Source of the DNA: Natrarchaeobius oligotrophus
GTDB taxonomy: Archaea > Halobacteriota > Halobacteria > Halobacteriales > Natrialbaceae
NCBI RefSeq assembly: GCF_003841465.1
Contig: NZ_REFZ01000005.1
Span: forward strand, 62,001 to 126,000
Direction of reading: 5' to 3'
Length of the DNA: 64,000 nt
In this document: positions 1 through 64,000 of the stretch, in pieces
How positions within the stretch are numbered: the first letter of the stretch is position 1
How the letters are laid out: every line of letters starts with the position of its first letter
Program-made: the position numbers and the translations under genes
The notes under the pieces: generated by a model
What the model was told of the DNA's origin: nothing
Seen by the model: only the letters and a program-made list of their open reading frames with translations
The model's database searches: none

Positions 1-1
1 C

Positions 2-226
2 AGCCGCGGAATCACGGTGTACGTCCCCGGCGACTACGAGTTCACCGTCGGCGAGGTCGAGGAGTTCGGCGACGACGAGTTCGAGATCGACGCGTTCGTC
101 GTCCGCGACGACGCCAGCGGTTACGAGCGCGACCGCTACGAGATGGACGGCGACACGGTGCTCGCGAAGGACGCAAAGCGCGTTTACGCCTACGACCAGA
201 CGAGTAGCGCCTGGTCGGCCTGGTAG
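2..226 (+). CDS. C-terminal part of a haloarchaeal zinc-finger-type protein (HVO_0476-like), cut by the window edge
   Basis: The reading frame is open from base 2 and stops at 224-226, so only the last 74 residues are visible and the true start lies upstream. The visible part is very acidic, predicted beta-rich, and ends in YDQTSSAWSAW. From memory, a protein of this type (HVO_0476 in Haloferax) precedes the paired PIMT genes in haloarchaea, and two PIMT-family genes follow here. No zinc ligands fall in the visible part, so the family name is inferred from tail and context. Confidence 0.55.
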   Translation, partial: SRGITVYVPGDYEFTVGEVEEFGDDEFEIDAFVVRDDASGYERDRYEMDGDTVLAKDAKRVYAYDQTSSAWSAW

Positions 227-280
227 CGCTCGAGGCACCGCCTCACCGTCCGGACCCGACCGGTGGATCGAGCCGGCCGA

Positions 281-290
281 CAGTATATTT
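281..290 (+). promoter_or_regulatory. Probable TATA box of pcm1
   Basis: The AT-rich block cagtatattt lies about 30 bp before the ATG at 318 in otherwise GC-rich DNA. This is the usual position of a haloarchaeal TATA element for a short-leader transcript. Confidence 0.5.
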
Positions 291-317
291 TCGCTCGTCC
301 CGTACTACCCACGAGCC

Positions 318-947
318 ATGTCCGACGGCTACGAGGCCGCCAGAGAGCGGATGGTCCGAACGGTCGCCCCGCGCGTGGACGACGATCGCGTCCTCGCGGC
401 GCTCGAGGCGGTGCCGCGTCACGCGTTCGTCCCGCCGGATCGACGCGACGACGCCTACGCGGATCGGCCGCTGCCGATCGGCGACGGCCAGACGATCAGT
501 GCGCCCCACATGGTCGCGATCATGGCCGACCACCTCGACGTCGGTCCCGGCGACCGCGTCCTCGAGATCGGAACCGGCTGTGGCTATCACGCCGCCGTCA
601 CGGCGGAACTCGTCGGCGCGGAGTGCGTCTACAGCGTCGAGTTCGGCGAGGGACTCGCCGAGCGGGCCCGACGGCTGCTGGCCGAGACGGGGTACGGCGA
701 CGTCAGCGTCCGGGTCGGCGACGGGCGCGAAGGGTGGGACGAACACGCGCCGTACGAGGCCGCGTACGCCACCTGCGCGACGGCGTCGCTTCCCGATCCG
801 GTCGTCGAGCAGATTCGTCCCGGCGGAACGGTGCTGGCCCCGATCGGACGCGGTCGCCAGACGCTCGTCAGCGCGAGCAAACGCGAGGACGGCACGCTCG
901 AGCGCGACGAACACGGCGGCGTTCGCTTCGTCCAGATGCGCGGGTAG
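318..947 (+). CDS. pcm: Protein-L-isoaspartate O-methyltransferase
   Basis: This cytosolic SAM-dependent enzyme methylates L-isoaspartyl residues in damaged proteins to start their repair. The 209 residues match the family length. The signature segment DGQTISAPHMVAIM (about residues 56-69) is intact, followed by the SAM-binding loop VLEIGTGCGYHAAV and a later glycine-rich strand GGTVLAPIG. The ATG at 318 follows a TATA-like block at the right distance. A divergent second copy starts 174 bp downstream, so the two may be expressed together. Confidence 0.92.
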   Translation: MSDGYEAARERMVRTVAPRVDDDRVLAALEAVPRHAFVPPDRRDDAYADRPLPIGDGQTISAPHMVAIMADHLDVGPGDRVLEIGTGCGYHAAVTAELVGAECVYSVEFGEGLAERARRLLAETGYGDVSVRVGDGREGWDEHAPYEAAYATCATASLPDPVVEQIRPGGTVLAPIGRGRQTLVSASKREDGTLERDEHGGVRFVQMRG

Positions 948-1121
948 CGAATTCGGGTTCGCTCGCGTCGATCGTCGCCTCTCGAGGGCCCCTGTCACCT
1001 CGACCGACGCTCGAGGCCGCCCGAACGAGAACGGGGGACTGCGCCCGGAGTCGGTATCGCGGCCGGGCGGATCGAGTCGGACAAGCGCGTCATTGATATC
1101 CGCCGAGCGGGTAGCCCGGAT

Positions 1122-1877
1122 ATGGATCCCGCGGTACTGCGAGAGGACATGGTCGACGGGCTCGAGTCTCCGCCCAGAGACGTCCTCTCGGACGACGCCG
1201 TCGCCATCGCCATGCGCGACGTGCCCCGTCACGAGTTCGTCGACGACGAGCGGACGGCCTACGCCGACCGCGAACACGACGTCCTCGGAACGCGCGTCCT
1301 CGCACCGAGCACCGTCGCCCGACTGTTCGAAGCGCTCTCGGTCGCGGAACTCGAGGGGGACGGGACGGTCCTGATCGTCGGCGCGGGCGTCGGCTATACG
1401 GCCGCCGTCGCGGCCGAACTCGTCGGCGCGAGAAACGTCCACGCCGTCGACATCGCCCGTCCGCTCGTCTTCGAAGCGCGGGAGAATCTGGACGGCGCCG
1501 GCTACGGGGAAGTGCTCGTCGACCGACGCGACGGGGCCGACGGGCTCCCGGAGTATGCGCCGTTCGACCGGATCCTGCTCGAGGCCGCCGTCGTCGACCC
1601 ACCGCGAACGCTGTGCGAGCAGTTGAGCGACGACGGCCGCCTCGTGTTCCCCCGGGGAACGGGAAAGCAGCGACTCGAGGCGGTGTCGGCCGACGGGGAA
1701 CGGGAGCGGTTCGGAGCCGTCTCGTTCGACCCGTTGCTGATCGACGGCGAGCAGTCAGGCACCGTCGAGCGCAACCGGACGGCCAGGGAGGATCGAGAAC
1801 ACGCCCACCGCGCAGCGAGATCGCGCCGCGGCTGGGAACAGGAGTGGATCGAGTGGGAGGACGCGATCGACGGCTGA
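1122..1877 (+). CDS. Divergent PIMT-family methyltransferase, second copy
   Basis: This 251-residue protein has the fold and layout of the upstream isoaspartate methyltransferase: an RxxxVPRHEFV-like start, the SAM loop VLIVGAGVGYTAAV, and a GRLVFPRGTGKQ strand. The active-site signature TISAPHM of the first copy is replaced by RVLAPSTVARLF, and a charged tail of about 40 residues (rich in R and E, ending EWIEWEDAIDG) is added. It may act on another substrate or have lost catalysis. A tandem PIMT pair is common in haloarchaea. Confidence 0.8.
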   Translation: MDPAVLREDMVDGLESPPRDVLSDDAVAIAMRDVPRHEFVDDERTAYADREHDVLGTRVLAPSTVARLFEALSVAELEGDGTVLIVGAGVGYTAAVAAELVGARNVHAVDIARPLVFEARENLDGAGYGEVLVDRRDGADGLPEYAPFDRILLEAAVVDPPRTLCEQLSDDGRLVFPRGTGKQRLEAVSADGERERFGAVSFDPLLIDGEQSGTVERNRTAREDREHAHRAARSRRGWEQEWIEWEDAIDG

Positions 1878-1969
1878 ACGTCTCGAGTCGGCGAGAGAAC
1901 CTGCGGTATCGGACTGACGACGGTTCGGATCGCGAGAGACGACGCTGGTGTGCGGTAGGTCCGGAAAGT

Positions 1970-1993
1970 GGGGGGTGGGGGGATTGGGGGTGG
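1970..1993 (+). other. G-run cluster with G-quadruplex potential
   Basis: Two six-G runs separated by one T are followed by ATT, a five-G run, T and GG. It lies between the convergent pcm2 and regulator genes, where it could affect transcription ends. It has no coding assignment. Confidence 0.5.
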
Positions 1994-2092
1994 CGACAGT
2001 CTAATACAGATCGCCATTTCTTCGTATGGGGCGGAGGAGATTAAATATGAACTCTAGTCAGTTGTAGTCGATCGATACGAGATACTAATCAC

Positions 2093-4204
2093 CTAGAGTC
2101 CCTTGTCGAACACCAGCGTCGCGAGCTTGCGTTCGGCCGCACGCAGGTGGTAGTGGTACGTCGGTGCCGACACCTCGAGCGTCTCCGCCAGCTCTTCGCC
2201 GGTGCTCTCGCGGGGCCACTCGAAGAATCCGCTGTAGTAGGCCGTCTGAAACGCCTCGAGCTGTTTGTCGGTCAGTCGATCCTCGAGTCGAGAGTCGAGG
2301 CGTTTGGTCGAACGGGTGCCGGTCGTCTCGCGTCGTGCGACGAGTTCGGTCTCGGGGTGTTCGTCCCGGATCGACTCGACCAGCGCGCGCGTTTCGACGT
2401 GCTGGGACATCTCGAGGACGAGCGTCGAGACGCCGCTCTCGGCGGTCGCCCCGCGAAGGCTGACGTCGTAGGTCCGCAACGTGTTCAGAAACGGCGTCGA
2501 CGACACCGTCACCTCGTACAGGTACTCGTCGTCGCTTTCGGAGACGATCGAGATCGTTTCGATCGACGCCTGCTCGTCCTCGAGGTCGGCCAGCGCGGAC
2601 GTCGGCGGCGTGCTGACGAAAGCGACGATACGCTCGTCTCGGTCGAGGACCCCCTCGAGCGAGATCGGTCCGTCGACGGCCGCCGACAGCCGGTTGAACA
2701 GCAGGCGGGAATCGCGACACTCGAGTTCGAGCTCGAGTCGGCTGTCCGTGAGCATCGCCCGGGTTCGTTCGACCGCCCGGATGGCGTGTCCGATCGTCTC
2801 GCCGAGTTCGGCGAACACCTCCCGTTCGCTCTCGCCGATCGAATCGACGCCGCTGACGTGAACGCACAACACGCCGTACCGGCGCTCGCCGTCGACGAGC
2901 GGTACCGCGAGCACCGTCTGGTAGCCGTACGTGAGCGCTTCGGTTCGACGGCGATCCCACCCGTCGTCGTCGAGGACGTCCGGAACGACGGTGACGGTCT
3001 CGCTCTCGAGGACCTCGCGGATCAGGGACGTCTCGGGTGCCAGTTCGCCGTCGGCCCGGACCCGGTCGACGTACGTCGCGTCGACGCCCGCCCACTGGGT
3101 CGGCTCCGGCGGATCGTCCTCGCTCGCGGCGATCCAGGCGAATCGGTACCGGTCCGTATCGGCGAGGCGATCGCAGACGGTGCGTTCGATCTCCGCGCGC
3201 GTCGAGGCCTGGGCGACGCCGTGGTTGATCTCGCGGATCACCTCGTTGATGTGATTGAGGCGGGTCAGCTCCTCGTTCTGGTTCGCCAGCGTCCGGTCGT
3301 GTTCCCGAAGCAGCTCCTCGCGTTCCGCGCGGTCCAGCGCGGCCTCGGTGTTGGCCGCCAGAATGTGAAACAGCTCGGTCATCGTCTCGTCGAACCCGTC
3401 GACCGACTCCGTCCCCGCGACCAGCACGCCGTGGGACTGGAGCGGGACGATCAGCTCGCACCGGCTGGTCGCCTCCGCCGCCGTCACGTCCTCCACGCGA
3501 GTGACGTCGTCGTAGTAGACGCTTTCGCCCTCCGAGAAGGCGTCCCAGACGTGTCCCTCCCCCCGTTCGATGGTCGTCGTGGGATCGACGACCTCTCGAG
3601 CGGAGCCGGCAGACGCTGCGTGATCGAGGACGCCGGTCGACGGATCGAACGCGTAGGCGGCGGCGACGGCGACGTCCAAAATCTCCGCGGCGGTCGCGAC
3701 CGTCTCCTCGTAGATTTCGTCCTTGGTGCCGGCGCGCATCAGGTTGCGGGTCGTCTCGTGAAGCGTCGCCAGCGTCCGCTCGTAGCGGCGTTTGCTCTCT
3801 CGAAGCTCCGTCTCGATCCGGTACTGGGTGACGGCGTTCGTGATCTGGTTCGCGAGCAGCGCGTACTGTTCGCTCCCGGTCTCTTTCTGGAGGTACTGGG
3901 TTACGCCGGCGGCGATCGCTTCGCTCGCGACCTCCTCCGATCCGCGCCCGGTAAAGAGGATGAACGGCAGTTCGGGATCGGTCTCTCGAACCCGCTCGAG
4001 CAGTTCGATACCGCTCATCTCGGGCATCTCGTAGTCGCTGACGATGCAGTCGATCTCCCGGTCGAAGAAGATTTCGAGCGCCTCGGCGGCGCTGGTCGCC
4101 GGCTCCGCGACGATCTCCTCGCGGTCGCGCTCGAGCATCTCGCCGGCGAGATCCGCGAAGCCGGGCTCGTTGTCGACGACGAGGACGGTAATCGCGTTCG
4201 TCAT
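2093..4204 (-). CDS. Response regulator with receiver, two GAF domains and bacterio-opsin-activator HTH_10
   Basis: This 703-residue cytosolic regulator has an N-terminal receiver (residues 1-120; acid pocket VVDNE, phospho-acceptor D57 in IVSDYEMP, K107 in LQKETG). GAF-like domains follow at about 150-290 and 325-470, then a bacterio-opsin-activator region and a C-terminal HTH_10 of about 55 residues beginning LTDKQLEAFQTAYYSGFFEW. The start at 4204 (MTNAITVLVVDNE) is chosen over the upstream in-frame codon because it begins exactly at the receiver; a TATA-like ACTAAACGATT lies upstream on this strand. Its partner kinase and targets are not evident here. Confidence 0.88.
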   Translation of the reverse strand: MTNAITVLVVDNEPGFADLAGEMLERDREEIVAEPATSAAEALEIFFDREIDCIVSDYEMPEMSGIELLERVRETDPELPFILFTGRGSEEVASEAIAAGVTQYLQKETGSEQYALLANQITNAVTQYRIETELRESKRRYERTLATLHETTRNLMRAGTKDEIYEETVATAAEILDVAVAAAYAFDPSTGVLDHAASAGSAREVVDPTTTIERGEGHVWDAFSEGESVYYDDVTRVEDVTAAEATSRCELIVPLQSHGVLVAGTESVDGFDETMTELFHILAANTEAALDRAEREELLREHDRTLANQNEELTRLNHINEVIREINHGVAQASTRAEIERTVCDRLADTDRYRFAWIAASEDDPPEPTQWAGVDATYVDRVRADGELAPETSLIREVLESETVTVVPDVLDDDGWDRRRTEALTYGYQTVLAVPLVDGERRYGVLCVHVSGVDSIGESEREVFAELGETIGHAIRAVERTRAMLTDSRLELELECRDSRLLFNRLSAAVDGPISLEGVLDRDERIVAFVSTPPTSALADLEDEQASIETISIVSESDDEYLYEVTVSSTPFLNTLRTYDVSLRGATAESGVSTLVLEMSQHVETRALVESIRDEHPETELVARRETTGTRSTKRLDSRLEDRLTDKQLEAFQTAYYSGFFEWPRESTGEELAETLEVSAPTYHYHLRAAERKLATLVFDKGL

Positions 4205-4354
4205 GAGGATCGGTAGTGGGTCGTTTTCGGAGAAAGGATCGAGACCTACTAAACGATTAGTGTTCGATCGACGAGCGACCAACGGCCGAAGCCGTTGGCG
4301 TTCGCGCCGTATCGCTGTGCGGTTCGGGCGGCGACTCTCAATGATCCGACTCGA

Positions 4355-4855
4355 CTACGAAAGCCCCAGCAGCGAGAGACCGAGCACGGAGCCGACGACG
4401 AGCACGATCGTCCAGACGGCGATGCTCGCGGTCATCCAGACCACCGTATCCCGACTGCGGCTGCCGGCGAGCAACGCGACGACCGCGGCGACGTGGACGC
4501 CCGTCAGCGCCGGGCCACCGATCGAGAGGCCCGGCAACCCGTACCGATCCCAGAGTTTCCGCGCCCGCTCGTATCGTGAACTCGATTTCGAGTCGGACTC
4601 GCCTCGACGGCCATGCCACCAGTTCGACAGCCGCCGGTGAAAGACGACGAGCGCACACACCGAGCCCGCGTTGCCGGCGAACGCGACGATCCCCGTGACG
4701 AGCGGATCCAATCCCAGTCCGATCGCGATCGGAACGACGACGAGGATCTCGACCAGCGGAATCGCCGCGAAGACGAACACGAGGACGTACTGCAACAATC
4801 CGGTCGTTTCCTCGAGCGTCGCTCCGACCTCGACGAGCAGCGGGGAAATCGTCAT
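4355..4855 (-). CDS. Small multidrug-export-type membrane protein
   Basis: This 166-residue integral membrane protein has about four hydrophobic segments. It contains the family-typical stretch IPLVEILVVVPIAIGLGLDP and a later GPALTGVHVAAVVALLAGS, as in the small multi-drug export (SMEX) family. Charged cytoplasmic residues (HGRRGESDSKSSSRYERAR) lie between the halves. The start at 4855 (MTISPLLVEVG) is chosen because upstream residues are arginine-rich and not membrane-like. Substrate is unknown. Confidence 0.75.
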   Translation of the reverse strand: MTISPLLVEVGATLEETTGLLQYVLVFVFAAIPLVEILVVVPIAIGLGLDPLVTGIVAFAGNAGSVCALVVFHRRLSNWWHGRRGESDSKSSSRYERARKLWDRYGLPGLSIGGPALTGVHVAAVVALLAGSRSRDTVVWMTASIAVWTIVLVVGSVLGLSLLGLS

Positions 4856-5087
4856 CCCGTCGAAAGACGTCGGCGGAGAAAAGAAAGATTCCGATACCGT
4901 CGCAACGGCGCGTCGGCGCGATCGAACCGAATCGCAGCCGCGCGACCGTTCGTGGGTTCCTCGTTGGTTCTGCATTCACCCGAACCGAACACACCGGTGA
5001 GCGCGGCGTTGTTTCCCCTCGGCCGCGCCGATTTTACTGCGCTCCGTTACCGCCGGTATTAAATACTGATACGTCGAGTTGACATGT

Positions 5088-5285
5088 ATGGGTCGGTCGA
5101 ACGTCGCGCTCGCGGCGAGACGTGGCTGGGAGCAACTGACGGAGGCGGTGGCCGAGACCGGGGCCGAGCGGATCGACGTCTACATTCTCGCGATCGCGTT
5201 CATAAGCGAGACGTACGCGTACGACGAGCGAGAAACGCCGGACGTCGACGGCTCGGAGCCGCCCGTCGAGCGATCAGAGCGGTAA
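5088..5285 (+). CDS. Small haloarchaeal protein of unknown function
   Basis: This 65-residue frame begins MGRSNVALAARRGWEQ and ends in an acidic tail. The middle, RIDVYILAIAFISETYAY, is amphipathic rather than clearly membrane-spanning. A good TATA-like box (tattaaatac) sits about 27 bp before the ATG at 5088, which supports both the gene and this start. The codon-position GC pattern resembles neighbouring genes. I do not recognise the family. Confidence 0.55.
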   Translation: MGRSNVALAARRGWEQLTEAVAETGAERIDVYILAIAFISETYAYDERETPDVDGSEPPVERSER

Positions 5286-5438
5286 TTCGATTCGACGGTG
5301 AGCATCGTTCGACGAGCGCGCGACAGAGCGGAACGATCCGATCGTCGTGTGACGTTCGGCGACCGATCCCGCGGACGCGATCGTCTACCGGTCCCCGAGG
5401 ACGACACACCTTTCCATCGACCCGTCCAACTCGTCGGT

Positions 5439-6062
5439 ATGACCGACGCCGACGCGTTCCTCGAGACCGTACGCGAGGAGAACCAGACCGAACTCTCGCG
5501 GCTGGGATCGTCGAAGTCCCTGTACGCCGACACCGGCGGCGACATCGACACCGAACCCGTCCTGCGGGCGACCGCGGACGCGGAATACGCCGCCTGGCAA
5601 ACGTTCGACGGGTGGGCCGACGACGAGGGCGACGACGACGCCCGGGAAGCGTTCGCGGCGACGGCAGCGGAAGAACGCGACCACTTCGAGACCGTCCTCG
5701 AGCACCTCGGCGACGAGGAGTACGAGCCGGAGGCGGTTCCGGCACTCCACGAGTACCTGCGCGAACTCGACGGGACGACCGAGCGCGTCGGTGCGCTCGT
5801 CGGCCGGATCCTCGCGAGCAAGCGATCCAAAGAACAGGTCGTCGGCTACTTCGTCGGCGACGCGGACCCCCAGACCGCCGGCGTCTTCCGCGAGTTCGGC
5901 GCGGAGCTCGACGGCCAGCTCGAGCGCGCGACGGAGCTGCTCGGGGACATCTCCGACGACGAGCGCGCGCTCGAGGCGGCGACCGACACGATCGAGGCCG
6001 CTTACGGCGAGTACGTCGAGAACCTGGAGGCGATGGGCGCGAATCCCAAGCCGGTCTGTTGA
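5439..6062 (+). CDS. Rubrerythrin/ferritin-like protein
   Basis: The 207-residue, mostly helical acidic protein has the four-helix ferritin-like layout. The pattern ATADAEYAAWQTFDGW is followed by AAEERDHFETVLEHL, which supplies the E...ExxH type metal ligands, and later helices include FREFGAELDGQLERA. Such proteins usually bind a di-iron centre and handle peroxide or iron. The start at 5439 is preceded by a short spacer. No rubredoxin domain is present, so the exact activity is open. Confidence 0.72.
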   Translation: MTDADAFLETVREENQTELSRLGSSKSLYADTGGDIDTEPVLRATADAEYAAWQTFDGWADDEGDDDAREAFAATAAEERDHFETVLEHLGDEEYEPEAVPALHEYLRELDGTTERVGALVGRILASKRSKEQVVGYFVGDADPQTAGVFREFGAELDGQLERATELLGDISDDERALEAATDTIEAAYGEYVENLEAMGANPKPVC

Positions 6063-6138
6063 TCGTCGCGGCCGACGCGAGGCGGCCACGGGCAGTCACA
6101 ACGGGACGGATTCGAGCCGCTCGAACGGTGACTCGTAC

Positions 6139-6211
6139 GGATTACTGTACCGACGTACCGGTGCACCGCCGCCCGTGTCGCGGGTGCGCCGGAACTGACG
6201 GACAGTAAACC
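6139..6211. repeat. Copy 1 of a dispersed inverted-ended element (73 bp)
   Basis: The ends ggattactgt and acagtaaacc are near-perfect inverted repeats. The same element occurs in opposite orientation at 21905-21968 with most of the interior (gcgccggaactgacgga) identical. It lies between the rubrerythrin-like gene and the convergent small gene. It looks like a small non-autonomous element or a structured RNA. A coding role seems unlikely. Confidence 0.7.
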
Positions 6212-6279
6212 GTATCGAACCGCCGGAAAAGCCGTCGCCGGACGGCGACAACCGTCGCGCCTCGGACGATTCGAACGGT

Positions 6280-6549
6280 TCAGACGCCCTCGAGCGTCTC
6301 CCGGTAGGCGTGGATCGACTCGATCGCATCGTCGACGCGGTCGGCGACCCGTCCGCCCTCCTCGTCGGCGACCTCGGCGAGGACGTGTTCGTGGCGGGCC
6401 AGTTTGCCGTGATCCGGCCCCCGGTCGGCGTCCGCGAGGGTGGAAAACTGTTCCGACTGCTGTCGTAACCGGTCGGCCGCGTCATGTTCGGCCGCCTCTG
6501 CGGCGCGCTCGAGCGACCGTGCGGCGTCTGCGAGGTGTTGACGGGACAT
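6280..6549 (-). CDS. Small helical haloarchaeal protein
   Basis: This 89-residue protein is predicted all-helical and rich in A, E, D and R (starts MSRQHLADAARSLERAAE; later GKLARHEHVLAEVADEEGG). It resembles a conserved haloarchaeal family of unknown function, possibly annotated as a DUF7553-type protein; that family name is from memory. The ATG at 6549 lies 71 bp after the end of thiM on the same strand, so co-transcription with thiE-thiM is possible. Confidence 0.7.
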   Translation of the reverse strand: MSRQHLADAARSLERAAEAAEHDAADRLRQQSEQFSTLADADRGPDHGKLARHEHVLAEVADEEGGRVADRVDDAIESIHAYRETLEGV

Positions 6550-6620
6550 ACGACGACGTTCGTGGGCCGCGGACAAAACGGTTCCCGGTAGCGGCGTCGG
6601 CCGGCCGGTTACGGCGGCGA

Positions 6621-7454
6621 TCAGACGACGCGCTCGAGGCGCGACTCGAGGTCGAGGTCGTCGGCCGCGTCGCCGGCGAATCCGGCGACCGCGTCGTGGA
6701 AGTTCGTCCGGTAGCTGGCGGGACCCTCGTGAGGGAGATCCGCCGCGCGCTCGCCGGCGAGACCGAACGCGACCGTTCCCTGGAGCGCCGCCGCGTGCTC
6801 GTCCTCGAGCGCGCCGGCGAAGACCGCGAGCGTCGCGCCGAGCATGCAGCCGGTGCCGACGACCGAGCCGAGCAGTTCGTGGCCGACGGTCAGGCGATAC
6901 GCGCTGTCCGAATCGGCCACGACGTCGCGGACGCCCGAGGCGACGACGGTCGCGCCGGTCGAGTCGGCGAGCGACCGGGCGGTCCGTTCGATCTCGTCGT
7001 AGTCGCCGACGGATTCGACTCCCTTGACGTCGGCTTCGACGCCGGCGAGCGCGCTGATCTCGCCGTAGTTGCCCTTGATGATCGCGAACTCGATCTCCGA
7101 GAGGAGCCGTTCGGCGACCGCCTCGCGCGACGGCGTGGAGCCGACGCCGACGGGGTCCAGGACGACCGGAATCCCGCGCTCGTTCGCGGCTCGGCCGGCC
7201 TCGCGCATGGCCTCGACTTTCGCCTCGGGTAGCTGTCCGGTGTTGACGTGGACCGCGCTCGCGAGTTCGGCCATCTCCCCGGCGTCGCCGGGCGTGTCCG
7301 CCATCACCGGCAGCCCGTCCCAGTGGAGAATCAAGTTGGCGACGTCGTTGATCGTCACCTCGTTGGTCAGCGACTGCACCAGCGGCTCCGTCTCGGCGAT
7401 GGTTCGCAACGACGCGGCCAGTTCGTCGACGGTGACGTCGATCGAGTCGGTCAC
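6621..7454 (-). CDS. thiM: Hydroxyethylthiazole kinase
   Basis: ThiM phosphorylates 4-methyl-5-(2-hydroxyethyl)thiazole in thiamine salvage. The 277 residues match the family. Recognisable segments are PLVQSLTNEVTINDVAN (thiazole site), VLDPVGVGSTPSR and the catalytic/ATP region VGTGCMLGATLAVFAGA. The start overlaps the stop of thiE by 4 bp (ATGA), indicating translational coupling. The products of ThiM and an HMP kinase feed ThiE. No TPP riboswitch was seen upstream. Confidence 0.95.
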   Translation of the reverse strand: MTDSIDVTVDELAASLRTIAETEPLVQSLTNEVTINDVANLILHWDGLPVMADTPGDAGEMAELASAVHVNTGQLPEAKVEAMREAGRAANERGIPVVLDPVGVGSTPSREAVAERLLSEIEFAIIKGNYGEISALAGVEADVKGVESVGDYDEIERTARSLADSTGATVVASGVRDVVADSDSAYRLTVGHELLGSVVGTGCMLGATLAVFAGALEDEHAAALQGTVAFGLAGERAADLPHEGPASYRTNFHDAVAGFAGDAADDLDLESRLERVV

Positions 7455-8116
7455 TGTTTTTCACCTCGCTCCTCGAGTTCCTTCGCCGTTTCGACGGCGG
7501 TTGCAAGCGCCTCGGTCGCCGCCGTCGGATCGTCGGCCGCCGTAATCGCCGAGATGACCGCGACGCCGGTCGCGCCGGCTTGCGCGACCGGACCGGCGTT
7601 GTCGGCCGTCACGCCGCCGATACCGACGATCGGGATCGACACCGCGTCGGCGATCTCGGCGACGCGTTCGGGGCCGACCCCGTCTTTGTCCGCCGCCACG
7701 TCCTTCGACGAGGTGCCGTAGATCGCCCCGATGCCGAGGTAGTCGGCGCCGTCGGCTTCGGCGCGTTCGGCTTCCTCGACCGTCGACGTCGAGCAGCCCA
7801 CGATCGCCTCCGGACCGAGCAGGTCGCGAGCGACGGCGACGGGGAGGTCGGATTGGCCGACGTGGACGCCGTCGGCGTCGATCGCTTTCGCGACGTCCAC
7901 CCGATCGTTGACGATCAGGTCGACGCCCGCCTCGGCGGTGAGCTCGCGCACCTCGAGGCCGAGTTCGTACCGCGAGCGCGCGTCGGTCCCCTTCTCGCGC
8001 AGCTGGACGGCGTCGACGCCGCCGTCGATCGCTCCCCGGACGATCTCGGGCGTCGATCGACCCGCCGAGACGGAGGCCTGGGTGACGAGGTACGTTCGCC
8101 AGTTCGGGAAATTCAC
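7451..8116 (-). CDS. thiE: Thiamine-phosphate synthase
   Basis: ThiE joins HMP-pyrophosphate and thiazole phosphate to form thiamine phosphate. The 221-residue TIM-barrel protein has the family segments GVDAVQLREK, LIVNDRVDVAKAIDADGVHVGQ, IVGCSTSTVEEA, DYLGIGAIYGTSSK and IPIVGIGGV near the expected spacing. Translation probably starts at a GTG at 8116. It is the first gene of the thiE-thiM pair. Confidence 0.95.
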   Translation of the reverse strand: MNFPNWRTYLVTQASVSAGRSTPEIVRGAIDGGVDAVQLREKGTDARSRYELGLEVRELTAEAGVDLIVNDRVDVAKAIDADGVHVGQSDLPVAVARDLLGPEAIVGCSTSTVEEAERAEADGADYLGIGAIYGTSSKDVAADKDGVGPERVAEIADAVSIPIVGIGGVTADNAGPVAQAGATGVAVISAITAADDPTAATEALATAVETAKELEERGEKQ

Positions 8117-8298
8117 GGCGAATATTCCGCGGTGGTCGCACTAAGCCGCTTCGGTCGGCCGGAGACGTCGTGGCCGTTCGATCGCTCACAAGCGGTTTTT
8201 GACGGGCGCACGTCACGAATCACGTCGGCCAGCCTGAATTTCGGCTGTACATTTATCGGGGTGGCGAAACAGCTTCGGATAGAGACACCCCCATCGCC

Positions 8299-10026
8299 AT
8301 GAACGAGCCGCCGCGATCACGACCGCGTACCGTACTCTATCTCACCGCGAGCGACGGCCCCGCCCACGACGGCGCGGCCGAACTCGAGGACGTTCCCTCG
8401 GGACCCGACCGGACGGTCGCGTCGCTGTCGACGGACGAACTCGACCGACTTCGCGACTGGGCGCCCGACGCCGACTGCGTCGTCTTCGCCGAGACGCCGA
8501 CGACCGACGCGGGCTCGAACCTACTCGAGGTCGTCGACGCCTGCGAGTCGACGCCGGTCGTCCTCTTTACCGACGCGTCGTACGCGCCGCGGGCCGCGCG
8601 CGCGACCGACGGGATCGACGGCTACGTCAGACGGGACACGGACGACGCGCTCGAACACCTCGCGGACGAGATCGAGTGGGTCTGCGGCGGCGAGCGGGGA
8701 GACGAGTCCGACGACGACCCGATCGCGATGCCCGGCGATCGGTCGACGTCGGACGACGAACCGGCCGACCGGCTCCTCGAGTCGCTGGCCACGGTGACGG
8801 TCCAGCGCGATCGCGATCGGTTCTTCGAACTGCTCGTCCACGACGTCGCGGCGGCCTTCGACACCGACTACTGCTGGCTGTCGACGGTCCACTTCGGGGA
8901 GTTTACGCTCCGGGCGCGCACGCCGAGCGTTCCCGACGACTTCGATGGCGTCTCGCGCGACGGTCCCCTCGCGGAGGCGCTCGAGACCGGAGAGCCGATT
9001 CTGCTCGAGGACCTGGCGAGCGACGATCGACTCGAGTTGCCGTTCAGCGGGGACCGGCGATCGGCGTGTTGCGTTCCGGTCGGGGACGCCGGCATCCTCT
9101 GTGTCGCCGCCGAAGAGCGCGGCGTCTTCGACGAGCGAGACCGCGATCTCCTCGCGGCGTACGGACGAGCCGCCGGCGGGACGCTCGAGCGAATCGAAAC
9201 CGAGTCACAGCTCGCGGGCGAGCGCGATCGGCTCCGGCGGGAGCGAGAAAAACTCCAGCAGCGTCGAGACCAGCTGGCGGACGACCGGAGCGAACTCCGG
9301 ACGCAACGGGACCGGCTGGCGACGCAGCGGGACCGCGCTCGAGCGGTCTTCGAACGGCTTCCGGTTCCGGCGGCGCGGTACGAACTCGACGACGGACGAG
9401 CGATCGTCCGGGACGTCACCGCGAGCTTCGTCGACGTCTTCGACGTCGAGCGCGAGGCGATCCTCGGCGCGTCTCCGGACGAACTCGTGGCCGGTTCGAA
9501 TCCGGACGCACCGGAGCCGACGCTCCTCGAGGCAATCGGGCGCGGCGAGCGTCGACGGTACACCGCCGACGTCGAAACCGCAGACGGACTCCGTACGTTC
9601 CGGCTCCTCGTGAGTCCACTCGAGGCGGCGAGCGGCCGGGATAGCGAAGCGTTCGGAGGGGATGAGGGGCTGATCGTCTACAGGGACGTCACCGCGAGAC
9701 GCCGTCGCGAGCGGGAGGTAGCCGCGGCCGAAGCGCAACTGGAAACGATCGCCGCGCTGATCGACGACGAGGTCCGTCGGCCGCTGAACGTGGCCCGCGG
9801 CTTCCTCGAGCTGGCGGAAGAGACCGGCGACGAAGAACACTTCTCGGAGGTCGAGAGCGCACAGGATCGCCTCCTCGAGCTCGTCGATCGACTGAGCCAA
9901 ACCGCGCGGGGTGGTCCCGAACGGGCTGAACGGCCGGCGCGCGACTCCGACGAACACGAGCCGGATCGAGCCCGCGGTGAAAATCGGACCGGGCGCGACC
10001 CCGGCGGGGAGCTGTCCGAGCGCTAA
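8299..10026 (+). CDS. GAF/PAS sensor-like protein with degenerate histidine-kinase dimerisation domain
   Basis: The 575 residues show a receiver-like N-terminus lacking a clear phospho-acceptor (about 10-130), a GAF domain (about 165-300), a coiled coil rich in RDRL repeats (about 303-350), a PAS-like domain (about 350-470) and a HisKA-like segment (about 475-535). In that segment the usual HDLRNPL motif reads DEVRRPL, so the phospho-acceptor histidine is replaced by D490. No ATPase (HATPase_c) domain follows; the protein ends in a charged tail. It is therefore probably a non-catalytic sensor or decoy partner. A TATA-like tacatttatc lies upstream. Confidence 0.8.
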   Translation: MNEPPRSRPRTVLYLTASDGPAHDGAAELEDVPSGPDRTVASLSTDELDRLRDWAPDADCVVFAETPTTDAGSNLLEVVDACESTPVVLFTDASYAPRAARATDGIDGYVRRDTDDALEHLADEIEWVCGGERGDESDDDPIAMPGDRSTSDDEPADRLLESLATVTVQRDRDRFFELLVHDVAAAFDTDYCWLSTVHFGEFTLRARTPSVPDDFDGVSRDGPLAEALETGEPILLEDLASDDRLELPFSGDRRSACCVPVGDAGILCVAAEERGVFDERDRDLLAAYGRAAGGTLERIETESQLAGERDRLRREREKLQQRRDQLADDRSELRTQRDRLATQRDRARAVFERLPVPAARYELDDGRAIVRDVTASFVDVFDVEREAILGASPDELVAGSNPDAPEPTLLEAIGRGERRRYTADVETADGLRTFRLLVSPLEAASGRDSEAFGGDEGLIVYRDVTARRRREREVAAAEAQLETIAALIDDEVRRPLNVARGFLELAEETGDEEHFSEVESAQDRLLELVDRLSQTARGGPERAERPARDSDEHEPDRARGENRTGRDPGGELSER

Positions 10027-10124
10027 CGAACGCGGAACTGTCGGGTCGGTCCGAACGCGGAACTGTCGGATCGGTCCGAACGCGGAACTGTCGAATCGCT
10101 CTCGAACACCGAGCTGTCGGAGCG
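10027..10124. repeat. Four tandem copies of a 25-26 bp repeat
   Basis: The core cgaacgcggaactgtcgg begins at 10027, 10052 and 10077, with a weaker fourth copy at 10103 (cgaacaccgagctgtcgg). The array starts immediately after the stop of the sensor-like gene and lies before the convergent end of rfcS. The unit length is not a multiple of three, so a coding repeat is unlikely. Confidence 0.85.
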
Positions 10125-10161
10125 TCTTCGCTGCGAAAAGCGAGCTCGAACGCGGCTCCGC

Positions 10162-13100
10162 TCAGTCCTCCGACGGATCGTCCTCGAGCGCCAGCGACGC
10201 CAGCATCGCCTCGAGCTGCAGGCGTTCATTGGCCCCCTCCGTGATGCGGTAGTCGACCTCGCCGAGTCGCTCGAGCAGCCGCACCGTCGCCCGCTCGGGG
10301 ACGTCGAACTCCCAGGCCGAGCGGTGGAGCTGGTCGATGACGTCGCCGCCGGCGAGGCCGCGGTCGGTCAGCAGGTCGTCGAGCGCGGCGCGGGCGGCGG
10401 TGAAGTCGCCGCCGATGGCGTGGTCGACCATCGCCTCGACCTCCTCGGGACGCGCGGTCGCGGTGATCGCGAACACGGTCTCCTCGTCGACGACCTCGCC
10501 CATCACCGCCGCGGCCTGGAGGGCGTTGATCGCCTTGCGCATGTCGCCGTCGGCCGCGTACACCAGCGCGTCGACGCCGTCGTCGGTGACGTCGATCCCC
10601 TCGATCTCGGCGATTTCTCGAACCTGGGCCTCGATCGCCGCCTCGGAGAGCTGGGTGAACCGGAAGACGGCACACCGCGACTGAATCGGGTCGATGATCT
10701 GGCTCGAGTAGTTACACGAGAGGATGAAGCGGGTGTTGCTCGAGAACTGTTCCATCGTTCGACGCAGCGCGGACTGGGCGTCCGAGGTGAGCGCGTCCGC
10801 CTCGTCCAGAAAGATGATGCGGTGGTCGTAGCCGCCGAAGGACGACCGGGCGAAGTCCTTGATCCGATCCCGGACGACGTCGATCCCGCGCTGGTCGGAG
10901 GCGTTGAGTTCGAGGAAGTTCTCGCGCCAGTCGTCGCCGTACACCTCGCGGGCGATGGCCTGGGATGCCGTGGTGTTGTGCATCACCGTTGGAACGGATC
11001 CCGCGACGTAATTCTTCGTGGACGGGACCGTAAGGTCATAGACCTGGCGGTCGTCCTCGATACGCTCGACGGAAACGACTCGATCGAAGTACAGCGTGTC
11101 ACTGGACAGGCGATGGAGCGTCGACAGGTGCTCAAGAACTTCCATCGAGCACATCTCGGACGCAACGTCGTGAATCCGGTCCGCAACGGTGGCGAACCGG
11201 GCAAGCGATGCGAGGTCGTGATCGTCGTTCTCGAGGAGTGCGCGTACGTCCCTTCCGGATAGATCAGTTCCCTCCGCTATTCGGTTGTCAGAAACGCGGA
11301 GGGCATCGATTGCTTGCGTGAGCTGCGACTGGAGCGAAGTGATAGCAGGAAGACTCTCTTTCGATTCAAGCGTCTCGAGGAGTTGGCCCGCTCGACGTGC
11401 AGTGGGTGACCGTCGACCATCCGCGTACTCGAGCAATCGGTCAGTTCTGATACCAGTCTCCGATTCGAGATGAGTTCGCATCTGAAGCGGTTCCAACGAT
11501 GGGCGCTCGTTGATCCACGCCGATGGAACGGCGCTTAGCGTTCGAACGTCGGAACGAATGCGATACAGGTTCCGTTTGACTTCTTGTGCCGTTTCGAGCC
11601 GATCGGACGCCGCCTCGATGACGTGATCGATATCCTCGAGATAGGAGCACCGGCCTGGACTGTCGGGATTCAAGGTGTCGGTCAGTAGCGGCTTCTTTCT
11701 CAAAGCGAGGAGGTGGCACAGTTCGTCAACAGCTCGCTGAGCGGGAATTGTGTCATGGTTTGGATTACCCGAACGATTTTTCGCCGCCGCTAATCGTTCC
11801 CGTTTGTGATCGATAGAGAACCCGATGACCTCTTCGAATCGAGCGAGGTGTTCAGCGCTAGATACGTATAGCGAATGGTACTCGCGTGTTGTACCGGAGC
11901 CGTTCGTTTCCCCTTTCTCGACCGGTTTTCGTCGAGTCGGAATTCCGAAAGAGGCTAGCAGATACGAACAAAGTGTAATCAACGACTCGTCTTTCTGCGT
12001 GAGTTCGATCGTACTTTGGTCGGCAACGTACGCCTCCGAGTCAAACACTGCCTGCAGGAAGGCTGCGCGAACCTCTCGGGGTGCGTGAACCAGCGTCGAG
12101 CCAATTGCCGAAGACCTCGAATCGCCGAATACATCGAAGCAGCACTCAAGGAAATGATGAAGCGTTTTCGTTCGAATTTCGACGTACGGAACGCCGTGTT
12201 GTTCACCACCGGTCGGCTCGACGTCGAACAGTTGCCGCGCGCTTCGTTCGAAGAACGCACACAGACTCTCGTCAGTGTTGTAAAATTTTATCCGCCCGTT
12301 GTTGATTCGTGCTTCGCTGATCGCCAAGCCAACGAATCGTGCGAGTGCCGACGAAAGTTCCCAGGGCGGTGTAATGGGTCGCGAACGCTTATTTTGCGGT
12401 GTCACGTACTGGATCGACTCGACGTGAGATCGGAGTGTGGATTTGTCGACAGGAAGTGACCGGAGGTACGCAAGCGAACAGACCGTTGAAGATGCGTCGA
12501 GATCGATCGACACCGACCGCGCGTAGTTAGTCGCAGTCTTCCGATTGATTCCGTGCTCGGAGACGATATCATCAATCGAGTATCCCCGCCGGAGACAGCC
12601 GAGAACCGTTTTCTTCTGTCCCACGTAGTTTTCTTCCGCAGGGATATCGTGTTCCTGGGCAAACGCATCCGAGACGTGCACGAACGTTCGATCACCGTCC
12701 ATCGAAGAGAGCCAGTCGAGATCCGTCTCCGTCGATAATGTGGGTGTTTCCAGCGGTCGAACGAGACGTTCTCCACCCGTAAGCGAATTTGCCTCGCACC
12801 ACTCGAGACCATCTTCGTCACAAACAAGGAGTTTGTGTTCCGGCGTTACGGTGAGGTCGTTTCCGTCGCGCGTTTTGATACTGACGAGGTCGGTGGCTGT
12901 TTTCGAAAATGCGTGTGACGGCTCGACGTATTCGAACGAGCCATCCGGGGTATACGTGAGTATTTTCAGTTGATCCGGCGGATTCGAAAAGCCGTCTGTC
13001 TCACCGATCACAGTAGCGATCGGTGCAACCCCGTTATTCGTCAACACCGGCGTCTCACCAGTAACGCATTTCCCCGTACCCGCCGGCCCCGCAAACATGA

Positions 13101-13257
13101 GGTGGGGGAGGTCGTCCTGCTCGACGTAGCGCTCGAGTCGAGGCACGATGTCCTCGTGGCCTTTGATCTCCGCGAGTCGCTCGGGCCGATACTTCTCGAT
13201 CCAGACTTCGGTCCTGCCGGGTGTCGGCTCCGCCGCCTCGGCGTCGGCCTCGCTCAT
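10162..13257 (-). CDS. rfcS: Replication factor C small subunit (clamp-loader ATPase) interrupted by an intein
   Basis: RfcS and the RFC large subunit load PCNA onto primed DNA. The 1031-residue precursor consists of 63 N-extein residues ending in the P-loop GPAGTGK, a 698-residue intein, and 270 C-extein residues starting TTASQ. The mature protein would be 333 residues, the normal size. After splicing the Walker A is GPAGTGKTT; Walker B is FLDEADAL and the sensor/arginine-finger region includes [17 protein letters not shown]. The start ([15 protein letters not shown]) gives a short acidic N-terminus followed by the family segment [12 protein letters not shown]. Function depends on protein splicing because the intein splits the nucleotide-binding loop. 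Confidence 0.96.
10975..13068 (-). other. Intein within rfcS (splicing domains plus LAGLIDADG-type endonuclease region)
   Basis: Residues 64-761 of the precursor form the intein. It begins with Cys ([13 protein letters not shown], block A), has block B as [11 protein letters not shown], and ends with the block F/G region [16 protein letters not shown] then MHN followed by Thr, all standard for Cys1/His-Asn/Thr+1 splicing. The central part contains two motifs resembling a dodecapeptide endonuclease: FVGLAISEA and [10 protein letters not shown]. Both have Glu at the catalytic acid position, and Ala replaces the usual final Gly, so nuclease activity is uncertain. Base composition is visibly lower in GC than the flanking exteins. 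Confidence 0.95.
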
Positions 13258-13457
13258 ACCGGCCCAAGGTCGGGACGGGAAATAAATCGACCGAACGACG
13301 GCGTGGACGTCGACGCGAACGGTAGTCCGACGAGGGCGTGGGTTTGGCCTGCCGACAGCGTCGGCACCGACCGACGATCGCGAGGGGAGGGGAAGCCGCC
13401 GATCGGCTGGTGATCGTCACCTAACACTTTTTCGTGCTGGGAGTGGGAGCAGACGCC

Positions 13458-14549
13458 ATGACCTCCAATCGGAGAACGCGAGCGCGAGCGCTGTTTCTCG
13501 TCGTCCTCGCCGTTGCCCTCTGTGCCACGATCCCCGCCACGGCGGCCGCTCAGTCCGAGTCGCAAGTCAGCGGCACCGTCGTCGTCGAGGAGGGCGAGAC
13601 GGTCGACGAACTCGAGGCGTTCGCGGGAACCGTCGTCGTCGAAGGAACGGTCACCGGCGACGTCAGCGTCGTGGCCGGAAACGTGCGGATCGACGGGGAC
13701 GTCGGCGGCGACCTGGAAGCGGCGTCGGGAAGCGTCACGATCGCCGGCAGCGTCGACGGCGACGTCGAGGCAGCGGCCGGAAACGTCGAGCTCGTCGAGG
13801 GCGCGACCGTCGGCGGCGACCTCTCTGCCGGTGCCGGGAGCATCGCAATCGACGGCTCGATCGACGGGAACGTCGCCGCGGGCGCCGACACCATCCGCCT
13901 CGGCGACGAGGCCGCGATCGCGGGCGACCTGCGTTACGGCGGCGACCTCGTGGGCAACACAGACGCGGTCGCCGGCGAGATCCGAGAGGACACCTCGGTC
14001 GGGGTCGACCTGACGCCAACGGTACAGCCGATCGCCTCCTGGCTGTTCTCGCTGTACGTCCTCGGGATGAACCTGCTGTTGGGTGCCGCGTTGCTCGCGC
14101 TCTTTCCGCGGTTTTCCGACGGCGTCGCGGGACGGGTCGCGAACGATCCGCTCCGAACCGGCGTCGTCGGCGTCGGCGCGCTCGTCGGGGTGCCGATCCT
14201 GCTGATCGCGATCGCGATCACGGTCGTCGGCATTCCGCTGTCGTTTCTGGGCGGCCTGGGGTTCGCCCTGGCGATCTGGATCGGAATCGTCTACGGCCGG
14301 TACGCGATCGCCGCCTGGCTGCTGTCGGCGGTCGGCGTCGAGAATCGATGGCTCGCGCTCGTGGCCGGACTGGTCGCCGGAGCCCTGGTGGTCCAGATTC
14401 CGTATCTGGGCAACCCGATCAACCTGGTCGTGCTCCTGCTCGGACTCGGCGCGCTCGCTCGCGGACTGTACGGTCACTGGCACACTCACAGGGAACGCGA
14501 CCGGGAATCGAGCGCCGGCGTGCGATCGGACGAGCCCGTGACGGACTGA
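13458..14549 (+). CDS. Secreted or membrane protein with bactofilin-like beta-repeats and C-terminal membrane helices
   Basis: The 363-residue protein has a signal peptide (residues about 8-32). About 130 residues of short repeats follow, each with G-[TSN]-V and DGDV/GGDL steps (for example VTGDVSVVAGNVRIDGDVGG), typical of a right-handed beta-helix as in bactofilins. Four hydrophobic helices follow (about residues 190-340). Such polymer-forming-type domains usually act as scaffolds at the membrane. The start at 13458 is chosen at the first Met before the signal sequence. It diverges from rfcS. Confidence 0.75.
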   Translation: MTSNRRTRARALFLVVLAVALCATIPATAAAQSESQVSGTVVVEEGETVDELEAFAGTVVVEGTVTGDVSVVAGNVRIDGDVGGDLEAASGSVTIAGSVDGDVEAAAGNVELVEGATVGGDLSAGAGSIAIDGSIDGNVAAGADTIRLGDEAAIAGDLRYGGDLVGNTDAVAGEIREDTSVGVDLTPTVQPIASWLFSLYVLGMNLLLGAALLALFPRFSDGVAGRVANDPLRTGVVGVGALVGVPILLIAIAITVVGIPLSFLGGLGFALAIWIGIVYGRYAIAAWLLSAVGVENRWLALVAGLVAGALVVQIPYLGNPINLVVLLLGLGALARGLYGHWHTHRERDRESSAGVRSDEPVTD

Positions 14550-14692
14550 AGCAGCCGGATCGGCGTACACACTGGCTGCACTCGAGTGACCGCCGTCGAC
14601 GGCGAGCGAACGCGAGACGCGGCCGGACGGGAACGATGGCTATTCGCCGGTACGAGCGACGCGCTCAAGTTCGCACCGTCACAACGGAGCGT

Positions 14693-14983
14693 ATGCGCGT
14701 CACCGTCGACGTCAAGGGGGAAGACACCTACGAGTTCGACCTCGAGGCGCTTGAGGAGGGAGCCGGGACCGTCGATCGATCCGGTTGCGCCACCGACGCC
14801 TCGTCACCGGACGGTGATGAGAGCGACGCCGGCGGTGCGATGCCGACGTACGCTGACCTGCTCCGGAAGATCGATCTGAGTCCGCACGAGGTGAGCGTCG
14901 TCGTCGACGGCAGACCGGTGCCGGAGGATCAACCGGTCGAGACCGACCACGTTACCGTGTTGCGTCTCATAACCGGCGGGTGA
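14693..14983 (+). CDS. samp2: SAMP2-like ubiquitin-fold small modifier with an extra acidic loop
   Basis: The 96-residue protein ends in the double glycine TGG needed for activation by an E1-like enzyme. The C-terminal half (TYADLLRKIDLSPHEVSVVV, then DGRPVPEDQPVE, then VTVLRLITGG) closely matches SAMP2 of Haloferax (66 residues, compared from memory), which is conjugated to lysines and also supports tRNA thiolation. It differs by about 30 extra residues after strand 2 (roughly residues 20-50, rich in D, E, S and G with one Cys). The start MRVTVDVKGED at 14693 aligns with the SAMP2 N-terminus. The gene is convergent with ftsY, and their ends abut. Confidence 0.87.
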   Translation: MRVTVDVKGEDTYEFDLEALEEGAGTVDRSGCATDASSPDGDESDAGGAMPTYADLLRKIDLSPHEVSVVVDGRPVPEDQPVETDHVTVLRLITGG

Positions 14984-16294
14984 CTACTCCGCTTCGAGCA
15001 GGCGGTCGATCATCTCGTCGGGATCGAACCGCTCGAGGTCGTCGTAGCCCTGACCGACGCCGAGAAACAGGATCGGCTTTCCGGAGACGTGGGCGATCGA
15101 AATCGCTGCACCCCCGTTGGAGTCGGCGTCGGCTTTCGTCAAGATCGCGCCGTCGATCTCGGCCGCGTCGTCGAACTCGCGGGCGCGGTTGACGGCGTCT
15201 TGGCCGGCGACCGCCTCGTCGACGAACAGCGTCATGTCCGGATCGACGACGCGGTCGATCTTCTCGAGTTGGTCCATCAGTCCCTCGTCGGTGTGAAGCC
15301 GGCCCGCGGTGTCGCCGAGCACGACGTCGACGTCGTTGGCTTCGGCGTACTCGACGGCGTCGTACAACACGGCGGCGGGGTCGCCACCCTGTTCGTGGCT
15401 GATGAGTTTCGTCTCGAGGGCGTCGGCGTGTTCCTGGATCTGTTCGTTGGCACCGGCGCGGTAGGTGTCGCCGTTTGCCATCACTGTCGAGTAGCCTCGC
15501 TCCTCGAAGTATCGGCTCAGTTTCGCGATCGAGGTGGTCTTGCCGACGCCGTTGACGCCGGTGAAGACGATCGTGACGGGCTTGTCCTCGACGGCGATTC
15601 GTTCGTCGAAGTCGAACTGGCCGACGCTGATCACGTCGTAGATCGCGTCCCGCAGCGCCTCCTCGACGACGTCGCCGGTCGAGGTCGTGAACGTCCGCGT
15701 TTCGCCGACCAGTTCCTCGCGGATGTTGTCCAGGATCTCCTCGGCGACGGTCATCTCGACGTCGCTCGAGAGCAACGCCATCTCGAGTTCGTACAGCGGC
15801 CCCTCGAGGTCCTCCTCCTCGATGACGAACTTGCCTTTGACCAGCGACCTGGCCTTGCGGCCGAAGCCGGTCGATCCGTTGGACGCTTCGTCTTCGTCCG
15901 CCTCGGCGAGGTCGTCTTCGTCCGTCACGGCGGGGTCTGCTTCTCCTTCGTCCGACTCGGCGGGAGTATCGTCGTCCTCTCCGACCCGGTCGGTCGCGTC
16001 GTCCTCGAGCGCCTCCGCGCTGCGTTCGTCGCTTTCCTCGCGGTCGACCCGCTCGTCGGCTCCGACGCCGGCCTCGCTGACCGGTTCCGCTCCGCCTCCG
16101 GGGGTCGCGCCGGCACCGATCGCCGGTTCTGCTGCGTCGTCGGTCGCCGACTCCGCCGCCGGCTCGGGAGCCGCGGCTGCGTCGGGATCGGCCTCCTTGA
16201 GGTCGTCCTCGTCGACGTCCTCGACGTTTTCTTCGGCGGCTTCCTCGGCCTCGTCGCGGAAGCTCCCGAGTTTCTCCTTCAGGTTGTCGAACAT
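14984..16294 (-). CDS. ftsY: Signal recognition particle receptor FtsY
   Basis: FtsY is the membrane-associated SRP receptor GTPase. The 436 residues comprise a very acidic A domain (about 1-145, runs of E and D), then the NG domain. G1 is FTGVNGVGKTTSIAK, the DTAGR motif is present as LGDTAGRLHTDEGLMDQL, and TKAD is present as LTKADADSNGGAA. The C-terminus GQGYDDLERFDPDEMIDRLL is typical. It is the last gene of rpl18a-pfdA-ftsY, 14 bp after pfdA. Confidence 0.97.
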   Translation of the reverse strand: MFDNLKEKLGSFRDEAEEAAEENVEDVDEDDLKEADPDAAAAPEPAAESATDDAAEPAIGAGATPGGGAEPVSEAGVGADERVDREESDERSAEALEDDATDRVGEDDDTPAESDEGEADPAVTDEDDLAEADEDEASNGSTGFGRKARSLVKGKFVIEEEDLEGPLYELEMALLSSDVEMTVAEEILDNIREELVGETRTFTTSTGDVVEEALRDAIYDVISVGQFDFDERIAVEDKPVTIVFTGVNGVGKTTSIAKLSRYFEERGYSTVMANGDTYRAGANEQIQEHADALETKLISHEQGGDPAAVLYDAVEYAEANDVDVVLGDTAGRLHTDEGLMDQLEKIDRVVDPDMTLFVDEAVAGQDAVNRAREFDDAAEIDGAILTKADADSNGGAAISIAHVSGKPILFLGVGQGYDDLERFDPDEMIDRLLEAE

Positions 16295-16308
16295 GGGTGG
16301 TGGCTACG

Positions 16309-16764
16309 TCACTCGTCGGGGCTCGGACCCGGGCCCTGTCCCATCTGCTGCATCTGCTGTTGCATCGCCTGCTGTTGAATCTGCTGGGCCTGCTGTTCGA
16401 GTTCGGCGCTTTCGCCCTCGAGTTCGGCGATCTCCTCGTTGAGGTCGTCGATGCGCTCGTCGAGGTGGTCTTTCTTGTTCTCGAGCGTGTCGATCGCGTC
16501 GTCCTGTTCGAACTCGGCGGCGTAGTCGGCGCCGAGTTCGACGATCGCCTCGTCGATGTCCTCGATGGTCGCACGGAGGTACGCGCCGCCGCCGAGTGGC
16601 ACCTGAACCGTCGACCCGCTCTCGAGCGTCTCGAGTGCGTCGATCGCCTCGTCGATTTCGGTCTTTCGTCCCTGGACCGACTCGACGTTCGCCCGCATCG
16701 CCTCGATCTGTTCCTGAATCTCCTGGAGCTCCTGGGAGAGCTGCTGAAGTTGCTGCTGGCTCAT
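16309..16764 (-). CDS. pfdA: Prefoldin alpha subunit
   Basis: Prefoldin alpha forms the hexameric chaperone with the beta subunit and passes unfolded proteins to the thermosome. The 151-residue protein has two long coiled coils (residues about 1-50 and 80-140) flanking the hairpin segment LESGSTVQVPLGGGAYLRA. The glutamine-rich C-terminus ends GPGPSPDE. Its start overlaps the end of rpl18a by 4 bp, indicating coupled translation. Confidence 0.96.
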   Translation of the reverse strand: MSQQQLQQLSQELQEIQEQIEAMRANVESVQGRKTEIDEAIDALETLESGSTVQVPLGGGAYLRATIEDIDEAIVELGADYAAEFEQDDAIDTLENKKDHLDERIDDLNEEIAELEGESAELEQQAQQIQQQAMQQQMQQMGQGPGPSPDE

Positions 16765-16937
16765 CGCTCGGACACCTCCTCGAGGTCGATCTGCGTGCGC
16801 TTGAGCCCGTGCTGACTGCCCAGCTGCGAGAGGGCGTGCTCGCGGGCGACGTTTTCGTTTTCGGCGTCGATCGTCGTCTCGAACTCCGCGAATCCGTCGC
16901 GGTTCTTGAACCGACCGGTGACCGTAAACTCACTCAT
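16761..16937 (-). CDS. rpl18a: 50S ribosomal protein L18a (LX)
   Basis: This 58-residue frame begins MSEFTVTGRFKNRDGFAEFE and ends IDLEEVSER. It matches the archaeal L18Ae/LX protein in length and in the motif TGRFKNRDG. It binds the large ribosomal subunit. It overlaps pfdA by 4 bp (16761-16764) and leads the rpl18a-pfdA-ftsY operon, a conserved archaeal order that supports the call. Confidence 0.95.
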   Translation of the reverse strand: MSEFTVTGRFKNRDGFAEFETTIDAENENVAREHALSQLGSQHGLKRTQIDLEEVSER

Positions 16938-17380
16938 GGCTCACACTCCGGCAGGCAGTCGGAAGAATCTTCCCTTCCGCGGAAGCCGGACGGTTTCGAG
17001 TCGACCGGTCAGATCCGGCCGAGCCAACGGCCTCGAACCGCCGCCCACCGCGTCGATCGAGCCGCGTTCGCCGCCGAGCGGCGATACGGAATCCACCCGT
17101 CGAACTCGGCGGCGGTCACACACGACCACAGTTGCGGTCTTCGCGCTCGCGGTCGCGAGCGCATCGGACAGTGCACCCGTGGGAACGGGGGTGGAGGACA
17201 ACGTGCATCCGTGAGAACGGGGGTGGAGGACAACGCCGAACCCGGGCTCTCGAGTAGCGAGGTGATCGACGCGGCCACCGCGACGAAGACGTCTCACTCG
17301 AGTCGTCCGCGACGGTCCCGGGTGGCACGACGCGTTCGGTAGGTGTGCCTTCTTTGAGCCCGGCCCGCGTGGAGACGATC
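16938..17380. other. Intergenic region with no convincing gene; holds a tandem repeat
   Basis: The 443 bp between divergent rpl18a and the ASCH gene contain a 32-bp tandem duplication at 17171-17234. Frames here are arginine-rich shadows without homology-like features. Promoters for both flanking genes should lie here, but no strong TATA box stands out. Confidence 0.5.
17171..17234. repeat. Perfect-length tandem duplication of a 32-bp unit
   Basis: Bases 17171-17202 and 17203-17234 are 30/32 identical and share the core gaacgggggtggaggacaac. The repeat lies upstream of the ASCH-domain gene. It may be replication slippage or a duplicated regulator site. Confidence 0.9.
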
Positions 17381-17692
17381 ATGAGCGAACTCGATCCCGC
17401 CGAGTTGCTTCCGAGCGAACGAATGCAACGGCAGGCTCGCGAGGGTGAAGTCACCCAGATCCACCGCGGCCACCAGTACGCCGACGTCGGCGACACCTTC
17501 GAGATCGACGGGACGGCCTTCGAGGTCACCGTGGTCGAAGAACGGACGCTCGGCGACCTGACCGACGAGGACGCACGGGCGGAGGGAATGGACGACCTCG
17601 AGAGCTACGAGCGGCTGCTCGAGCGCGCCCACGAGAGCTTCGAGTGGGACGACGACAGCGAGGTCGTCCTGCACCGGTTCGAACGTCGGTAA
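17381..17692 (+). CDS. ASCH-domain protein
   Basis: The 103-residue protein shows the small beta-barrel ASCH pattern: MQRQAREGEVTQIHRGHQYA, then GDTFEIDGTAFEVTVVEERT with D-L and E-G-x-x-D-L-x-S-Y steps, and the ending VVLHRFER. ASCH domains bind RNA or nucleotides. The start at 17381 gives MSELDPAELLPSER. It is convergent with the downstream membrane protein. Confidence 0.82.
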   Translation: MSELDPAELLPSERMQRQAREGEVTQIHRGHQYADVGDTFEIDGTAFEVTVVEERTLGDLTDEDARAEGMDDLESYERLLERAHESFEWDDDSEVVLHRFERR

Positions 17693-17711
17693 TCCGGTCG
17701 GGATCGCCGGC

Positions 17712-18545
17712 TCACGCGTTCGCGGACCTGGCTCCGTCCGCGCCACCGTCGGCCGATCCGAGTCGCGTGTAGTAGGACGTGTGAACGGCGTACAGGTACG
17801 CGTAGCCGATTCCGGTCACGAGAACCGCAAGGCCGATCGTAACCGCCTGGGCGACGGTCCGGTCGAACTGGACGCCGTCCGCGAGCCCGGGTTCGACGAG
17901 GACGAGCTCGAGGCCGATTATCGGCGCGAACGCGACGGTCCAGACGGCGATCCACAGCAGCGAGTAGCCGATCACGCTGCGGAGGTTCGCCCGCACGAGC
18001 GAGACGCTGCGCGAGAACGAATCGATCGCGCGCTCGCCGTCGACGACGATCGCCGTGTTGAAAAACTGGAGGAACAGGAACGCGACGAACGCCACGAGGA
18101 AGACGCCGAGGAAGACGAGCAGTCCGATACCGACGCCCAGCAGCCCCGCGGCTCCGGACTCGGCTCCCGTGGCGGCGAAGCCGGCGAAGACGCTCACCAC
18201 TCCGACGAGCGTCCCGACGAAGACGAGGACGAAAAATAGCCCCGTCAGGAGAACCGTCGCGCCGAGTAGCGATACGTAAAACCGCGTCCCGGACTCGACG
18301 AACAGACCGAGCGTCGGCTTCGATCCCTCGAGGGCCTCGAGGGCCATTCCGATGAGCCCGCCGAGAAAGAACGGGCCGATCAGAAAGGCGACGACGACGC
18401 CGAGGGCGGACACGATCCACGAGTCGACGACCTCGCCGGCGGACGTGACCTGCCCGACGAGCGCGAAGAGCAGACCCGCGAGCAGGATGACCGGATGTTC
18501 GCGGAGGACCGTCACACCGTCTTTGAAGGCGGGGAGTACTGCCAT
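17712..18545 (-). CDS. Multi-pass membrane protein of unknown function (DUF7847-like)
   Basis: The 277-residue protein has about six hydrophobic helices and begins MAVLPAFKDGVTVLREHPVI, the start pattern of a haloarchaeal membrane family (DUF7847-type; name recalled, not checked). A cytoplasmic loop reads VDGERAIDSFSRSVSLVRANL, and the tail is short and hydrophilic. It sits between rpl18a-pfdA-ftsY and rpl39e-rpl31e-aif6, which are usually closer together in archaea. Confidence 0.75.
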   Translation of the reverse strand: MAVLPAFKDGVTVLREHPVILLAGLLFALVGQVTSAGEVVDSWIVSALGVVVAFLIGPFFLGGLIGMALEALEGSKPTLGLFVESGTRFYVSLLGATVLLTGLFFVLVFVGTLVGVVSVFAGFAATGAESGAAGLLGVGIGLLVFLGVFLVAFVAFLFLQFFNTAIVVDGERAIDSFSRSVSLVRANLRSVIGYSLLWIAVWTVAFAPIIGLELVLVEPGLADGVQFDRTVAQAVTIGLAVLVTGIGYAYLYAVHTSYYTRLGSADGGADGARSANA

Positions 18546-18820
18546 AGCAACCCGTCCTTCGTTCAGCCGGCTAAAAGCGTCACCGTAGGCACAAAACGCG
18601 TTTTGAGTTACGACGCGATGGACGGCGTCGAGTCAGTTCCGGGAGGAATCGTCGAATCGGGCGTAACCGCGACATCAGCTCGTCCAGACAGCAATGGAAG
18701 AGATGACCATTCGTCGCGCGCGTTCGGTCTCGCTCGAGGACGTCGCTCGAGCGTCGACGACGGTCGGTAGAATCGAGTTAGAATCGGCGGCCGGGAAACG
18801 GTTGCGCGTCCGAATTCGAG

Positions 18821-19486
18821 TCACTCGAGGTAGCCGAGCGCGTCCTCGATTCGGCCGAGTTCGGGGCCGGTGGTGTCCTCGCCGACGACGTAACCCGCCT
18901 CGTTGGCGAGCAGACCGGAGCCGACGAGGGGCGCGCCGTAGTTGATAGTGCCCACGTCGGCCCGGACGTCGAGGACGTCCTCGAGGTAATCGAGCTCCGC
19001 GTCGGTCGCCTTCGGGTGACAGAGCACGCCCGCGTTCGTCGCGACGGCCGCGGTGCCGACGGTCCTGACGCCGGCCAGGTCGCCTCGCTCGACGGGCACC
19101 TCGAGAGTGTCCTTGACGATCCGGATCGCGTCCCGGGGGAGGTCGGGGTGGACGTACGCGCCGTAGTCGTTCGCCAGAACGACGTTTCCGGCGGCGTTGA
19201 TGTTTCCCGGCAGTTCCGCGACCGGAACGTCGAGTTCGTCGGCGAGACGTTCGCGCTCGTACTCGAGGGCGCGCGAACTGACGAGGAGTCCGTTCTCGTT
19301 TCCGGTCGCTAACGCGCCGACCGTCGAGGAGCCGCCGACGGTCGTCGGGACGGCCGGCACCTCGAGTTCGTCGGACAGGTCGGCGAGGACGTCGTCGTCG
19401 ACGTCCTGGCGAACCAGAACGCACGAGTCGGTCGCGCGCGCGAAGACGCCGACGTACGCCGACCCGGCGAAAGCGAGGCGTTTCAA
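18821..19486 (-). CDS. tif6: Translation initiation factor aIF6
   Basis: aIF6 binds the 50S subunit and prevents premature joining with 30S. The 221 residues show the family's pentameric pseudo-repeats: [41 protein letters not shown] and [19 protein letters not shown]. It begins [16 protein letters not shown]. It is the last gene of rpl39e-rpl31e-aif6, starting 2 bp after rpl31e, a conserved archaeal arrangement. Confidence 0.97.
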
Positions 19487-19488
19487 GT

Positions 19489-19767
19489 TTACTCGGCGAC
19501 CTCGGCCTCGACGACGGCCTCGCCCGCTTCGTCGAAACGAGCCGCACGGACCCGGAGCTTTCGCGGCGGGTTCGACCGGCCGCGCGACCAGATCTCCTCG
19601 TTGATCGAGGGATCGAGACGGATCGCGTCCTCGTCGACCGCGAACTGTTTCGCGAGGTGTTCGCGGACGAGTCGCATCGCGAGATCCGCGGCCTCGTGGT
19701 TGGCTCCCTTCTTGACGTCGCGCAGCGGGACGGTTACCACGCGCTCTTCGAAATCACTTGCACTCAT
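19489..19767 (-). CDS. rpl31e: 50S ribosomal protein L31e
   Basis: The 92-residue protein begins [19 protein letters not shown] and continues with the typical [20 protein letters not shown] and the basic region [20 protein letters not shown]. It lies two bases downstream of rpl39e and two bases before aif6. Confidence 0.96.
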
Positions 19768-19769
19768 CG

Positions 19770-19922
19770 TTATTCGTCGGTGTCACTGCGCCGCCAGTTG
19801 CGTCGCTTCGGGTTTCGGGTGACGTTCATGTCGGTCTTCATCATGACCCAGACCGGAACGCGGCTGTTCTGGTTCTCGAGTTTGGCAAGACGCTTTTTCT
19901 TGCCCTTCGATTTCTTCCCCAT
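19770..19922 (-). CDS. rpl39e: 50S ribosomal protein L39e
   Basis: This 50-residue basic protein ([20 protein letters not shown], then [10 protein letters not shown] and a [14 protein letters not shown] tail) is a textbook L39e. It is the first gene of the cluster. A TATA-like ggcttaaaatc at 19946-19956 (attttaagcc on this strand) sits about 24-34 bp upstream, indicating a nearly leaderless transcript. Confidence 0.96.
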
Positions 19923-20105
19923 AGTAGCCCCAGGTAGCCCACGCTGGCTTAAAATCTTGTCCATTGGAAGACGCCGCGTGCGCGAGTTTGCGTCCCTCGT
20001 ACCGGGTTCGCGTCGACGCCCCTCGATTGAGACGATCAGGAAGCCGAAAACGCGAGAAACGACGACCACGGACGGACGACCGCGAGCCGGAGCGGCGATC
20101 GGCGC

Positions 20106-20663
20106 TCACTCGAGCGAAAACCGTGTCACCGTCGAGTACTCGGGGCCGTCGCTCGTCAGAGTGCTCTCGGTCAGGTGGACGTCCGTCACCCGCATCTCTC
20201 CGACGGTCGGCTCGCGCTCGCGAACGAGTTTCCGAACCAGTTCCTTCCCGCCGGCGTGTTCCATTCGCGCGAGGGTCACGTGCGGGGTGAAGTCGTGGTC
20301 TTCGGCGTCGAATCCCATCGCCGTCGTGCGCGCTTCGATCGCTTCGTGGAGGCGTGCGAGTTCGTCGCCGCCGGTTTCGGTGCCGACCCAGACGACGGTG
20401 ATGTACTCGAGGTTCGGAAAGACGCCGAGGCCGCCGTAGCGGACGGTGAACGGATCGACGCCGGCGTCGTCGACCGCCGCGGCGAGTTCCCGCTCGAGGG
20501 CGGGAAGTCGGTCCTCGTCGACTTCGCCGAGGAACTTCACCGTGAGGTGGGCCTGCTCCGGATCGGTGAAGTTCAGCCCGGCGGCCTCGTCGAACTCGGC
20601 CTGGAGGTCCGCGAACGGTTCCGCGAGGTCGTCAGGAAGGTCGACGCTGACGAACAGTCGCAT
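20106..20663 (-). CDS. thpR: RNA 2',3'-cyclic phosphodiesterase (2H family, LigT-like)
   Basis: ThpR opens 2',3'-cyclic phosphates at RNA ends. The 185-residue protein starts MRLFVSVDLPDDLAEPFADL. It has the two catalytic HxTx motifs of the 2H superfamily, HLTV (residues about 40-43) and HVTL (about 129-132), at the normal spacing. It ends at 20106, 183 bp before rpl39e on the same strand. Confidence 0.93.
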   Translation of the reverse strand: MRLFVSVDLPDDLAEPFADLQAEFDEAAGLNFTDPEQAHLTVKFLGEVDEDRLPALERELAAAVDDAGVDPFTVRYGGLGVFPNLEYITVVWVGTETGGDELARLHEAIEARTTAMGFDAEDHDFTPHVTLARMEHAGGKELVRKLVREREPTVGEMRVTDVHLTESTLTSDGPEYSTVTRFSLE

Positions 20664-20762
20664 ACCGGCCGTTCGCGCGCGAGGAATACAACGATGGCGG
20701 TCGGCACAGCGATGGCGGTCAGTGCGGATGGGCGCGATGCGAGAGCGATCCCCGGACCGATT

Positions 20763-21812
20763 CTACGGTTCGGTGACCGGCCCGTCGACCTCCTCGAGTC
20801 CCTCGAGTCGGTCGGCGAACAGCAACTCGAGGAGTTCGGGAGTGACGTAGGCTTCGACGAAGGCCGCGAGCACGAGCAACAGCCAGGCGAAGACGACGAA
20901 CGCGACGGTCCGGAGGACGTACGGCTTCGTGAGGAAGGCGTCTCGACGGCCGAGGACGCGCTCGCCGAACCGGTAGAGGAGCCGAAAGCCGACGCCGGAG
21001 GCGATGAACAGGGCGGCCAGTTCGAAGACGCCGTGGGGAGCCAGCCCGACGACGATGTAATCGATGCCGACGACGCCGCCGATGGCGGCGGTGACGTTCC
21101 CGACGACGATCCCGTTGAACATCATGATGAACGCGGTGAGCAAACCGAGCGAGAGCGCCCCGGCGATCGACAGCACGAACGGCTGGGTGTTGTTCACGAT
21201 GAAGAACGTCGCCGTCAGCTCGAACTCCTCGTCCTCGAGTTCGGGAAACAGCTCCTCCTCGAGCAGTTCGGCGATCAACTCGAGCAGGTTGATCCCCGCC
21301 AGCATCAACAGGACGCCGAAGACGATGCCGACGCCGAACAGTCCCGCGGCGAACCAGGTGTACCGACGGTGTTCGGCCCACGCCGCGGCGAGCGCCTCGA
21401 CGAGCCGTCGGTCGCCATACAGGGCGATCGGAACGAGCGCCGCGAAGACGACGCCGAGGGACACCACGCCGACGACGGGAGCGAGGTCGTCCTGAGTTCC
21501 GTACGCGAACGCGCCGGTGGCGAACGACGAGAGTGCGAGCGCGATCAGGAGGACGGTCCAGTTTCGGACGGCGTTCGGTCCGGGGTCGGGGCCCGTCCCG
21601 GTCGGATCGACGCCGGGATCTCGCTCCGGCGGTCCCGAGGCGGACCCGGAGTCGTCGTCCGGGAGATCCACCGTGATGCGACGCTCGGCGTCGTCGGAAT
21701 CGCGGGACCGCTCCGCTCGCGATTCGGACGCGGGTTTCCGTTCGGGACCGAACACGAATCCGCCCTCGCGGTCCTCACCGTCGTCCGCGCGGTCCTCGCC
21801 GTCGCCGTTCAT
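20763..21812 (-). CDS. SpoIIM-like (DUF95) membrane protein
   Basis: The 349-residue protein starts with an acidic disordered region of about 80 residues followed by about six membrane helices. The core VNNTQPFVLSIAGALSLGLLT, FNGIVVGNV and APHGVFELAALFIASGVGF matches the DUF95/stage II sporulation protein M family. In archaea its role is unknown. The start at 21812 (MNGDGEDRADD) is chosen because the upstream in-frame residues are not acidic and lack a suitable start context. Confidence 0.8.
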   Translation of the reverse strand: MNGDGEDRADDGEDREGGFVFGPERKPASESRAERSRDSDDAERRITVDLPDDDSGSASGPPERDPGVDPTGTGPDPGPNAVRNWTVLLIALALSSFATGAFAYGTQDDLAPVVGVVSLGVVFAALVPIALYGDRRLVEALAAAWAEHRRYTWFAAGLFGVGIVFGVLLMLAGINLLELIAELLEEELFPELEDEEFELTATFFIVNNTQPFVLSIAGALSLGLLTAFIMMFNGIVVGNVTAAIGGVVGIDYIVVGLAPHGVFELAALFIASGVGFRLLYRFGERVLGRRDAFLTKPYVLRTVAFVVFAWLLLVLAAFVEAYVTPELLELLFADRLEGLEEVDGPVTEP

Positions 21813-21904
21813 ACCCGACGTATCTCCGAACGGGAGGATAAATCCGCCGACTCCGAACCGGCGCAACCGACGCGAGCGCCGGTCCGTTGGAACGATGTCC
21901 CTCC

Positions 21905-21968
21905 GGTTTACTGTCCGTCAGTTCCGGCGCACCGCGACCCGGGCGGCGGTACATCGGTACAGTAATCC
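21905..21968. repeat. Copy 2 of the dispersed inverted-ended element (64 bp)
   Basis: The ends ggtttactgt and acagtaatcc form a terminal inverted repeat. The reverse complement matches 6139-6211 along almost its full length, apart from about 9 bp missing in the GC-rich centre. It lies between the divergent SpoIIM-like gene and the deaminase gene. Confidence 0.7.
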
Positions 21969-22055
21969 GTACCGTCCAACCCCAGGTGAGCCGCGGTTGC
22001 ACCGCACTGACACACAGCGGTCCGTATAAGGACGCTCGACGCGAACGTGTCACCG

Positions 22056-23348
22056 ATGACGACGCTTTCGATCACCGGCGGGCGGGTGTTGCTCTCCGAC
22101 CTGACGATCGCGCGCGCGGACGTTCTGGTCGACCGAGACGAGGGAACCGTCCTCGAGATCGGCTCCGACCTCGCGGGCGACGAGACGCTCGACGCCTCGG
22201 GATCGCTCGTGACGCCGGGATTCGTCAACGGTCACTGTCACGTCGCGATGACCTTGCTGCGCGGGTACGCCGACGACAAGCCGCTCGAGTCCTGGCTGCG
22301 AGAGGACATCTGGCCGGCGGAAGCCGAACTGACGGCCGAGGACGTCCGCGTCGGTGCGGAGCTCGGACTGCTCGAGATGATCAAATCGGGGACGACGGCG
22401 TTCGCCGATATGTACTACGAGGTGCCCGAGATCGCCGCGGCCGTCGAGAAGGCCGGACTTCGCGCTCGCCTGGGACACGGCGTCGTCACCGTCGTCAAAG
22501 ACGACGAGGGCGCACGAGCGGACGCCCGGACGAGCCTCGAGATCGCGACGGAGTACGACGGCGGCGCGGACGGACGGATCTCGACGGCGTTCATGCCCCA
22601 CTCGCTGACCACGGTCGGCGGCGAGTACCTCGAGGAGTTCGTCCCGAAAGCCCGCGAGGCGGGCGTGCCGGTCCACTACCACGCGAACGAAACCCGCGAC
22701 GAGGTCGAACCGATCGTCGAGGAACACGGCGTCCGCCCGCTGGCCTACGCCGCGGAGAAGGGGATGCTCGAAACCGAGGACTTCGTCGCTCACGGAGTGC
22801 ACCTCGACGAGAGCGAGATCGACCTGCTCGCCGAGTGTGGCACGGGCGTGATTCACTGTCCGGCCTCGAACATGAAACTCGCGAGCGGGATGGCGCCGGT
22901 CCAGCGCATGCTCGAGGCCGGCGTCGACGTCGGCCTCGGAACCGACGGCGCGGCCTCGAACAACGACCTCTCGATGCTCGACGAGGCGCGCGACGCCGCG
23001 ATGGTCGGGAAACTCGCCGCGGAGGACGCCTCGGCGGTGTCGGCCGAGGCCGTCGTCGAGTTGATGACCAGCGGTAGCGCCGAGGCGATCGGCCTCGACG
23101 TCGGCCGACTCGAGGAGGGCGCGGCCGCCGACCTCGCGGTGATCGACGTCGAACGGCCGCACCTGACGCCGCATCACGACCTCGTGAGTCACCTCGCCTA
23201 CGCCGCCGCCGCGGCCGACGTTCGACACACCGTCTGCGACGGTCGGGTGCTCATGCGGGATCGTCGGGTGCTGACGCTGGACGAAACCGACGTCATCGAT
23301 CGCGCGAACGAGGCGGCCCAAGCGCTGGTTGCCCGCGTCGGCGAGTAG
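22056..23348 (+). CDS. Amidohydrolase, probable 5'-deoxyadenosine / S-adenosylhomocysteine deaminase
   Basis: The 430-residue enzyme of the metallo-dependent hydrolase superfamily has GFVNGHCHVAMTLLRGYADD (metal HxH), VHYHANET, VAHGVHLDESEI, HCPASNMKLASG and LGTDGAASNNDLSM. These are the signatures of the MtaD/DadD group that deaminates SAH, methylthioadenosine or 5'-deoxyadenosine. ahcY lies 1.5 kb downstream on the same strand, supporting a role in disposing of SAM by-products. The ATG at 22056 is preferred to a GTG three codons upstream; a TATA-like gtataagg lies about 30 bp upstream. Confidence 0.88.
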   Translation: MTTLSITGGRVLLSDLTIARADVLVDRDEGTVLEIGSDLAGDETLDASGSLVTPGFVNGHCHVAMTLLRGYADDKPLESWLREDIWPAEAELTAEDVRVGAELGLLEMIKSGTTAFADMYYEVPEIAAAVEKAGLRARLGHGVVTVVKDDEGARADARTSLEIATEYDGGADGRISTAFMPHSLTTVGGEYLEEFVPKAREAGVPVHYHANETRDEVEPIVEEHGVRPLAYAAEKGMLETEDFVAHGVHLDESEIDLLAECGTGVIHCPASNMKLASGMAPVQRMLEAGVDVGLGTDGAASNNDLSMLDEARDAAMVGKLAAEDASAVSAEAVVELMTSGSAEAIGLDVGRLEEGAAADLAVIDVERPHLTPHHDLVSHLAYAAAAADVRHTVCDGRVLMRDRRVLTLDETDVIDRANEAAQALVARVGE

Positions 23349-23504
23349 CGCTTCCGACTTCCCTCCGGCCGCCACGTGAACGATATGTAAACACTCAGAT
23401 CGATCGATAAACCCTTAGAACGGTTCTCCTCCGCTCGTCGTTCCGGCGAACCGTCGAGAACTGCCGCCCGGCTTTATTCACGGTATCGTACAGGGTTCGA
23501 CCGG

Positions 23505-24443
23505 ATGAAGAGGCACAACCTGCTCGCGGCGATGCTCGCAGTCACCGTCGTGCTGGCCGCGTTCGCCCCGCTGGGTGCGGCCGGCGCGAGCGCGACCGAC
23601 GCGGACGACGGCCTCTCGCTCGCGGTCTCGAGCGAGGGCGTCGTGACGGTGACGGCGAACGAGAGTCCGGTCGAGAACGCGACCGTCGTGGTCTCGACCG
23701 ACGAGACGGAATCGTACGCGGGAACGGGCGAGTATCTGACCGACGCGGACGGTGCGGTCGAACTTCCCGAACCCGACGAAGCGACGACGGTGACGATCAC
23801 TGCGTCGACCGACGACGACGCCGTCGAACTGGAAACGACGCTCGCGGCGTCCGACGACGCCGACGAGTCGACCAACGGATCGATCGACGTCAACCAGTCC
23901 GACGGCGTCGCGGTTACCGTCACGTACAACGAAAGCCCCGTCGAGAACGTGACGGTCAACGTCTCCGTCGACGGAGACGGCTCGTACGCGGACGCGGGCG
24001 AGTACGAAACCGACGAGAAGGGAACGATCACGCTCGATCGACCGGCCGAGTCCGTCGACGTGACGTTCACCGCGACGGTCGACGGCGAGACGCTCGAGAC
24101 GACGGCGACGCTCGAGCCGGCCGACGACGTCGACGACGCGGACGACGGTCCGTTCGGCGCGCTCGTCTCGGCGTTCGTCTCCGAACAGCGAGACGAGGTC
24201 GACGGTCCGCTCGGCTCGATCGTCTCGAGTTTCGTCGTCGAGAACAACCCCGGCAACTCGTCCGATCACACCGGTCCGCCCGAACACGCCGGACCGTCCG
24301 ACGACGAGGCCGAGAGCGACGACGAAGACGACACCGGCGACGGACCGCCGGACCACGCCGGATCGTCGAACGGTGGCGACGGCGACGATGAGAGCGGGAA
24401 CGGTAACGGCGGCGGACCGCCGGACCACGCCGGTCCGCCGTAG
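23505..24443 (+). CDS. Secreted acidic protein with two duplicated Ig-like domains and GPPDHAG tail repeats
   Basis: The 312-residue protein has a signal peptide (about 1-28, ending in AGASATDADD). Two homologous domains follow, each containing NESPVEN[AV]TV and a SYA-GEY-TD step, at about 48-115 and 139-205. Beta-rich domains of this kind resemble carboxypeptidase-regulatory or Ig-like modules. The C-terminal 60 residues carry three GPP[ED]HAG motifs in a D/G/S-rich linker. No membrane anchor or lipobox is present. Function is unknown. A TATA-like ctttattc lies about 30 bp upstream. Confidence 0.7.
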   Translation: MKRHNLLAAMLAVTVVLAAFAPLGAAGASATDADDGLSLAVSSEGVVTVTANESPVENATVVVSTDETESYAGTGEYLTDADGAVELPEPDEATTVTITASTDDDAVELETTLAASDDADESTNGSIDVNQSDGVAVTVTYNESPVENVTVNVSVDGDGSYADAGEYETDEKGTITLDRPAESVDVTFTATVDGETLETTATLEPADDVDDADDGPFGALVSAFVSEQRDEVDGPLGSIVSSFVVENNPGNSSDHTGPPEHAGPSDDEAESDDEDDTGDGPPDHAGSSNGGDGDDESGNGNGGGPPDHAGPP

Positions 24444-24837
24444 CGGATCCGGCCCCTCGGCGCGCGGTGAGTCGTGCCGCGGAGTCGTCGGCGACGGCAC
24501 ACGGTAGACGTCGAAGCCGACGATCGTCGCGGACCTCTCATCCCGCGACTCGAGGGCCGGTACCGGTCGACGACGCGAACGGACGTCCCCCTGTCAGAGG
24601 CACAGTTCGTCGCCGGTAGCCGGTGGCCGACCGATCGCACGTCGCGGTCGACCCGTGCGGTCGTCACCGCGCGTGCGTCAGCGGCCGACGCACTCGGGTC
24701 GCGATCGGATCGCTGTTTTCGGGCCTTGCAGCCGCGTTCCCGAGGACGCTCTATCGAACGGCCTCTCCGAGTATCTGACGACCGTTCGCTCCCGACGGTT
24801 CGGTAGCGTTTTGGCTCCGCTTGCACTCTATCGAGCT
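24444..24837. other. 394-bp intergenic region, nothing convincing
   Basis: GC-rich DNA between the secreted protein and ahcY. Frames here lack family features, and no repeat, tRNA or strong promoter motif was seen. Confidence 0.4.
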
Positions 24838-26127
24838 ATGACCGACAGTTCGTACCCGCCGATCAGCGAACAGCTGGACGCGCTGGACGACGCACAGACG
24901 GACGGACGACGGAAAATGGACTGGGCCGCCCAGCACATGCCGATCCTCGAGGCCGTCCGCGAGGAGTTCGTCGCCGACCGCCCCTTCGAAGGAGAGCTGA
25001 TCGCGATGGCGATGCACGTGGAAGCGAAGACGGCGATCCTCGTCGAGACGCTCGCGGACGGCGGCGCGGAGGTCGCCGTCACCGGCTGCAACCCGCTGTC
25101 GACGCACGACGACGTGAGCGCGGCCCTCGACGCCCACGAGAACATCACGAGCTACGCCAAACGCGGCGTCGACGACGAGGAGTACTACGCCGCCATCGAG
25201 GCCGTCATCGCCCACGAGCCGACGGTCACGGTCGACGACGGAATGGACCTCGTCGCGGCGATCCACGAGGACTACCCCGAACTCATCGACGGCATCGTCG
25301 GCGGCGCAGAGGAGACCACGACGGGCGTCCACCGACTACGGGCGATGGACGACGACGGTGCGCTCCGCTATCCGGTGTTCGCCGTGAACGACACGCCGAT
25401 GAAGCGGCTGTTCGACAACGTCCACGGCACCGGCGAGTCCTCGCTGGCCTCCATCGCGATGACGACGAACCTCTCGTGGGCCGGCAAGAACGTCGTCGTC
25501 GCGGGCTACGGCTACTGCGGCAAGGGCGTCGCGAAGAAAGCCGCCGGCCAGAACGCGAACGTGATCGTCACCGAAGTCGAGCCCCGACGCGCCCTCGAGG
25601 CGCACATGGAGGGCTACGAGGTGATGCCGATGGCCGAGGCCGCCGAAGTCGGCGACGTCTTCCTGACGACGACCGGCAACCGCGACGTCATCGTGGAGGA
25701 ACACTTCGAGAAGATGAACGACGGCGTTTTGCTCGCGAACGCCGGCCACTTCGACATCGAGATCGACCTCGAGGCGCTTTCGGATCTCGCCGTCGACACG
25801 TACGAGGCCCGCGACGGCGTCGAGGCGTACGAGATGGCCGACGGCAGACGGCTGAACGTCGTCGCCGAGGGTCGGCTGGTCAACCTGGCCGCACCCGTCT
25901 CGCTCGGCCATCCCGTCGAGGTGATGGACCAGTCCTTCGGCGTTCAGGCCGTCTGCGTGCGCGAACTGCTCGAGAACAGCGACGAGTACGACGCCGGCGT
26001 CCACGACGTCCCGGACGAACTCGACGAGGAGATCGCCGAGATCAAACTCGCGGCCGAGGGCGTCGAGTACGACTCGCTTTCTGCCACCCAGCGCGAGTAC
26101 ATGGGTAGCTGGGATCACGGAACGTAG
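24838..26127 (+). CDS. ahcY: Adenosylhomocysteinase
   Basis: AhcY reversibly hydrolyses S-adenosylhomocysteine to adenosine and homocysteine, using bound NAD. The 429 residues include the substrate-site segments MAMHVEAKTAILVETL, GCNPLSTHDDV and AVNDTPMKRLFDN, the NAD-binding loop VVAGYGYCGKGVAKKA, and the C-terminal signature LGHPVEVMDQSFGVQ. The ATG at 24838 precedes MTDSSYPPISEQ, the normal start. It works with the upstream deaminase to clear SAH. Confidence 0.96.
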   Translation: MTDSSYPPISEQLDALDDAQTDGRRKMDWAAQHMPILEAVREEFVADRPFEGELIAMAMHVEAKTAILVETLADGGAEVAVTGCNPLSTHDDVSAALDAHENITSYAKRGVDDEEYYAAIEAVIAHEPTVTVDDGMDLVAAIHEDYPELIDGIVGGAEETTTGVHRLRAMDDDGALRYPVFAVNDTPMKRLFDNVHGTGESSLASIAMTTNLSWAGKNVVVAGYGYCGKGVAKKAAGQNANVIVTEVEPRRALEAHMEGYEVMPMAEAAEVGDVFLTTTGNRDVIVEEHFEKMNDGVLLANAGHFDIEIDLEALSDLAVDTYEARDGVEAYEMADGRRLNVVAEGRLVNLAAPVSLGHPVEVMDQSFGVQAVCVRELLENSDEYDAGVHDVPDELDEEIAEIKLAAEGVEYDSLSATQREYMGSWDHGT

Positions 26128-26208
26128 AACGAACGGTCGTCGTCAGTCCGCCGGAGGACGGATCGGCCGTTACGCTCAACTCGAGCGGCCGTAATAGTCG
26201 GATGTTCA

Positions 26209-26931
26209 ATGGGTCTCTCGGCAGACGACGCGGGCGACGACGGCCATCCGATCGCACCCCTCCTCGAGCGTTCCCGACTCGATTCGGACGCCGAACTCGA
26301 GATCGCCGTCTCCGTCTCCGGGACCGCCGAGATCGACGAGAACGAACTCGACGTCTTTCTCAGAACGAATCGCGTCGATCCCGGCGGGCGGATCGAGCTG
26401 GGGGTGTTCGTCTCCGGCACCGGCCGCGTCACCGAGAACGATCTGAGCGTGTTCTACGACGGCGACGAACTGATCGCCCTCGACGATCCCGGCGTCGTGC
26501 GGCGAAATCCGGGACTCGGCTCCGACGGCGCGACCGCGAACGCAGCCGGTGCGAACCTCGAGGCGACGCGGGAGGAAGCGTCCGGTCGCGGACGCGACGG
26601 CGAGACCGACGATGGCCGATCGACGCTGTTTCGACGCGACTCGAGCGACGCCGGGGGGACGCTCCGGTGGGAACCCCTCGACGGGAACCGGACCGGCGAA
26701 CCGGCCTACCTCCTCGAGATCAACACGCGAAAGGCGACCCCGCCGGGCGAGTACGCGATTCCGGTGGTGTTCACCTACCGCTCCGACAGCGGGATCAGGC
26801 AGGTCGAACGCGTCCCCCGGATTCGCGTGACCACCAGACGCGAGCGCCTCGAGCCGTGGCTCACTCGAGGGCTAATTGCAGCTATCCTTATTGGTATCCT
26901 TTATATTTTCACTATCTCTCATACGTTATAA
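26209..26931 (+). CDS. Tail-anchored membrane protein of unknown function with a replaced C-terminus
   Basis: The 240-residue protein is acidic and hydrophilic until a single C-terminal membrane helix (about 218-238). The last 22 residues are encoded by AT-rich DNA (GLIAAILIGILYIF), unlike the GC-rich body. A second, GC-rich version of the same C-terminus (GLVAAVVVGAFVAF) lies at 28671-28766. Both are joined to the identical 20-bp cgcctcgagccgtggctcac. The present gene is therefore probably chimeric: native body plus an imported tail. Similarity to a known family was not recognised. Confidence 0.7.
   Translation: MGLSADDAGDDGHPIAPLLERSRLDSDAELEIAVSVSGTAEIDENELDVFLRTNRVDPGGRIELGVFVSGTGRVTENDLSVFYDGDELIALDDPGVVRRNPGLGSDGATANAAGANLEATREEASGRGRDGETDDGRSTLFRRDSSDAGGTLRWEPLDGNRTGEPAYLLEINTRKATPPGEYAIPVVFTYRSDSGIRQVERVPRIRVTTRRERLEPWLTRGLIAAILIGILYIFTISHTL
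26845..26864. repeat. Left direct repeat of the relic island (att-like)
   Basis: The 20 bp cgcctcgagccgtggctcac are repeated exactly at 28671-28690. The repeat lies inside the 3' part of the tail-anchored-protein gene, and the composition changes sharply right after it. Such repeats at gene 3' ends are typical of site-specific integration, but no integrase gene is present between them. Confidence 0.75.
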
Positions 26932-26937
26932 CTATAG

Positions 26938-27531
26938 GCGTGTGCTTTTGGAGGGAGTACTCCTGGTACCCTCGGTGTGCCAATTAGCAGTAATGGAACT
27001 AAACAAATGCTGACTGCCGCGCATTTACTTACAGATAGCAATAGTGGATACTTACAAGAGCCATATATTAACGCAGATTTGAGTCAAGACGAAATGCAAC
27101 TCGATGATCCTGAAGAACCGGGGGATCATATCGATGCAGCAACCATGAATCTCGAGGAAGTGAGTGGTGTATCATATCGATATGCGCTTGATAATGGAAC
27201 CACAACATCAAGCGTCCAAGGGAGTCTTTCGTGGACCGCAATAAAGGACGCTGAAGATAGTAATGACGAGGTTGTAAAACAAGGTGCTGCAACCGGACGA
27301 GATACATGTGAAATTACAGCGGTTGGAAGTGCTGGATTTGTCGTTGATCTTCAAGCGGGATCGACTGTCAACTATGGTGATTCAGGTGGTCCTGTTTCAC
27401 TTAAACAGTATGATATAGGGGGTTCGTCATATGGCCTTGTCGGGGGCATTGTTTCCGGGGACGACTCTAACGGAAACACCTGGATTTGTGCAATGCCAGC
27501 TATCGAAGATGAGTTTGACGTCGTTGTGTGA
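26938..27531 (+). pseudogene. Trypsin-like (S1 family) serine protease domain lacking its N-terminus
   Basis: The open frame runs from just after a TAG at 26935 to the stop at 27531. It contains GTLGVPISSNG, the catalytic His region MLTAAHLL, an Asp candidate in DHIDAATMN and the catalytic Ser region YGDSGGPVS. The triad is therefore present, but no signal peptide or N-terminal part is. The only possible starts are a GTG near 26977 or the internal ATG just before the His motif. GC content is clearly lower than in the flanks. It is most likely a fragment left by recombination, though an intracellular short form cannot be excluded. Confidence 0.72.
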
Positions 27532-27585
27532 GTCGAGTTACACCCACACCACGAAACATATAAGATAGCCCCCAACTATTTAATC

Positions 27586-28095
27586 ATGGGCCGACGGATT
27601 TTCATTAAAAGTATACTGTTATCGACCATAACGCTCTCGGGATGTACACTCCCGTCCACACCTCAAAATTCGGATGGGAACCACGAATCGAACGAGGTGG
27701 CGAGTACACCACCGTCAAATAGGACCGACTCGCCGTACGGGGGAGGCCTACGCGGGTGGACGTTCAACGCGAAGCCCGTCGAGGCCGAAGCAGTTCCCGA
27801 TGACGCGACTGTTACGTCGTGGTCCGACGTGGATCCCGATCACGGATTCGTTCTCGGCCACCTCGTCCGTCGAGTTACGGATCCGAAATTACCAGCGTGT
27901 TATAGGGCGAATGGCGACGCGGAACCCTCTCAAAGGATCCAGATGACGCGTGTTCCAGACGACCTCGCGAGCGAAGCATGGGCCGTTCTCGATGAGTTAC
28001 CGTCCTACGATGATCAGGAGAGCGAGCACCCGACCGGCTGGTACTTCGAGCATCCGGAGCGACCATTTGTGATCAGTTACGGGAGGTGGTGGTGA
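27586..28095 (+). CDS. Small lipoprotein of unknown function inside the relic island
   Basis: The 169-residue protein starts MGRRIFIKSILLSTITLSGC, with a short twin-arginine-type n-region and a lipobox LSGC (Cys20), followed by a serine/threonine/asparagine-rich linker. A folded part includes GFVLGHLVRRVTDP, and the end reads YGRWW. It should be exported and lipid-anchored. The gene follows the protease fragment by 54 bp and stops 2 bp before an IS-like end hairpin. Function is unknown. Confidence 0.65.
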   Translation: MGRRIFIKSILLSTITLSGCTLPSTPQNSDGNHESNEVASTPPSNRTDSPYGGGLRGWTFNAKPVEAEAVPDDATVTSWSDVDPDHGFVLGHLVRRVTDPKLPACYRANGDAEPSQRIQMTRVPDDLASEAWAVLDELPSYDDQESEHPTGWYFEHPERPFVISYGRWW

Positions 28096-28097
28096 CG

Positions 28098-28130
28098 TTG
28101 ACCTCCTCCTCCGCGTTCACGCGGAGGAAT
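28098..28130 (-). mobile_element. IS200/IS605-like right-end hairpin followed by GTCAA
   Basis: On the minus strand a perfect 9-bp stem (cctccgcgt / acgcggagg, 2-nt loop) is followed by aggaggtcaa. Stem-loops just before a GTCAA end are the usual right end of haloarchaeal TnpB-type elements. The element's coding part upstream on this strand is decayed. Confidence 0.5.
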
Positions 28131-28522
28131 CCGGCCACCGGATTTCCGCCGAGTGTGGCGTTTGAGGTTCCAACCCGCACTCAGAGGGAACCGGCAGCAT
28201 ACCGGCGAAACTCTCGTTTTCTCCCTCGCTGTAGGGCTGTGGCCCGGTCAAATAGGCCCCATCGGAATCCGTGTCATCGCTGTGCGAACCACCGCTGGTT
28301 CGCCGCCCCTTGTGGTTCGGGGCCAGCATCTCACCGATTCCGTAGCGATCTGTCATACTCGGGCCACAATCAAAAATGATTGCGGTGGGAAATCCCCCAC
28401 TGCAATAGGACGATGGAGCGGCACACTATCCTGTCCGCTTGACCCCCGCCTGTTCGCTCCTCGGTTCCGACAGAGTGTCGGAACACTCGTCGCTCACGGG
28501 AAGGCGGGGGTATGCGCTTGTA
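28131..28522 (-). mobile_element. Decayed TnpB-associated segment (possible omega-RNA region) with a second end hairpin
   Basis: No intact transposase is present. A minus-strand frame (28117-28356) ending about VPSECGLEPQTP could be the tail of a TnpB-like protein, but this is weak. At 28439-28522 a nested structure is seen: cccccgcc pairs with ggcggggg, enclosing the perfect hairpin gttccgaca/tgtcggaac. On the minus strand it ends in GTCAA, as does the hairpin at 28098. Another short hairpin, ggtgggaaatcccccact, lies in between. The layout fits a relic element end plus guide-RNA-like sequence. Confidence 0.4.
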
Positions 28523-28670
28523 ACTCTATCATCCTCGGAAGGTTCGAGTCTCGAGTTCGACGATCAGTATCGGTGATTGAAACACGAAGGAATCCGACAT
28601 ACGTTCGTCTCTCAGCGCAGAAAGACAAACGGACAAACAGGTTACGGCTCGTACCACCTGTCGATACGGA

Positions 28671-28690
28671 CGCCTCGAGCCGTGGCTCAC
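28671..28690. repeat. Right direct repeat of the relic island (att-like)
   Basis: Exact copy of 26845-26864. Immediately after it the DNA returns to high GC and encodes the displaced native C-terminus of the tail-anchored protein. Confidence 0.75.
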
Positions 28691-28766
28691 CCGCGGACTG
28701 GTGGCCGCCGTCGTTGTCGGTGCGTTCGTCGCGTTCGCCGCGTGGGGTCCCCTCCCTTCGTTTTGA
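28671..28766 (+). pseudogene. Displaced 3' end of the tail-anchored membrane protein gene
   Basis: The frame reads RLEPWLTRGLVAAVVVGAFV, then AFAAWGPLPSF and a stop at 28764-28766. It matches the C-terminus of the gene at 26209-26931 residue by residue up to LTRGL and then as a different hydrophobic helix. It has no start of its own and is the separated end of the pre-insertion gene. A hairpin at 28748-28775 overlaps its stop. Confidence 0.75.
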
Positions 28767-28775
28767 AGGAGGGGA
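28748..28775 (+). terminator. Stem-loop at the end of the displaced gene fragment
   Basis: The arms tcccctcccttc and gaaggagggga pair with one bulged C around a short T-rich loop that contains the stop codon. The position at a gene end suggests a former transcription end signal. Confidence 0.45.
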
Positions 28776-29122
28776 ACGCGTTCGAAACCGGCCGTCCCCG
28801 TTGCGGTTCGAGAGTGATCGGTGACGATCGTCACAGGCGGGGATCGCTACAACGGACCGTACGAAAGGGTGGCGCACGGGTTCATCGACATCGAGACGAA
28901 CCGGAGAAAATCAGCCCGTCAGAAAGCCGCCGGGCGGAATCCGTCCCGACGGCGAGTCGTCGTCCGCGCGGTCGCCCCCGAAGCTCGGGGAGTGTTCGAT
29001 GGTTCGGCGGATCTTCGCGCCCCTGTTCGTCTGCGCGACGAGCGCGTGGAGAATTTTACTCATACGCGAGTACTTTGGCTCGTCGGGCTGAAAAGTATTT
29101 TCGCGGTGATCGATCGTGACGG
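28767..29122. other. Intergenic region between the relic island and the opp operon
   Basis: Apart from a possible 50-codon gene on the minus strand (28911-29063), no gene is supported. GC is high at first and drops at 29050-29110, where a TATA-like block for the small minus-strand frame lies. Confidence 0.4.
28911..29063 (-). CDS. Possible small protein, 50 residues
   Basis: The frame starts MSKILHALVAQTNRGAKIRR and ends in a glycine/proline-rich tail. An AT-rich block (aaaatactttt) sits about 30 bp before the ATG, in the right place for a TATA box. It lies 59 bp beyond the end of oppF on the same strand. No family was recognised, so it may not be real. Confidence 0.35.
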   Translation of the reverse strand: MSKILHALVAQTNRGAKIRRTIEHSPSFGGDRADDDSPSGRIPPGGFLTG

Positions 29123-30478
29123 TCAGCGGTGGAGGTGACAGGCCGCGTAGTGGGCCTCGTCGCCGTACTGCGACTCGAGTTCGTAGGCGGGGCGTTCGCG
29201 GGCGCAGATGCTCCGTTCGGCGAAGGACTCGAGCAACAGTTCGGTCGCGCCGTTCCAGTCGACGCCGTCGACGAGGTCGTCTTCCGCCGTCTCCGCGCCG
29301 TTGTCGCGGTCGGTCGCGACGAGGTCGACGGCGTCGGAAACGATCTCGCCGGCCTCGCCGGACGGGAGGTCGCCGTCGAAAAATCGCGCGCGCGTCTCGT
29401 CGGCCGTCGTCGGCTCGAACGTCTGGCGCTTGACCGCCCGCATGAACGCCCGCGTTCGCTCCCACTCCTCGTCGGTCCAGTCGTACGTCTCGGGCGCGAT
29501 CAGCCGGGGACACCGGGTTCGAAACCGACAGCCCGACGGCGGATTCAGCGGGCTCGGCACCTCGCCCTCGAGGACGCCGCGGACGTCCCGTTCGCGCGGA
29601 TCCGGCACCGGGATCGACTCGAGTAACGCTCTCGTGTAGGGATGCTGAGGGTTCTCGAACAGCTCCTCCTTCTCGGCGAGTTCGACGACGTTTCCGAGGT
29701 ACATCACGGCCACGCGATCGGAGATGTGGCGTACCACCGAGAGATCGTGGGCGATGAAGAGGTACGTGAGGCCGAACTCCTCCTGGAGTTCTTCCATCGT
29801 GTTGAGCACCTGTGCCTGGATGGAGACGTCGAGCGCCGAGACGGGTTCGTCGCAGACGATGAAATCCGGGTTGACCGACAGCGCCCGCGCGAGGTTGACC
29901 CGCTGGCGCTGGCCGCCGGAGAAGGCGTGTGGGTGGCGATTGTAGTGGTGCGGATCGAGACCGACCTTCTCGAGGAGTTCCTTGGCGCGGGCTTCCCGCC
30001 CCTCGGCGTCGAGCATGTCGTGGGCGCGCATCGGCTCCTCGACGATCTGGCCGATCTTCATGCGCGGATCGAGCGACGACTGCGGATCCTGGAAGATCAT
30101 TTGGATCTCCGAACGCTTCCGCCGGAGCGCTTCGCCTTCGAGATCGGCGAGGTCCTGGCCCTTGAAGTAGATGTTTCCCTCCGTCGGCTCGAGCAGTCGC
30201 AGGATCGTCCGACCGAGCGTGCTCTTTCCACAGCCGGATTCGCCGACGAGCCCGAGCGTCTCGCCGCGTCGGATCTCGAAGCTGACGTCGTCGACGGCTT
30301 TGACTCGCTGTCGGCCGACGCTGATCGGCGGGAACTGATCGGGTTCGAGCGAGAATCCCGAGAGCAGCCCCGAACGCTGACTGAAGTACTTTTTGAGTCC
30401 GTCGACTTCGACGAGCGTCTCGCCGAACGGAACCTCCTCGCCGGTCATCTCCGAGCCGAGCTGTCCGACGTCGCTCAC
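29123..30478 (-). CDS. oppF: Peptide/nickel-type ABC transporter ATP-binding protein (OppF/DppF-like)
   Basis: This cytosolic ATPase energises uptake through OppB/OppC. The 451 residues include Walker [10 protein letters not shown], the Q-loop [13 protein letters not shown], signature [15 protein letters not shown], Walker [14 protein letters not shown] and the oligopeptide-transporter C-terminal segment [18 protein letters not shown] further 120-residue acidic tail makes it longer than usual; it contains Cys and His residues near the end ([19 protein letters not shown]). It is the last gene of oppABCDF and overlaps oppD by 4 bp. Confidence 0.93.
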
Positions 30479-31584
30479 CGGTCCTCACCCCCGGGGGTGC
30501 CCGCGGTGACCTGTGGTTCTTCCTCCAGCGGGACGCTCTCGTCGTAGCCGACGTCGAAGACGTCGTGTTTGACGCAGGCCGCACGATGGGGGGTTCCGTC
30601 GGCTCGGTCGACGACCTCGTTGCCGGGGTGGACGCGCTTGCAGACCTCGCGTGCGTCGGGACAGCGTGGATGGAAGCGACAGCCCGACGGCGGGTTGATC
30701 GCCTCGGGCATCACGCCCCGGATCGGCTCGAGTTCCTCGACCGTTCGGTCGGGCCGGGGCATGGAATTCAACAGCGCCGTGGTGTAGGGGTGTTTCGTGT
30801 CGTGAAAGAGTTCGTCGACGGGCGCCTGTTCGATGATTTCGCCGAGGTACATCACGTTCACGCGGTCGCAGATCTCCGCGACGACGCCCATGTCGTGGGT
30901 GACCCAGATGAAGCTCGTGCCGTACTTCGCCTGGAGGTCGTCGACCAGCTCGAGGATCTGTCCCTCGACGGTGACGTCGAGGGCGGTCGTCGGCTCGTCG
31001 GCGATGATGAGGTTCGGTTCGCACGCGAGCGCCATCGCGATCAGCACGCGCTGGCGCATTCCGCCGGAGAACTGGTGTGGATACTCGTGGTAGCGTTCGG
31101 CCGGATCGGGGATGCCGACCTCGCGGAGCATCTCGACCGATTCCTCGCGCGCCTCGTCTTCGCCCAGCCCGCGGTTGAGTTCGATGAACTCGCGCAACTG
31201 GCCGCCGACGGTGAAGACGGGGTTGAGCGACTCCATCGGGTCCTGGAAGATGACGGCGATCTCGTTGCCGCGGATCCGATCGCGCATCTCCTCGTTCGAG
31301 AGCATGTCGTCGCGCTCTCTGAGTTCGCCGTCCGGGCCTTCCTCGAGGCCGAAGATCGTCTCGCCCCTGTAGGTGATCTCGCCGCCGACGATCTCGCCGG
31401 GGCTCTCGACGAGCCTGAGCAGGCTCATCGAGGCGACGCTTTTTCCCGCGCCGCTTTCGCCGACGAGACCGACGATTTCGCCCTCGTGGACCTCGAAGGA
31501 GATGCCGTCGACGGCGCGTACTGTACCGGCGTCCGTGAAGAACTGCGTTTTGAGGTTGTCGACGCGAAGCAGTGGTTCAGCCAT
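30475..31584 (-). CDS. oppD: Peptide/nickel-type ABC transporter ATP-binding protein (OppD/DppD-like)
   Basis: The 369-residue ATPase begins [20 protein letters not shown]. It has Walker [11 protein letters not shown]-loop [13 protein letters not shown], signature [15 protein letters not shown] and Walker [13 protein letters not shown], and it ends with the family C-terminal region [16 protein letters not shown]. It pairs with OppF as a heterodimer. It begins 2 bp after oppC on the minus strand. Confidence 0.94.
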
Positions 31585-31586
31585 GA

Positions 31587-32582
31587 TTAGTCGTTGATTC
31601 GTGGATCGAGCGCATCCTGCAGGCCGTCGCCGAAGAGGTTGAACCCCATGATCGTGACCAGGATCGCGATTCCCGGCCAGATCGACAGCCAGACGTTCGA
31701 GTGCATGTAGCCGTGCGAGACGTTGAGCATCTGGCCCCAGTCGGGCGTCGGCGGCTGCGCGCCGAAGCCGAGAAACGAGAGCCCCGCGACGACGAGGATC
31801 GTCACGCCGATCTGGAGGGTGGCGTAGACGAGCACCGGCGCGAAGCTGTTCGGAATAACGTGTCTGAGGATGATATCTCTGTTTTTCACGCCGGAAGCTC
31901 TCGCGGCTTCGATGTAGTCCATCTCGCGGACCGAGAGAACCTCGCTTCTGATGATCCGGGCGAAGATCGGGATGAACGTGATCCCGACCCCGACGATCGC
32001 GTACCGAATGTCGGGCGTTCCGCCGCTGACGAAGACGATGAAGACGATGATGAGGATCAGCGGCGGGATCGCGTAGACGGTCTCGACGATCCGCATCAGG
32101 ACGTCGTCGACCCAGCCGCCGTAGTAGCCCGACACCGCGCCGATGATCGTCCCGCCGACGAAGCCGATCAGCGTGGAGACGATGCCGACGCTGACCGAGA
32201 CCTGCGCGCCGTAGACGATCCTGGTGAAGTAATCGCGTCCGTCCGGATCGGTGCCGAGCGGGTGCGAGAGCGTGCCGTCCGGGTGGAACGCCGGCGGGAC
32301 GTTGCTCTCGATCTCGCCCGGCGGCGGAATCCGCTCGGGGTGTTCGAAGAGCGGAAGCGCCTCAGCGGCCGCGAAATCCGACACCGCGCCGAACGTCAGC
32401 CGCGAGAGGTTGCTGTCGATCAGCGTGTACGCCGAGATGAACAACACGACGGCGACGACGTACAGTCCCCACCGAGCGGTGGTGTCCTGCATGACCTTGC
32501 CGAACGTGTACCGCCAGCCGAACTGTGCGTCGACGTCCGTGGACGGGCCGTCACTGTCGAGTTGTGATTCTCCGATTGCCAT
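31587..32582 (-). CDS. oppC: Peptide/nickel-type ABC transporter permease (OppC/DppC-like)
   Basis: The 331-residue integral membrane protein has an N-terminal helix, a periplasmic loop containing HPLGTDPDGRDYFTRIVYGA, and about five further helices. The EAA loop EAARASGVKNRDIILRHVIP contacts the ATPases. The order oppB-oppC with 2-bp spacing is standard. Confidence 0.93.
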   Translation of the reverse strand: MAIGESQLDSDGPSTDVDAQFGWRYTFGKVMQDTTARWGLYVVAVVLFISAYTLIDSNLSRLTFGAVSDFAAAEALPLFEHPERIPPPGEIESNVPPAFHPDGTLSHPLGTDPDGRDYFTRIVYGAQVSVSVGIVSTLIGFVGGTIIGAVSGYYGGWVDDVLMRIVETVYAIPPLILIIVFIVFVSGGTPDIRYAIVGVGITFIPIFARIIRSEVLSVREMDYIEAARASGVKNRDIILRHVIPNSFAPVLVYATLQIGVTILVVAGLSFLGFGAQPPTPDWGQMLNVSHGYMHSNVWLSIWPGIAILVTIMGFNLFGDGLQDALDPRIND

Positions 32583-32584
32583 CG

Positions 32585-33583
32585 TTAGTCACGGTCTCCG
32601 TAGGTAACGCGGGGATCGACGTAGGCGTACGAGATGTCGGTGATGATGACGCCGACGACGAACATCGTCCCGATGACGACGGTGATCCCCATGATCAGCT
32701 GGTAGTCGAGCCCGATGATCGCCTCGAGCAACAGCCTCCCGAGACCGTTGATGTTGAAGACGTACTCGATGAGGACGGCACCGCCGAGGGCCGTCGAGAG
32801 GTTGAGCCCGACGATGGTGATGATCGGAAGCTGTGCGACCTGGAAGGCGTGTTTGCGAAGGATCGTTCGCTCGGGAACGCCGTAAGCGCGTGCGAGTTTG
32901 ACGTACTCGCCCTGGAGCGATTCGATCATCTGCGTGCGCTCGACGCGCATCAGCGTCGCCATCTGGAGCGTCCCGAGCGCGATCATCGGCAACAGCAGGT
33001 GTCTGATCGTCTGGAAGAGCAACTCGACGTAGCCGCTGTAGCCGTAGTGTTCCGGCCCCCACCAGGGGTAGACCAGTCCGCTTGAGGGCAAGACGCCGAG
33101 TTGGATCGCGAAGATCAGAATCAGCATGATGCCGATCCAGAACGAGGGCGTGCTGACGCCGACGAGCGCGACGATTCGCGAGACGTGATCCGCCGGCTCG
33201 TTGCGTCGCGTCGCGGCCAGGATGCCAAGGGGAATCGCGGTCGCGAGTGCGAACGCGTACGCCGACAGCACGAGCATGAGCGTCGGACCGGACCGCTGGA
33301 TGATCAGCTCCGTCACGGGACGGTCCCGGTGGATGCTGTAACCCAGATCTCCCTGCAGGAGGTTCGTCATGTACGCCACGTAGCGCTCGTGGAGCGGACG
33401 GTCGAGGCCGTACTGTCGTTCGATTCGGTCGATCAGCTCCTGGTCGACCTCCTGGCCCTGTAACATGAGCCGAACGGGGTCACCCGGCGCTACATTCGCG
33501 AGGATAAACGTGATCACGGTGATTCCGATCAGCACCGGAATCGCCTGGATCAAACGGACGATCGTGTATCGGAGCAGTCCCAT
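32585..33583 (-). CDS. oppB: Peptide/nickel-type ABC transporter permease (OppB/DppB-like)
   Basis: The 332-residue permease begins MGLLRYTIVRLIQAIPVLIG, followed by the OppB-typical NVAPGDPVRLML and ERQYGLDRPLHERYVAYM. It has about six helices and the EAA loop KLARAYGVPERTILRKHAF. It starts 87 bp after the end of oppA and forms the translocation channel with OppC. Confidence 0.93.
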   Translation of the reverse strand: MGLLRYTIVRLIQAIPVLIGITVITFILANVAPGDPVRLMLQGQEVDQELIDRIERQYGLDRPLHERYVAYMTNLLQGDLGYSIHRDRPVTELIIQRSGPTLMLVLSAYAFALATAIPLGILAATRRNEPADHVSRIVALVGVSTPSFWIGIMLILIFAIQLGVLPSSGLVYPWWGPEHYGYSGYVELLFQTIRHLLLPMIALGTLQMATLMRVERTQMIESLQGEYVKLARAYGVPERTILRKHAFQVAQLPIITIVGLNLSTALGGAVLIEYVFNINGLGRLLLEAIIGLDYQLIMGITVVIGTMFVVGVIITDISYAYVDPRVTYGDRD

Positions 33584-33670
33584 GTGGTGTCGTCAGGTCT
33601 TCGATGTCTCCCGTCGATGGTCGTTCGTAGGTCGCTCACGCGCCATAAAGATGGCCCACCGGGCCGTCGA

Positions 33671-35299
33671 CTACTGGATCGTGACGTTGTTGTGGGCGAT
33701 GCGCGGGTTCTGTTGGACCATCGGATGCGCCTCGAGGTTCTGGACGTAGTCGCGCGAGGCCATCGTGTTGTGGAACGAGTACGCCGGCAGCGACGGCAGC
33801 TCCTCGAGCATCTCGATCATGACGTCCTCGTAGAGGTCATAGCGCTCGTCGAAGTCGGCCGATTCGCGGGCGTCGGCGATGTTGTCGTGGAAGTCGCCGC
33901 GTCCCTCGTAGAAGTGGGCCTGGTTGACGCCGACCTGGCTCTCGTGATAGAGATTGTAGAGGTAGGCGTCGGGGTCCGGACCGCCGGTCCAGCCGAGCAG
34001 ATACGCCTGGAAGTCGTCCGGGCTCGGATCCTCGTTGTAGACCGTCTGATCGAGCAGCGGTCCGAACTCGAGCGTGACGGCTTCGGCGCCGTCGTAGCCG
34101 AGCTCGTGGAGGCGGGTGACGATGCGCTCTGCGAGGTCGCCGCGGTGGTCACCGGGCGCGAGGATGCGCGGGCTCCAGTCGTCGTCGACCGCGCCCTCGA
34201 GCAGTTCCTCCGCCAGCTCCGGGTCGTAGGTCGGATAGTGCTCCTCGTGCCACTCGTCGAGCGGGAAGTCCCACTGTTCGTTGGTGATCGGCGGAATCGG
34301 CGCAGACAGCGGGGCCGCGACGTTCTCCAGGCGCGACTCCACGAAGTCCGTCATCGAGAAGGCGTGACAGATCCCTCTGCGGACGTCGGCGTCGCCCGTC
34401 GGGGCGTCGTCGCGGCAGTTGAACGTCAGGTGCATGTACGACGGGCTCTCGGAGAGGTGGACGTTGACGCCGTCCTCGGCCTCGAGTTCGTCGAAGTCGT
34501 CGTTGGGTACGTCCGCGATGGCGTCGGTGTCGCCGGCGCGGATCTCGCTGATGCGACTGGCGGGGTCGACGTTGTCGACGAACGTGACTTCCTCGAGGTC
34601 CGGCACGTCCCCCCAGTAGTCGTCGTTTCGCTCGAGGGTGACGAACTCGTTGTGCTCGAAGTCGCTCCAGACGAACGGACCGGAGCCGACCGGATTCGTG
34701 TTGAACTCCTCGCGGTCCGCTTCGGTCTCGCGTTCGCTCTCGGGGACGACGTAGATCGCCATCGTCTGGAGCTCCCACGGACCGAAGGGGTGGTCGAGGT
34801 CGACCTGCACCTGGTAGTCGTCGATGACCTCGGCCGAGTCGATCATGTCGTACTGGGCCTCGTTGACGCTCTCTTCTTCCTGATAGGCCATGAAGGAGTG
34901 AGCGACGTCCTCGGCGGTCACCTCGTCGCCGTTGTGGAACTCGACGCCGTCGTGAATCTCGTACAGATAGCGCGTTCCGTCGCGTTCGACGTCGGGCATG
35001 TCGACCGCGAGCTGTGGCTCGAGGCCGAGCCCGTCGTCCCACGTGTAAAGGCTGTCGAACACCAGCTTGAACACCTGGACGCTGTAGGCGTCGTTCGAGT
35101 GGATCGGGTCGAAGTCCTCGTCCCGTTCCAGTTCCTGGGTGAACTCGAAGGAACTCGAGTCGCCGTCCGCCGGCTCCCCGTTACCTTCGTCGTCGTCGTC
35201 ACCGTTCCCACCGATGCACCCTGCGATTGCTGCTGCGGAGACCGTGGCACCCGATGCGAGCAAGTGCCGACGGCTGAGGTCATGGCGATTAGTTCCCAT
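33671..35299 (-). CDS. oppA: Peptide/nickel-type ABC transporter substrate-binding lipoprotein (SBP family 5)
   Basis: The 542-residue binding protein starts MGTNRHDLSRRHLLASGA with a twin-arginine Tat signal and a lipobox IAGC, so it is exported folded and lipid-anchored. An acidic linker follows, then the family-5 fold with segments such as YLYEIHDGVEFHNGDEVTAE and RRGICHAFSMTDFVESRLEN. The start at 35299 is the last Met before the Tat motif; TATA-like gaataaggg lies about 27-35 bp upstream. Substrate may be peptides or another small solute. Confidence 0.92.
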   Translation of the reverse strand: MGTNRHDLSRRHLLASGATVSAAAIAGCIGGNGDDDDEGNGEPADGDSSSFEFTQELERDEDFDPIHSNDAYSVQVFKLVFDSLYTWDDGLGLEPQLAVDMPDVERDGTRYLYEIHDGVEFHNGDEVTAEDVAHSFMAYQEEESVNEAQYDMIDSAEVIDDYQVQVDLDHPFGPWELQTMAIYVVPESERETEADREEFNTNPVGSGPFVWSDFEHNEFVTLERNDDYWGDVPDLEEVTFVDNVDPASRISEIRAGDTDAIADVPNDDFDELEAEDGVNVHLSESPSYMHLTFNCRDDAPTGDADVRRGICHAFSMTDFVESRLENVAAPLSAPIPPITNEQWDFPLDEWHEEHYPTYDPELAEELLEGAVDDDWSPRILAPGDHRGDLAERIVTRLHELGYDGAEAVTLEFGPLLDQTVYNEDPSPDDFQAYLLGWTGGPDPDAYLYNLYHESQVGVNQAHFYEGRGDFHDNIADARESADFDERYDLYEDVMIEMLEELPSLPAYSFHNTMASRDYVQNLEAHPMVQQNPRIAHNNVTIQ

Positions 35300-35324
35300 G
35301 ATACACATATTGCCGTGGGGACAA

Positions 35325-35334
35325 CCCTTATTCG
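35325..35334 (-). promoter_or_regulatory. Probable TATA box of the opp operon
   Basis: On the minus strand, cgaataaggg sits about 27-35 bp before the oppA start codon, as expected for a nearly leaderless haloarchaeal promoter. Confidence 0.45.
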
Positions 35335-35572
35335 TTTTGGTGTTCGTTTCAGTATCCCCCATAGTTGCTTAACAACGGTTACGAAAACAGGCCACCGCTG
35401 AGCCGGAGCGTTCATTGATGGTGAAAGATGATCAACGATGAGACGACGTGAGCATCGATGCTTGCCAACGGCCATTACCGTCGGGCAGTCGGATCGTCGC
35501 GTTCGATCCTGAACGCGACACCGGTGCCGGCGACCGGTGACCTTTTTCACCCCGCGGATACAGTTGCTGCGT

Positions 35573-35992
35573 ATGAACTATCGAGCCGTCGAAACCGCGG
35601 GCGAGTACGTCGCCCGCCTCGAGACGGGTGCCGATTGGCGGGGCGAGATCGAGGCGCTCGCGGACGAGGTCGAGGCCGACGCGGCCTGGTTTACGGCCCT
35701 CGGCGCGGTGCAGGACGCGGAGCTCTGGTTTTACGATCAGACGACCTGCGAGTACGAGCCGATCGCGTTCGACGAACCGCTCGAGGTCGCCAGTTGCGTC
35801 GGAAACGTCTCGTGGCTGGAAAACGAACGGTTCGCACACACGCACGCGGTGCTCTCGGGTCCCGACGGCACCGCCTACGCCGGCCACCTGAACGAGGCGA
35901 CCGTCTGGGCCGGCGAGGTCTACATGCGCGTCTTCGAAGACGGCCTCGAGCGAGCGTACGACGAGACGACCGAACTCGACCTCTGGCTCTGA
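35573..35992 (+). CDS. PPC-domain (DUF296) DNA-binding-type protein
   Basis: The 139-residue protein has the compact PPC/DUF296 fold. Characteristic segments are VARLETGADWRGEIEALADE, ADAAWFTALGAVQDAELWFY, and the core HTHAVLSGPDGTAYAGHL with its conserved His residues. Such proteins occur widely in archaea and may bind DNA or metal. The start at 35573 is close to a TATA-like ctttttcac. The stop lies one base before the ATG of polC, so the two genes are probably co-transcribed. Confidence 0.85.
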   Translation: MNYRAVETAGEYVARLETGADWRGEIEALADEVEADAAWFTALGAVQDAELWFYDQTTCEYEPIAFDEPLEVASCVGNVSWLENERFAHTHAVLSGPDGTAYAGHLNEATVWAGEVYMRVFEDGLERAYDETTELDLWL

Positions 35993-35993
35993 G

Positions 35994-38900
35994 ATGCGCG
36001 CGGAAGACGAACGGTACTTCGAACGGCTCGAATCGCAACTCGAGACGGCGTTCGACGTCGCGGAGCGGGCCAAAGAACGCGGGGCGGACCCCGAACCCGA
36101 AGTCGAGATTCCGGTCGCCAAGGACATGGCCGACCGGGTCGAGAACATCCTCGGCATCGACGGCGTCGCAGAGCGGGTCCGCGAACTCGAGGGGGAGATG
36201 AGCAGGGAGGAGGCGGCGCTCGAACTCGCCGCGGACTTCGCGGAGGGACGCGTCGGCGAGTACGAGACGAAAGCCGGCAAGGTCGAAGGAGCGGTCAGAA
36301 CCGCCGTCGCCTTGCTGACCGAGGGGGTCGTCGCCGCGCCGATCGAGGGAATCGACCGGGTCGAGATCCTGACGAACGACGACGGCAGCGAGTTCGTCAA
36401 CGTCTACTACGCCGGGCCGATCCGGTCGGCGGGCGGGACGGCACAGGCGCTTTCGGTGCTGGTCGCTGATTACACGCGCGCGCTCGTCGGCATCGATCAG
36501 TACGACGCCAGAACGGAGGAGGTCGAACGCTACGCCGAAGAGATCGCCCTCTACGACAAGGAGACGGGCCTCCAGTACACTCCGAAAGCCAAGGAGGCCA
36601 AGTTCATCGCGAAGAACCTCCCGATCATGCTCGACGGCGAGGCGACCGGCGACGAGGAGGTCTCGGGCTTTCGGGACCTAGAGCGGGTCGACACCAACAG
36701 CGCCCGCGGCGGCATGTGTCTCGTCCTCGCGGAGGGGATCGCGCTGAAAGCGCCGAAGATCCAGCGCTACACCCGAAACCTCGACGAGGTCGACTGGCCG
36801 TGGCTCCAGGACCTGATCGACGGCGACTACGACGGCGACGGCAGTGACGACGAAAGCGACGACGAAAGCGCAGAAGAGGACGTCGAAGACGAATCCGACG
36901 AGGGCGCGGACGACGGCGACGACGCGGCCCAGGAGTCGACGGGGCCGCCGCGAGTCGACGAATCGAAGAAGTTCCTCCGGGACCTGATCGCCGGCCGGCC
37001 GGTCTTCTCACATCCCTGTGCGAAAGGGGGCTTTCGCCTGCGGTACGGGCGGGCGCGAAATCACGGCTTCGCCACCGCCGGCGTCCACCCCGCCGCGATG
37101 CACCTCGTCGACGACTTCCTGGCGACCGGCACGCAGATCAAGACCGAGCGGCCGGGCAAGGCCGCCGGCGTCGTGCCCGTCGACTCGATCGACGGACCGA
37201 CCGTCAAACTCGCGAACGGCGACGTCCGGCGGATCGACGACCCCGAGGTCGCCCTCGAGATCAGAAACGGCGTCGAGAAGATCCTCGATCTGGGCGAGTA
37301 CCTCGTCAACTACGGGGAGTTCGTCGAGAACAACCACCCCCTCGCGCCCGCCGCCTACGCGCCCGAGTGGTGGATCAAAGACCTCGAGGCCGCCGGCGCG
37401 GACGTCCAGGCGCTGCAGGACGACCCGCGGGTCGACCTCGACCGTCCCGACCCGGAGGAGGCGATCGAGTGGGCGATCGAGTACGACGCGCCGCTTCACC
37501 CCGAGTACACCTACCTCTGGCACGACCTCTCGGTCGCGGACTTCCGGACGCTCTCGCGGGCGGTCGCCGACGGACACGTCGAACTCGGCGACGAAAGCGG
37601 CGTCCTCGTGCTCGAGTACGACGAGACGGTCCGGGACGCCCTCGAGACGATCGTGATCGAACACCGCCAGCGCGAACGCGACGGCCGCCTCGAGATCGAC
37701 GACTGGAAGCCGCTGGCTCGGACGGTCGGCTGCGAGACCCGACGGACCGCGACCGACGGGGCCGCCGACTCGCGCGGGATCGGCGACGAACCGCCGGCGG
37801 ACGGCGACGCGCCGTCCGACCGATCGGTCGGGATCGAACTCGAGCGAACGTGGTCCGACGACGACCTCACGGAGCGCGCCCGAACCTGGAGCCACGAGAG
37901 CGAACCCGACGGCGCGAACGCGATCGAGGCGGTCAACGAAGTCGCCCCGTTTACGGTCCGCGAGCGAGCGCCGACGCGGATCGGAAACCGGATGGGCCGA
38001 CCGGAGAAGTCCGAGCGCAGGGACCTGAGTCCGCCGGTCCACACGCTGTTTCCGATCGGCGAGGCCGGCGGCGCACAGCGGAACGTGGCCGACGCCGCGA
38101 AACACGCCGAAACGATGTCCGATACGCCGGGCGTCGTCGAACTACAGATCGGCCGACAGCGCTGTGAGAGCTGTGGGACGGAGACGTTCAAGAACCGCTG
38201 TCCCGACTGCGGCGAGCGGACGACTCCCGACTACCGCTGTCCCGACTGCGATCAGGCCGTCGAACCGGACGAGGCCGGCCGCGTCGAGTGCGGACGCTGT
38301 GAGATCGACGCCACCTGCGTCGAGATCCGCGAGGTCGACGTCCACGGGGAGTACCGAAACGCCCTCGAGTCGGTTGGCGAGCGCGAGAACGCCTTCGAGA
38401 TCCTCAAGGGCGTCAAGGGGCTGACCTCGACGAACAAGATCCCCGAGCCCATCGAGAAGGGGGTGCTCCGTGCGAAACACGACGTGAGCGCGTTCAAAGA
38501 CGGTACCGTCCGCTACGACATGACTGACCTGCCCGTCACGTCCGTGCGAGCGAGCGAACTCGACGTCGACGTCGGCCAACTGCAGGCGCTCGGCTACGAG
38601 GAGGACGTCCACGGCGAGGCGCTGACCCACGAAGACCAGCTGGTCGAACTCAAAGTCCAGGACCTCGTCCTCTCGGACGGCGCGGCCGAGCACATGATGC
38701 AGACCGCGGACTTCATCGACGACCTGCTCGAGCAGTACTACGGCCTCGAACCGTTCTACGAGATCGACGACCGACAGGAGCTCGTCGGCGAACTCGTCTT
38801 CGGGATGGCGCCGCACACGAGTGCAGCAACTGTCGGAAGAGTTATTGGTTTCACGAGCGCAGCGGTTGGATATGCTCATCCGTACTTTCACGCCGCAAAA

Positions 38901-39656
38901 CGCCGCAATTGTGACGGTGATGAGGATTGCGTCATGCTCCTAATGGACGGTTTACTGAACTTTAGTACCAGCTTCTTGCCAAATCAAAGAGGGGGAAAAA
39001 TGGACGCACCCCTGGTCATGTCCTCCCGCATCGACCCCTCCGAAATCGACGACGAGGCCCACAACATGGACATCGTCTCCGAGTATCCGCGGGAGTTCTA
39101 CCTCGCGACCTTAGAGCAGGCCGACCCCGAGGACGTCGACGTCCAGATCGGCGAGGACACCCTCGGCACCGACGGCGAGTACACCGGCTTCGAGCACACC
39201 CACGACACGACCGACATCGCGATGGGACCCGACCTCTCTGCGTACAAGACGCTCGGCTCGATGATGGACAAGATGGACGCTCAGCTCGAGCTCTCGCGCA
39301 AGCTCGAGGCGGTCGACGAGACCGACGTCGCCGAGCGGGTGATCGAGTACCACTTCCTGCCGGACCTGATCGGCAACCTGCGGGCCTTCTCGCGACAGGA
39401 GACGCGCTGTCTCGACTGCGGCGAGAAGTTCCGGCGGATGCCCCTGACCGGCGACTGCCGGGAGTGTGGCGGCCGGGTCAACCTCACCGTCCACCAGGGA
39501 TCGGTGAACAAGTACATGCAGACCGCGATCCAGGTCGCCGACGAGTACGACTGCCGGAACTACACCAAACAGCGACTCGAGGTTCTCGAACGAGCGCTCG
39601 AGAGCGTCTTCGAAAACGACAAGAACAAGCAGTCGGGCATCGAGGACTTCATGTGA
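35994..39656 (+). CDS. polC: DNA polymerase D large (catalytic) subunit DP2
   Basis: DP2 is the catalytic subunit of archaeal replicative polymerase D, which acts with DP1 and PCNA. The 1220 residues begin with the helical N-domain and include the family segment EFVNVYYAGPIRSAGGTAQAL. An acidic insertion of about 45 residues (about 278-320) follows. Several zinc-binding clusters are visible (CESCGTETFKNRCPDCGERT, then CPDCDQ and CGRCE; near the C-terminus CLDCGEKF with CRECGG). The catalytic loop is at N972-C979 (NCDGDEDC, D974 and D976). There is no intein, although this loop is a known insertion site. Codon composition changes abruptly at 38819-39001. Confidence 0.96.
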   Translation: MRAEDERYFERLESQLETAFDVAERAKERGADPEPEVEIPVAKDMADRVENILGIDGVAERVRELEGEMSREEAALELAADFAEGRVGEYETKAGKVEGAVRTAVALLTEGVVAAPIEGIDRVEILTNDDGSEFVNVYYAGPIRSAGGTAQALSVLVADYTRALVGIDQYDARTEEVERYAEEIALYDKETGLQYTPKAKEAKFIAKNLPIMLDGEATGDEEVSGFRDLERVDTNSARGGMCLVLAEGIALKAPKIQRYTRNLDEVDWPWLQDLIDGDYDGDGSDDESDDESAEEDVEDESDEGADDGDDAAQESTGPPRVDESKKFLRDLIAGRPVFSHPCAKGGFRLRYGRARNHGFATAGVHPAAMHLVDDFLATGTQIKTERPGKAAGVVPVDSIDGPTVKLANGDVRRIDDPEVALEIRNGVEKILDLGEYLVNYGEFVENNHPLAPAAYAPEWWIKDLEAAGADVQALQDDPRVDLDRPDPEEAIEWAIEYDAPLHPEYTYLWHDLSVADFRTLSRAVADGHVELGDESGVLVLEYDETVRDALETIVIEHRQRERDGRLEIDDWKPLARTVGCETRRTATDGAADSRGIGDEPPADGDAPSDRSVGIELERTWSDDDLTERARTWSHESEPDGANAIEAVNEVAPFTVRERAPTRIGNRMGRPEKSERRDLSPPVHTLFPIGEAGGAQRNVADAAKHAETMSDTPGVVELQIGRQRCESCGTETFKNRCPDCGERTTPDYRCPDCDQAVEPDEAGRVECGRCEIDATCVEIREVDVHGEYRNALESVGERENAFEILKGVKGLTSTNKIPEPIEKGVLRAKHDVSAFKDGTVRYDMTDLPVTSVRASELDVDVGQLQALGYEEDVHGEALTHEDQLVELKVQDLVLSDGAAEHMMQTADFIDDLLEQYYGLEPFYEIDDRQELVGELVFGMAPHTSAATVGRVIGFTSAAVGYAHPYFHAAKRRNCDGDEDCVMLLMDGLLNFSTSFLPNQRGGKMDAPLVMSSRIDPSEIDDEAHNMDIVSEYPREFYLATLEQADPEDVDVQIGEDTLGTDGEYTGFEHTHDTTDIAMGPDLSAYKTLGSMMDKMDAQLELSRKLEAVDETDVAERVIEYHFLPDLIGNLRAFSRQETRCLDCGEKFRRMPLTGDCRECGGRVNLTVHQGSVNKYMQTAIQVADEYDCRNYTKQRLEVLERALESVFENDKNKQSGIEDFM
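38819..39001 (+). other. Low-GC codon patch in polC at the catalytic loop
   Basis: A hand count of 38821-39000 gives 87 G/C of 180 (48%), while the surrounding exons are near 65% or more. The protein sequence stays conserved (RNCDGDEDC to NQRGGKMDAPL), so the change is mostly synonymous. The patch brackets the site where polC inteins insert in other archaea (from memory). Confidence 0.75.
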
Positions 39657-39689
39657 AAAAACAGGTTCGATAGATCCGCGTTACTCCCG

Positions 39690-40460
39690 TCAGGAATAGG
39701 AAATATTCACTTCGATCTCGTTACTCGCGCCCAGTAGCAACTCAGGGAGCTTCTTTTCGTATCGTTCTCCTTGCATCCGCTGTGTCGGGCCAGATACACT
39801 TAACGCACCGATCGTCTCGCCACGCGGTTTGGTTATCGAAACCCCCACTGACTTGATTCCGGTGAAATACTCCTCCGTATTGAACGCGTATCCGCGTTCT
39901 CGAACTATCTCGAGCTCCTCGAGTAGTTCCTCTTCGGTACAAATCGTATTGCTCGTAAACTGTTCGAATGTAGCGTTGTTGATGAGTTCGGACGTTCGCT
40001 CCGGTGGAAGTGACGCCAAGATTGCTTTCCCGATCGAGGTAGCGTGCATGGGAACGGATTCGCCTCGAGAGGGACCGACTTCGATCGCTTGATCGCCACG
40101 GGAATCGTATACGTAAATCAGTTCACCGTGCTCTTCAACGACGAACTGTACTCTCTCACCCGTTTTTTCGGCGAGCTCGTCGATTTTGCTTCCAACCATC
40201 GAGTACCATTCTTTACTCTGTTTGATGCTCTCGCTTACGTTCAGAAACTTCATCCCTAACTGGTACTCGTTTCCGGCTTTCACCACGTATCCCATCCGTC
40301 GTAACGTCGTCAGATGGTGAGCAACGGTGCTACTCGGTGTGTCTACTCTCTCTGCAATTTCCGAAAACCGTGCCCGTTCCATCTCCTGGAGGGCTTCGAT
40401 GATACTGAACGTTAGTTGCGTGGATTTAATCGTTTTTTGATTCGTGCTATCCGCACCCAT
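39690..40460 (-). CDS. IclR-family transcription regulator
   Basis: The 256-residue protein has an N-terminal winged helix-turn-helix (about residues 15-70: IIEALQEMERARFSEIAERV, then TPSSTVAHHLTTLRRMGYV) and a C-terminal IclR effector domain (about 85-250, with MHATSIGKAILASLPPE and GALSVSGPTQRM). The start at 40460 is at MGADSTNQ. It is divergent from the sulfatase-TTT operon, and a palindrome overlaps its own TATA-like sequence, so autoregulation and control of the operon are likely. The effector is unknown. Confidence 0.9.
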   Translation of the reverse strand: MGADSTNQKTIKSTQLTFSIIEALQEMERARFSEIAERVDTPSSTVAHHLTTLRRMGYVVKAGNEYQLGMKFLNVSESIKQSKEWYSMVGSKIDELAEKTGERVQFVVEEHGELIYVYDSRGDQAIEVGPSRGESVPMHATSIGKAILASLPPERTSELINNATFEQFTSNTICTEEELLEELEIVRERGYAFNTEEYFTGIKSVGVSITKPRGETIGALSVSGPTQRMQGERYEKKLPELLLGASNEIEVNISYS

Positions 40461-40492
40461 GATGTCTCAATGTACTCGAGCGAGCCATATAG

Positions 40493-40509
40493 TTTCCCAT
40501 TGTGAAACG
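40493..40509. promoter_or_regulatory. Palindromic operator next to the iclR promoter
   Basis: The 17-bp gtttcccattgtgaaac has perfect arms GTTTC/GAAAC. On the minus strand it lies directly before a TATA-like actatatgg, so a bound protein would block iclR transcription. A near-identical site occurs at 41017. Confidence 0.65.
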
Positions 40510-41016
40510 CCAATTATCGCTACACATTCGAAATGATAGAGATGCGTTCTAGTTGAGGGACTATAAATACCAATTTCACATACATGCTTTTATATAATAG
40601 ATAGTAGTCCAATATGATTAGGATAGAAACTTGAGTCAGGGAAAATAGCTGATATATGGCCTTATTTGGGCTGGAAAGTATTAATTCCAAATTCAGAAGG
40701 GGAAATAGCACACATACAATCGTACCGGTGAAATATTTCCAATTATTTCATAAATAGACCCTATAAGAGAAATTATAGCCACTATATCCAATTCTTGTAT
40801 TATAATCTGCCAGTATATTAGATACTACACAGGATGTCAACACGCCTATCTAAAAATAATAATTTTGATGGTTGTTAGATTGTATCATATATATAGTATG
40901 ATGACTCGTAATTGGGGATCGAGAAAGAGCGAGGTCTGGAGGTAGCACCCACTGTTATTACGGCCGTACGACTGTAATGTGTAGAGGGTCGTTCGAGAGG
41001 AGGAGAGAGCGTTATC

Positions 41017-41033
41017 GTTTCCCATCGTGAAAC
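41017..41033. promoter_or_regulatory. Second copy of the IclR-type palindrome, on the sulfatase side
   Basis: gtttcccatcgtgaaac differs from the site at 40493 at one base (16/17 identical). It lies about 210 bp before the sulfatase gene and about 55 bp before a TATA-like block at 41088. A shared regulator is the simplest reading. Confidence 0.65.
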
Positions 41034-41064
41034 CCACCGAACACGTACTGGTGGCCACGAAAGG

Positions 41065-41085
41065 TTTTCAAGTAGGTTTTGAAAA
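41065..41085. promoter_or_regulatory. Inverted repeat at the probable sulfatase operon promoter
   Basis: ttttcaa and ttgaaaa are perfect 7-bp arms around a 7-base centre. gttataggc (41088-41097), a TATA-like block, follows at once. It may bind another regulator or the same one. Confidence 0.5.
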
Positions 41086-41244
41086 GGAGTTATAGGCTAC
41101 ATTCTTGGCATTCGAATGCAGCTGTGAATGGAACGGTCGTTTTCCAAAGATCTCGGTTGTGAACGCTGACTTCCGACGGGTGAGTTCCAGCTGTTGTTTG
41201 CGACAGACAGTACGCTTATTGGGGATGAGAGTAACTATTAGCCG

Positions 41245-42816
41245 ATGTCAGACGACAAGCCAAACGTCCTCTTCTTATTGAGTGATCAGCACAATTATCG
41301 ATGCGTGAGTCATCGAAAAGAAGACGGGCATCCAGTTCGGACACCAGCGATCGACAGTCTCGCAACCAACGGCGTTTACTACAGCGAGGCGTACACCCCC
41401 TCACCGCTCTGTGTGCCAGCACGCTACTGCCTTTTGACCGGACGTCACGCACCCAGGGCAAGTGCCTGGGGACACTCGTACGTACTTCCACCCGCCCTCG
41501 AGACGATCCCAGAGACGTTCTCCGATGACGGTTACGAAACCTGTCTGGTCGGGAAAATGCACCTTGGTGGGAATCGGCAGTACGCGGGTTTCGATCACCG
41601 ACCGTATGGAGATCTCACGGGAAAGGCCGGCCATCAGCACGAACCCCCTGGACCGAACAACGTGAATCTGACGTCATACGTGAACGACGTCGGCGTATCG
41701 GAAATTCCGGAAAGTATGACCCAAGAACGGCGGGTAAACGAGGAATCAATCGCTTTTCTTCGCGAACACCGCGCCAGTGATCCGGACCGTCCGTGGTTTC
41801 TATGCGCGTCCTTTTGTCGTCCACACTGGCCCCGACGGGCACCGAAACGATTCATCGACCGATACGACGCCGAGACCGTTCCCCGGCCGGACGCTGTCGA
41901 CGGTGACGCTTCGGATCATCCGTTGACGAACTACCTTCGCAACCGGTACGGAACCGCAGAGATGACGTTTGACGAGTCGATGGAAGCACGAGCATCGTAT
42001 TTCGCGTGCGTCGATTTCGTCGACGAAGTGATAAAGGATCTACTGACAACCCTCGAGAACGACGGACTACTGGAAAACACGATCGTCGTCTACACGAGCG
42101 ATCACGGCGATATGATTGGAGAGTACAGCAGCTGGGACAAGCATATCTGGCACGACGAGTCGACCCGGGTTCCACTGTCGATCCAACTACCCGAACACCG
42201 ATCAAATGGCTTACCGGCAAAACAGGTTTCGACGCCCGTCAGCCTGATCGATCTCTATCCGACTCTCTGCGGTCTCACAAACGTTGCTCGACCGAACGGT
42301 CTCGACGGACACGATCTGAGCGAGTCTATTCGAAGCGGTGAGGAACCCGACCGTGAACCAGTATATGTGGACTACTTAACGCCGCTAAGTAACGACGATA
42401 TGGAATATCGTATGATACGCGATGGAAGGTACAAGTACGTCAAATTCCGTACGCTCTCGGACTTCTTCTTCGATCTCGAGAACGATCCACACGAACGAAC
42501 GAACATCCTCGATGACGCCGGTGGAAAGCGGGCATCGATCCGGGACCAACTCTCGGCCGCGATCGAAGAAAGCCTCGACTTCGAGGCCGCCGTCTCGAGC
42601 CGACAGAAAGCGGATAATCTCATCGGAGAACACAAGCTCGGATGTCCCGAAGGAACCGGAAACGCCTATCATCTCGACAGTGGACGGATCGTAGACGCGG
42701 ATACACCACTGTATCATCCCCACGTGCTTGCCGAAGATCCGAACGAGGTCTACGACGACTATCCATACGAGGTCGACAGTGGCTCCTTTGCGAACGGTGA
42801 CGGATTGGACTGGTGA
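41245..42816 (+). CDS. Sulfatase (type I, Cys-type formylglycine site)
   Basis: Type I sulfatases hydrolyse sulfate esters with a formylglycine residue made from Cys. The 523-residue protein has the activation motif CVPAR (C56-x-P58-x-R60) followed by LLTGR, metal-binding LLSDQ at the N-terminus and TSDHGDMIGEYSSWDKH in the middle, as in choline-sulfatase-like enzymes. No signal peptide is seen, so it acts in the cytoplasm on an imported ester. It leads a lower-GC operon with tctCBA and needs a formylglycine-generating enzyme, not found here. Substrate unknown. Confidence 0.88.
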   Translation: MSDDKPNVLFLLSDQHNYRCVSHRKEDGHPVRTPAIDSLATNGVYYSEAYTPSPLCVPARYCLLTGRHAPRASAWGHSYVLPPALETIPETFSDDGYETCLVGKMHLGGNRQYAGFDHRPYGDLTGKAGHQHEPPGPNNVNLTSYVNDVGVSEIPESMTQERRVNEESIAFLREHRASDPDRPWFLCASFCRPHWPRRAPKRFIDRYDAETVPRPDAVDGDASDHPLTNYLRNRYGTAEMTFDESMEARASYFACVDFVDEVIKDLLTTLENDGLLENTIVVYTSDHGDMIGEYSSWDKHIWHDESTRVPLSIQLPEHRSNGLPAKQVSTPVSLIDLYPTLCGLTNVARPNGLDGHDLSESIRSGEEPDREPVYVDYLTPLSNDDMEYRMIRDGRYKYVKFRTLSDFFFDLENDPHERTNILDDAGGKRASIRDQLSAAIEESLDFEAAVSSRQKADNLIGEHKLGCPEGTGNAYHLDSGRIVDADTPLYHPHVLAEDPNEVYDDYPYEVDSGSFANGDGLDW

Positions 42817-43070
42817 GGTGAAGAGTATGCCAATACACGGACTGAACGGAGTCTCTCGCTACCGCCGAGCACTTTCGGTGGATAGTCAACCAATATCTCT
42901 GTTTGCGAGTCGAGCGCAACATCCTTTCAACGGTCGATCGAGACCGAAAACAGAAGAGAACGGGCGATTACAGCGAGTGACCGACCCACCAGAACAGTAC
43001 TCGGATCCCGCAGCCCTCAGAACGAGTTATTTTAACCGGAGTTAGACCATCCCAAAGCGGTAATTTTATA

Positions 43071-44117
43071 ATGACATACTCCAACGTCCTTGGTATGCAT
43101 TCGGAAGGTCAGAGTGTAGCTGTGACGAGGAGAGGTGCGATGAAAATCGGTGCAGCCGGCGTTTCAACGATCGGGATAAGCGGCTGCCTGGTCGACGATG
43201 CAAGTGGCGAGTATCCGAGCGGAACACTGGAAATGATCGTCCCATACGACCAAGGAGGCGCGACCGACGCCTACAGCCGTATTATGGCGAATACGCTTCC
43301 GGAGATCCTCGGTGAATCGATCGAAGTCAACAATCAACCAGGCGCCAGCTCGTTACTGGGTGTCGGTCAGGTCGCACAATCCGATAACGACGGGTACACC
43401 CTCGGTTCGATGAATATCCCGGGAACGCCCGTCGCCTATCTGGGCGATTCGCAAGAGTGGGAACTCACCGATCTAGAATACATCTCGACAATCGGGGGTT
43501 GGCAGTTCGTGATACTCTCGAATCCCGACGAAGACATCGACGGAATAGACGACCTCACAGAGCGGTACGAATCCGGTGAATTCACCAACATCGGAGGGGT
43601 ATCGACGGGAGGGGAGATACATGCACTTGCGTTGTTTCTCCAGGAAGAGGGAATCGTTCCTTGGGCGGAGTACATCCCGTACAGCAGCGGCGGCGAGGCG
43701 ATACAAAACGTCGTCTCGGGTGAAGTGCCCGTCGCACTCGCTGGCGACGTCCCGTCGTTAGAGACGGTGGAAGACGGTCAAGCGGACATCATTTGTACAT
43801 TCATGGAGGGTGGATCACCCGTTTATCCCGACGTGCCGTCCTTGATCGACGAAGGGTACACAGAAGAGGAGGGCGTCCTCGACCTTTTGGGAGGAAATAC
43901 GACCGCGTTATTCGCGCCACCCGGTACCTCATCCGAGGCCGTGGATACGATCATGGACGCCATGGAAGAGGCTGCAGAGTCGGACGAGGTAAGCGAGTGG
44001 GAGCAAGAAACACAGTTCAATGTCGATTTACGAGGGCCGGCTGAAACGGCCGAAATGGTGGACGATTCACTAACTGAGATACCCGAAGTTATCGATATGG
44101 ATCTTCTCGAGGAGTAA
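43071..44117 (+). CDS. tctC: Tripartite tricarboxylate transporter substrate-binding lipoprotein (TctC-like)
   Basis: The 348-residue binding protein of the Bug/TctC family has a Tat-type signal (TRRGAMKIG) and a lipobox ISGC, followed by the family core MIVPYDQGGATDAYSRIMA and VNNQPGASSLLGVGQVAQS. It should capture a carboxylate-type solute outside the membrane and hand it to TctA/TctB. It lies 254 bp after the sulfatase gene. A TATA-like gttattttaacc at 43023-43036 may give an additional promoter. Confidence 0.9.
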   Translation: MTYSNVLGMHSEGQSVAVTRRGAMKIGAAGVSTIGISGCLVDDASGEYPSGTLEMIVPYDQGGATDAYSRIMANTLPEILGESIEVNNQPGASSLLGVGQVAQSDNDGYTLGSMNIPGTPVAYLGDSQEWELTDLEYISTIGGWQFVILSNPDEDIDGIDDLTERYESGEFTNIGGVSTGGEIHALALFLQEEGIVPWAEYIPYSSGGEAIQNVVSGEVPVALAGDVPSLETVEDGQADIICTFMEGGSPVYPDVPSLIDEGYTEEEGVLDLLGGNTTALFAPPGTSSEAVDTIMDAMEEAAESDEVSEWEQETQFNVDLRGPAETAEMVDDSLTEIPEVIDMDLLEE

Positions 44118-44134
44118 TCGTTACCTATCGAACC

Positions 44135-44704
44135 ATGATACGGATTGACAATCTTTTTGAACGTGTGACCGGTGACAAACTGTTATCATTATTCTTCTTT
44201 ATCGTTGGATTGTATATGTTTGTCGAATCGTATACTTTTCCGAGAGATGTCGCAATCTTCCCACGATTTGTGTCCGCAGTGATAATGGTCGGATCCACAC
44301 TACTTCTCTGCAGAGAATTCCTGCCGAAACCACTCAAGATACTGGTGGAAGACGAAGGGCAAGATCGAACGTCGATCGACGAAAAATTAGACGTCGTAGA
44401 CGAAGATCTAGAGGGGCTAGAAAGCCATCGTGAGAGTGCCGACAACGCTATCGAAAGGATTTATTTTCGTTCACTATCCGTCAATAAAGGATTGTTCACT
44501 GCATCAATCTGTTTGTTATATGTTATAGCATCATATTTGATTGGTATGCACTACACGACGCCGTTATTTGCAATGGTGTACCTGTATATCACCGGAAAGC
44601 CACTGTACATCGTGGCATCATTCGGGATTATCGGATATATCATATCTTCTATATTCATTGTTTTCTTGGAAGCAGACCTGATGAACGGGGTATTACTGCC
44701 ATGA
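44135..44704 (+). CDS. tctB: Tripartite tricarboxylate transporter small permease (TctB-like)
   Basis: This 189-residue membrane protein has four hydrophobic helices separated by a long acidic loop (about residues 75-110). The length and helix pattern match the TctB subunit. It sits between tctC and tctA, 17 bp after tctC, and overlaps the start of tctA by 4 bp. AT content is high. Confidence 0.85.
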   Translation: MIRIDNLFERVTGDKLLSLFFFIVGLYMFVESYTFPRDVAIFPRFVSAVIMVGSTLLLCREFLPKPLKILVEDEGQDRTSIDEKLDVVDEDLEGLESHRESADNAIERIYFRSLSVNKGLFTASICLLYVIASYLIGMHYTTPLFAMVYLYITGKPLYIVASFGIIGYIISSIFIVFLEADLMNGVLLP

Positions 44705-46173
44705 GCATGGCTGCGTTTTCCGAAGCGGTCGGAATACTACTCTCAGCGGAGGCACTGCTTCTGGTCGCATTAGGCATACTGATCGGAATAGTGATCGGAT
44801 CGCTTCCCGGAATCGGTCCCGCCCTGGGTATGGCGTTGCTGTTGCCGTTGACCCTCTTTCTGGACGGAATTTCGGCGCTAGTATTCCTGGTAAGCGTCTA
44901 CAGCGGTGGTGTGTACGGTGGATCGATTTCCGCAATTCTGTTCAACGTGCCGGGAACGGCCGCATCGGCAGCAACCACGTTCGACGGATATCCGATGACG
45001 AGGCAAGGAAAGGCATTTACAGCGTTATCTATCTCCGCGATATCCTCTTCGTTGTCCGGCGCTCTCATCGCGATAACACTGATACTCATCTCACCGTTCA
45101 TCGTTTCATTTGTATTGCTTTTTGGCTCACCTGAGTATTTTTTGATAACCATTCTTGGGATTTCAATGATCACTATTGTTTCTAGAGGATCCATGGTGAA
45201 AGGAGTTACCGCAGGGGTGTTCGGACTCGCGCTAACGACAATTGGAACGAGTACGATATCGCCGGTACAGCGGTACACGTTCGGAACGCTGTTACTCTAC
45301 GACGGTCTGGAATTCATTGCGATCATCATCGGAGTGTTCGCAATTTCTGAGATGATTAAGCTATCATCAGAAGAAGGAGGTATCGCGAAGAAAGAGGTCG
45401 AACTCAGCGGGGAGCGGCTCAGTGGATTCAAAACGGTAGGCGGAAACATCACTACGTTCCTCAAGTCGAGTTACATCGGTATGATGATCGGATCGATCCC
45501 AGGCGCGGGCGCCGCGATCTCAAACTTCGTCGCGTACTCGGAAGCGGTCCGAAGTTCGAACGACCCCGATTCATTCGGGAGCGGAAATGTCATCGGCGTG
45601 CTCTCGTCCGAATCATCGAACAACGCGACTGTCGGCGGCTCTCTGATACCAACGCTTTCGTTCGGCGTTCCCGGGAGTGCAGCTACCGCCGTGTTACTCG
45701 GAGGACTCATCATGCACGGCGTCCGACCAGGTCCCTCTCTGTTTACGACAGATATACACGTCGTATATTCAGTATTCTTGGCAGTACTGATTGGAAACGT
45801 GGTTATTCTGATCGTAGGAATTCTCCTGATCACTAGAATGAACGTGATAACGAGAGTGGACACTGACTACATCATCACGATCATTATCATATTATCCGTT
45901 CTCGGCGGGTACACACTTCGAAACAACTGGATCGACGTGTTTACCATCCTCATCTTCGGTTATCTCGGCTACTACATGGTGAAGTACAACTATTCGATCG
46001 TCGCCTTCATCCTGGGAGCAATTCTCGGAGGCATCGCGGAGGAGAATCTAGACCGCTCGCTCCGTCTCTCGGACGGTTCCGTGGAAATTTTCTTCACCAG
46101 TCCGCTCTCGATCGTACTGATCCTTGCAATCGTGCTCATCCTGCTCGAGCCCGTGATCAGACACTACCGGTAA
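44701..46173 (+). CDS. tctA: Tripartite tricarboxylate transporter large permease (TctA-like)
   Basis: The 490-residue integral membrane protein has about eleven helices and the TctA signatures LLVALGILIGIVIGSLPGIG near the N-terminus, GGVYGGSISAILFNVPGTAA, and a second SIPGAGAAISNFVAYSEA. It carries out secondary, ion-coupled transport of the ligand delivered by TctC. It starts inside the end of tctB, a sign of translational coupling. Confidence 0.94.
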   Translation: MSMAAFSEAVGILLSAEALLLVALGILIGIVIGSLPGIGPALGMALLLPLTLFLDGISALVFLVSVYSGGVYGGSISAILFNVPGTAASAATTFDGYPMTRQGKAFTALSISAISSSLSGALIAITLILISPFIVSFVLLFGSPEYFLITILGISMITIVSRGSMVKGVTAGVFGLALTTIGTSTISPVQRYTFGTLLLYDGLEFIAIIIGVFAISEMIKLSSEEGGIAKKEVELSGERLSGFKTVGGNITTFLKSSYIGMMIGSIPGAGAAISNFVAYSEAVRSSNDPDSFGSGNVIGVLSSESSNNATVGGSLIPTLSFGVPGSAATAVLLGGLIMHGVRPGPSLFTTDIHVVYSVFLAVLIGNVVILIVGILLITRMNVITRVDTDYIITIIIILSVLGGYTLRNNWIDVFTILIFGYLGYYMVKYNYSIVAFILGAILGGIAEENLDRSLRLSDGSVEIFFTSPLSIVLILAIVLILLEPVIRHYR

Positions 46174-46453
46174 CGGCTCGATCGGGGTTTTCTCCTTGAA
46201 TTTCCGTAACCACATCAACCGTTGGAAGATGTCGAGAAGCGTGACGAATGAATTGGCCATCACACGATGTCGTAAAATAGATCGTCGAGCAAACGAAGCT
46301 GATTCTCGTTCGGGGCGTGGACCGACGCAGCGCCGGACGGGCGCGTGCGAATTCGAGGAGGCACTTGGGTTATTCGAACGGTCTCGGAAAGTGGACTTTC
46401 AGATCGTCTAGCGGCTGAATTCCTTTATTGAGACTCGAGTCGTACCGACGAGC

Positions 46454-46753
46454 ATGGCTACGAGAGAGGAACTCCCACGGCTCGGGTTCGGTACGACGGT
46501 ATACACCGAGGACGGAACGCCGATCGGTCGCATCCGCGGGTTCGACGAGGACGGCTTCTACGTCACGTTCCGGGACGGCTTCGAGGGGATGAGCATCGAG
46601 CACGTCCGCTCGGGACACGAGTTCGGCGAGGCCCACCTGATGTGGCGGTGTCTCGAGTGCGGCGAGATGGGCGAACTCGACCACGAATTCCCCGAGGCCT
46701 GTCCGGACTGCGGGACCGGTCGGGAGGATCTGTACTACTGGACGGAGGACTGA
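46454..46753 (+). CDS. Small rubredoxin-like/zinc-ribbon protein (DUF7130-like)
   Basis: The 99-residue protein has an N-terminal PRC-like beta segment (GFGTTVYTEDGTPIGRIRGF) and a C-terminal metal site with two CxxC pairs, CLECGEMGELDHEF and CPDCGTG, ending YYWTED. It matches a conserved haloarchaeal family described as rubredoxin-like; that name is recalled, not checked. A TATA-like cctttattg lies about 30 bp before the ATG. Confidence 0.85.
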   Translation: MATREELPRLGFGTTVYTEDGTPIGRIRGFDEDGFYVTFRDGFEGMSIEHVRSGHEFGEAHLMWRCLECGEMGELDHEFPEACPDCGTGREDLYYWTED

Positions 46754-46802
46754 CCGCTCGAGGGGATCGTTTTTTATCGACTCGGGACCACTGACGGGTC
46801 GA

Positions 46803-47708
46803 ATGGAGATCGTCGTCTTCGGTGCCGGCAGCCTCGGGAGCCTCGTCGGCGGGCTGCTGGCGCGCGAGCGCGCACACGACGTCACTCTCGTCGCCAGGCG
46901 AGATCACGCCGACGCAGTTCGCGAGTCCGGCCTGCGGGTCGAGGGCGAACTCGAGGCGCGCGTCGATCCGACGGCGACGACCGACGGTCGAGAGCTCGCG
47001 GCCGACGTGGCGATCGTAACCGTGAAAACGGCCGACACCGCCGCGGCGGCCGAGGCGCTCGCGACGGGGTCGTTCGACGCCGTCCTCTCGCTCCAGAACG
47101 GGATGGGAAACGAGGAGACGCTGGCCGGCGCTCTCGACGCGCCGGTACTGGCCGGAACGGCGAGCTACGGCGCGATCCGTCGGGAACCCGGCGTCGTCGA
47201 GTGCACCGGCCTCGGCGAGGTCGTCGTCGGCGCTCGAGGCGGCGGCTCGTCGCACCTTGCGGACCGGGTCGGGCGGACGTTCGCCGCCGCCGGCCTCGAG
47301 ACGGCCGTCGCCGACGATATGCCCCGGCGACTGTGGGAAAAGCTCGCCGTCAACGCCGGGATCAACCCGATAACCGCGCTGGCGGACGTCGACAACGGGG
47401 CCGTCCTCGAGCGAGCGGCGATCGAAGTGGCACGCGTGACCGCTCGAGAGACGGCACGGGTCGCACGCGCCTGCGGAGTCGACCTCTCGGATCGGGACGC
47501 CGTCGCGGCGATGGAAGCGGTCGCGACCGACACCGCAGCGAACGCGTCGTCGATGCGCCAGGACGTCCGCGCCGAACGACGGACCGAGATCGACGCCATC
47601 AACGGCTACGTGGTCGACCGGGCGGACGAGCGGGGGCTCGAGGTCCCGGCGAATCGGACGCTCACGGCGCTCGTCCGGTCGTGGGAACGGGCTCGAGGAC
47701 TGCGATAG
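46803..47708 (+). CDS. panE: Ketopantoate reductase (2-dehydropantoate 2-reductase)
   Basis: The enzyme reduces 2-dehydropantoate with NADPH in coenzyme A synthesis. The 301 residues start with the Rossmann loop MEIVVFGAGSLGSLVGGLLA. They contain the LQNGMGNEE segment, the catalytic lysine region KLAVNAGINPITAL and the family motif RRTEIDAINGYVV near the end. A TATA-like ttttttatcga lies about 30 bp upstream. Confidence 0.92.
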   Translation: MEIVVFGAGSLGSLVGGLLARERAHDVTLVARRDHADAVRESGLRVEGELEARVDPTATTDGRELAADVAIVTVKTADTAAAAEALATGSFDAVLSLQNGMGNEETLAGALDAPVLAGTASYGAIRREPGVVECTGLGEVVVGARGGGSSHLADRVGRTFAAAGLETAVADDMPRRLWEKLAVNAGINPITALADVDNGAVLERAAIEVARVTARETARVARACGVDLSDRDAVAAMEAVATDTAANASSMRQDVRAERRTEIDAINGYVVDRADERGLEVPANRTLTALVRSWERARGLR

Positions 47709-47735
47709 CGAACGGATACCGTGACGCCGACGATT

Positions 47736-47791
47736 GGTAGACGGAGGCCCATCGGTCGTCGGGGGTAGACTGAGGCCTATCGGTCGTCGGG
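47736..47791. repeat. Tandem duplication of a 28-bp unit
   Basis: Bases 47736-47763 and 47764-47791 are 26/28 identical and share catcggtcgtcggg or tatcggtcgtcggg. It lies between the convergent ends of panE and the NifU-like gene. Confidence 0.9.
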
Positions 47792-47837
47792 TGTCGAAGA
47801 ACGCTCGAAAATCGACGTCCGAATCGATCGACGGGTG

Positions 47838-48194
47838 CTAGAACGGCGCTTCCGGTCCTTCGTCGGCTTCGCCATCGTCGACGGTTTCGCCGGGGAACGA
47901 CGGGCTCATTCCGCCCATGTCGCCGCCGCCGTCCATGCCGGTGTGTGCGTTGACCTGCTCGATCTCGGGAATCTCTTTGACCATTCGGCTCTTGATCGCC
48001 TGGATCGTCATCGGCGAGATGCCACAGCCGCTGCAGGCACCGCCGAGTGCGATGGTGACCTCGCCGGTCTCGCGATCGAGTTCCTGGATCGCCGCACTGC
48101 CGCCGTGCATCTGGATCTGCGGGAAGTTTCGACGGAGGAAGTTCGTGACGCGTTCCTCGAGATCGTCCCCGTCGTTCTGGGTTTCGGTGCTCAT
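47838..48194 (-). CDS. NifU-like Fe-S cluster scaffold domain protein
   Basis: The 118-residue protein has the NifU C-terminal-type domain with IQMHGGSAAIQELDRETGEV and the cluster-binding CxxC in GACSGCGISPMTIQAIK. A glycine/methionine-rich and acidic tail follows. It probably holds and transfers an iron-sulfur cluster. The start at 48194 gives MSTETQNDGDDLEERV. Confidence 0.92.
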   Translation of the reverse strand: MSTETQNDGDDLEERVTNFLRRNFPQIQMHGGSAAIQELDRETGEVTIALGGACSGCGISPMTIQAIKSRMVKEIPEIEQVNAHTGMDGGGDMGGMSPSFPGETVDDGEADEGPEAPF

Positions 48195-48250
48195 GAACGA
48201 CCCTTGGACGGCCGAGCCCCTAAACCTTCCGTCCTCCGCGTTCGCCCGAC

Positions 48251-48580
48251 TCAGGCGAATCCGAAGACGCGCTCGAGTTCCGTCTCGATCTCCCCGACGT
48301 ACGTCTCGAGTACCGACTCGAATCGCTCCTCCTCGACGAGCACTCCGTCGAGACGATCGTACGGGTTCTCGGGGAGTTCGACGCGGAACGCGCGGTCGTG
48401 GTCGCTCGAGTCCTCGTAGAACGGTTCGCTCTCGTTCAGCACCTGCTGGTCGATCGCGTGGACGAGTTCCGAGTCGTATCGGTCGTTCATTCGGTTGAAC
48501 GCGTTTTTGTACGCCTGTTGCAGTTCGGGGAAGTAGTTCGCGTACTTGTCCTCGAATTTCTCGGGATCGAACTCCGTCAT
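48251..48580 (-). CDS. Haloarchaeal DUF5783-type protein
   Basis: The 109-residue acidic protein (MTEFDPEKFEDKYANYFPEL, then NDRYDSELVHAIDQQVLNES) matches a conserved haloarchaeal family of unknown function that I recall as DUF5783. It ends 56 bp before the NifU-like start on the same strand, so the two may be co-transcribed. No motif indicates activity. Confidence 0.8.
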   Translation of the reverse strand: MTEFDPEKFEDKYANYFPELQQAYKNAFNRMNDRYDSELVHAIDQQVLNESEPFYEDSSDHDRAFRVELPENPYDRLDGVLVEEERFESVLETYVGEIETELERVFGFA

Positions 48581-48780
48581 AGCCGAGAACACGACCAGCG
48601 AGGACAAAAGTCGGACGATCGAGCCCGACCGTAAAACCGCACCACGGGACGACGTCGCTCGGCGTCGGTGAACGGACGGCCGGGAGGAACTACGTACGGT
48701 TGATACGAAACGGGGCCTGACATACGGAGGGTGCGCATGCAAGCGGAACGGCGACACCATCCTGTGGCGACGTACACGAC

Positions 48781-49170
48781 ATGCCCATCGATCACAACCC
48801 CATTCCCCAGGAGCGCCTGCCGCCGGGGTGGGGGCTCGTGGAACGCTGTGACGATCGGTTCGCCTATCGCCACAGCCGACCCCCGATCGAACTCGTCGCC
48901 GACGCGACCTCCCCCGATCGGCCGCATCCCGGACTGGGCCTCGCTCGCTGCTGGGAGCTGCGATACCGGTACTCGCTCGGCGAACGGGCGATATCCCAGG
49001 CGATCGGACGCGTGACGACCCGACAGGCCGCAAAAGAAGGAGTGCTCGAGTGCATGCACTGCGTTCACGACGTGGTCGAGCGGACGGACGATCCGGTCGA
49101 AGTGGGACAGGTCCTCGAGCGCGTCTCGCTCTCGAGTCTCGTTCCGGACGCCGTGTCCGATTCGAAGTAA
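48781..49170 (+). CDS. Conserved haloarchaeal protein of unknown function
   Basis: The 129-residue protein begins MPIDHNPIPQERLPPGWGLV and is mixed in charge. A central WELRYRYSLGERAISQAIGR and a CMHCVHDVVER segment with a CxxC-like pair suggest a small metal or DNA-binding fold, but no family was recognised. It lies in opposite orientation to the DUF5783-type gene. Confidence 0.65.
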   Translation: MPIDHNPIPQERLPPGWGLVERCDDRFAYRHSRPPIELVADATSPDRPHPGLGLARCWELRYRYSLGERAISQAIGRVTTRQAAKEGVLECMHCVHDVVERTDDPVEVGQVLERVSLSSLVPDAVSDSK

Positions 49171-49353
49171 AACGGTATAGCAGTATACGATACATGGAGT
49201 GAGGTGAAAGCCTCCAGCTCCGGAACGCGCGTCAGCCGGCCAAACAGACGGAAACCGATCGTCTCGAGAGCGTTTCTCATAGACAGTCGTTCAACTAATT
49301 CGAGTTGTTGATAAAGCAAAACGCATATTTCGCGTAAGAGCGTCGTTCGAACG

Positions 49354-49608
49354 ATGTCGGTCCTCTCCACCGAAGACGAAGGAAAGTTCCTGATGGACGT
49401 CAGGGGCGAACAGATCGGAATCGTCACCGAAGTCGACCCCATCGAACAGGTCGCCTACGTCGATCCCGAACCGAGCCTGACGAACGCGTGGCTTCAGAGT
49501 CTCGGCCGCGGCGACGCCGGCGACGACGACCTCGAGATTCCGAGCGAGAACGTCGCCACGATCACCGACTCGGAGATTCGCGTCGACGCCGACCTCAGTA
49601 GCGAGTGA
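49354..49608 (+). CDS. PRC-barrel-like small protein
   Basis: The 84-residue protein begins MSVLSTEDEGKFLMDVRGEQ. It has the pattern of short haloarchaeal PRC-barrel proteins: G-x-x-[IV]-x-x-V, a VDPEPSLTNAW segment, and the ending ATITDSEIRVDADL. These small barrels bind RNA or other proteins. A TATA-like gcatatttcgc at about 49322-49331 precedes the ATG by about 25 bp. Confidence 0.65.
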   Translation: MSVLSTEDEGKFLMDVRGEQIGIVTEVDPIEQVAYVDPEPSLTNAWLQSLGRGDAGDDDLEIPSENVATITDSEIRVDADLSSE

Positions 49609-50015
49609 CGCGCCGTCGCTCGAGTGACGGAGCCACCGACGGCCTGCGATCGGACCTTGCGACGAACTGAACGAGTGATCGACCGAAACGCGGCTGCGAT
49701 CGTAGGGAGTATCGTAGCCAACCGACGGTTTCGAAGTCGTCCTCCGACACCGCGTCTCGGTTCGTCACCGGAGAGTTATGGACCCCCCGATAAGCCATAG
49801 TGGACTTCTCCGAGACTTCCTATGAGCGTACGTGCGCGTACGGCGACGCCGTACGACGCGGCAGGGGCGGGTTCCACGTGGATCGACAGTCGGCGGACGA
49901 GGCGACGATAAATCGAATAATGCGATATTGAACTGGTGCGCTCGAGCGCCGCGCTCTGCAGCACAGTGTTTATGCCGATCAACGAGCTATTGTGGATACT
50001 ACCCGCTGGGAACCT
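49609..50015. other. 407-bp intergenic region with a 19-bp palindrome
   Basis: No gene is supported. A perfect palindrome cgtacggcgacgccgtacg lies at 49837-49855. Near 49968 gtttatgcc may be the TATA element of the PHP gene. Confidence 0.5.
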
Positions 50016-50768
50016 ATGACGACCCACATCCCTTTCGCTATCGATTTTCACGTTCACTCGGACGAATCCTACGACGGCCACGAGCCGATCGAACTCATTC
50101 TCGAGCACGCTGCGGACATCGGCCTCGACGGGGTGGTCATCACCGACCACGACGAAATCGACGAGTCGCTGCGGGCCGCAGAGATCGCCCCCGAGTACGG
50201 ACTGATCGGCATCCCCGGCGTCGAGGTTTCGACGCGACACGGTCACCTGCTCGCGATCGGTGTCGAAAAGCGGCCCGACCCGGGCCGACCGTTCGCGGAT
50301 ACGGTCGAGACCGTCCGCGATCTCGGCGGGATCGCGGTCGTCCCGCACCCGTTCCAGCGCAGCCGCCACGGCGTCCGAAAACGCCACATCTCGAACGTCG
50401 ACGCGATCGAAACCTACAACTCCATGCTCTTTACCGGCTATCGAAACCGGCGGGCGCGAACGTTCGCCCGCCGGCGCGGCTATCCCGAGATCGGCGCGAG
50501 CGACGCACACTACCTGCCGAACGTCGGCAAAGCCTACACCGAGATTCTGGTGCGTCCCGACGGCGAGAACCCGACCAAGGCGGACATCGACGGCGACGAA
50601 CTCGTCGACGCGATCCTCGAGGGGCGCACCCAGATTCGCGGCAAGCGCACGCCGGTTCACAAGAGCACCGTCCAGTACGCCAAAGGCGCGGTCAGAAAGT
50701 CGACGTACCTCCTCACCTCCCGCGCGCCGCTGGTCCCGACGGTACCGGCCTCGATGGATCGGTCCTGA
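50016..50768 (+). CDS. PHP-domain phosphoesterase
   Basis: The 250-residue protein has the PHP metal sites FHVHSDESYDGH, VVITDHDEI, VEVSTRHGH, VVPHPF and GASDAHYLPN, in the usual order of the C-terminal domain of DNA polymerase III alpha and histidinol-phosphatase-like enzymes. It probably hydrolyses a phosphate ester using two or three metals. The ATG at 50016 is used; a GTG eight codons upstream (49992) is an alternative. It is followed by a convergent RecJ-like gene with 6 bp between the ends. Confidence 0.88.
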   Translation: MTTHIPFAIDFHVHSDESYDGHEPIELILEHAADIGLDGVVITDHDEIDESLRAAEIAPEYGLIGIPGVEVSTRHGHLLAIGVEKRPDPGRPFADTVETVRDLGGIAVVPHPFQRSRHGVRKRHISNVDAIETYNSMLFTGYRNRRARTFARRRGYPEIGASDAHYLPNVGKAYTEILVRPDGENPTKADIDGDELVDAILEGRTQIRGKRTPVHKSTVQYAKGAVRKSTYLLTSRAPLVPTVPASMDRS

Positions 50769-50774
50769 CGACGC

Positions 50775-52298
50775 TCAGGATAGCTGCTCGCCCACGAGTT
50801 CGTCTACGCGCTCGACGAACGCCGCTTCCGCTCCAGCCGGAACCGTCGCACCCGCCGCGACGTCGTGTCCGCCACCGTCGCCGCCGACCGCTCGAGCGGC
50901 CTCGCCGAGCACGGCCGACAGATCGAGGCCGCGGCGAACGAGGGCGTGCGTTCCTCTCGCCGAAACTTTGACCTCGTCGTCGTCTTTGTCCGCGAACGCG
51001 ACGATCGGCTTCGATCTGCTGATCCCGTCGTTGCCGAGCGCCATGCCGGCGACGATGCCGACGATCGTCTCGCGGATGCGATCGCCCGCGTGGAACCACT
51101 GGACGTGCTCCTCGACGGTGACGCCTTCCCGGGTGACGAGGTCGATTCCCGACGAGAGGTTTCTGCGATGGTCGCGCAACAGGGTCCGAGCGCGCTCGAG
51201 CGCGCCGTCGCGATCCCCGAGACAGACCGCCAGACCGACGTCGGCGCGTTCGTACCGGGCGGTCGCGTTGAGCAGCGTCGAGAACTCGCTCGCGTCGCGG
51301 AGTTCGGTCCCGACGGGTTCGGCGCTCAGAACGTAGGCGGTGCCGACGAGCTGTTCGATCTTCGACGCCGGGACGCCCTTCGAGACGGCCCGCCTGACGA
51401 GGGCGCTGGCGACCGTCTGCTTTTCGTCGGCCGTGAGCCCCGACCAGCGACGCCACTCGCCGTCGCGTTTCAACTCGAGGTCCAGCCCGTCGAGAAACCG
51501 CAACGCGCCGCCCTCGTCGTTCGAGACGCCCGGAATGTGGACGTCGGTCGCGTACTCGAGGAGCTTCGGCAGCGGACGCGTCTGTTTCCCGTACAGCGAG
51601 AGGTCGGTGCCGGTCTCGAGGACGCCGGCGTCGACGCCCTCCGCGACGATCTTCGCGTTCGCGCCGTGGAGTTCGCCGCCCGAGGCCTGCATGTCGCCGA
51701 CCGCACCGACGACGGCCAGCGCGGCGAGGTCGCGGTTGTCGGCGCGTGTCCCGGATGGGGCGTCGGCGTCCGCCGCGTCGGTTTCAGCGCCGCCGTCGGT
51801 CGCGATCGGCGGCTCCGAATCGGCGTCCGAGGCGGTCGCCAGCGCTCGCGCGAGAACGTAGCTCGCGCCCGCACCCGACAGCTCCGAGGAGCCGTCGATG
51901 CCGAACAAGAGCGGGTTGAGGTGGTACTCGGTGTCGACGCGGGACGACGAGCGCTGTCCGTCGATCGTCGCCGGCTGGTGGTGGTCCGCGATGACGGGAG
52001 TGAACGCGCCGGCGTCCTCGTGTTCACGGATGACGTCGAGCTGGCCGCTGCCGAAGTCCGTAAAGAGGACGGTGTCGTAGTCGGTCGCCGCGATGGCGGC
52101 GATGGCGGCGTCGTCGAGCTGTTTCTCGAAGACGGTCTCGAACGGGAGTCCCGCGCGTTCGAGCGCTCGCGCGGCGATCGCCGCGCTCGTCAGTCCGTCG
52201 GCGTCGATGTGCGAGGCGAGCAGGACGCCATCGGCCTCGAGGAGCCGTTCTGCACAGGCGGTCGCTCGATCCGTCAGTTCGGGAACCGGCCCGGTCAT
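50775..52298 (-). CDS. recJ: DHH-family phosphoesterase, RecJ-like single-strand nuclease
   Basis: The 507-residue protein has a DHH/DHHA1 layout. The motif SHIDADGLTSAAIAARAL opens the nuclease core, DFGSGQ and VIADHHQPA give the metal-binding Asp/His residues, and the C-terminal half contains a DHHA1-type region (GISRSKPIVAF, then GTHALVRRGLDLS). It resembles archaeal RecJ/GAN-type proteins linked to replication or repair. A low-complexity D/A segment interrupts the core at about residues 155-185. Confidence 0.87.
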   Translation of the reverse strand: MTGPVPELTDRATACAERLLEADGVLLASHIDADGLTSAAIAARALERAGLPFETVFEKQLDDAAIAAIAATDYDTVLFTDFGSGQLDVIREHEDAGAFTPVIADHHQPATIDGQRSSSRVDTEYHLNPLLFGIDGSSELSGAGASYVLARALATASDADSEPPIATDGGAETDAADADAPSGTRADNRDLAALAVVGAVGDMQASGGELHGANAKIVAEGVDAGVLETGTDLSLYGKQTRPLPKLLEYATDVHIPGVSNDEGGALRFLDGLDLELKRDGEWRRWSGLTADEKQTVASALVRRAVSKGVPASKIEQLVGTAYVLSAEPVGTELRDASEFSTLLNATARYERADVGLAVCLGDRDGALERARTLLRDHRRNLSSGIDLVTREGVTVEEHVQWFHAGDRIRETIVGIVAGMALGNDGISRSKPIVAFADKDDDEVKVSARGTHALVRRGLDLSAVLGEAARAVGGDGGGHDVAAGATVPAGAEAAFVERVDELVGEQLS

Positions 52299-52522
52299 CG
52301 GAGCATCGGTCGGTGATGGGGCGGCATCCGGGATAAACCTCCTGTCCTCGAGGCGCGTCGGAACGGCCCGTCAACGAGCAGTGCCGTCGAGGGGCGGCGA
52401 ACGGAGCACGCGGTACGAACGTCCCGGTCGCCGGCGAAGCTGGATTCGTCTGCCGGCCCGGAATTCGCGGCGCTCGTCACGTTTCGCCTCCTCGAGGGCA
52501 CGACGAGTAAATCGCGGAGGGA

Positions 52523-53296
52523 TCACCGGAGCGCCTCGAGCGTCTCGGTCGCGAGCGCCTCGAACGTCGCTTCGCTCGCGACGAGGTCGGGCTCGATCCC
52601 GCGGTCGCGCAGGGTCTCCGCCGTGGGCGAGCCGATGGCTCCGACGGTGGCGCGCTCGAGGCCGTCGACGGCGTCGTCGGAAACGCCGCGAGCGGCGGCC
52701 GCCTCGAGGAAGTGTTCGACGGTCAGCGAGGAGGTGAAACAGGCCGCGTCGAGGTCGCCGACGGCGGCCAGTTCGGCCGACTCGCCGCTCCCGTCGGGTC
52801 GGGCAAGCCGGTAGAGGACGGTTTCGTGGAGGTACGCGCCGGCGGCCTCGAGACCGTCGAGCAGCCGTTCGCTTCCGTGGTCGCTGCGGGCGATCTCGAC
52901 CCGCGAGCCGTCGACCTCGTCCGCGAGCGTCGCGACGAGGCCGCTCGAGGTGAACTCCTCGGGTACCAGATCGACCGCGTACCCCTCCGCGCGGAGTGCG
53001 TCGGTCGTCGCGGGTCCGATCGCACAGAGCGTCACGCCGTTCGGGTCCCAGCGCTGATCCGAGACGAGTTCCGCGCCCGTCTTGCTCGTGAGGATCGCGT
53101 AATCCGCGTCCGTTCGCGGGCGCTCGCCCGTGGGCTCGACCGCGAGCATCGGATCTGGGATCGCCTGCGCGCCGAGCGACTCGAGCAGCGCCACCGCATC
53201 GCGGAGGCGGTCGTCGTCGGGGCGAAAGACGGCGACGGTCGGCGCGGATGCGTCCGGAGCGGCCGACTCGTTCGGCAACTCGGTTCGGTCACTCAT
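52523..53296 (-). CDS. hemD: Uroporphyrinogen-III synthase
   Basis: HemD closes hydroxymethylbilane to uroporphyrinogen III. The 257-residue protein has the low-conservation two-domain layout: VAVFRPDDDRLRDAVALLES at the start, LTSKTGAELV, and later TVGAIGSPTAETLRDRGIEP. The start at 53296 (MSDRTELPNESA) is chosen over an upstream in-frame region rich in Ser/Arg. It overlaps sumT by 8 bp and ends the hemC-sumT-hemD unit. Confidence 0.9.
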   Translation of the reverse strand: MSDRTELPNESAAPDASAPTVAVFRPDDDRLRDAVALLESLGAQAIPDPMLAVEPTGERPRTDADYAILTSKTGAELVSDQRWDPNGVTLCAIGPATTDALRAEGYAVDLVPEEFTSSGLVATLADEVDGSRVEIARSDHGSERLLDGLEAAGAYLHETVLYRLARPDGSGESAELAAVGDLDAACFTSSLTVEHFLEAAAARGVSDDAVDGLERATVGAIGSPTAETLRDRGIEPDLVASEATFEALATETLEALR

Positions 53297-54104
53297 CGGA
53301 ACCACCCTCCTCCGACGGGCGCTCGTTTCGCAGGAACTCGACGACCGACTCGCGGGTACCAGCAACGTCCCCGATCACCGTCACCGCCGGCGGGGAGATT
53401 CCGTCCTCGTCCCGGACGTCGACGATCGTTTCGAGGGTACCCGTCGCGACCTGCTGGCCGGGCCAGGTTCCGCGCTCGATCAGCGCGACCGGCGTCTCCG
53501 GGGCCATCCCGGCCTCGAGCAGCGCCGTCGTGTAGTCGGGGAGGCGGCCGACGCCCATCAGGACGACGATGGTGCCGCCCGTCGCGGCGAGGGCGTCCCA
53601 GTCGACGGCCGATTCGTCCTTGTCGGGGTCCTCGTGACCCGTGACGAACGAGACCGACGACGCGTGATCCCTGTGGGTGACGGGGATCCCCGCGACGGCC
53701 GGCGCGGCGACGGCGGACGTGACGGCCGGGACGACCTCGAACGGCACCCCGTGGGCCGCCAAATACTCGGCTTCCTCTCCGCCGCGGCCGAAGACGAACG
53801 AGTCGCCGCCTTTCAGACGGACGACGGCCTTCCCCTCGCGGGCGAGCTCGACGAGCCGTTCGTTGATCTCGGACTGGGGCGTTCGCTCGCCGCCGGCTCG
53901 CTTGCCGACGTCCTCGCGTCGATCCTCGGGGAGCGCGTCGATGATCTCGGGGCCGGGAAGCTTGTCGTGGAGCACCACGTCCGCGGCCTCGAGCAACCGG
54001 TTCGCCTTGACGGTCAGCAGGTCGGGATCGCCGGGACCGCTGCCGACGAGGTAGACGGTTCCGGGTTCGGCGCGGACTCGATCGATCGCGTCGGTATCGG
54101 ACAT
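53289..54104 (-). CDS. sumT: Uroporphyrinogen-III C-methyltransferase
   Basis: This SAM-dependent enzyme methylates uroporphyrinogen III to precorrin-2 for siroheme and cobalamin. The 271 residues show the signature VYLVGSGPGDPDLLTVKA, VVRLKGGDSFVFGRGGEEAE, VVPAVTSAVAAPAVAGIPVT and VTGHEDPD. It lies between hemC (14 bp) and hemD (overlapping by 8 bp). Confidence 0.95.
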   Translation of the reverse strand: MSDTDAIDRVRAEPGTVYLVGSGPGDPDLLTVKANRLLEAADVVLHDKLPGPEIIDALPEDRREDVGKRAGGERTPQSEINERLVELAREGKAVVRLKGGDSFVFGRGGEEAEYLAAHGVPFEVVPAVTSAVAAPAVAGIPVTHRDHASSVSFVTGHEDPDKDESAVDWDALAATGGTIVVLMGVGRLPDYTTALLEAGMAPETPVALIERGTWPGQQVATGTLETIVDVRDEDGISPPAVTVIGDVAGTRESVVEFLRNERPSEEGGSDE

Positions 54105-54118
54105 CTCGGTATCCCTCA

Positions 54119-55255
54119 CTACTTCCCCCGGGGCGTATCGCTCTCGGCGGGCGCGTCGTCGCCCTCGGCGTTCTCGCGAGCCCCCTCGATCAGCGCCGCG
54201 GCACCGCGGTCCGCGAGGTCGTCGGCGAACTCGCGGGCGGCGTCTGCGTGGCGTTCGATCGGCAGGTCGCGCGTCGCCGCGATCGATTCCTCTCCGTCGC
54301 GGTCGGAGACGCTCACCCGCGCGTGGACGTACTCGCCCTGGACGACGGCGTAGATGCCGATCGGCGCGATGCAGCCGCCGCCGAGTTCCGCGAGTATCGT
54401 CCGCTCGACGGTCGTCTCGACGCGGCTGCGCGGGTGATCGATCGCCGACTGGATCTCCCGAGCGGTCTCGCCGTCCGTCGCCGTCACCGCGAGCGCACCC
54501 TGTCCCGGCGCGGGCACGAACGTCGCCGTCGGGAGCCGTCGGTACTGGATCGACTCCGTGAGCCCGCTGCGCTCGAGTCCCGCCTGCGCGAGGACGATGG
54601 CGTCGTACTCCGTTTCGACCTCGCGACCGAGCGCCTCCTTTTCCAGCTCGGAGAGGTCGTCGAACCAGTCGTCGACCGGGCGATCGTACTCGGGCTCGAA
54701 GTCCTCGTCTCCCGCGTTTCCGTTCCGCTCTTTGTCCGCTTCCGACCGTTCCTGATGTTCCGCCTGGAGCGCGGGTGCGAGCAGCTTCTGCAGGCGAGTG
54801 TCGACGTTTCCCCGCAGCGGTTCGACCTCGAGATCGGGCCGTTCGGCGAGCAGTTGTGCGCGCCGGCGTAGGCTCGACGTCCCCACGGTCGCGCCCTCGG
54901 GAAGTCCCTCGAGCGTCGATCCGTCGGGCGTGACGAGGACGTCCCCCGGCGCACCGCGCTCGGGCACCGCGGCCGTGACGAGCTCTCGGGGTTGCTCGGT
55001 GGGCATGTCCTTCATCGAGTGGACCGCGCCGTCGACCTCGTCCTCGAGGACCCGCTCGTCGAGTTCCCGAACGAACGCGCCCGTCTTGCCGAGCCTGTGG
55101 ATCAACTCGTCTCTGATCTGATCGCCCGTCGTCTCGACGGTCACGAGTTCGACCTCGTAACGCCGTCGCTCGAGTGCCTCTTTCACCAGTGAGGCCTGTC
55201 GCCGGGCGAGATCTGACCCCCGCGTCGCCAGTCGCACCGTCCCACGCGTTCTCAT
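54119..55255 (-). CDS. hemC: Hydroxymethylbilane synthase (porphobilinogen deaminase)
   Basis: HemC polymerises four porphobilinogens into hydroxymethylbilane. The 378-residue protein starts MRTRGTVRLATRGSDLARRQ and contains DGAVHSMKDMPTEQP, TSSLRRRAQLLAERPDLEV and the cofactor-binding Cys in LGGGCIAPIG. It is longer than the usual 310 residues because of an acidic insertion of about 45 residues before YDAIVLAQAGLER, and an acidic tail. The start at 55255 avoids an upstream Arg-rich stretch. Confidence 0.95.
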   Translation of the reverse strand: MRTRGTVRLATRGSDLARRQASLVKEALERRRYEVELVTVETTGDQIRDELIHRLGKTGAFVRELDERVLEDEVDGAVHSMKDMPTEQPRELVTAAVPERGAPGDVLVTPDGSTLEGLPEGATVGTSSLRRRAQLLAERPDLEVEPLRGNVDTRLQKLLAPALQAEHQERSEADKERNGNAGDEDFEPEYDRPVDDWFDDLSELEKEALGREVETEYDAIVLAQAGLERSGLTESIQYRRLPTATFVPAPGQGALAVTATDGETAREIQSAIDHPRSRVETTVERTILAELGGGCIAPIGIYAVVQGEYVHARVSVSDRDGEESIAATRDLPIERHADAAREFADDLADRGAAALIEGARENAEGDDAPAESDTPRGK

Positions 55256-55449
55256 GGGCGGTACTCCACGCTTGGAGTATGAAAAGCGCACGCTTGTGGG
55301 ACGGGCCGGTCCGGCGGTCGCCCGCACGCGCGACGATGCGACGATCCGTTCCCGCTGACCACGGGGGACCCGCCGCCGACATCCACGGGTGTCACCCGCT
55401 ATCATAATTTTCTGCTAATACTTCTGTCAGAGAATTATATGGTGAGCAG

Positions 55450-55487
55450 GCGCAAAACCTCGCCCTTCAGGGCGGGGAGGATGTCAA
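55450..55487 (+). mobile_element. Solo IS200/IS605-like right-end hairpin
   Basis: ggcgcaaaacctcgccc and a pairing gggcggggagg are followed by atgtcaa. The hairpin-then-GTCAA pattern matches the element ends at 28098 and 28439 (minus strand). No transposase gene is nearby, so it is an orphan end, lying in a short AT-richer stretch between hemC and a membrane-protein gene. Confidence 0.5.
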
Positions 55488-55528
55488 TAAATAACCGTTT
55501 CGAACACGGTTGTGAGAGGCGACCACGC

Positions 55529-56212
55529 TCACGGAACACCGATCGTCTGATGTCGGCGGTAGAGGTAATAGCCCGCGACGAGCGGCTGCAGCGGCGGCAC
55601 GAACAGGCTCACGAACGCGACGCCGAGGTAGAGTCCCGGGTTCGGTCGCCAGGAGTCGCCGTACACGCAGACGTAGGCTGCGTCCTGGTGGATCGCGATC
55701 GGGAACGTCCCGAAGACGATCGCCCCTGTCAGCCCGAGCGCCGCCCAGACGAGGCCGGGGATGGCGAGGACGATAGCGACCACCGCGGTGGCGATCCCGA
55801 CCACCGTCATCGCGAGCGAGACGGCCACGACGAGCCACCAGCCCGACCAGCCCGGCGGCGTGCCGAACCGCTTGTGCCGGCGCGCGAGATATACCACGCC
55901 CGCCGCGGGCGCCCAGACGACCGCGAGCACGGCGTTGAGCCACGGGTTCGGCTTCCAGCTTCCACTCGCCCGGGGCCGGCGTCGAATCCGGCTCGCGTCG
56001 AAGAACACCGCAACCGCGACGCCGAGCGTCAGGAACGTGTAGCCGAACGTTCCGATCAGAACCAGCCCCCACTGCAGCCCCGGCACTCCGGGTTCGGTCT
56101 CCTGAAGCATGCCGACGATACCGACGCCGATCACCGGCGGAAAGAGATAGAGCAGTCGCTCGAGCAGGCGCGCCCAGCCGAGTTCACCGATGCTCGCGGA
56201 CGCCCACGTCAT
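55529..56212 (-). CDS. Multi-pass membrane protein of unknown function
   Basis: The 227-residue protein has about six hydrophobic helices. A cytoplasmic segment, VFFDASRIRRRPRASGSW, and a second repeat-like WRPNPGLYLGVAFVSLFVPP resemble each other around the motif KPNPWLN/RPNPGLY, as in a haloarchaeal membrane family of unknown function. The start at 56212 begins MTWASASIGEL. It lies between hemL and hemC on the same strand. Confidence 0.7.
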   Translation of the reverse strand: MTWASASIGELGWARLLERLLYLFPPVIGVGIVGMLQETEPGVPGLQWGLVLIGTFGYTFLTLGVAVAVFFDASRIRRRPRASGSWKPNPWLNAVLAVVWAPAAGVVYLARRHKRFGTPPGWSGWWLVVAVSLAMTVVGIATAVVAIVLAIPGLVWAALGLTGAIVFGTFPIAIHQDAAYVCVYGDSWRPNPGLYLGVAFVSLFVPPLQPLVAGYYLYRRHQTIGVP

Positions 56213-56317
56213 CGCCCGGTTCGGAGCGTTCCGTCGCGGTCACCTCGTCCGCCCACCCCCGCGGTCGGGGGTCGGACGACGTCCCGTGTCGATCCGATCA
56301 CGGCTCCGCCGTCCGGA

Positions 56318-57664
56318 TCACAGGGCTTCCTTGTACGCCTCGAGCGTTTGCTCGACGTCCTCGTCGGTGTGACCGAAGCTGACGAACTGACACTCGAACT
56401 GGTTCTGCGAGAGGTAGATCCCCCGCTCTTTCATCTCGCCCCAGAAGATGCGCCGCCAGCGGTCGGTCTCGGCGTGTTTCACGTCGGCCGCGTTCTTCGG
56501 ACAGGAGTCGTAGCGCGGGCAGGTCGGCACCTGTCGGCAGCCGGCGTCGCACTGTTCCTCGAGCGAGTTTGCTCCCGGTCCGTCGCGCGTGAAGATGACC
56601 TTGAACATGCTGGCGGTACCGGTCACCGTGTAGTTCGGGGCCTGGTCTGCGACGATCTCGGTCAGGCCGCGACGGAGCCGCTCGCCGAGGGCGTCGACGT
56701 AGTCGTAGACGTCGTTTTCGGCGGCGAACTGCAGGGTTTCGAGGCCGGCGGCCATCGTGACTGGATGGCCGGAGAAGGTGCCGGCCTGGAAGACGGGTCC
56801 CGAGGGCGCGAACCCCTCGATAATCTCGGCGCGACCGCCGATCGCGCCGACGGGAAAGCCGCCGCCGACGATCTTGCCGAACGTCGTGAGGTCGGGCGTG
56901 ACGCCGAACTCGCTCTGTGCACAGCCGAGACCGCCGACGCGAAAGCCGGTGATCACCTCGTCGAAGATCAACAGGGAGGCGTGTTCGTCGGTGATCTCCC
57001 GCAGGAACTCGTGGTAGCCCTCTTCGGGGTAAACGATGCCGTAGTTGCCCAGAATCGGCTCCGTCAGGACGGCTGCGATGTCGTCACCGTGGTTCTCGAA
57101 GGCCTCGCGGACGGCGTCCTCGTCGTTGAACGGCACCGGCAGCGTGTGTTCGGCGAACGACTGGGGAACGCCGGCGGACGACGGTTTCGGGTTCTCGGCG
57201 TCGCCTTCGACCAGCGTCGACTCCTGGGCACCGTGATAGCCGCCCTGCATGACGACGATCTTGTTTCGGCCGGTGTAGCCGCGGGCCAGCCTGACCGCCG
57301 AGGCGGTCGCTTCGGTTCCCGAGTTGACGAAGCGAATTTTCTCGACGCTCGGGACGTGGCGGACGACGAACTCCGCGAGGTCGACTTCGATCTCCGTCGG
57401 CGTGCCGTACATCGGGCCCTCGCTCGCGGTTCGCTGGATGCCGGCCTGGACGGGTTCAGGCAGGTCGTGGCCCAGAAGCAGCGGACCGAGTCCCATCACC
57501 CAGTCGACGTACCGGTTTCCGTCGGCGTCGACGACGTGTCCGCCGTCGCCTTTCCGGACGAAGAAGGGGTACGGTTCGACGGCGGCGCGAACGGCGGAGT
57601 TGACGCCGCCGGGCATCACCGACAGCGCCCGGTCGTAGAGCGCCCGCGAGTTGTCGTGGTTCAT
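56318..57664 (-). CDS. hemL: Glutamate-1-semialdehyde 2,1-aminomutase
   Basis: HemL forms 5-aminolevulinate from glutamate-1-semialdehyde with PLP. The 448 residues contain [34 protein letters not shown] and the PLP lysine K264 in [15 protein letters not shown]. Near the C-terminus four Cys occur in 17 residues (C372, C376, C382, C388; [17 protein letters not shown]), absent from the bacterial enzymes I know. This may be a metal or redox site. The gene works with hemB and hemC. Confidence 0.96.
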
Positions 57665-58026
57665 GTGGGTTCCGTTCGCGTTCGGACGGCAAAGTAGTAC
57701 CGAGGTCGATCGTCCCCGTCAACAGGTACCACGTGATCCGCGGAGCCGCCGTGTGGCTTCGTCCGGTCGCCGATTCGCCTCGAGTCGGCGATAGTTCTCG
57801 TGGACCACCGGCTCTCGCGAGCAGCCACCGACGTCCCGGCGCGCTCGGGCGTCGCTCCGGGAATCCGCGGGCCTTCGACCGTCGGACGTGACGCACGCGA
57901 CGCTCGAATTCGAAAACGCACGAAGAGCCGGATCGATCCGGTGAACGATCGACCGAACGCGAACGTCACCGCCGCACGCGTGAGCGACCGGAATCGACCG
58001 GGTCGCGACACAGACGTCGCGACTAT
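57665..58026. other. 362-bp intergenic region, nothing convincing
   Basis: GC-rich stretch between amt-PII and hemL, which lie on the same strand. No gene, repeat or RNA was recognised. The promoter for hemL is expected here, but no strong TATA box is clear. Confidence 0.4.
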
Positions 58027-59751
58027 TCAGACGGCGTCCTGGCCCGTCTTGCCCGTCCTGACCTGGTAGGCGTTCTCGACCGGCACCACGAAGATCTTTC
58101 CGTCGCCGGGTTCGCCGGTGTTGGCCGCGTCGGCGATCGCCTCGACGACCTCGTCGGCCGGGACGTCCGCGACGACGCACTCGATTTTGACCTTCTGGTG
58201 GAGGTCGACCGTGTACTCCTCGCCGCGCCACTGCCCTTTCTTGGCGGGCTGGGAGCCGCGGCCGGAGACGTTGGTAACGGTTAACGATGGCGCGCCGACG
58301 TTCGCGAGCGCCTGCTTGACCGCACCGAGACGATCCGGACGGACGACGGCCGTGACCATCTTGAGTTCGCCGTCGTTCGGTTCACCGCCGTCCGCACGGA
58401 GGATCTCCTCGGCGTGACCGCCGTCGGTCGCGACGTCGGGGCCACCGAACTCGGGGTACGTGTCGACGCCATGTTCGGCGAGGTCGAGTCCGTCGCGTTC
58501 GTGATCGGGCGTGACTCGAGCCTGTCCGATCGCTTTGAACGCCCCCCAGACGGCCGCGGTCGCGAGCACCGTCCAGATCGTGATGACGGCGACGCCGAGT
58601 ATCTGCGGGCCGAACGCGCCGGCTTCGATCGAGAGGATGCCGCCGGCGACGAGACCGCCGCCGATGGCGGTTCCCTCGATCGACCAGAGCGGGTAGATCA
58701 CGAGTCCGAGCATCCCCGCGGTTCCGTGAACGGGGAAGACGGCACAGACGTCGTCGATCTTGAGTTTCTCGTCGACGAACTTGAAGACGATCGGGAGCTG
58801 TGCGCCGGCGAGGAAGCCGATCGCGATCGCGCCCATCGGCGTGATGAGGTCGGTCGGGCCGGTGACGCCGACGAGTCCCGCGAGCATGCCGTTTGCGACG
58901 TACAGCGTGTCGACTTTCCCGTTCATCGCGAGCGAGACGGCCGACGCGCCGAGTGCGCCGAGCCCCATTCCGAGGGCCGTCACCATCGCGACGCTACCGA
59001 CGTAATCGAAGTCGGCCAGTTCGAACGTCGCCGTGTCGATCACCGTCGCCGCGGTGCCGACGTTGAATCCGAACCAGCCGAAACAGAGGATCAACGTCCC
59101 AAGCACCGCGAAGGTCATCGAGTGACCGGGGATGATGTTGACGCTGCCGTCCTCGTTGTACTTGTCCATGCGAGCGCCGAGGATCCAGGCCGCCGTGAGG
59201 CCGGCGACGCCGCCGACGCCGTGGACGACCATGCCGCCCGCGAAGTCGGCGTAGCCGAGCTGTTCGAGGATCGGCGTTCCGCCCGGCGCGTACCACACCA
59301 TCGCCGCGACGACCGGGTAGATGACCGCTGCGAGGAGGAACGTGTACGTGACGTACGCGCGGAGCTTCGCGCGACCGGCGACCGCACCGGAAACGATCGT
59401 CGCGGCCGTCATGGCGAACACCGCGCTGAACAGCCACATGGCCCAGTCGAACGATCCCGCGCCGAACATCGTCAGCGGCGTCGAGTCGCCGCCGCCGAGC
59501 GCGGCGCCGACGTTGTTCGAGATCCCCATCCCGATAACGAAGAAGACGAGGATGCCGACCGCCCAGGTCAGCATGTTCTTCGTTAGCTGGTTCGCGACGT
59601 TCTTCGAGCGGACCTGCCCCGCCTCGAGCATCGCGAATCCCGCGTGCATGAAGAAGATGAGGAACGTCACCGTCAGCGCCCACATCAGGTTCATTCCGGT
59701 CGCGAGCGACTCGAGGTCGGCCGCCTCCGCCTGCAGGACGACTGGATCCAT
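58027..59751 (-). CDS. amt: Ammonium transporter fused to a PII signalling domain
   Basis: Residues 1-430 form an Amt channel with eleven helices ([20 protein letters not shown] near the start, [20 protein letters not shown] and [10 protein letters not shown] later). Residues 463-574 are a complete PII domain: [19 protein letters not shown], the T-loop [19 protein letters not shown] with its Tyr (about 513), and the ATP-binding end [23 protein letters not shown] normally blocks Amt when nitrogen is plentiful, so the fusion may give one-to-one control. The start at 59751 follows a GGTGGG ribosome site; an in-frame ATG at 59802 is the alternative. Confidence 0.93.
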
Positions 59752-60218
59752 CAGCGACCCACCCCCTGATTCGTGTTCACGACGCCGATATCTAGTAGAC
59801 ATTCGTCCACGCTCATCACCGTTTCAACCGTAGTTGTCTTCTGAATCACGTCTGATGCGGATGAACTAGCTACGTAAAAGATTTAGCGTTGCTATATGGT
59901 CAATTATGATGCCGTAATAGGGACGTTCGACAAAATCTAGAGGTGGTTTAATGTGTATAAGGCAGTTCGATCCGGCGCGTTTTCCGAAAAGCGGCTGGAT
60001 AGTTGGTCTTCGTCAACCGCGGAAAGCCGATAAATTCGACGTGATCCGGCCGGACGGTCCGATACGTCGCCGGTAACGGAGGAACGGAGCCGGCGCGCGG
60101 CAGATGTTGCCGGTCGGTTCGTCCCGTTCGGCGCGCGGTGGACGTTCGTTCGAAAGCGGAGACGAGATCGGGGAAAGCGAGACGCGGGCTCGGCGTCGAC
60201 CCGTGACGGAACCTCGAG
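59752..60218. other. 467-bp upstream region of amt, no gene
   Basis: AT-richer DNA between hemB and amt. On the minus strand, cgctaaatcttt (59877-59888) is a TATA candidate with a leader of about 120 bases before amt. No repeat, tRNA or RNA structure was recognised. Confidence 0.45.
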
Positions 60219-61226
60219 CTACCGGGACGCCGCCAGTCGCGCGGCGACGTCCTCGGCGAAGTAGGTCACGATCAGGTCCGCGCCGGCGCGTTTGATCGAC
60301 AGCAGCGACTCGAGGGCGACCTCCTCCAGGTCGAGCCAGCCCTTCTCCGCGGCGGCGTGTAACATGGCGTACTCGCCGGAGACGTTGTAGGCGGCGACGG
60401 GATGGTCGAACTCCCGGCGAACCTCGCGGACGACGTCGAGGTACGAGAGGGCGGGTTTGATCATCAGCACGTCGGCTCCCTGCTCGACGTCGAGTCGCAC
60501 CTCGCGTATCGCCTCGCGCGCGTTCGCGGGATCCATCTGGTAGTGTCGCCGGTCGCCGAAGGCGGGCGCGCCGTCGGCGGCGTCGCGAAACGGTCCGTAG
60601 AAGGCGCTCTCGTACTTCGCCGCGTAGCTCGTGATCGCGACGTGTTCGTGGCCCGCCCCGTCGAGCGCGGTCCGGATCGCAGCGACCATCCCGTCCATCA
60701 TTCCGCTGGGCGCAACCATGTCCGCCCCAGCCTTCGCGTGGGAGACCGCGATCCGCTCGAGGGCCTCGAGGGTCGCGTCGTTGTCGACGGTGAGCGTGGC
60801 GTCGTGGTCGGCGACCCCTTCCTCGAGGTGGTCCTCCAGCGGTCCGCAGTGGCCGTGATCGGTGTACTCGCAGAGACAGACGTCCGTGATCACGTAGGCG
60901 TCGGTCTCGGCGGCGATCCGACGGGTCGCGTCCTGGATGACGCCGTCCTCGACCCAGGCGCGGGTGCCGTCGGCGTCTTTCGATTCCGGGATGCCAAACA
61001 GCATGACGGCCTCGACGCCCGTCTCGAGCACCTCCTCGACGCGAGCGACGACGTCGTCGGGTGGAACGCGCTCGTGGCCGGGCATCGACTCGATGGGCAC
61101 GCGCTCGTCGGTCGTCGCGTCGACGAACACCGGAGCGACGAGGTCGGTCGGCTCGAGGCTCGTCTCTCTGACCAGCCCGCGCACCCGGTCCCGTCGCAGT
61201 CGGCGGGGGCGGTGAGTGAGGTCCAT
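60219..61226 (-). CDS. hemB: Delta-aminolevulinic acid dehydratase (porphobilinogen synthase)
   Basis: HemB condenses two 5-aminolevulinates to porphobilinogen. The 335 residues contain the metal region DVCLCEYTDHGHCG, the catalytic lysine region SYAAKYESAFYGPFRDA, MVAPSGMMDG and the second lysine region VLMIKPALSYLD. It starts MDLTHRPRRLRRDRVRGLV. A divergent lipoprotein gene begins 112 bp away. Confidence 0.96.
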   Translation of the reverse strand: MDLTHRPRRLRRDRVRGLVRETSLEPTDLVAPVFVDATTDERVPIESMPGHERVPPDDVVARVEEVLETGVEAVMLFGIPESKDADGTRAWVEDGVIQDATRRIAAETDAYVITDVCLCEYTDHGHCGPLEDHLEEGVADHDATLTVDNDATLEALERIAVSHAKAGADMVAPSGMMDGMVAAIRTALDGAGHEHVAITSYAAKYESAFYGPFRDAADGAPAFGDRRHYQMDPANAREAIREVRLDVEQGADVLMIKPALSYLDVVREVRREFDHPVAAYNVSGEYAMLHAAAEKGWLDLEEVALESLLSIKRAGADLIVTYFAEDVAARLAASR

Positions 61227-61337
61227 ACCGGGTGGTGTCGCGGGATCGCCAAAAGCGGTGCGTTCCGCGCTCCCACCGGTGAAACGCTCGCTTTCGCTAG
61301 CCGAAGATTTATGCCGAAATAATTAGCGTACGCGTAT

Positions 61338-62837
61338 ATGCAACGCCGCCGCTTCCTCGCCGGAATCGTCGCCGGGAGTGCCCTCCTCGCCGGCTGCGCC
61401 TCGCCCTTCGAATCCGCCGGGCGCGATCGTCCACCGTTCGACGTCGACGACGCGACCGGTTCCGACGAAACGGACGACGCGGGCGAACCGGACCCCGCGG
61501 AGCTCGCGCCGCTTTTCGAGGAGCCGACGGTCGTCGACTTCGAGACGGCACCGCTCACCGCGGCCGTCGTCGGCGGCCGGGTCAGGACAGACGACGGCCT
61601 GTCGATGCACCTCGGCTTCGGCGAGCCCGCGACAGCGGACTCGCCGGCGACGCTCGTCTCGACCGTCGAAAACCACCGGTCGTACGAACAGACGTTCGAG
61701 CCCCGGCGGTTGCTCGTCCTCGACGATCCGCCGTCCGGCCGCTCGAGCGACGATCGGAACGTCACCGTCTATCTCGCGCCGACGCAAGACCACCCGCTCG
61801 CCGAGACGGTTCCGGGCTACGAGCGCGACGCGGACGGCCGGTGGCGACTCGAGACCGTCCGCGACGACTGGTACCCCGACCTGGTGAGACTGGGGGCCGA
61901 AGAGCGCGTGACCGGCGAACACTACCTGCTCGGGGACCACCGACACGGCGACGAGCCGATCGAGGCCGGCCGGTACGAGTTCACTCGGCGCGGCAACGGA
62001 TTCGAGATCGCAGTCTGGCCGACCGACGAACCCGGACCCGACGCCGACTCGCCGTTCGAGGACGCCGAGTTGCCGTCGCTTCCCGGCGAAGACGACGTCC
62101 GCTGGTACCACGACGCGACGCCGGAGACGCCCGTTTTCCTCGAGCCGGACCGGGAATCGGTCGCGGCCCCGGCGAAGATTTCGTTCGGCCTCGTCAATCG
62201 TGGGCACAAATCGCTGTCCGGCAACCCGCACTACTGGCGGCTGTTCAAACTCGAGGACGATCGGTGGTTCCCGGTCGACCCCTGGGGGTGGCCGTTGCCG
62301 GCGGCGAGCGTCCAGCCCGGCGACGTCGACGAATCAGAACTCTTCGTCTACGACGGCGCTCCGGTCCAGCGGCGAGGAACGCGAACCGTCGGTCACCTCG
62401 GCGGCGGCCGGTACGCCTACACCGTCGGCTACAGCCTCGACGGAGAGACGTACGCGGCGCTGTTCGACCTCGAGGCACCGCCGCTCGAGTCGATCCCCCT
62501 CGAAGCTGACGCGACGGTCGACGACGAGGGCGAACCGGTCGTCGTCGAACTGGCCGACTACGAAGACGCGCGGAGACCGGCGACGGTCACGGTCACCCGA
62601 ACGGGTTCGAACGACGGCGTGGACGTCGACGATCGAATTCTTCCCGAGCAGCTACCCCGTCGCCCGTTCCGGATCCTGCGCAATTCGCTCCCGCTGTTCG
62701 AGGACGGTCTCGAGACGGTCCGCGTGAAGACGGATCGCGGAACCGCACTCTGGCGGTTCGACTACGAAGCGGGCGAGACGGAGACGATCGAGTACGAGGG
62801 CGACCTGTTCGACGTCACCGGAACGCTCGAGGAGTGA
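61338..62837 (+). CDS. Tat-exported lipoprotein of unknown function
   Basis: The 499-residue protein starts MQRRRFLAGIVAGSALLAGC with a Tat motif RRRFLAG and a lipobox LAGC (Cys20), then an acidic linker. The rest is beta-rich, with repeated GRY[EA][FY] and YSLDGETYAALFDLEAPP-type strands. No enzyme motif was recognised. A TATA-like gatttatgccg about 30 bp upstream supports the start at 61338. Confidence 0.82.
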   Translation: MQRRRFLAGIVAGSALLAGCASPFESAGRDRPPFDVDDATGSDETDDAGEPDPAELAPLFEEPTVVDFETAPLTAAVVGGRVRTDDGLSMHLGFGEPATADSPATLVSTVENHRSYEQTFEPRRLLVLDDPPSGRSSDDRNVTVYLAPTQDHPLAETVPGYERDADGRWRLETVRDDWYPDLVRLGAEERVTGEHYLLGDHRHGDEPIEAGRYEFTRRGNGFEIAVWPTDEPGPDADSPFEDAELPSLPGEDDVRWYHDATPETPVFLEPDRESVAAPAKISFGLVNRGHKSLSGNPHYWRLFKLEDDRWFPVDPWGWPLPAASVQPGDVDESELFVYDGAPVQRRGTRTVGHLGGGRYAYTVGYSLDGETYAALFDLEAPPLESIPLEADATVDDEGEPVVVELADYEDARRPATVTVTRTGSNDGVDVDDRILPEQLPRRPFRILRNSLPLFEDGLETVRVKTDRGTALWRFDYEAGETETIEYEGDLFDVTGTLEE

Positions 62838-62924
62838 TCGTCGCGTACCACTCGCGGTGAGTTATCAACTGAACTGACGGTGTAGCCGGGTTTGATGGGT
62901 GAATGCGACGTCATACCACACGGA

Positions 62925-64000
<1,076 letters not shown>

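Follow-up and report, generated by a model that had tools for sequence, protein, structure and literature searches.

Integration of archaeal elements into protein-coding genes has been documented. In Thaumarchaeota, 14 of 68 elements are placed in protein-coding genes and verified with empty sites, with NitEve-E2, integrated in a Zn-finger gene, as an example (PMC6563490). For the haloarchaeal virus BJ1, a second paper (PMC8371274) cites Krupovic et al. (2010) for an att site in the HMG-CoA reductase gene. Since such sites have been published for archaea, including a haloarchaeal virus, the statement in a sequence-only reading of the present DNA that protein-coding att sites of this kind are little described in haloarchaea was too strong. 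Here we describe a locus of Natrarchaeobius oligotrophus (Natrialbaceae), lying in a 64-kb stretch of DNA (64,000 nucleotides, hereafter the window), in which a putative relic of an integrated element occupies the 3' end of a gene encoding a membrane protein. The features of the locus, in window coordinates, are as follows.

26209–26931, + strand: host (target) gene as it now stands, a chimera of 240 aa, native as far as the repeat and probably element-supplied beyond it
26845–26864, + strand: putative attL core (20 bp), inside the 3' end of the host gene
26865–26931, + strand: 3' end of the host gene as probably supplied by the element (34% GC), encoding TRGLIAAILIGILYIFTISHTL-stop
26941–27534, + strand: remnant of a gene for a Tat-secreted S1 (trypsin-like) protease, without a proper start
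27586–28095, + strand: small lipoprotein gene (169 aa, SGC lipobox), with its nearest homologue in congener G039
28098–28535, no strand assigned: terminal-only element of the IS200/IS605 type (PATE-like), without transposase
28536–28670, no strand assigned: unplaced DNA (135 bp) up to the right repeat, a candidate right arm of the element
28671–28690, + strand: putative attR core (20 bp), the right copy of the repeat
28671–28766, + strand: orphaned native 3' end of the host gene (96 bp, 71% GC), encoding RLEPWLTRGLVAAVVVGAFVAFAAWGPLPSF-stop
28767–28817, + strand: native flank, with homology to the spacer that separates host gene and lipoprotein gene in G039

The exact direct repeat CGCCTCGAGCCGTGGCTCAC, which the sequence-only reading had located at 26845 and 28671 as bracketing 1.8 kb, is indeed present as two identical 20-bp copies at these positions, with similarity continuing past the core over 51 bp (76%). 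No longer exact direct repeat exists within 25500–30000, and in 300 third-order Markov copies of this region the longest repeats were 11–18 bp, 20 bp never being reached. However, since the longest exact repeat in the full window has 24 bp, length alone is not decisive; the decisive feature is the position of the repeat in an orthologous gene end. The left core, as read from the sequence, holds a 5-bp dyad (GAGCC-GT-GGCTC, 26851–26862). At the right-hand copy, similarity sets in sharply at the core's left edge, as expected of an attR.

Orthologues of the host gene occur in 28 of 125 Natrialbaceae genomes. The host-gene product gave no match to Pfam, NCBIfam or PHROG and is an uncharacterised, membrane-anchored protein with a C-terminal hydrophobic helix. 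The AT-rich C-terminus of the gene at 26209 and the GC-rich original end left at 28671–28766, both noted in the earlier reading, were borne out. When the two gene ends are compared, the core is exact and is followed by identities of 19/31 and then 9/36. In the first seven codons past the core the differences between the two ends are mainly synonymous, suggesting that the end borne by the putative element evolved as coding DNA.

Comparison with congeners revealed the empty site that the earlier reading had proposed to look for. In both Natrarchaeobius chitinivorans AArcht4T (L004/L033) and G039 (L005/L034) the host gene is unbroken, the left repeat running straight into the native end, so that the congener genes match window positions 24797–26873 and then, directly, 28671–28766. 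The stranded end is identical to that of N. chitinivorans at 88 of 96 bases and to that of G039 at 84 of 96, whereas the left, AT-rich end matches the two congeners in the core (20/20 and 19/20) and thereafter at only 19/31 and 21/31 positions. The stranded end is thus orthologous to the single gene of the congeners and the left-end version is not. Among the 26 genomes with the gene that were searched, a second copy of the gene end occurs in the window's genome only; neither duplicated ends within about 5–19 kb downstream nor a second copy anywhere in the genome was found in the others. The arrangement is not shared by the relatives, and a second paralogue occurs in 0 of 26 genomes, so that neither of the two findings named in the earlier reading as contrary to it was made. 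The empty sites also support the earlier proposal of integration at the 3' end of a gene with restoration of its frame.

The DNA between the repeats had been called mostly AT-richer, which holds for 26865–27534 (34–46% GC) but not for the right half of the island (51–60%), the window as a whole being at 64%. The protease remnant begins within 10 bases of the restored stop codon at 26931. Aligned to full-length relatives, it retains the motifs of the catalytic His (TAAH), Asp (DAATM) and Ser (GDSGG) but lacks the first ~225 codons, including the Tat signal, leaving ~197 codons as compared with ~370–470 in Tat-secreted relatives of the family. Its score against Pfam PF00089 (14.5 bits) is below the gathering score of 20.6, whereas a full-length relative passes with 23.8 bits. 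The element at 28098–28535 has ends homologous to those of TnpB (IS605-type) elements and of ISH12/ISH1.8; transposase-free remnants of the IS200/IS605 type have been termed PATE in Haloquadratum (PMC3119063). As the earlier reading had suspected, no integrase ORF was found between the two repeats, and the island was therefore filed as a relic and not as a functional element.

Tat-secreted S1 proteases of this group repeatedly adjoin a lipoprotein gene, either PQQ-like or small (L087, L088, L090 and L108), suggesting that the pair is a recurring two-gene secreted module. In G081 (L106:8273-11645) a tyrosine integrase is found about 1 kb from a distant relative of the truncated protease, which also adjoins an IS66-like transposase; such proteases may thus travel in mobile regions. 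Searches of phages and plasmids for the protease, and of viral contigs for the host gene or the protease, gave no match.

An integrase-bearing parallel was found at another gene of the family, which from its sequence we take to encode the large subunit of DNA polymerase D. In G039 (L034:4743-6140) the 3' end of this gene holds a 1.4-kb insertion with a lone integrase of the XerA-like tyrosine type (393 aa; PF00589, 59.9 bits), which has a zinc ribbon at its C-terminus. The polymerase gene has acquired a new end (..NDKNKPTSLADFMGGSPDSNDK), while its native end, DKNKQSGIEDFM, is stranded beside the integrase, both ends sharing CGACAAGAATAAAC. In G102, which belongs to another genus (L130:630-14760), an integrase 83% identical to that of G039 again adjoins a stranded DKNKQSGIEDFM end, from which the polymerase gene is 14.1 kb away, terminating in ..NDKNKPTTIADFMGGGPKNGD; the new C-terminal tails thus given to the essential polymerase in G039 and G102 are similar to each other. 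The 14.1-kb element of G102 is virus-like, has 53% GC and encodes primase-like and tape-measure-like proteins. In the window, the polymerase gene (35994–39656) has the native end, with an empty site at 39617–39656. The G039 gene (L034:6136-11901) also has apparent intein insertions, which the window copy does not. These cases support the view that protein-coding 3' ends serve as targets for integrases of the family, with the element supplying a substitute C-terminus. A narrow open-access literature search found no paper on the polymerase D integration site.

Near the host gene, in the 26 genomes, only one PF00589 protein was nearby among the matches listed, namely that of G039; it was rejected as the integrase of the host-gene site, as it belongs to the polymerase gene. 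At the threshold applied, the window's genome has no integrase of the G039/G102 type, which need not be the one that acted here. The 20-bp repeat, which the sequence-only reading had proposed to look for beside integrase genes in other genomes, was not found so placed for the host-gene site, and it is at the polymerase gene that the same kind of event occurs with an integrase. No genome searched contained an intact element or integrase at the host-gene site, the exact core was not found in viral contigs, and the attL region was not found in plasmids.

We consider it very likely that the island is what remains of a mobile element integrated at the 20-bp site in the 3' end of the host gene, the recombination having almost certainly been carried out by a tyrosine integrase. 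The locus has a duplicated core, two empty sites, a replaced and a stranded C-terminus and no second paralogue, and the island between the cores has no integrase and contains a cargo gene truncated at its 5' end. Three of the marks of tyrosine-integrase elements are present, i.e. a core direct repeat, an empty site, and in-frame restoration with displacement of the native end, while an integrase gene in the element is missing; the low GC content of the left end (34–46% vs 64%) and the like anatomy of the integrase-bearing polymerase D elements are further points in favour of integration. The attachment site of the element would have carried a copy of the gene end, so that integration kept the gene in frame, supplied a new membrane-helix end and displaced the native end to 28671–28766. 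A later deletion, with its left edge within ~10 bp after the restored stop codon, would have removed the element genes, including the integrase, together with the first half of the protease gene, and an IS605-type element probably also inserted into the island. The remnant could presumably no longer excise itself.

Besides the absence of an integrase and of an intact element at this site from all genomes searched, two observations do not favour integration. Host orthologues conserve the core (20/20 and 19/20), so that core identity alone is no proof of strand exchange, and in G039 the lipoprotein gene is on the right-hand side of the native end, a position not expected from simple integration. 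A rival explanation is homologous recombination with foreign DNA, without an integrase, in which a circular piece of a relative's DNA, bearing the gene's 3' end with the neighbouring protease and lipoprotein genes, crossed once with the conserved gene end. The conservation of the core among orthologues speaks for it. The differences between the two gene ends near the core, being mostly at synonymous sites, are likewise what an orthologue would show, and the only close homologue of the lipoprotein gene adjoins the same host gene in G039. However, the incoming homology would have had to start exactly at the core, as there is no upstream match at 28671, and to span only tens of bases; moreover, such a gene end is absent from all 28 relatives, and no host locus seen has a comparably strong AT bias. 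We therefore regard this route as improbable. The presence of two gene ends might also be explained by two paralogous genes, the right-hand end being the leftover of an otherwise deleted second copy, but this was rejected because it is the stranded end, and not the left one, that is orthologous to the one gene present in each congener (88/96 and 84/96). Two copies occur in no genome, the leftover would need to start exactly at the repeat, and the empty sites in two congeners also disfavour the idea, to which we attach almost no weight.

The lipoprotein gene suggests a possible refinement of the integrated-element explanation. Only one close homologue exists in the 125 family genomes, that of G039, and only two further, remote homologues in the 342 genomes of the order. 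The G039 gene (L034, around 12483–12779) starts ~100 bp past the same host gene and in the same orientation, following a spacer that matches window 28767–28817; the gene is thus on the left side of the native end in the window and on its right side in G039. This position could be explained by capture through imprecise excision, by duplication and loss, or by independent gain at a busy spot. It is conceivable, though doubtful, that the protease-lipoprotein pair was an ancestral neighbour of the host gene, in an ancestor shared with G039, and was captured by the element or reshuffled to the left of the native end by imprecise excision and re-integration; this would refine the integrated-element explanation and is compatible with it. 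The location of the G039 gene immediately after the homologous spacer, and the adjoining of similar protease and lipoprotein genes in other genomes, are in line with this history, but it requires several unobserved steps and the G039 lipoprotein copy is itself internally deleted. A broader proposal, which we consider unlikely as a whole, is that Natrialbaceae elements aim their integrases at protein-coding 3' ends and permanently rewrite C-termini, and that the present relic also took the neighbouring lipoprotein gene by imprecise excision, as an archaeal counterpart of specialised transduction.

Between the host gene and a convergent dipeptide ABC-transporter operon is a gap (window 28817–28910; L033, L034 and L035) that differs in content from congener to congener. 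The same gap contains almost nothing in G040 and, in G038, a gene that by our own reading of its sequence is presumably DoxX-like. With nothing, a DoxX-like gene or a lipoprotein gene in it, the gap looks like an insertion hot spot.

Compared with known systems, the relic is a decayed example of a documented kind with a new target gene. Like the thaumarchaeal elements, it has a core repeat in the 3' end of a gene, a stop codon introduced by the element and an empty site in a relative, but the thaumarchaeal elements are more intact, whereas the present one, in a haloarchaeal host, has lost its integrase and nearly all other element genes. BJ1 shares with it the haloarchaeal host and the protein-coding att site, but its target gene is another one and BJ1 is a virus, not a gutted relic. 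Genomic island 3 of Haloquadratum, at tRNA-His (PMC3119063), resembles it in that a gene end was duplicated by integration; however, that island has a tRNA target, a length of ~53 kb and an integrase, none of which applies here. The polymerase D elements of G039 and G102 are in the same family, one of them in the same genus, and have likewise replaced a C-terminus and stranded the native end, but they possess the XerA-like tyrosine integrase with a zinc ribbon and differ in core and target. The present locus is a clean example, with empty sites, of a haloarchaeal membrane protein that was given a new, lasting C-terminus before the element decayed. Along with the polymerase D cases, it suggests that haloarchaeal att sites in protein-coding genes are perhaps under-counted, because searches start at tRNA genes or at integrases, while an integrase-free relic such as this can be detected only by its duplicated gene end.
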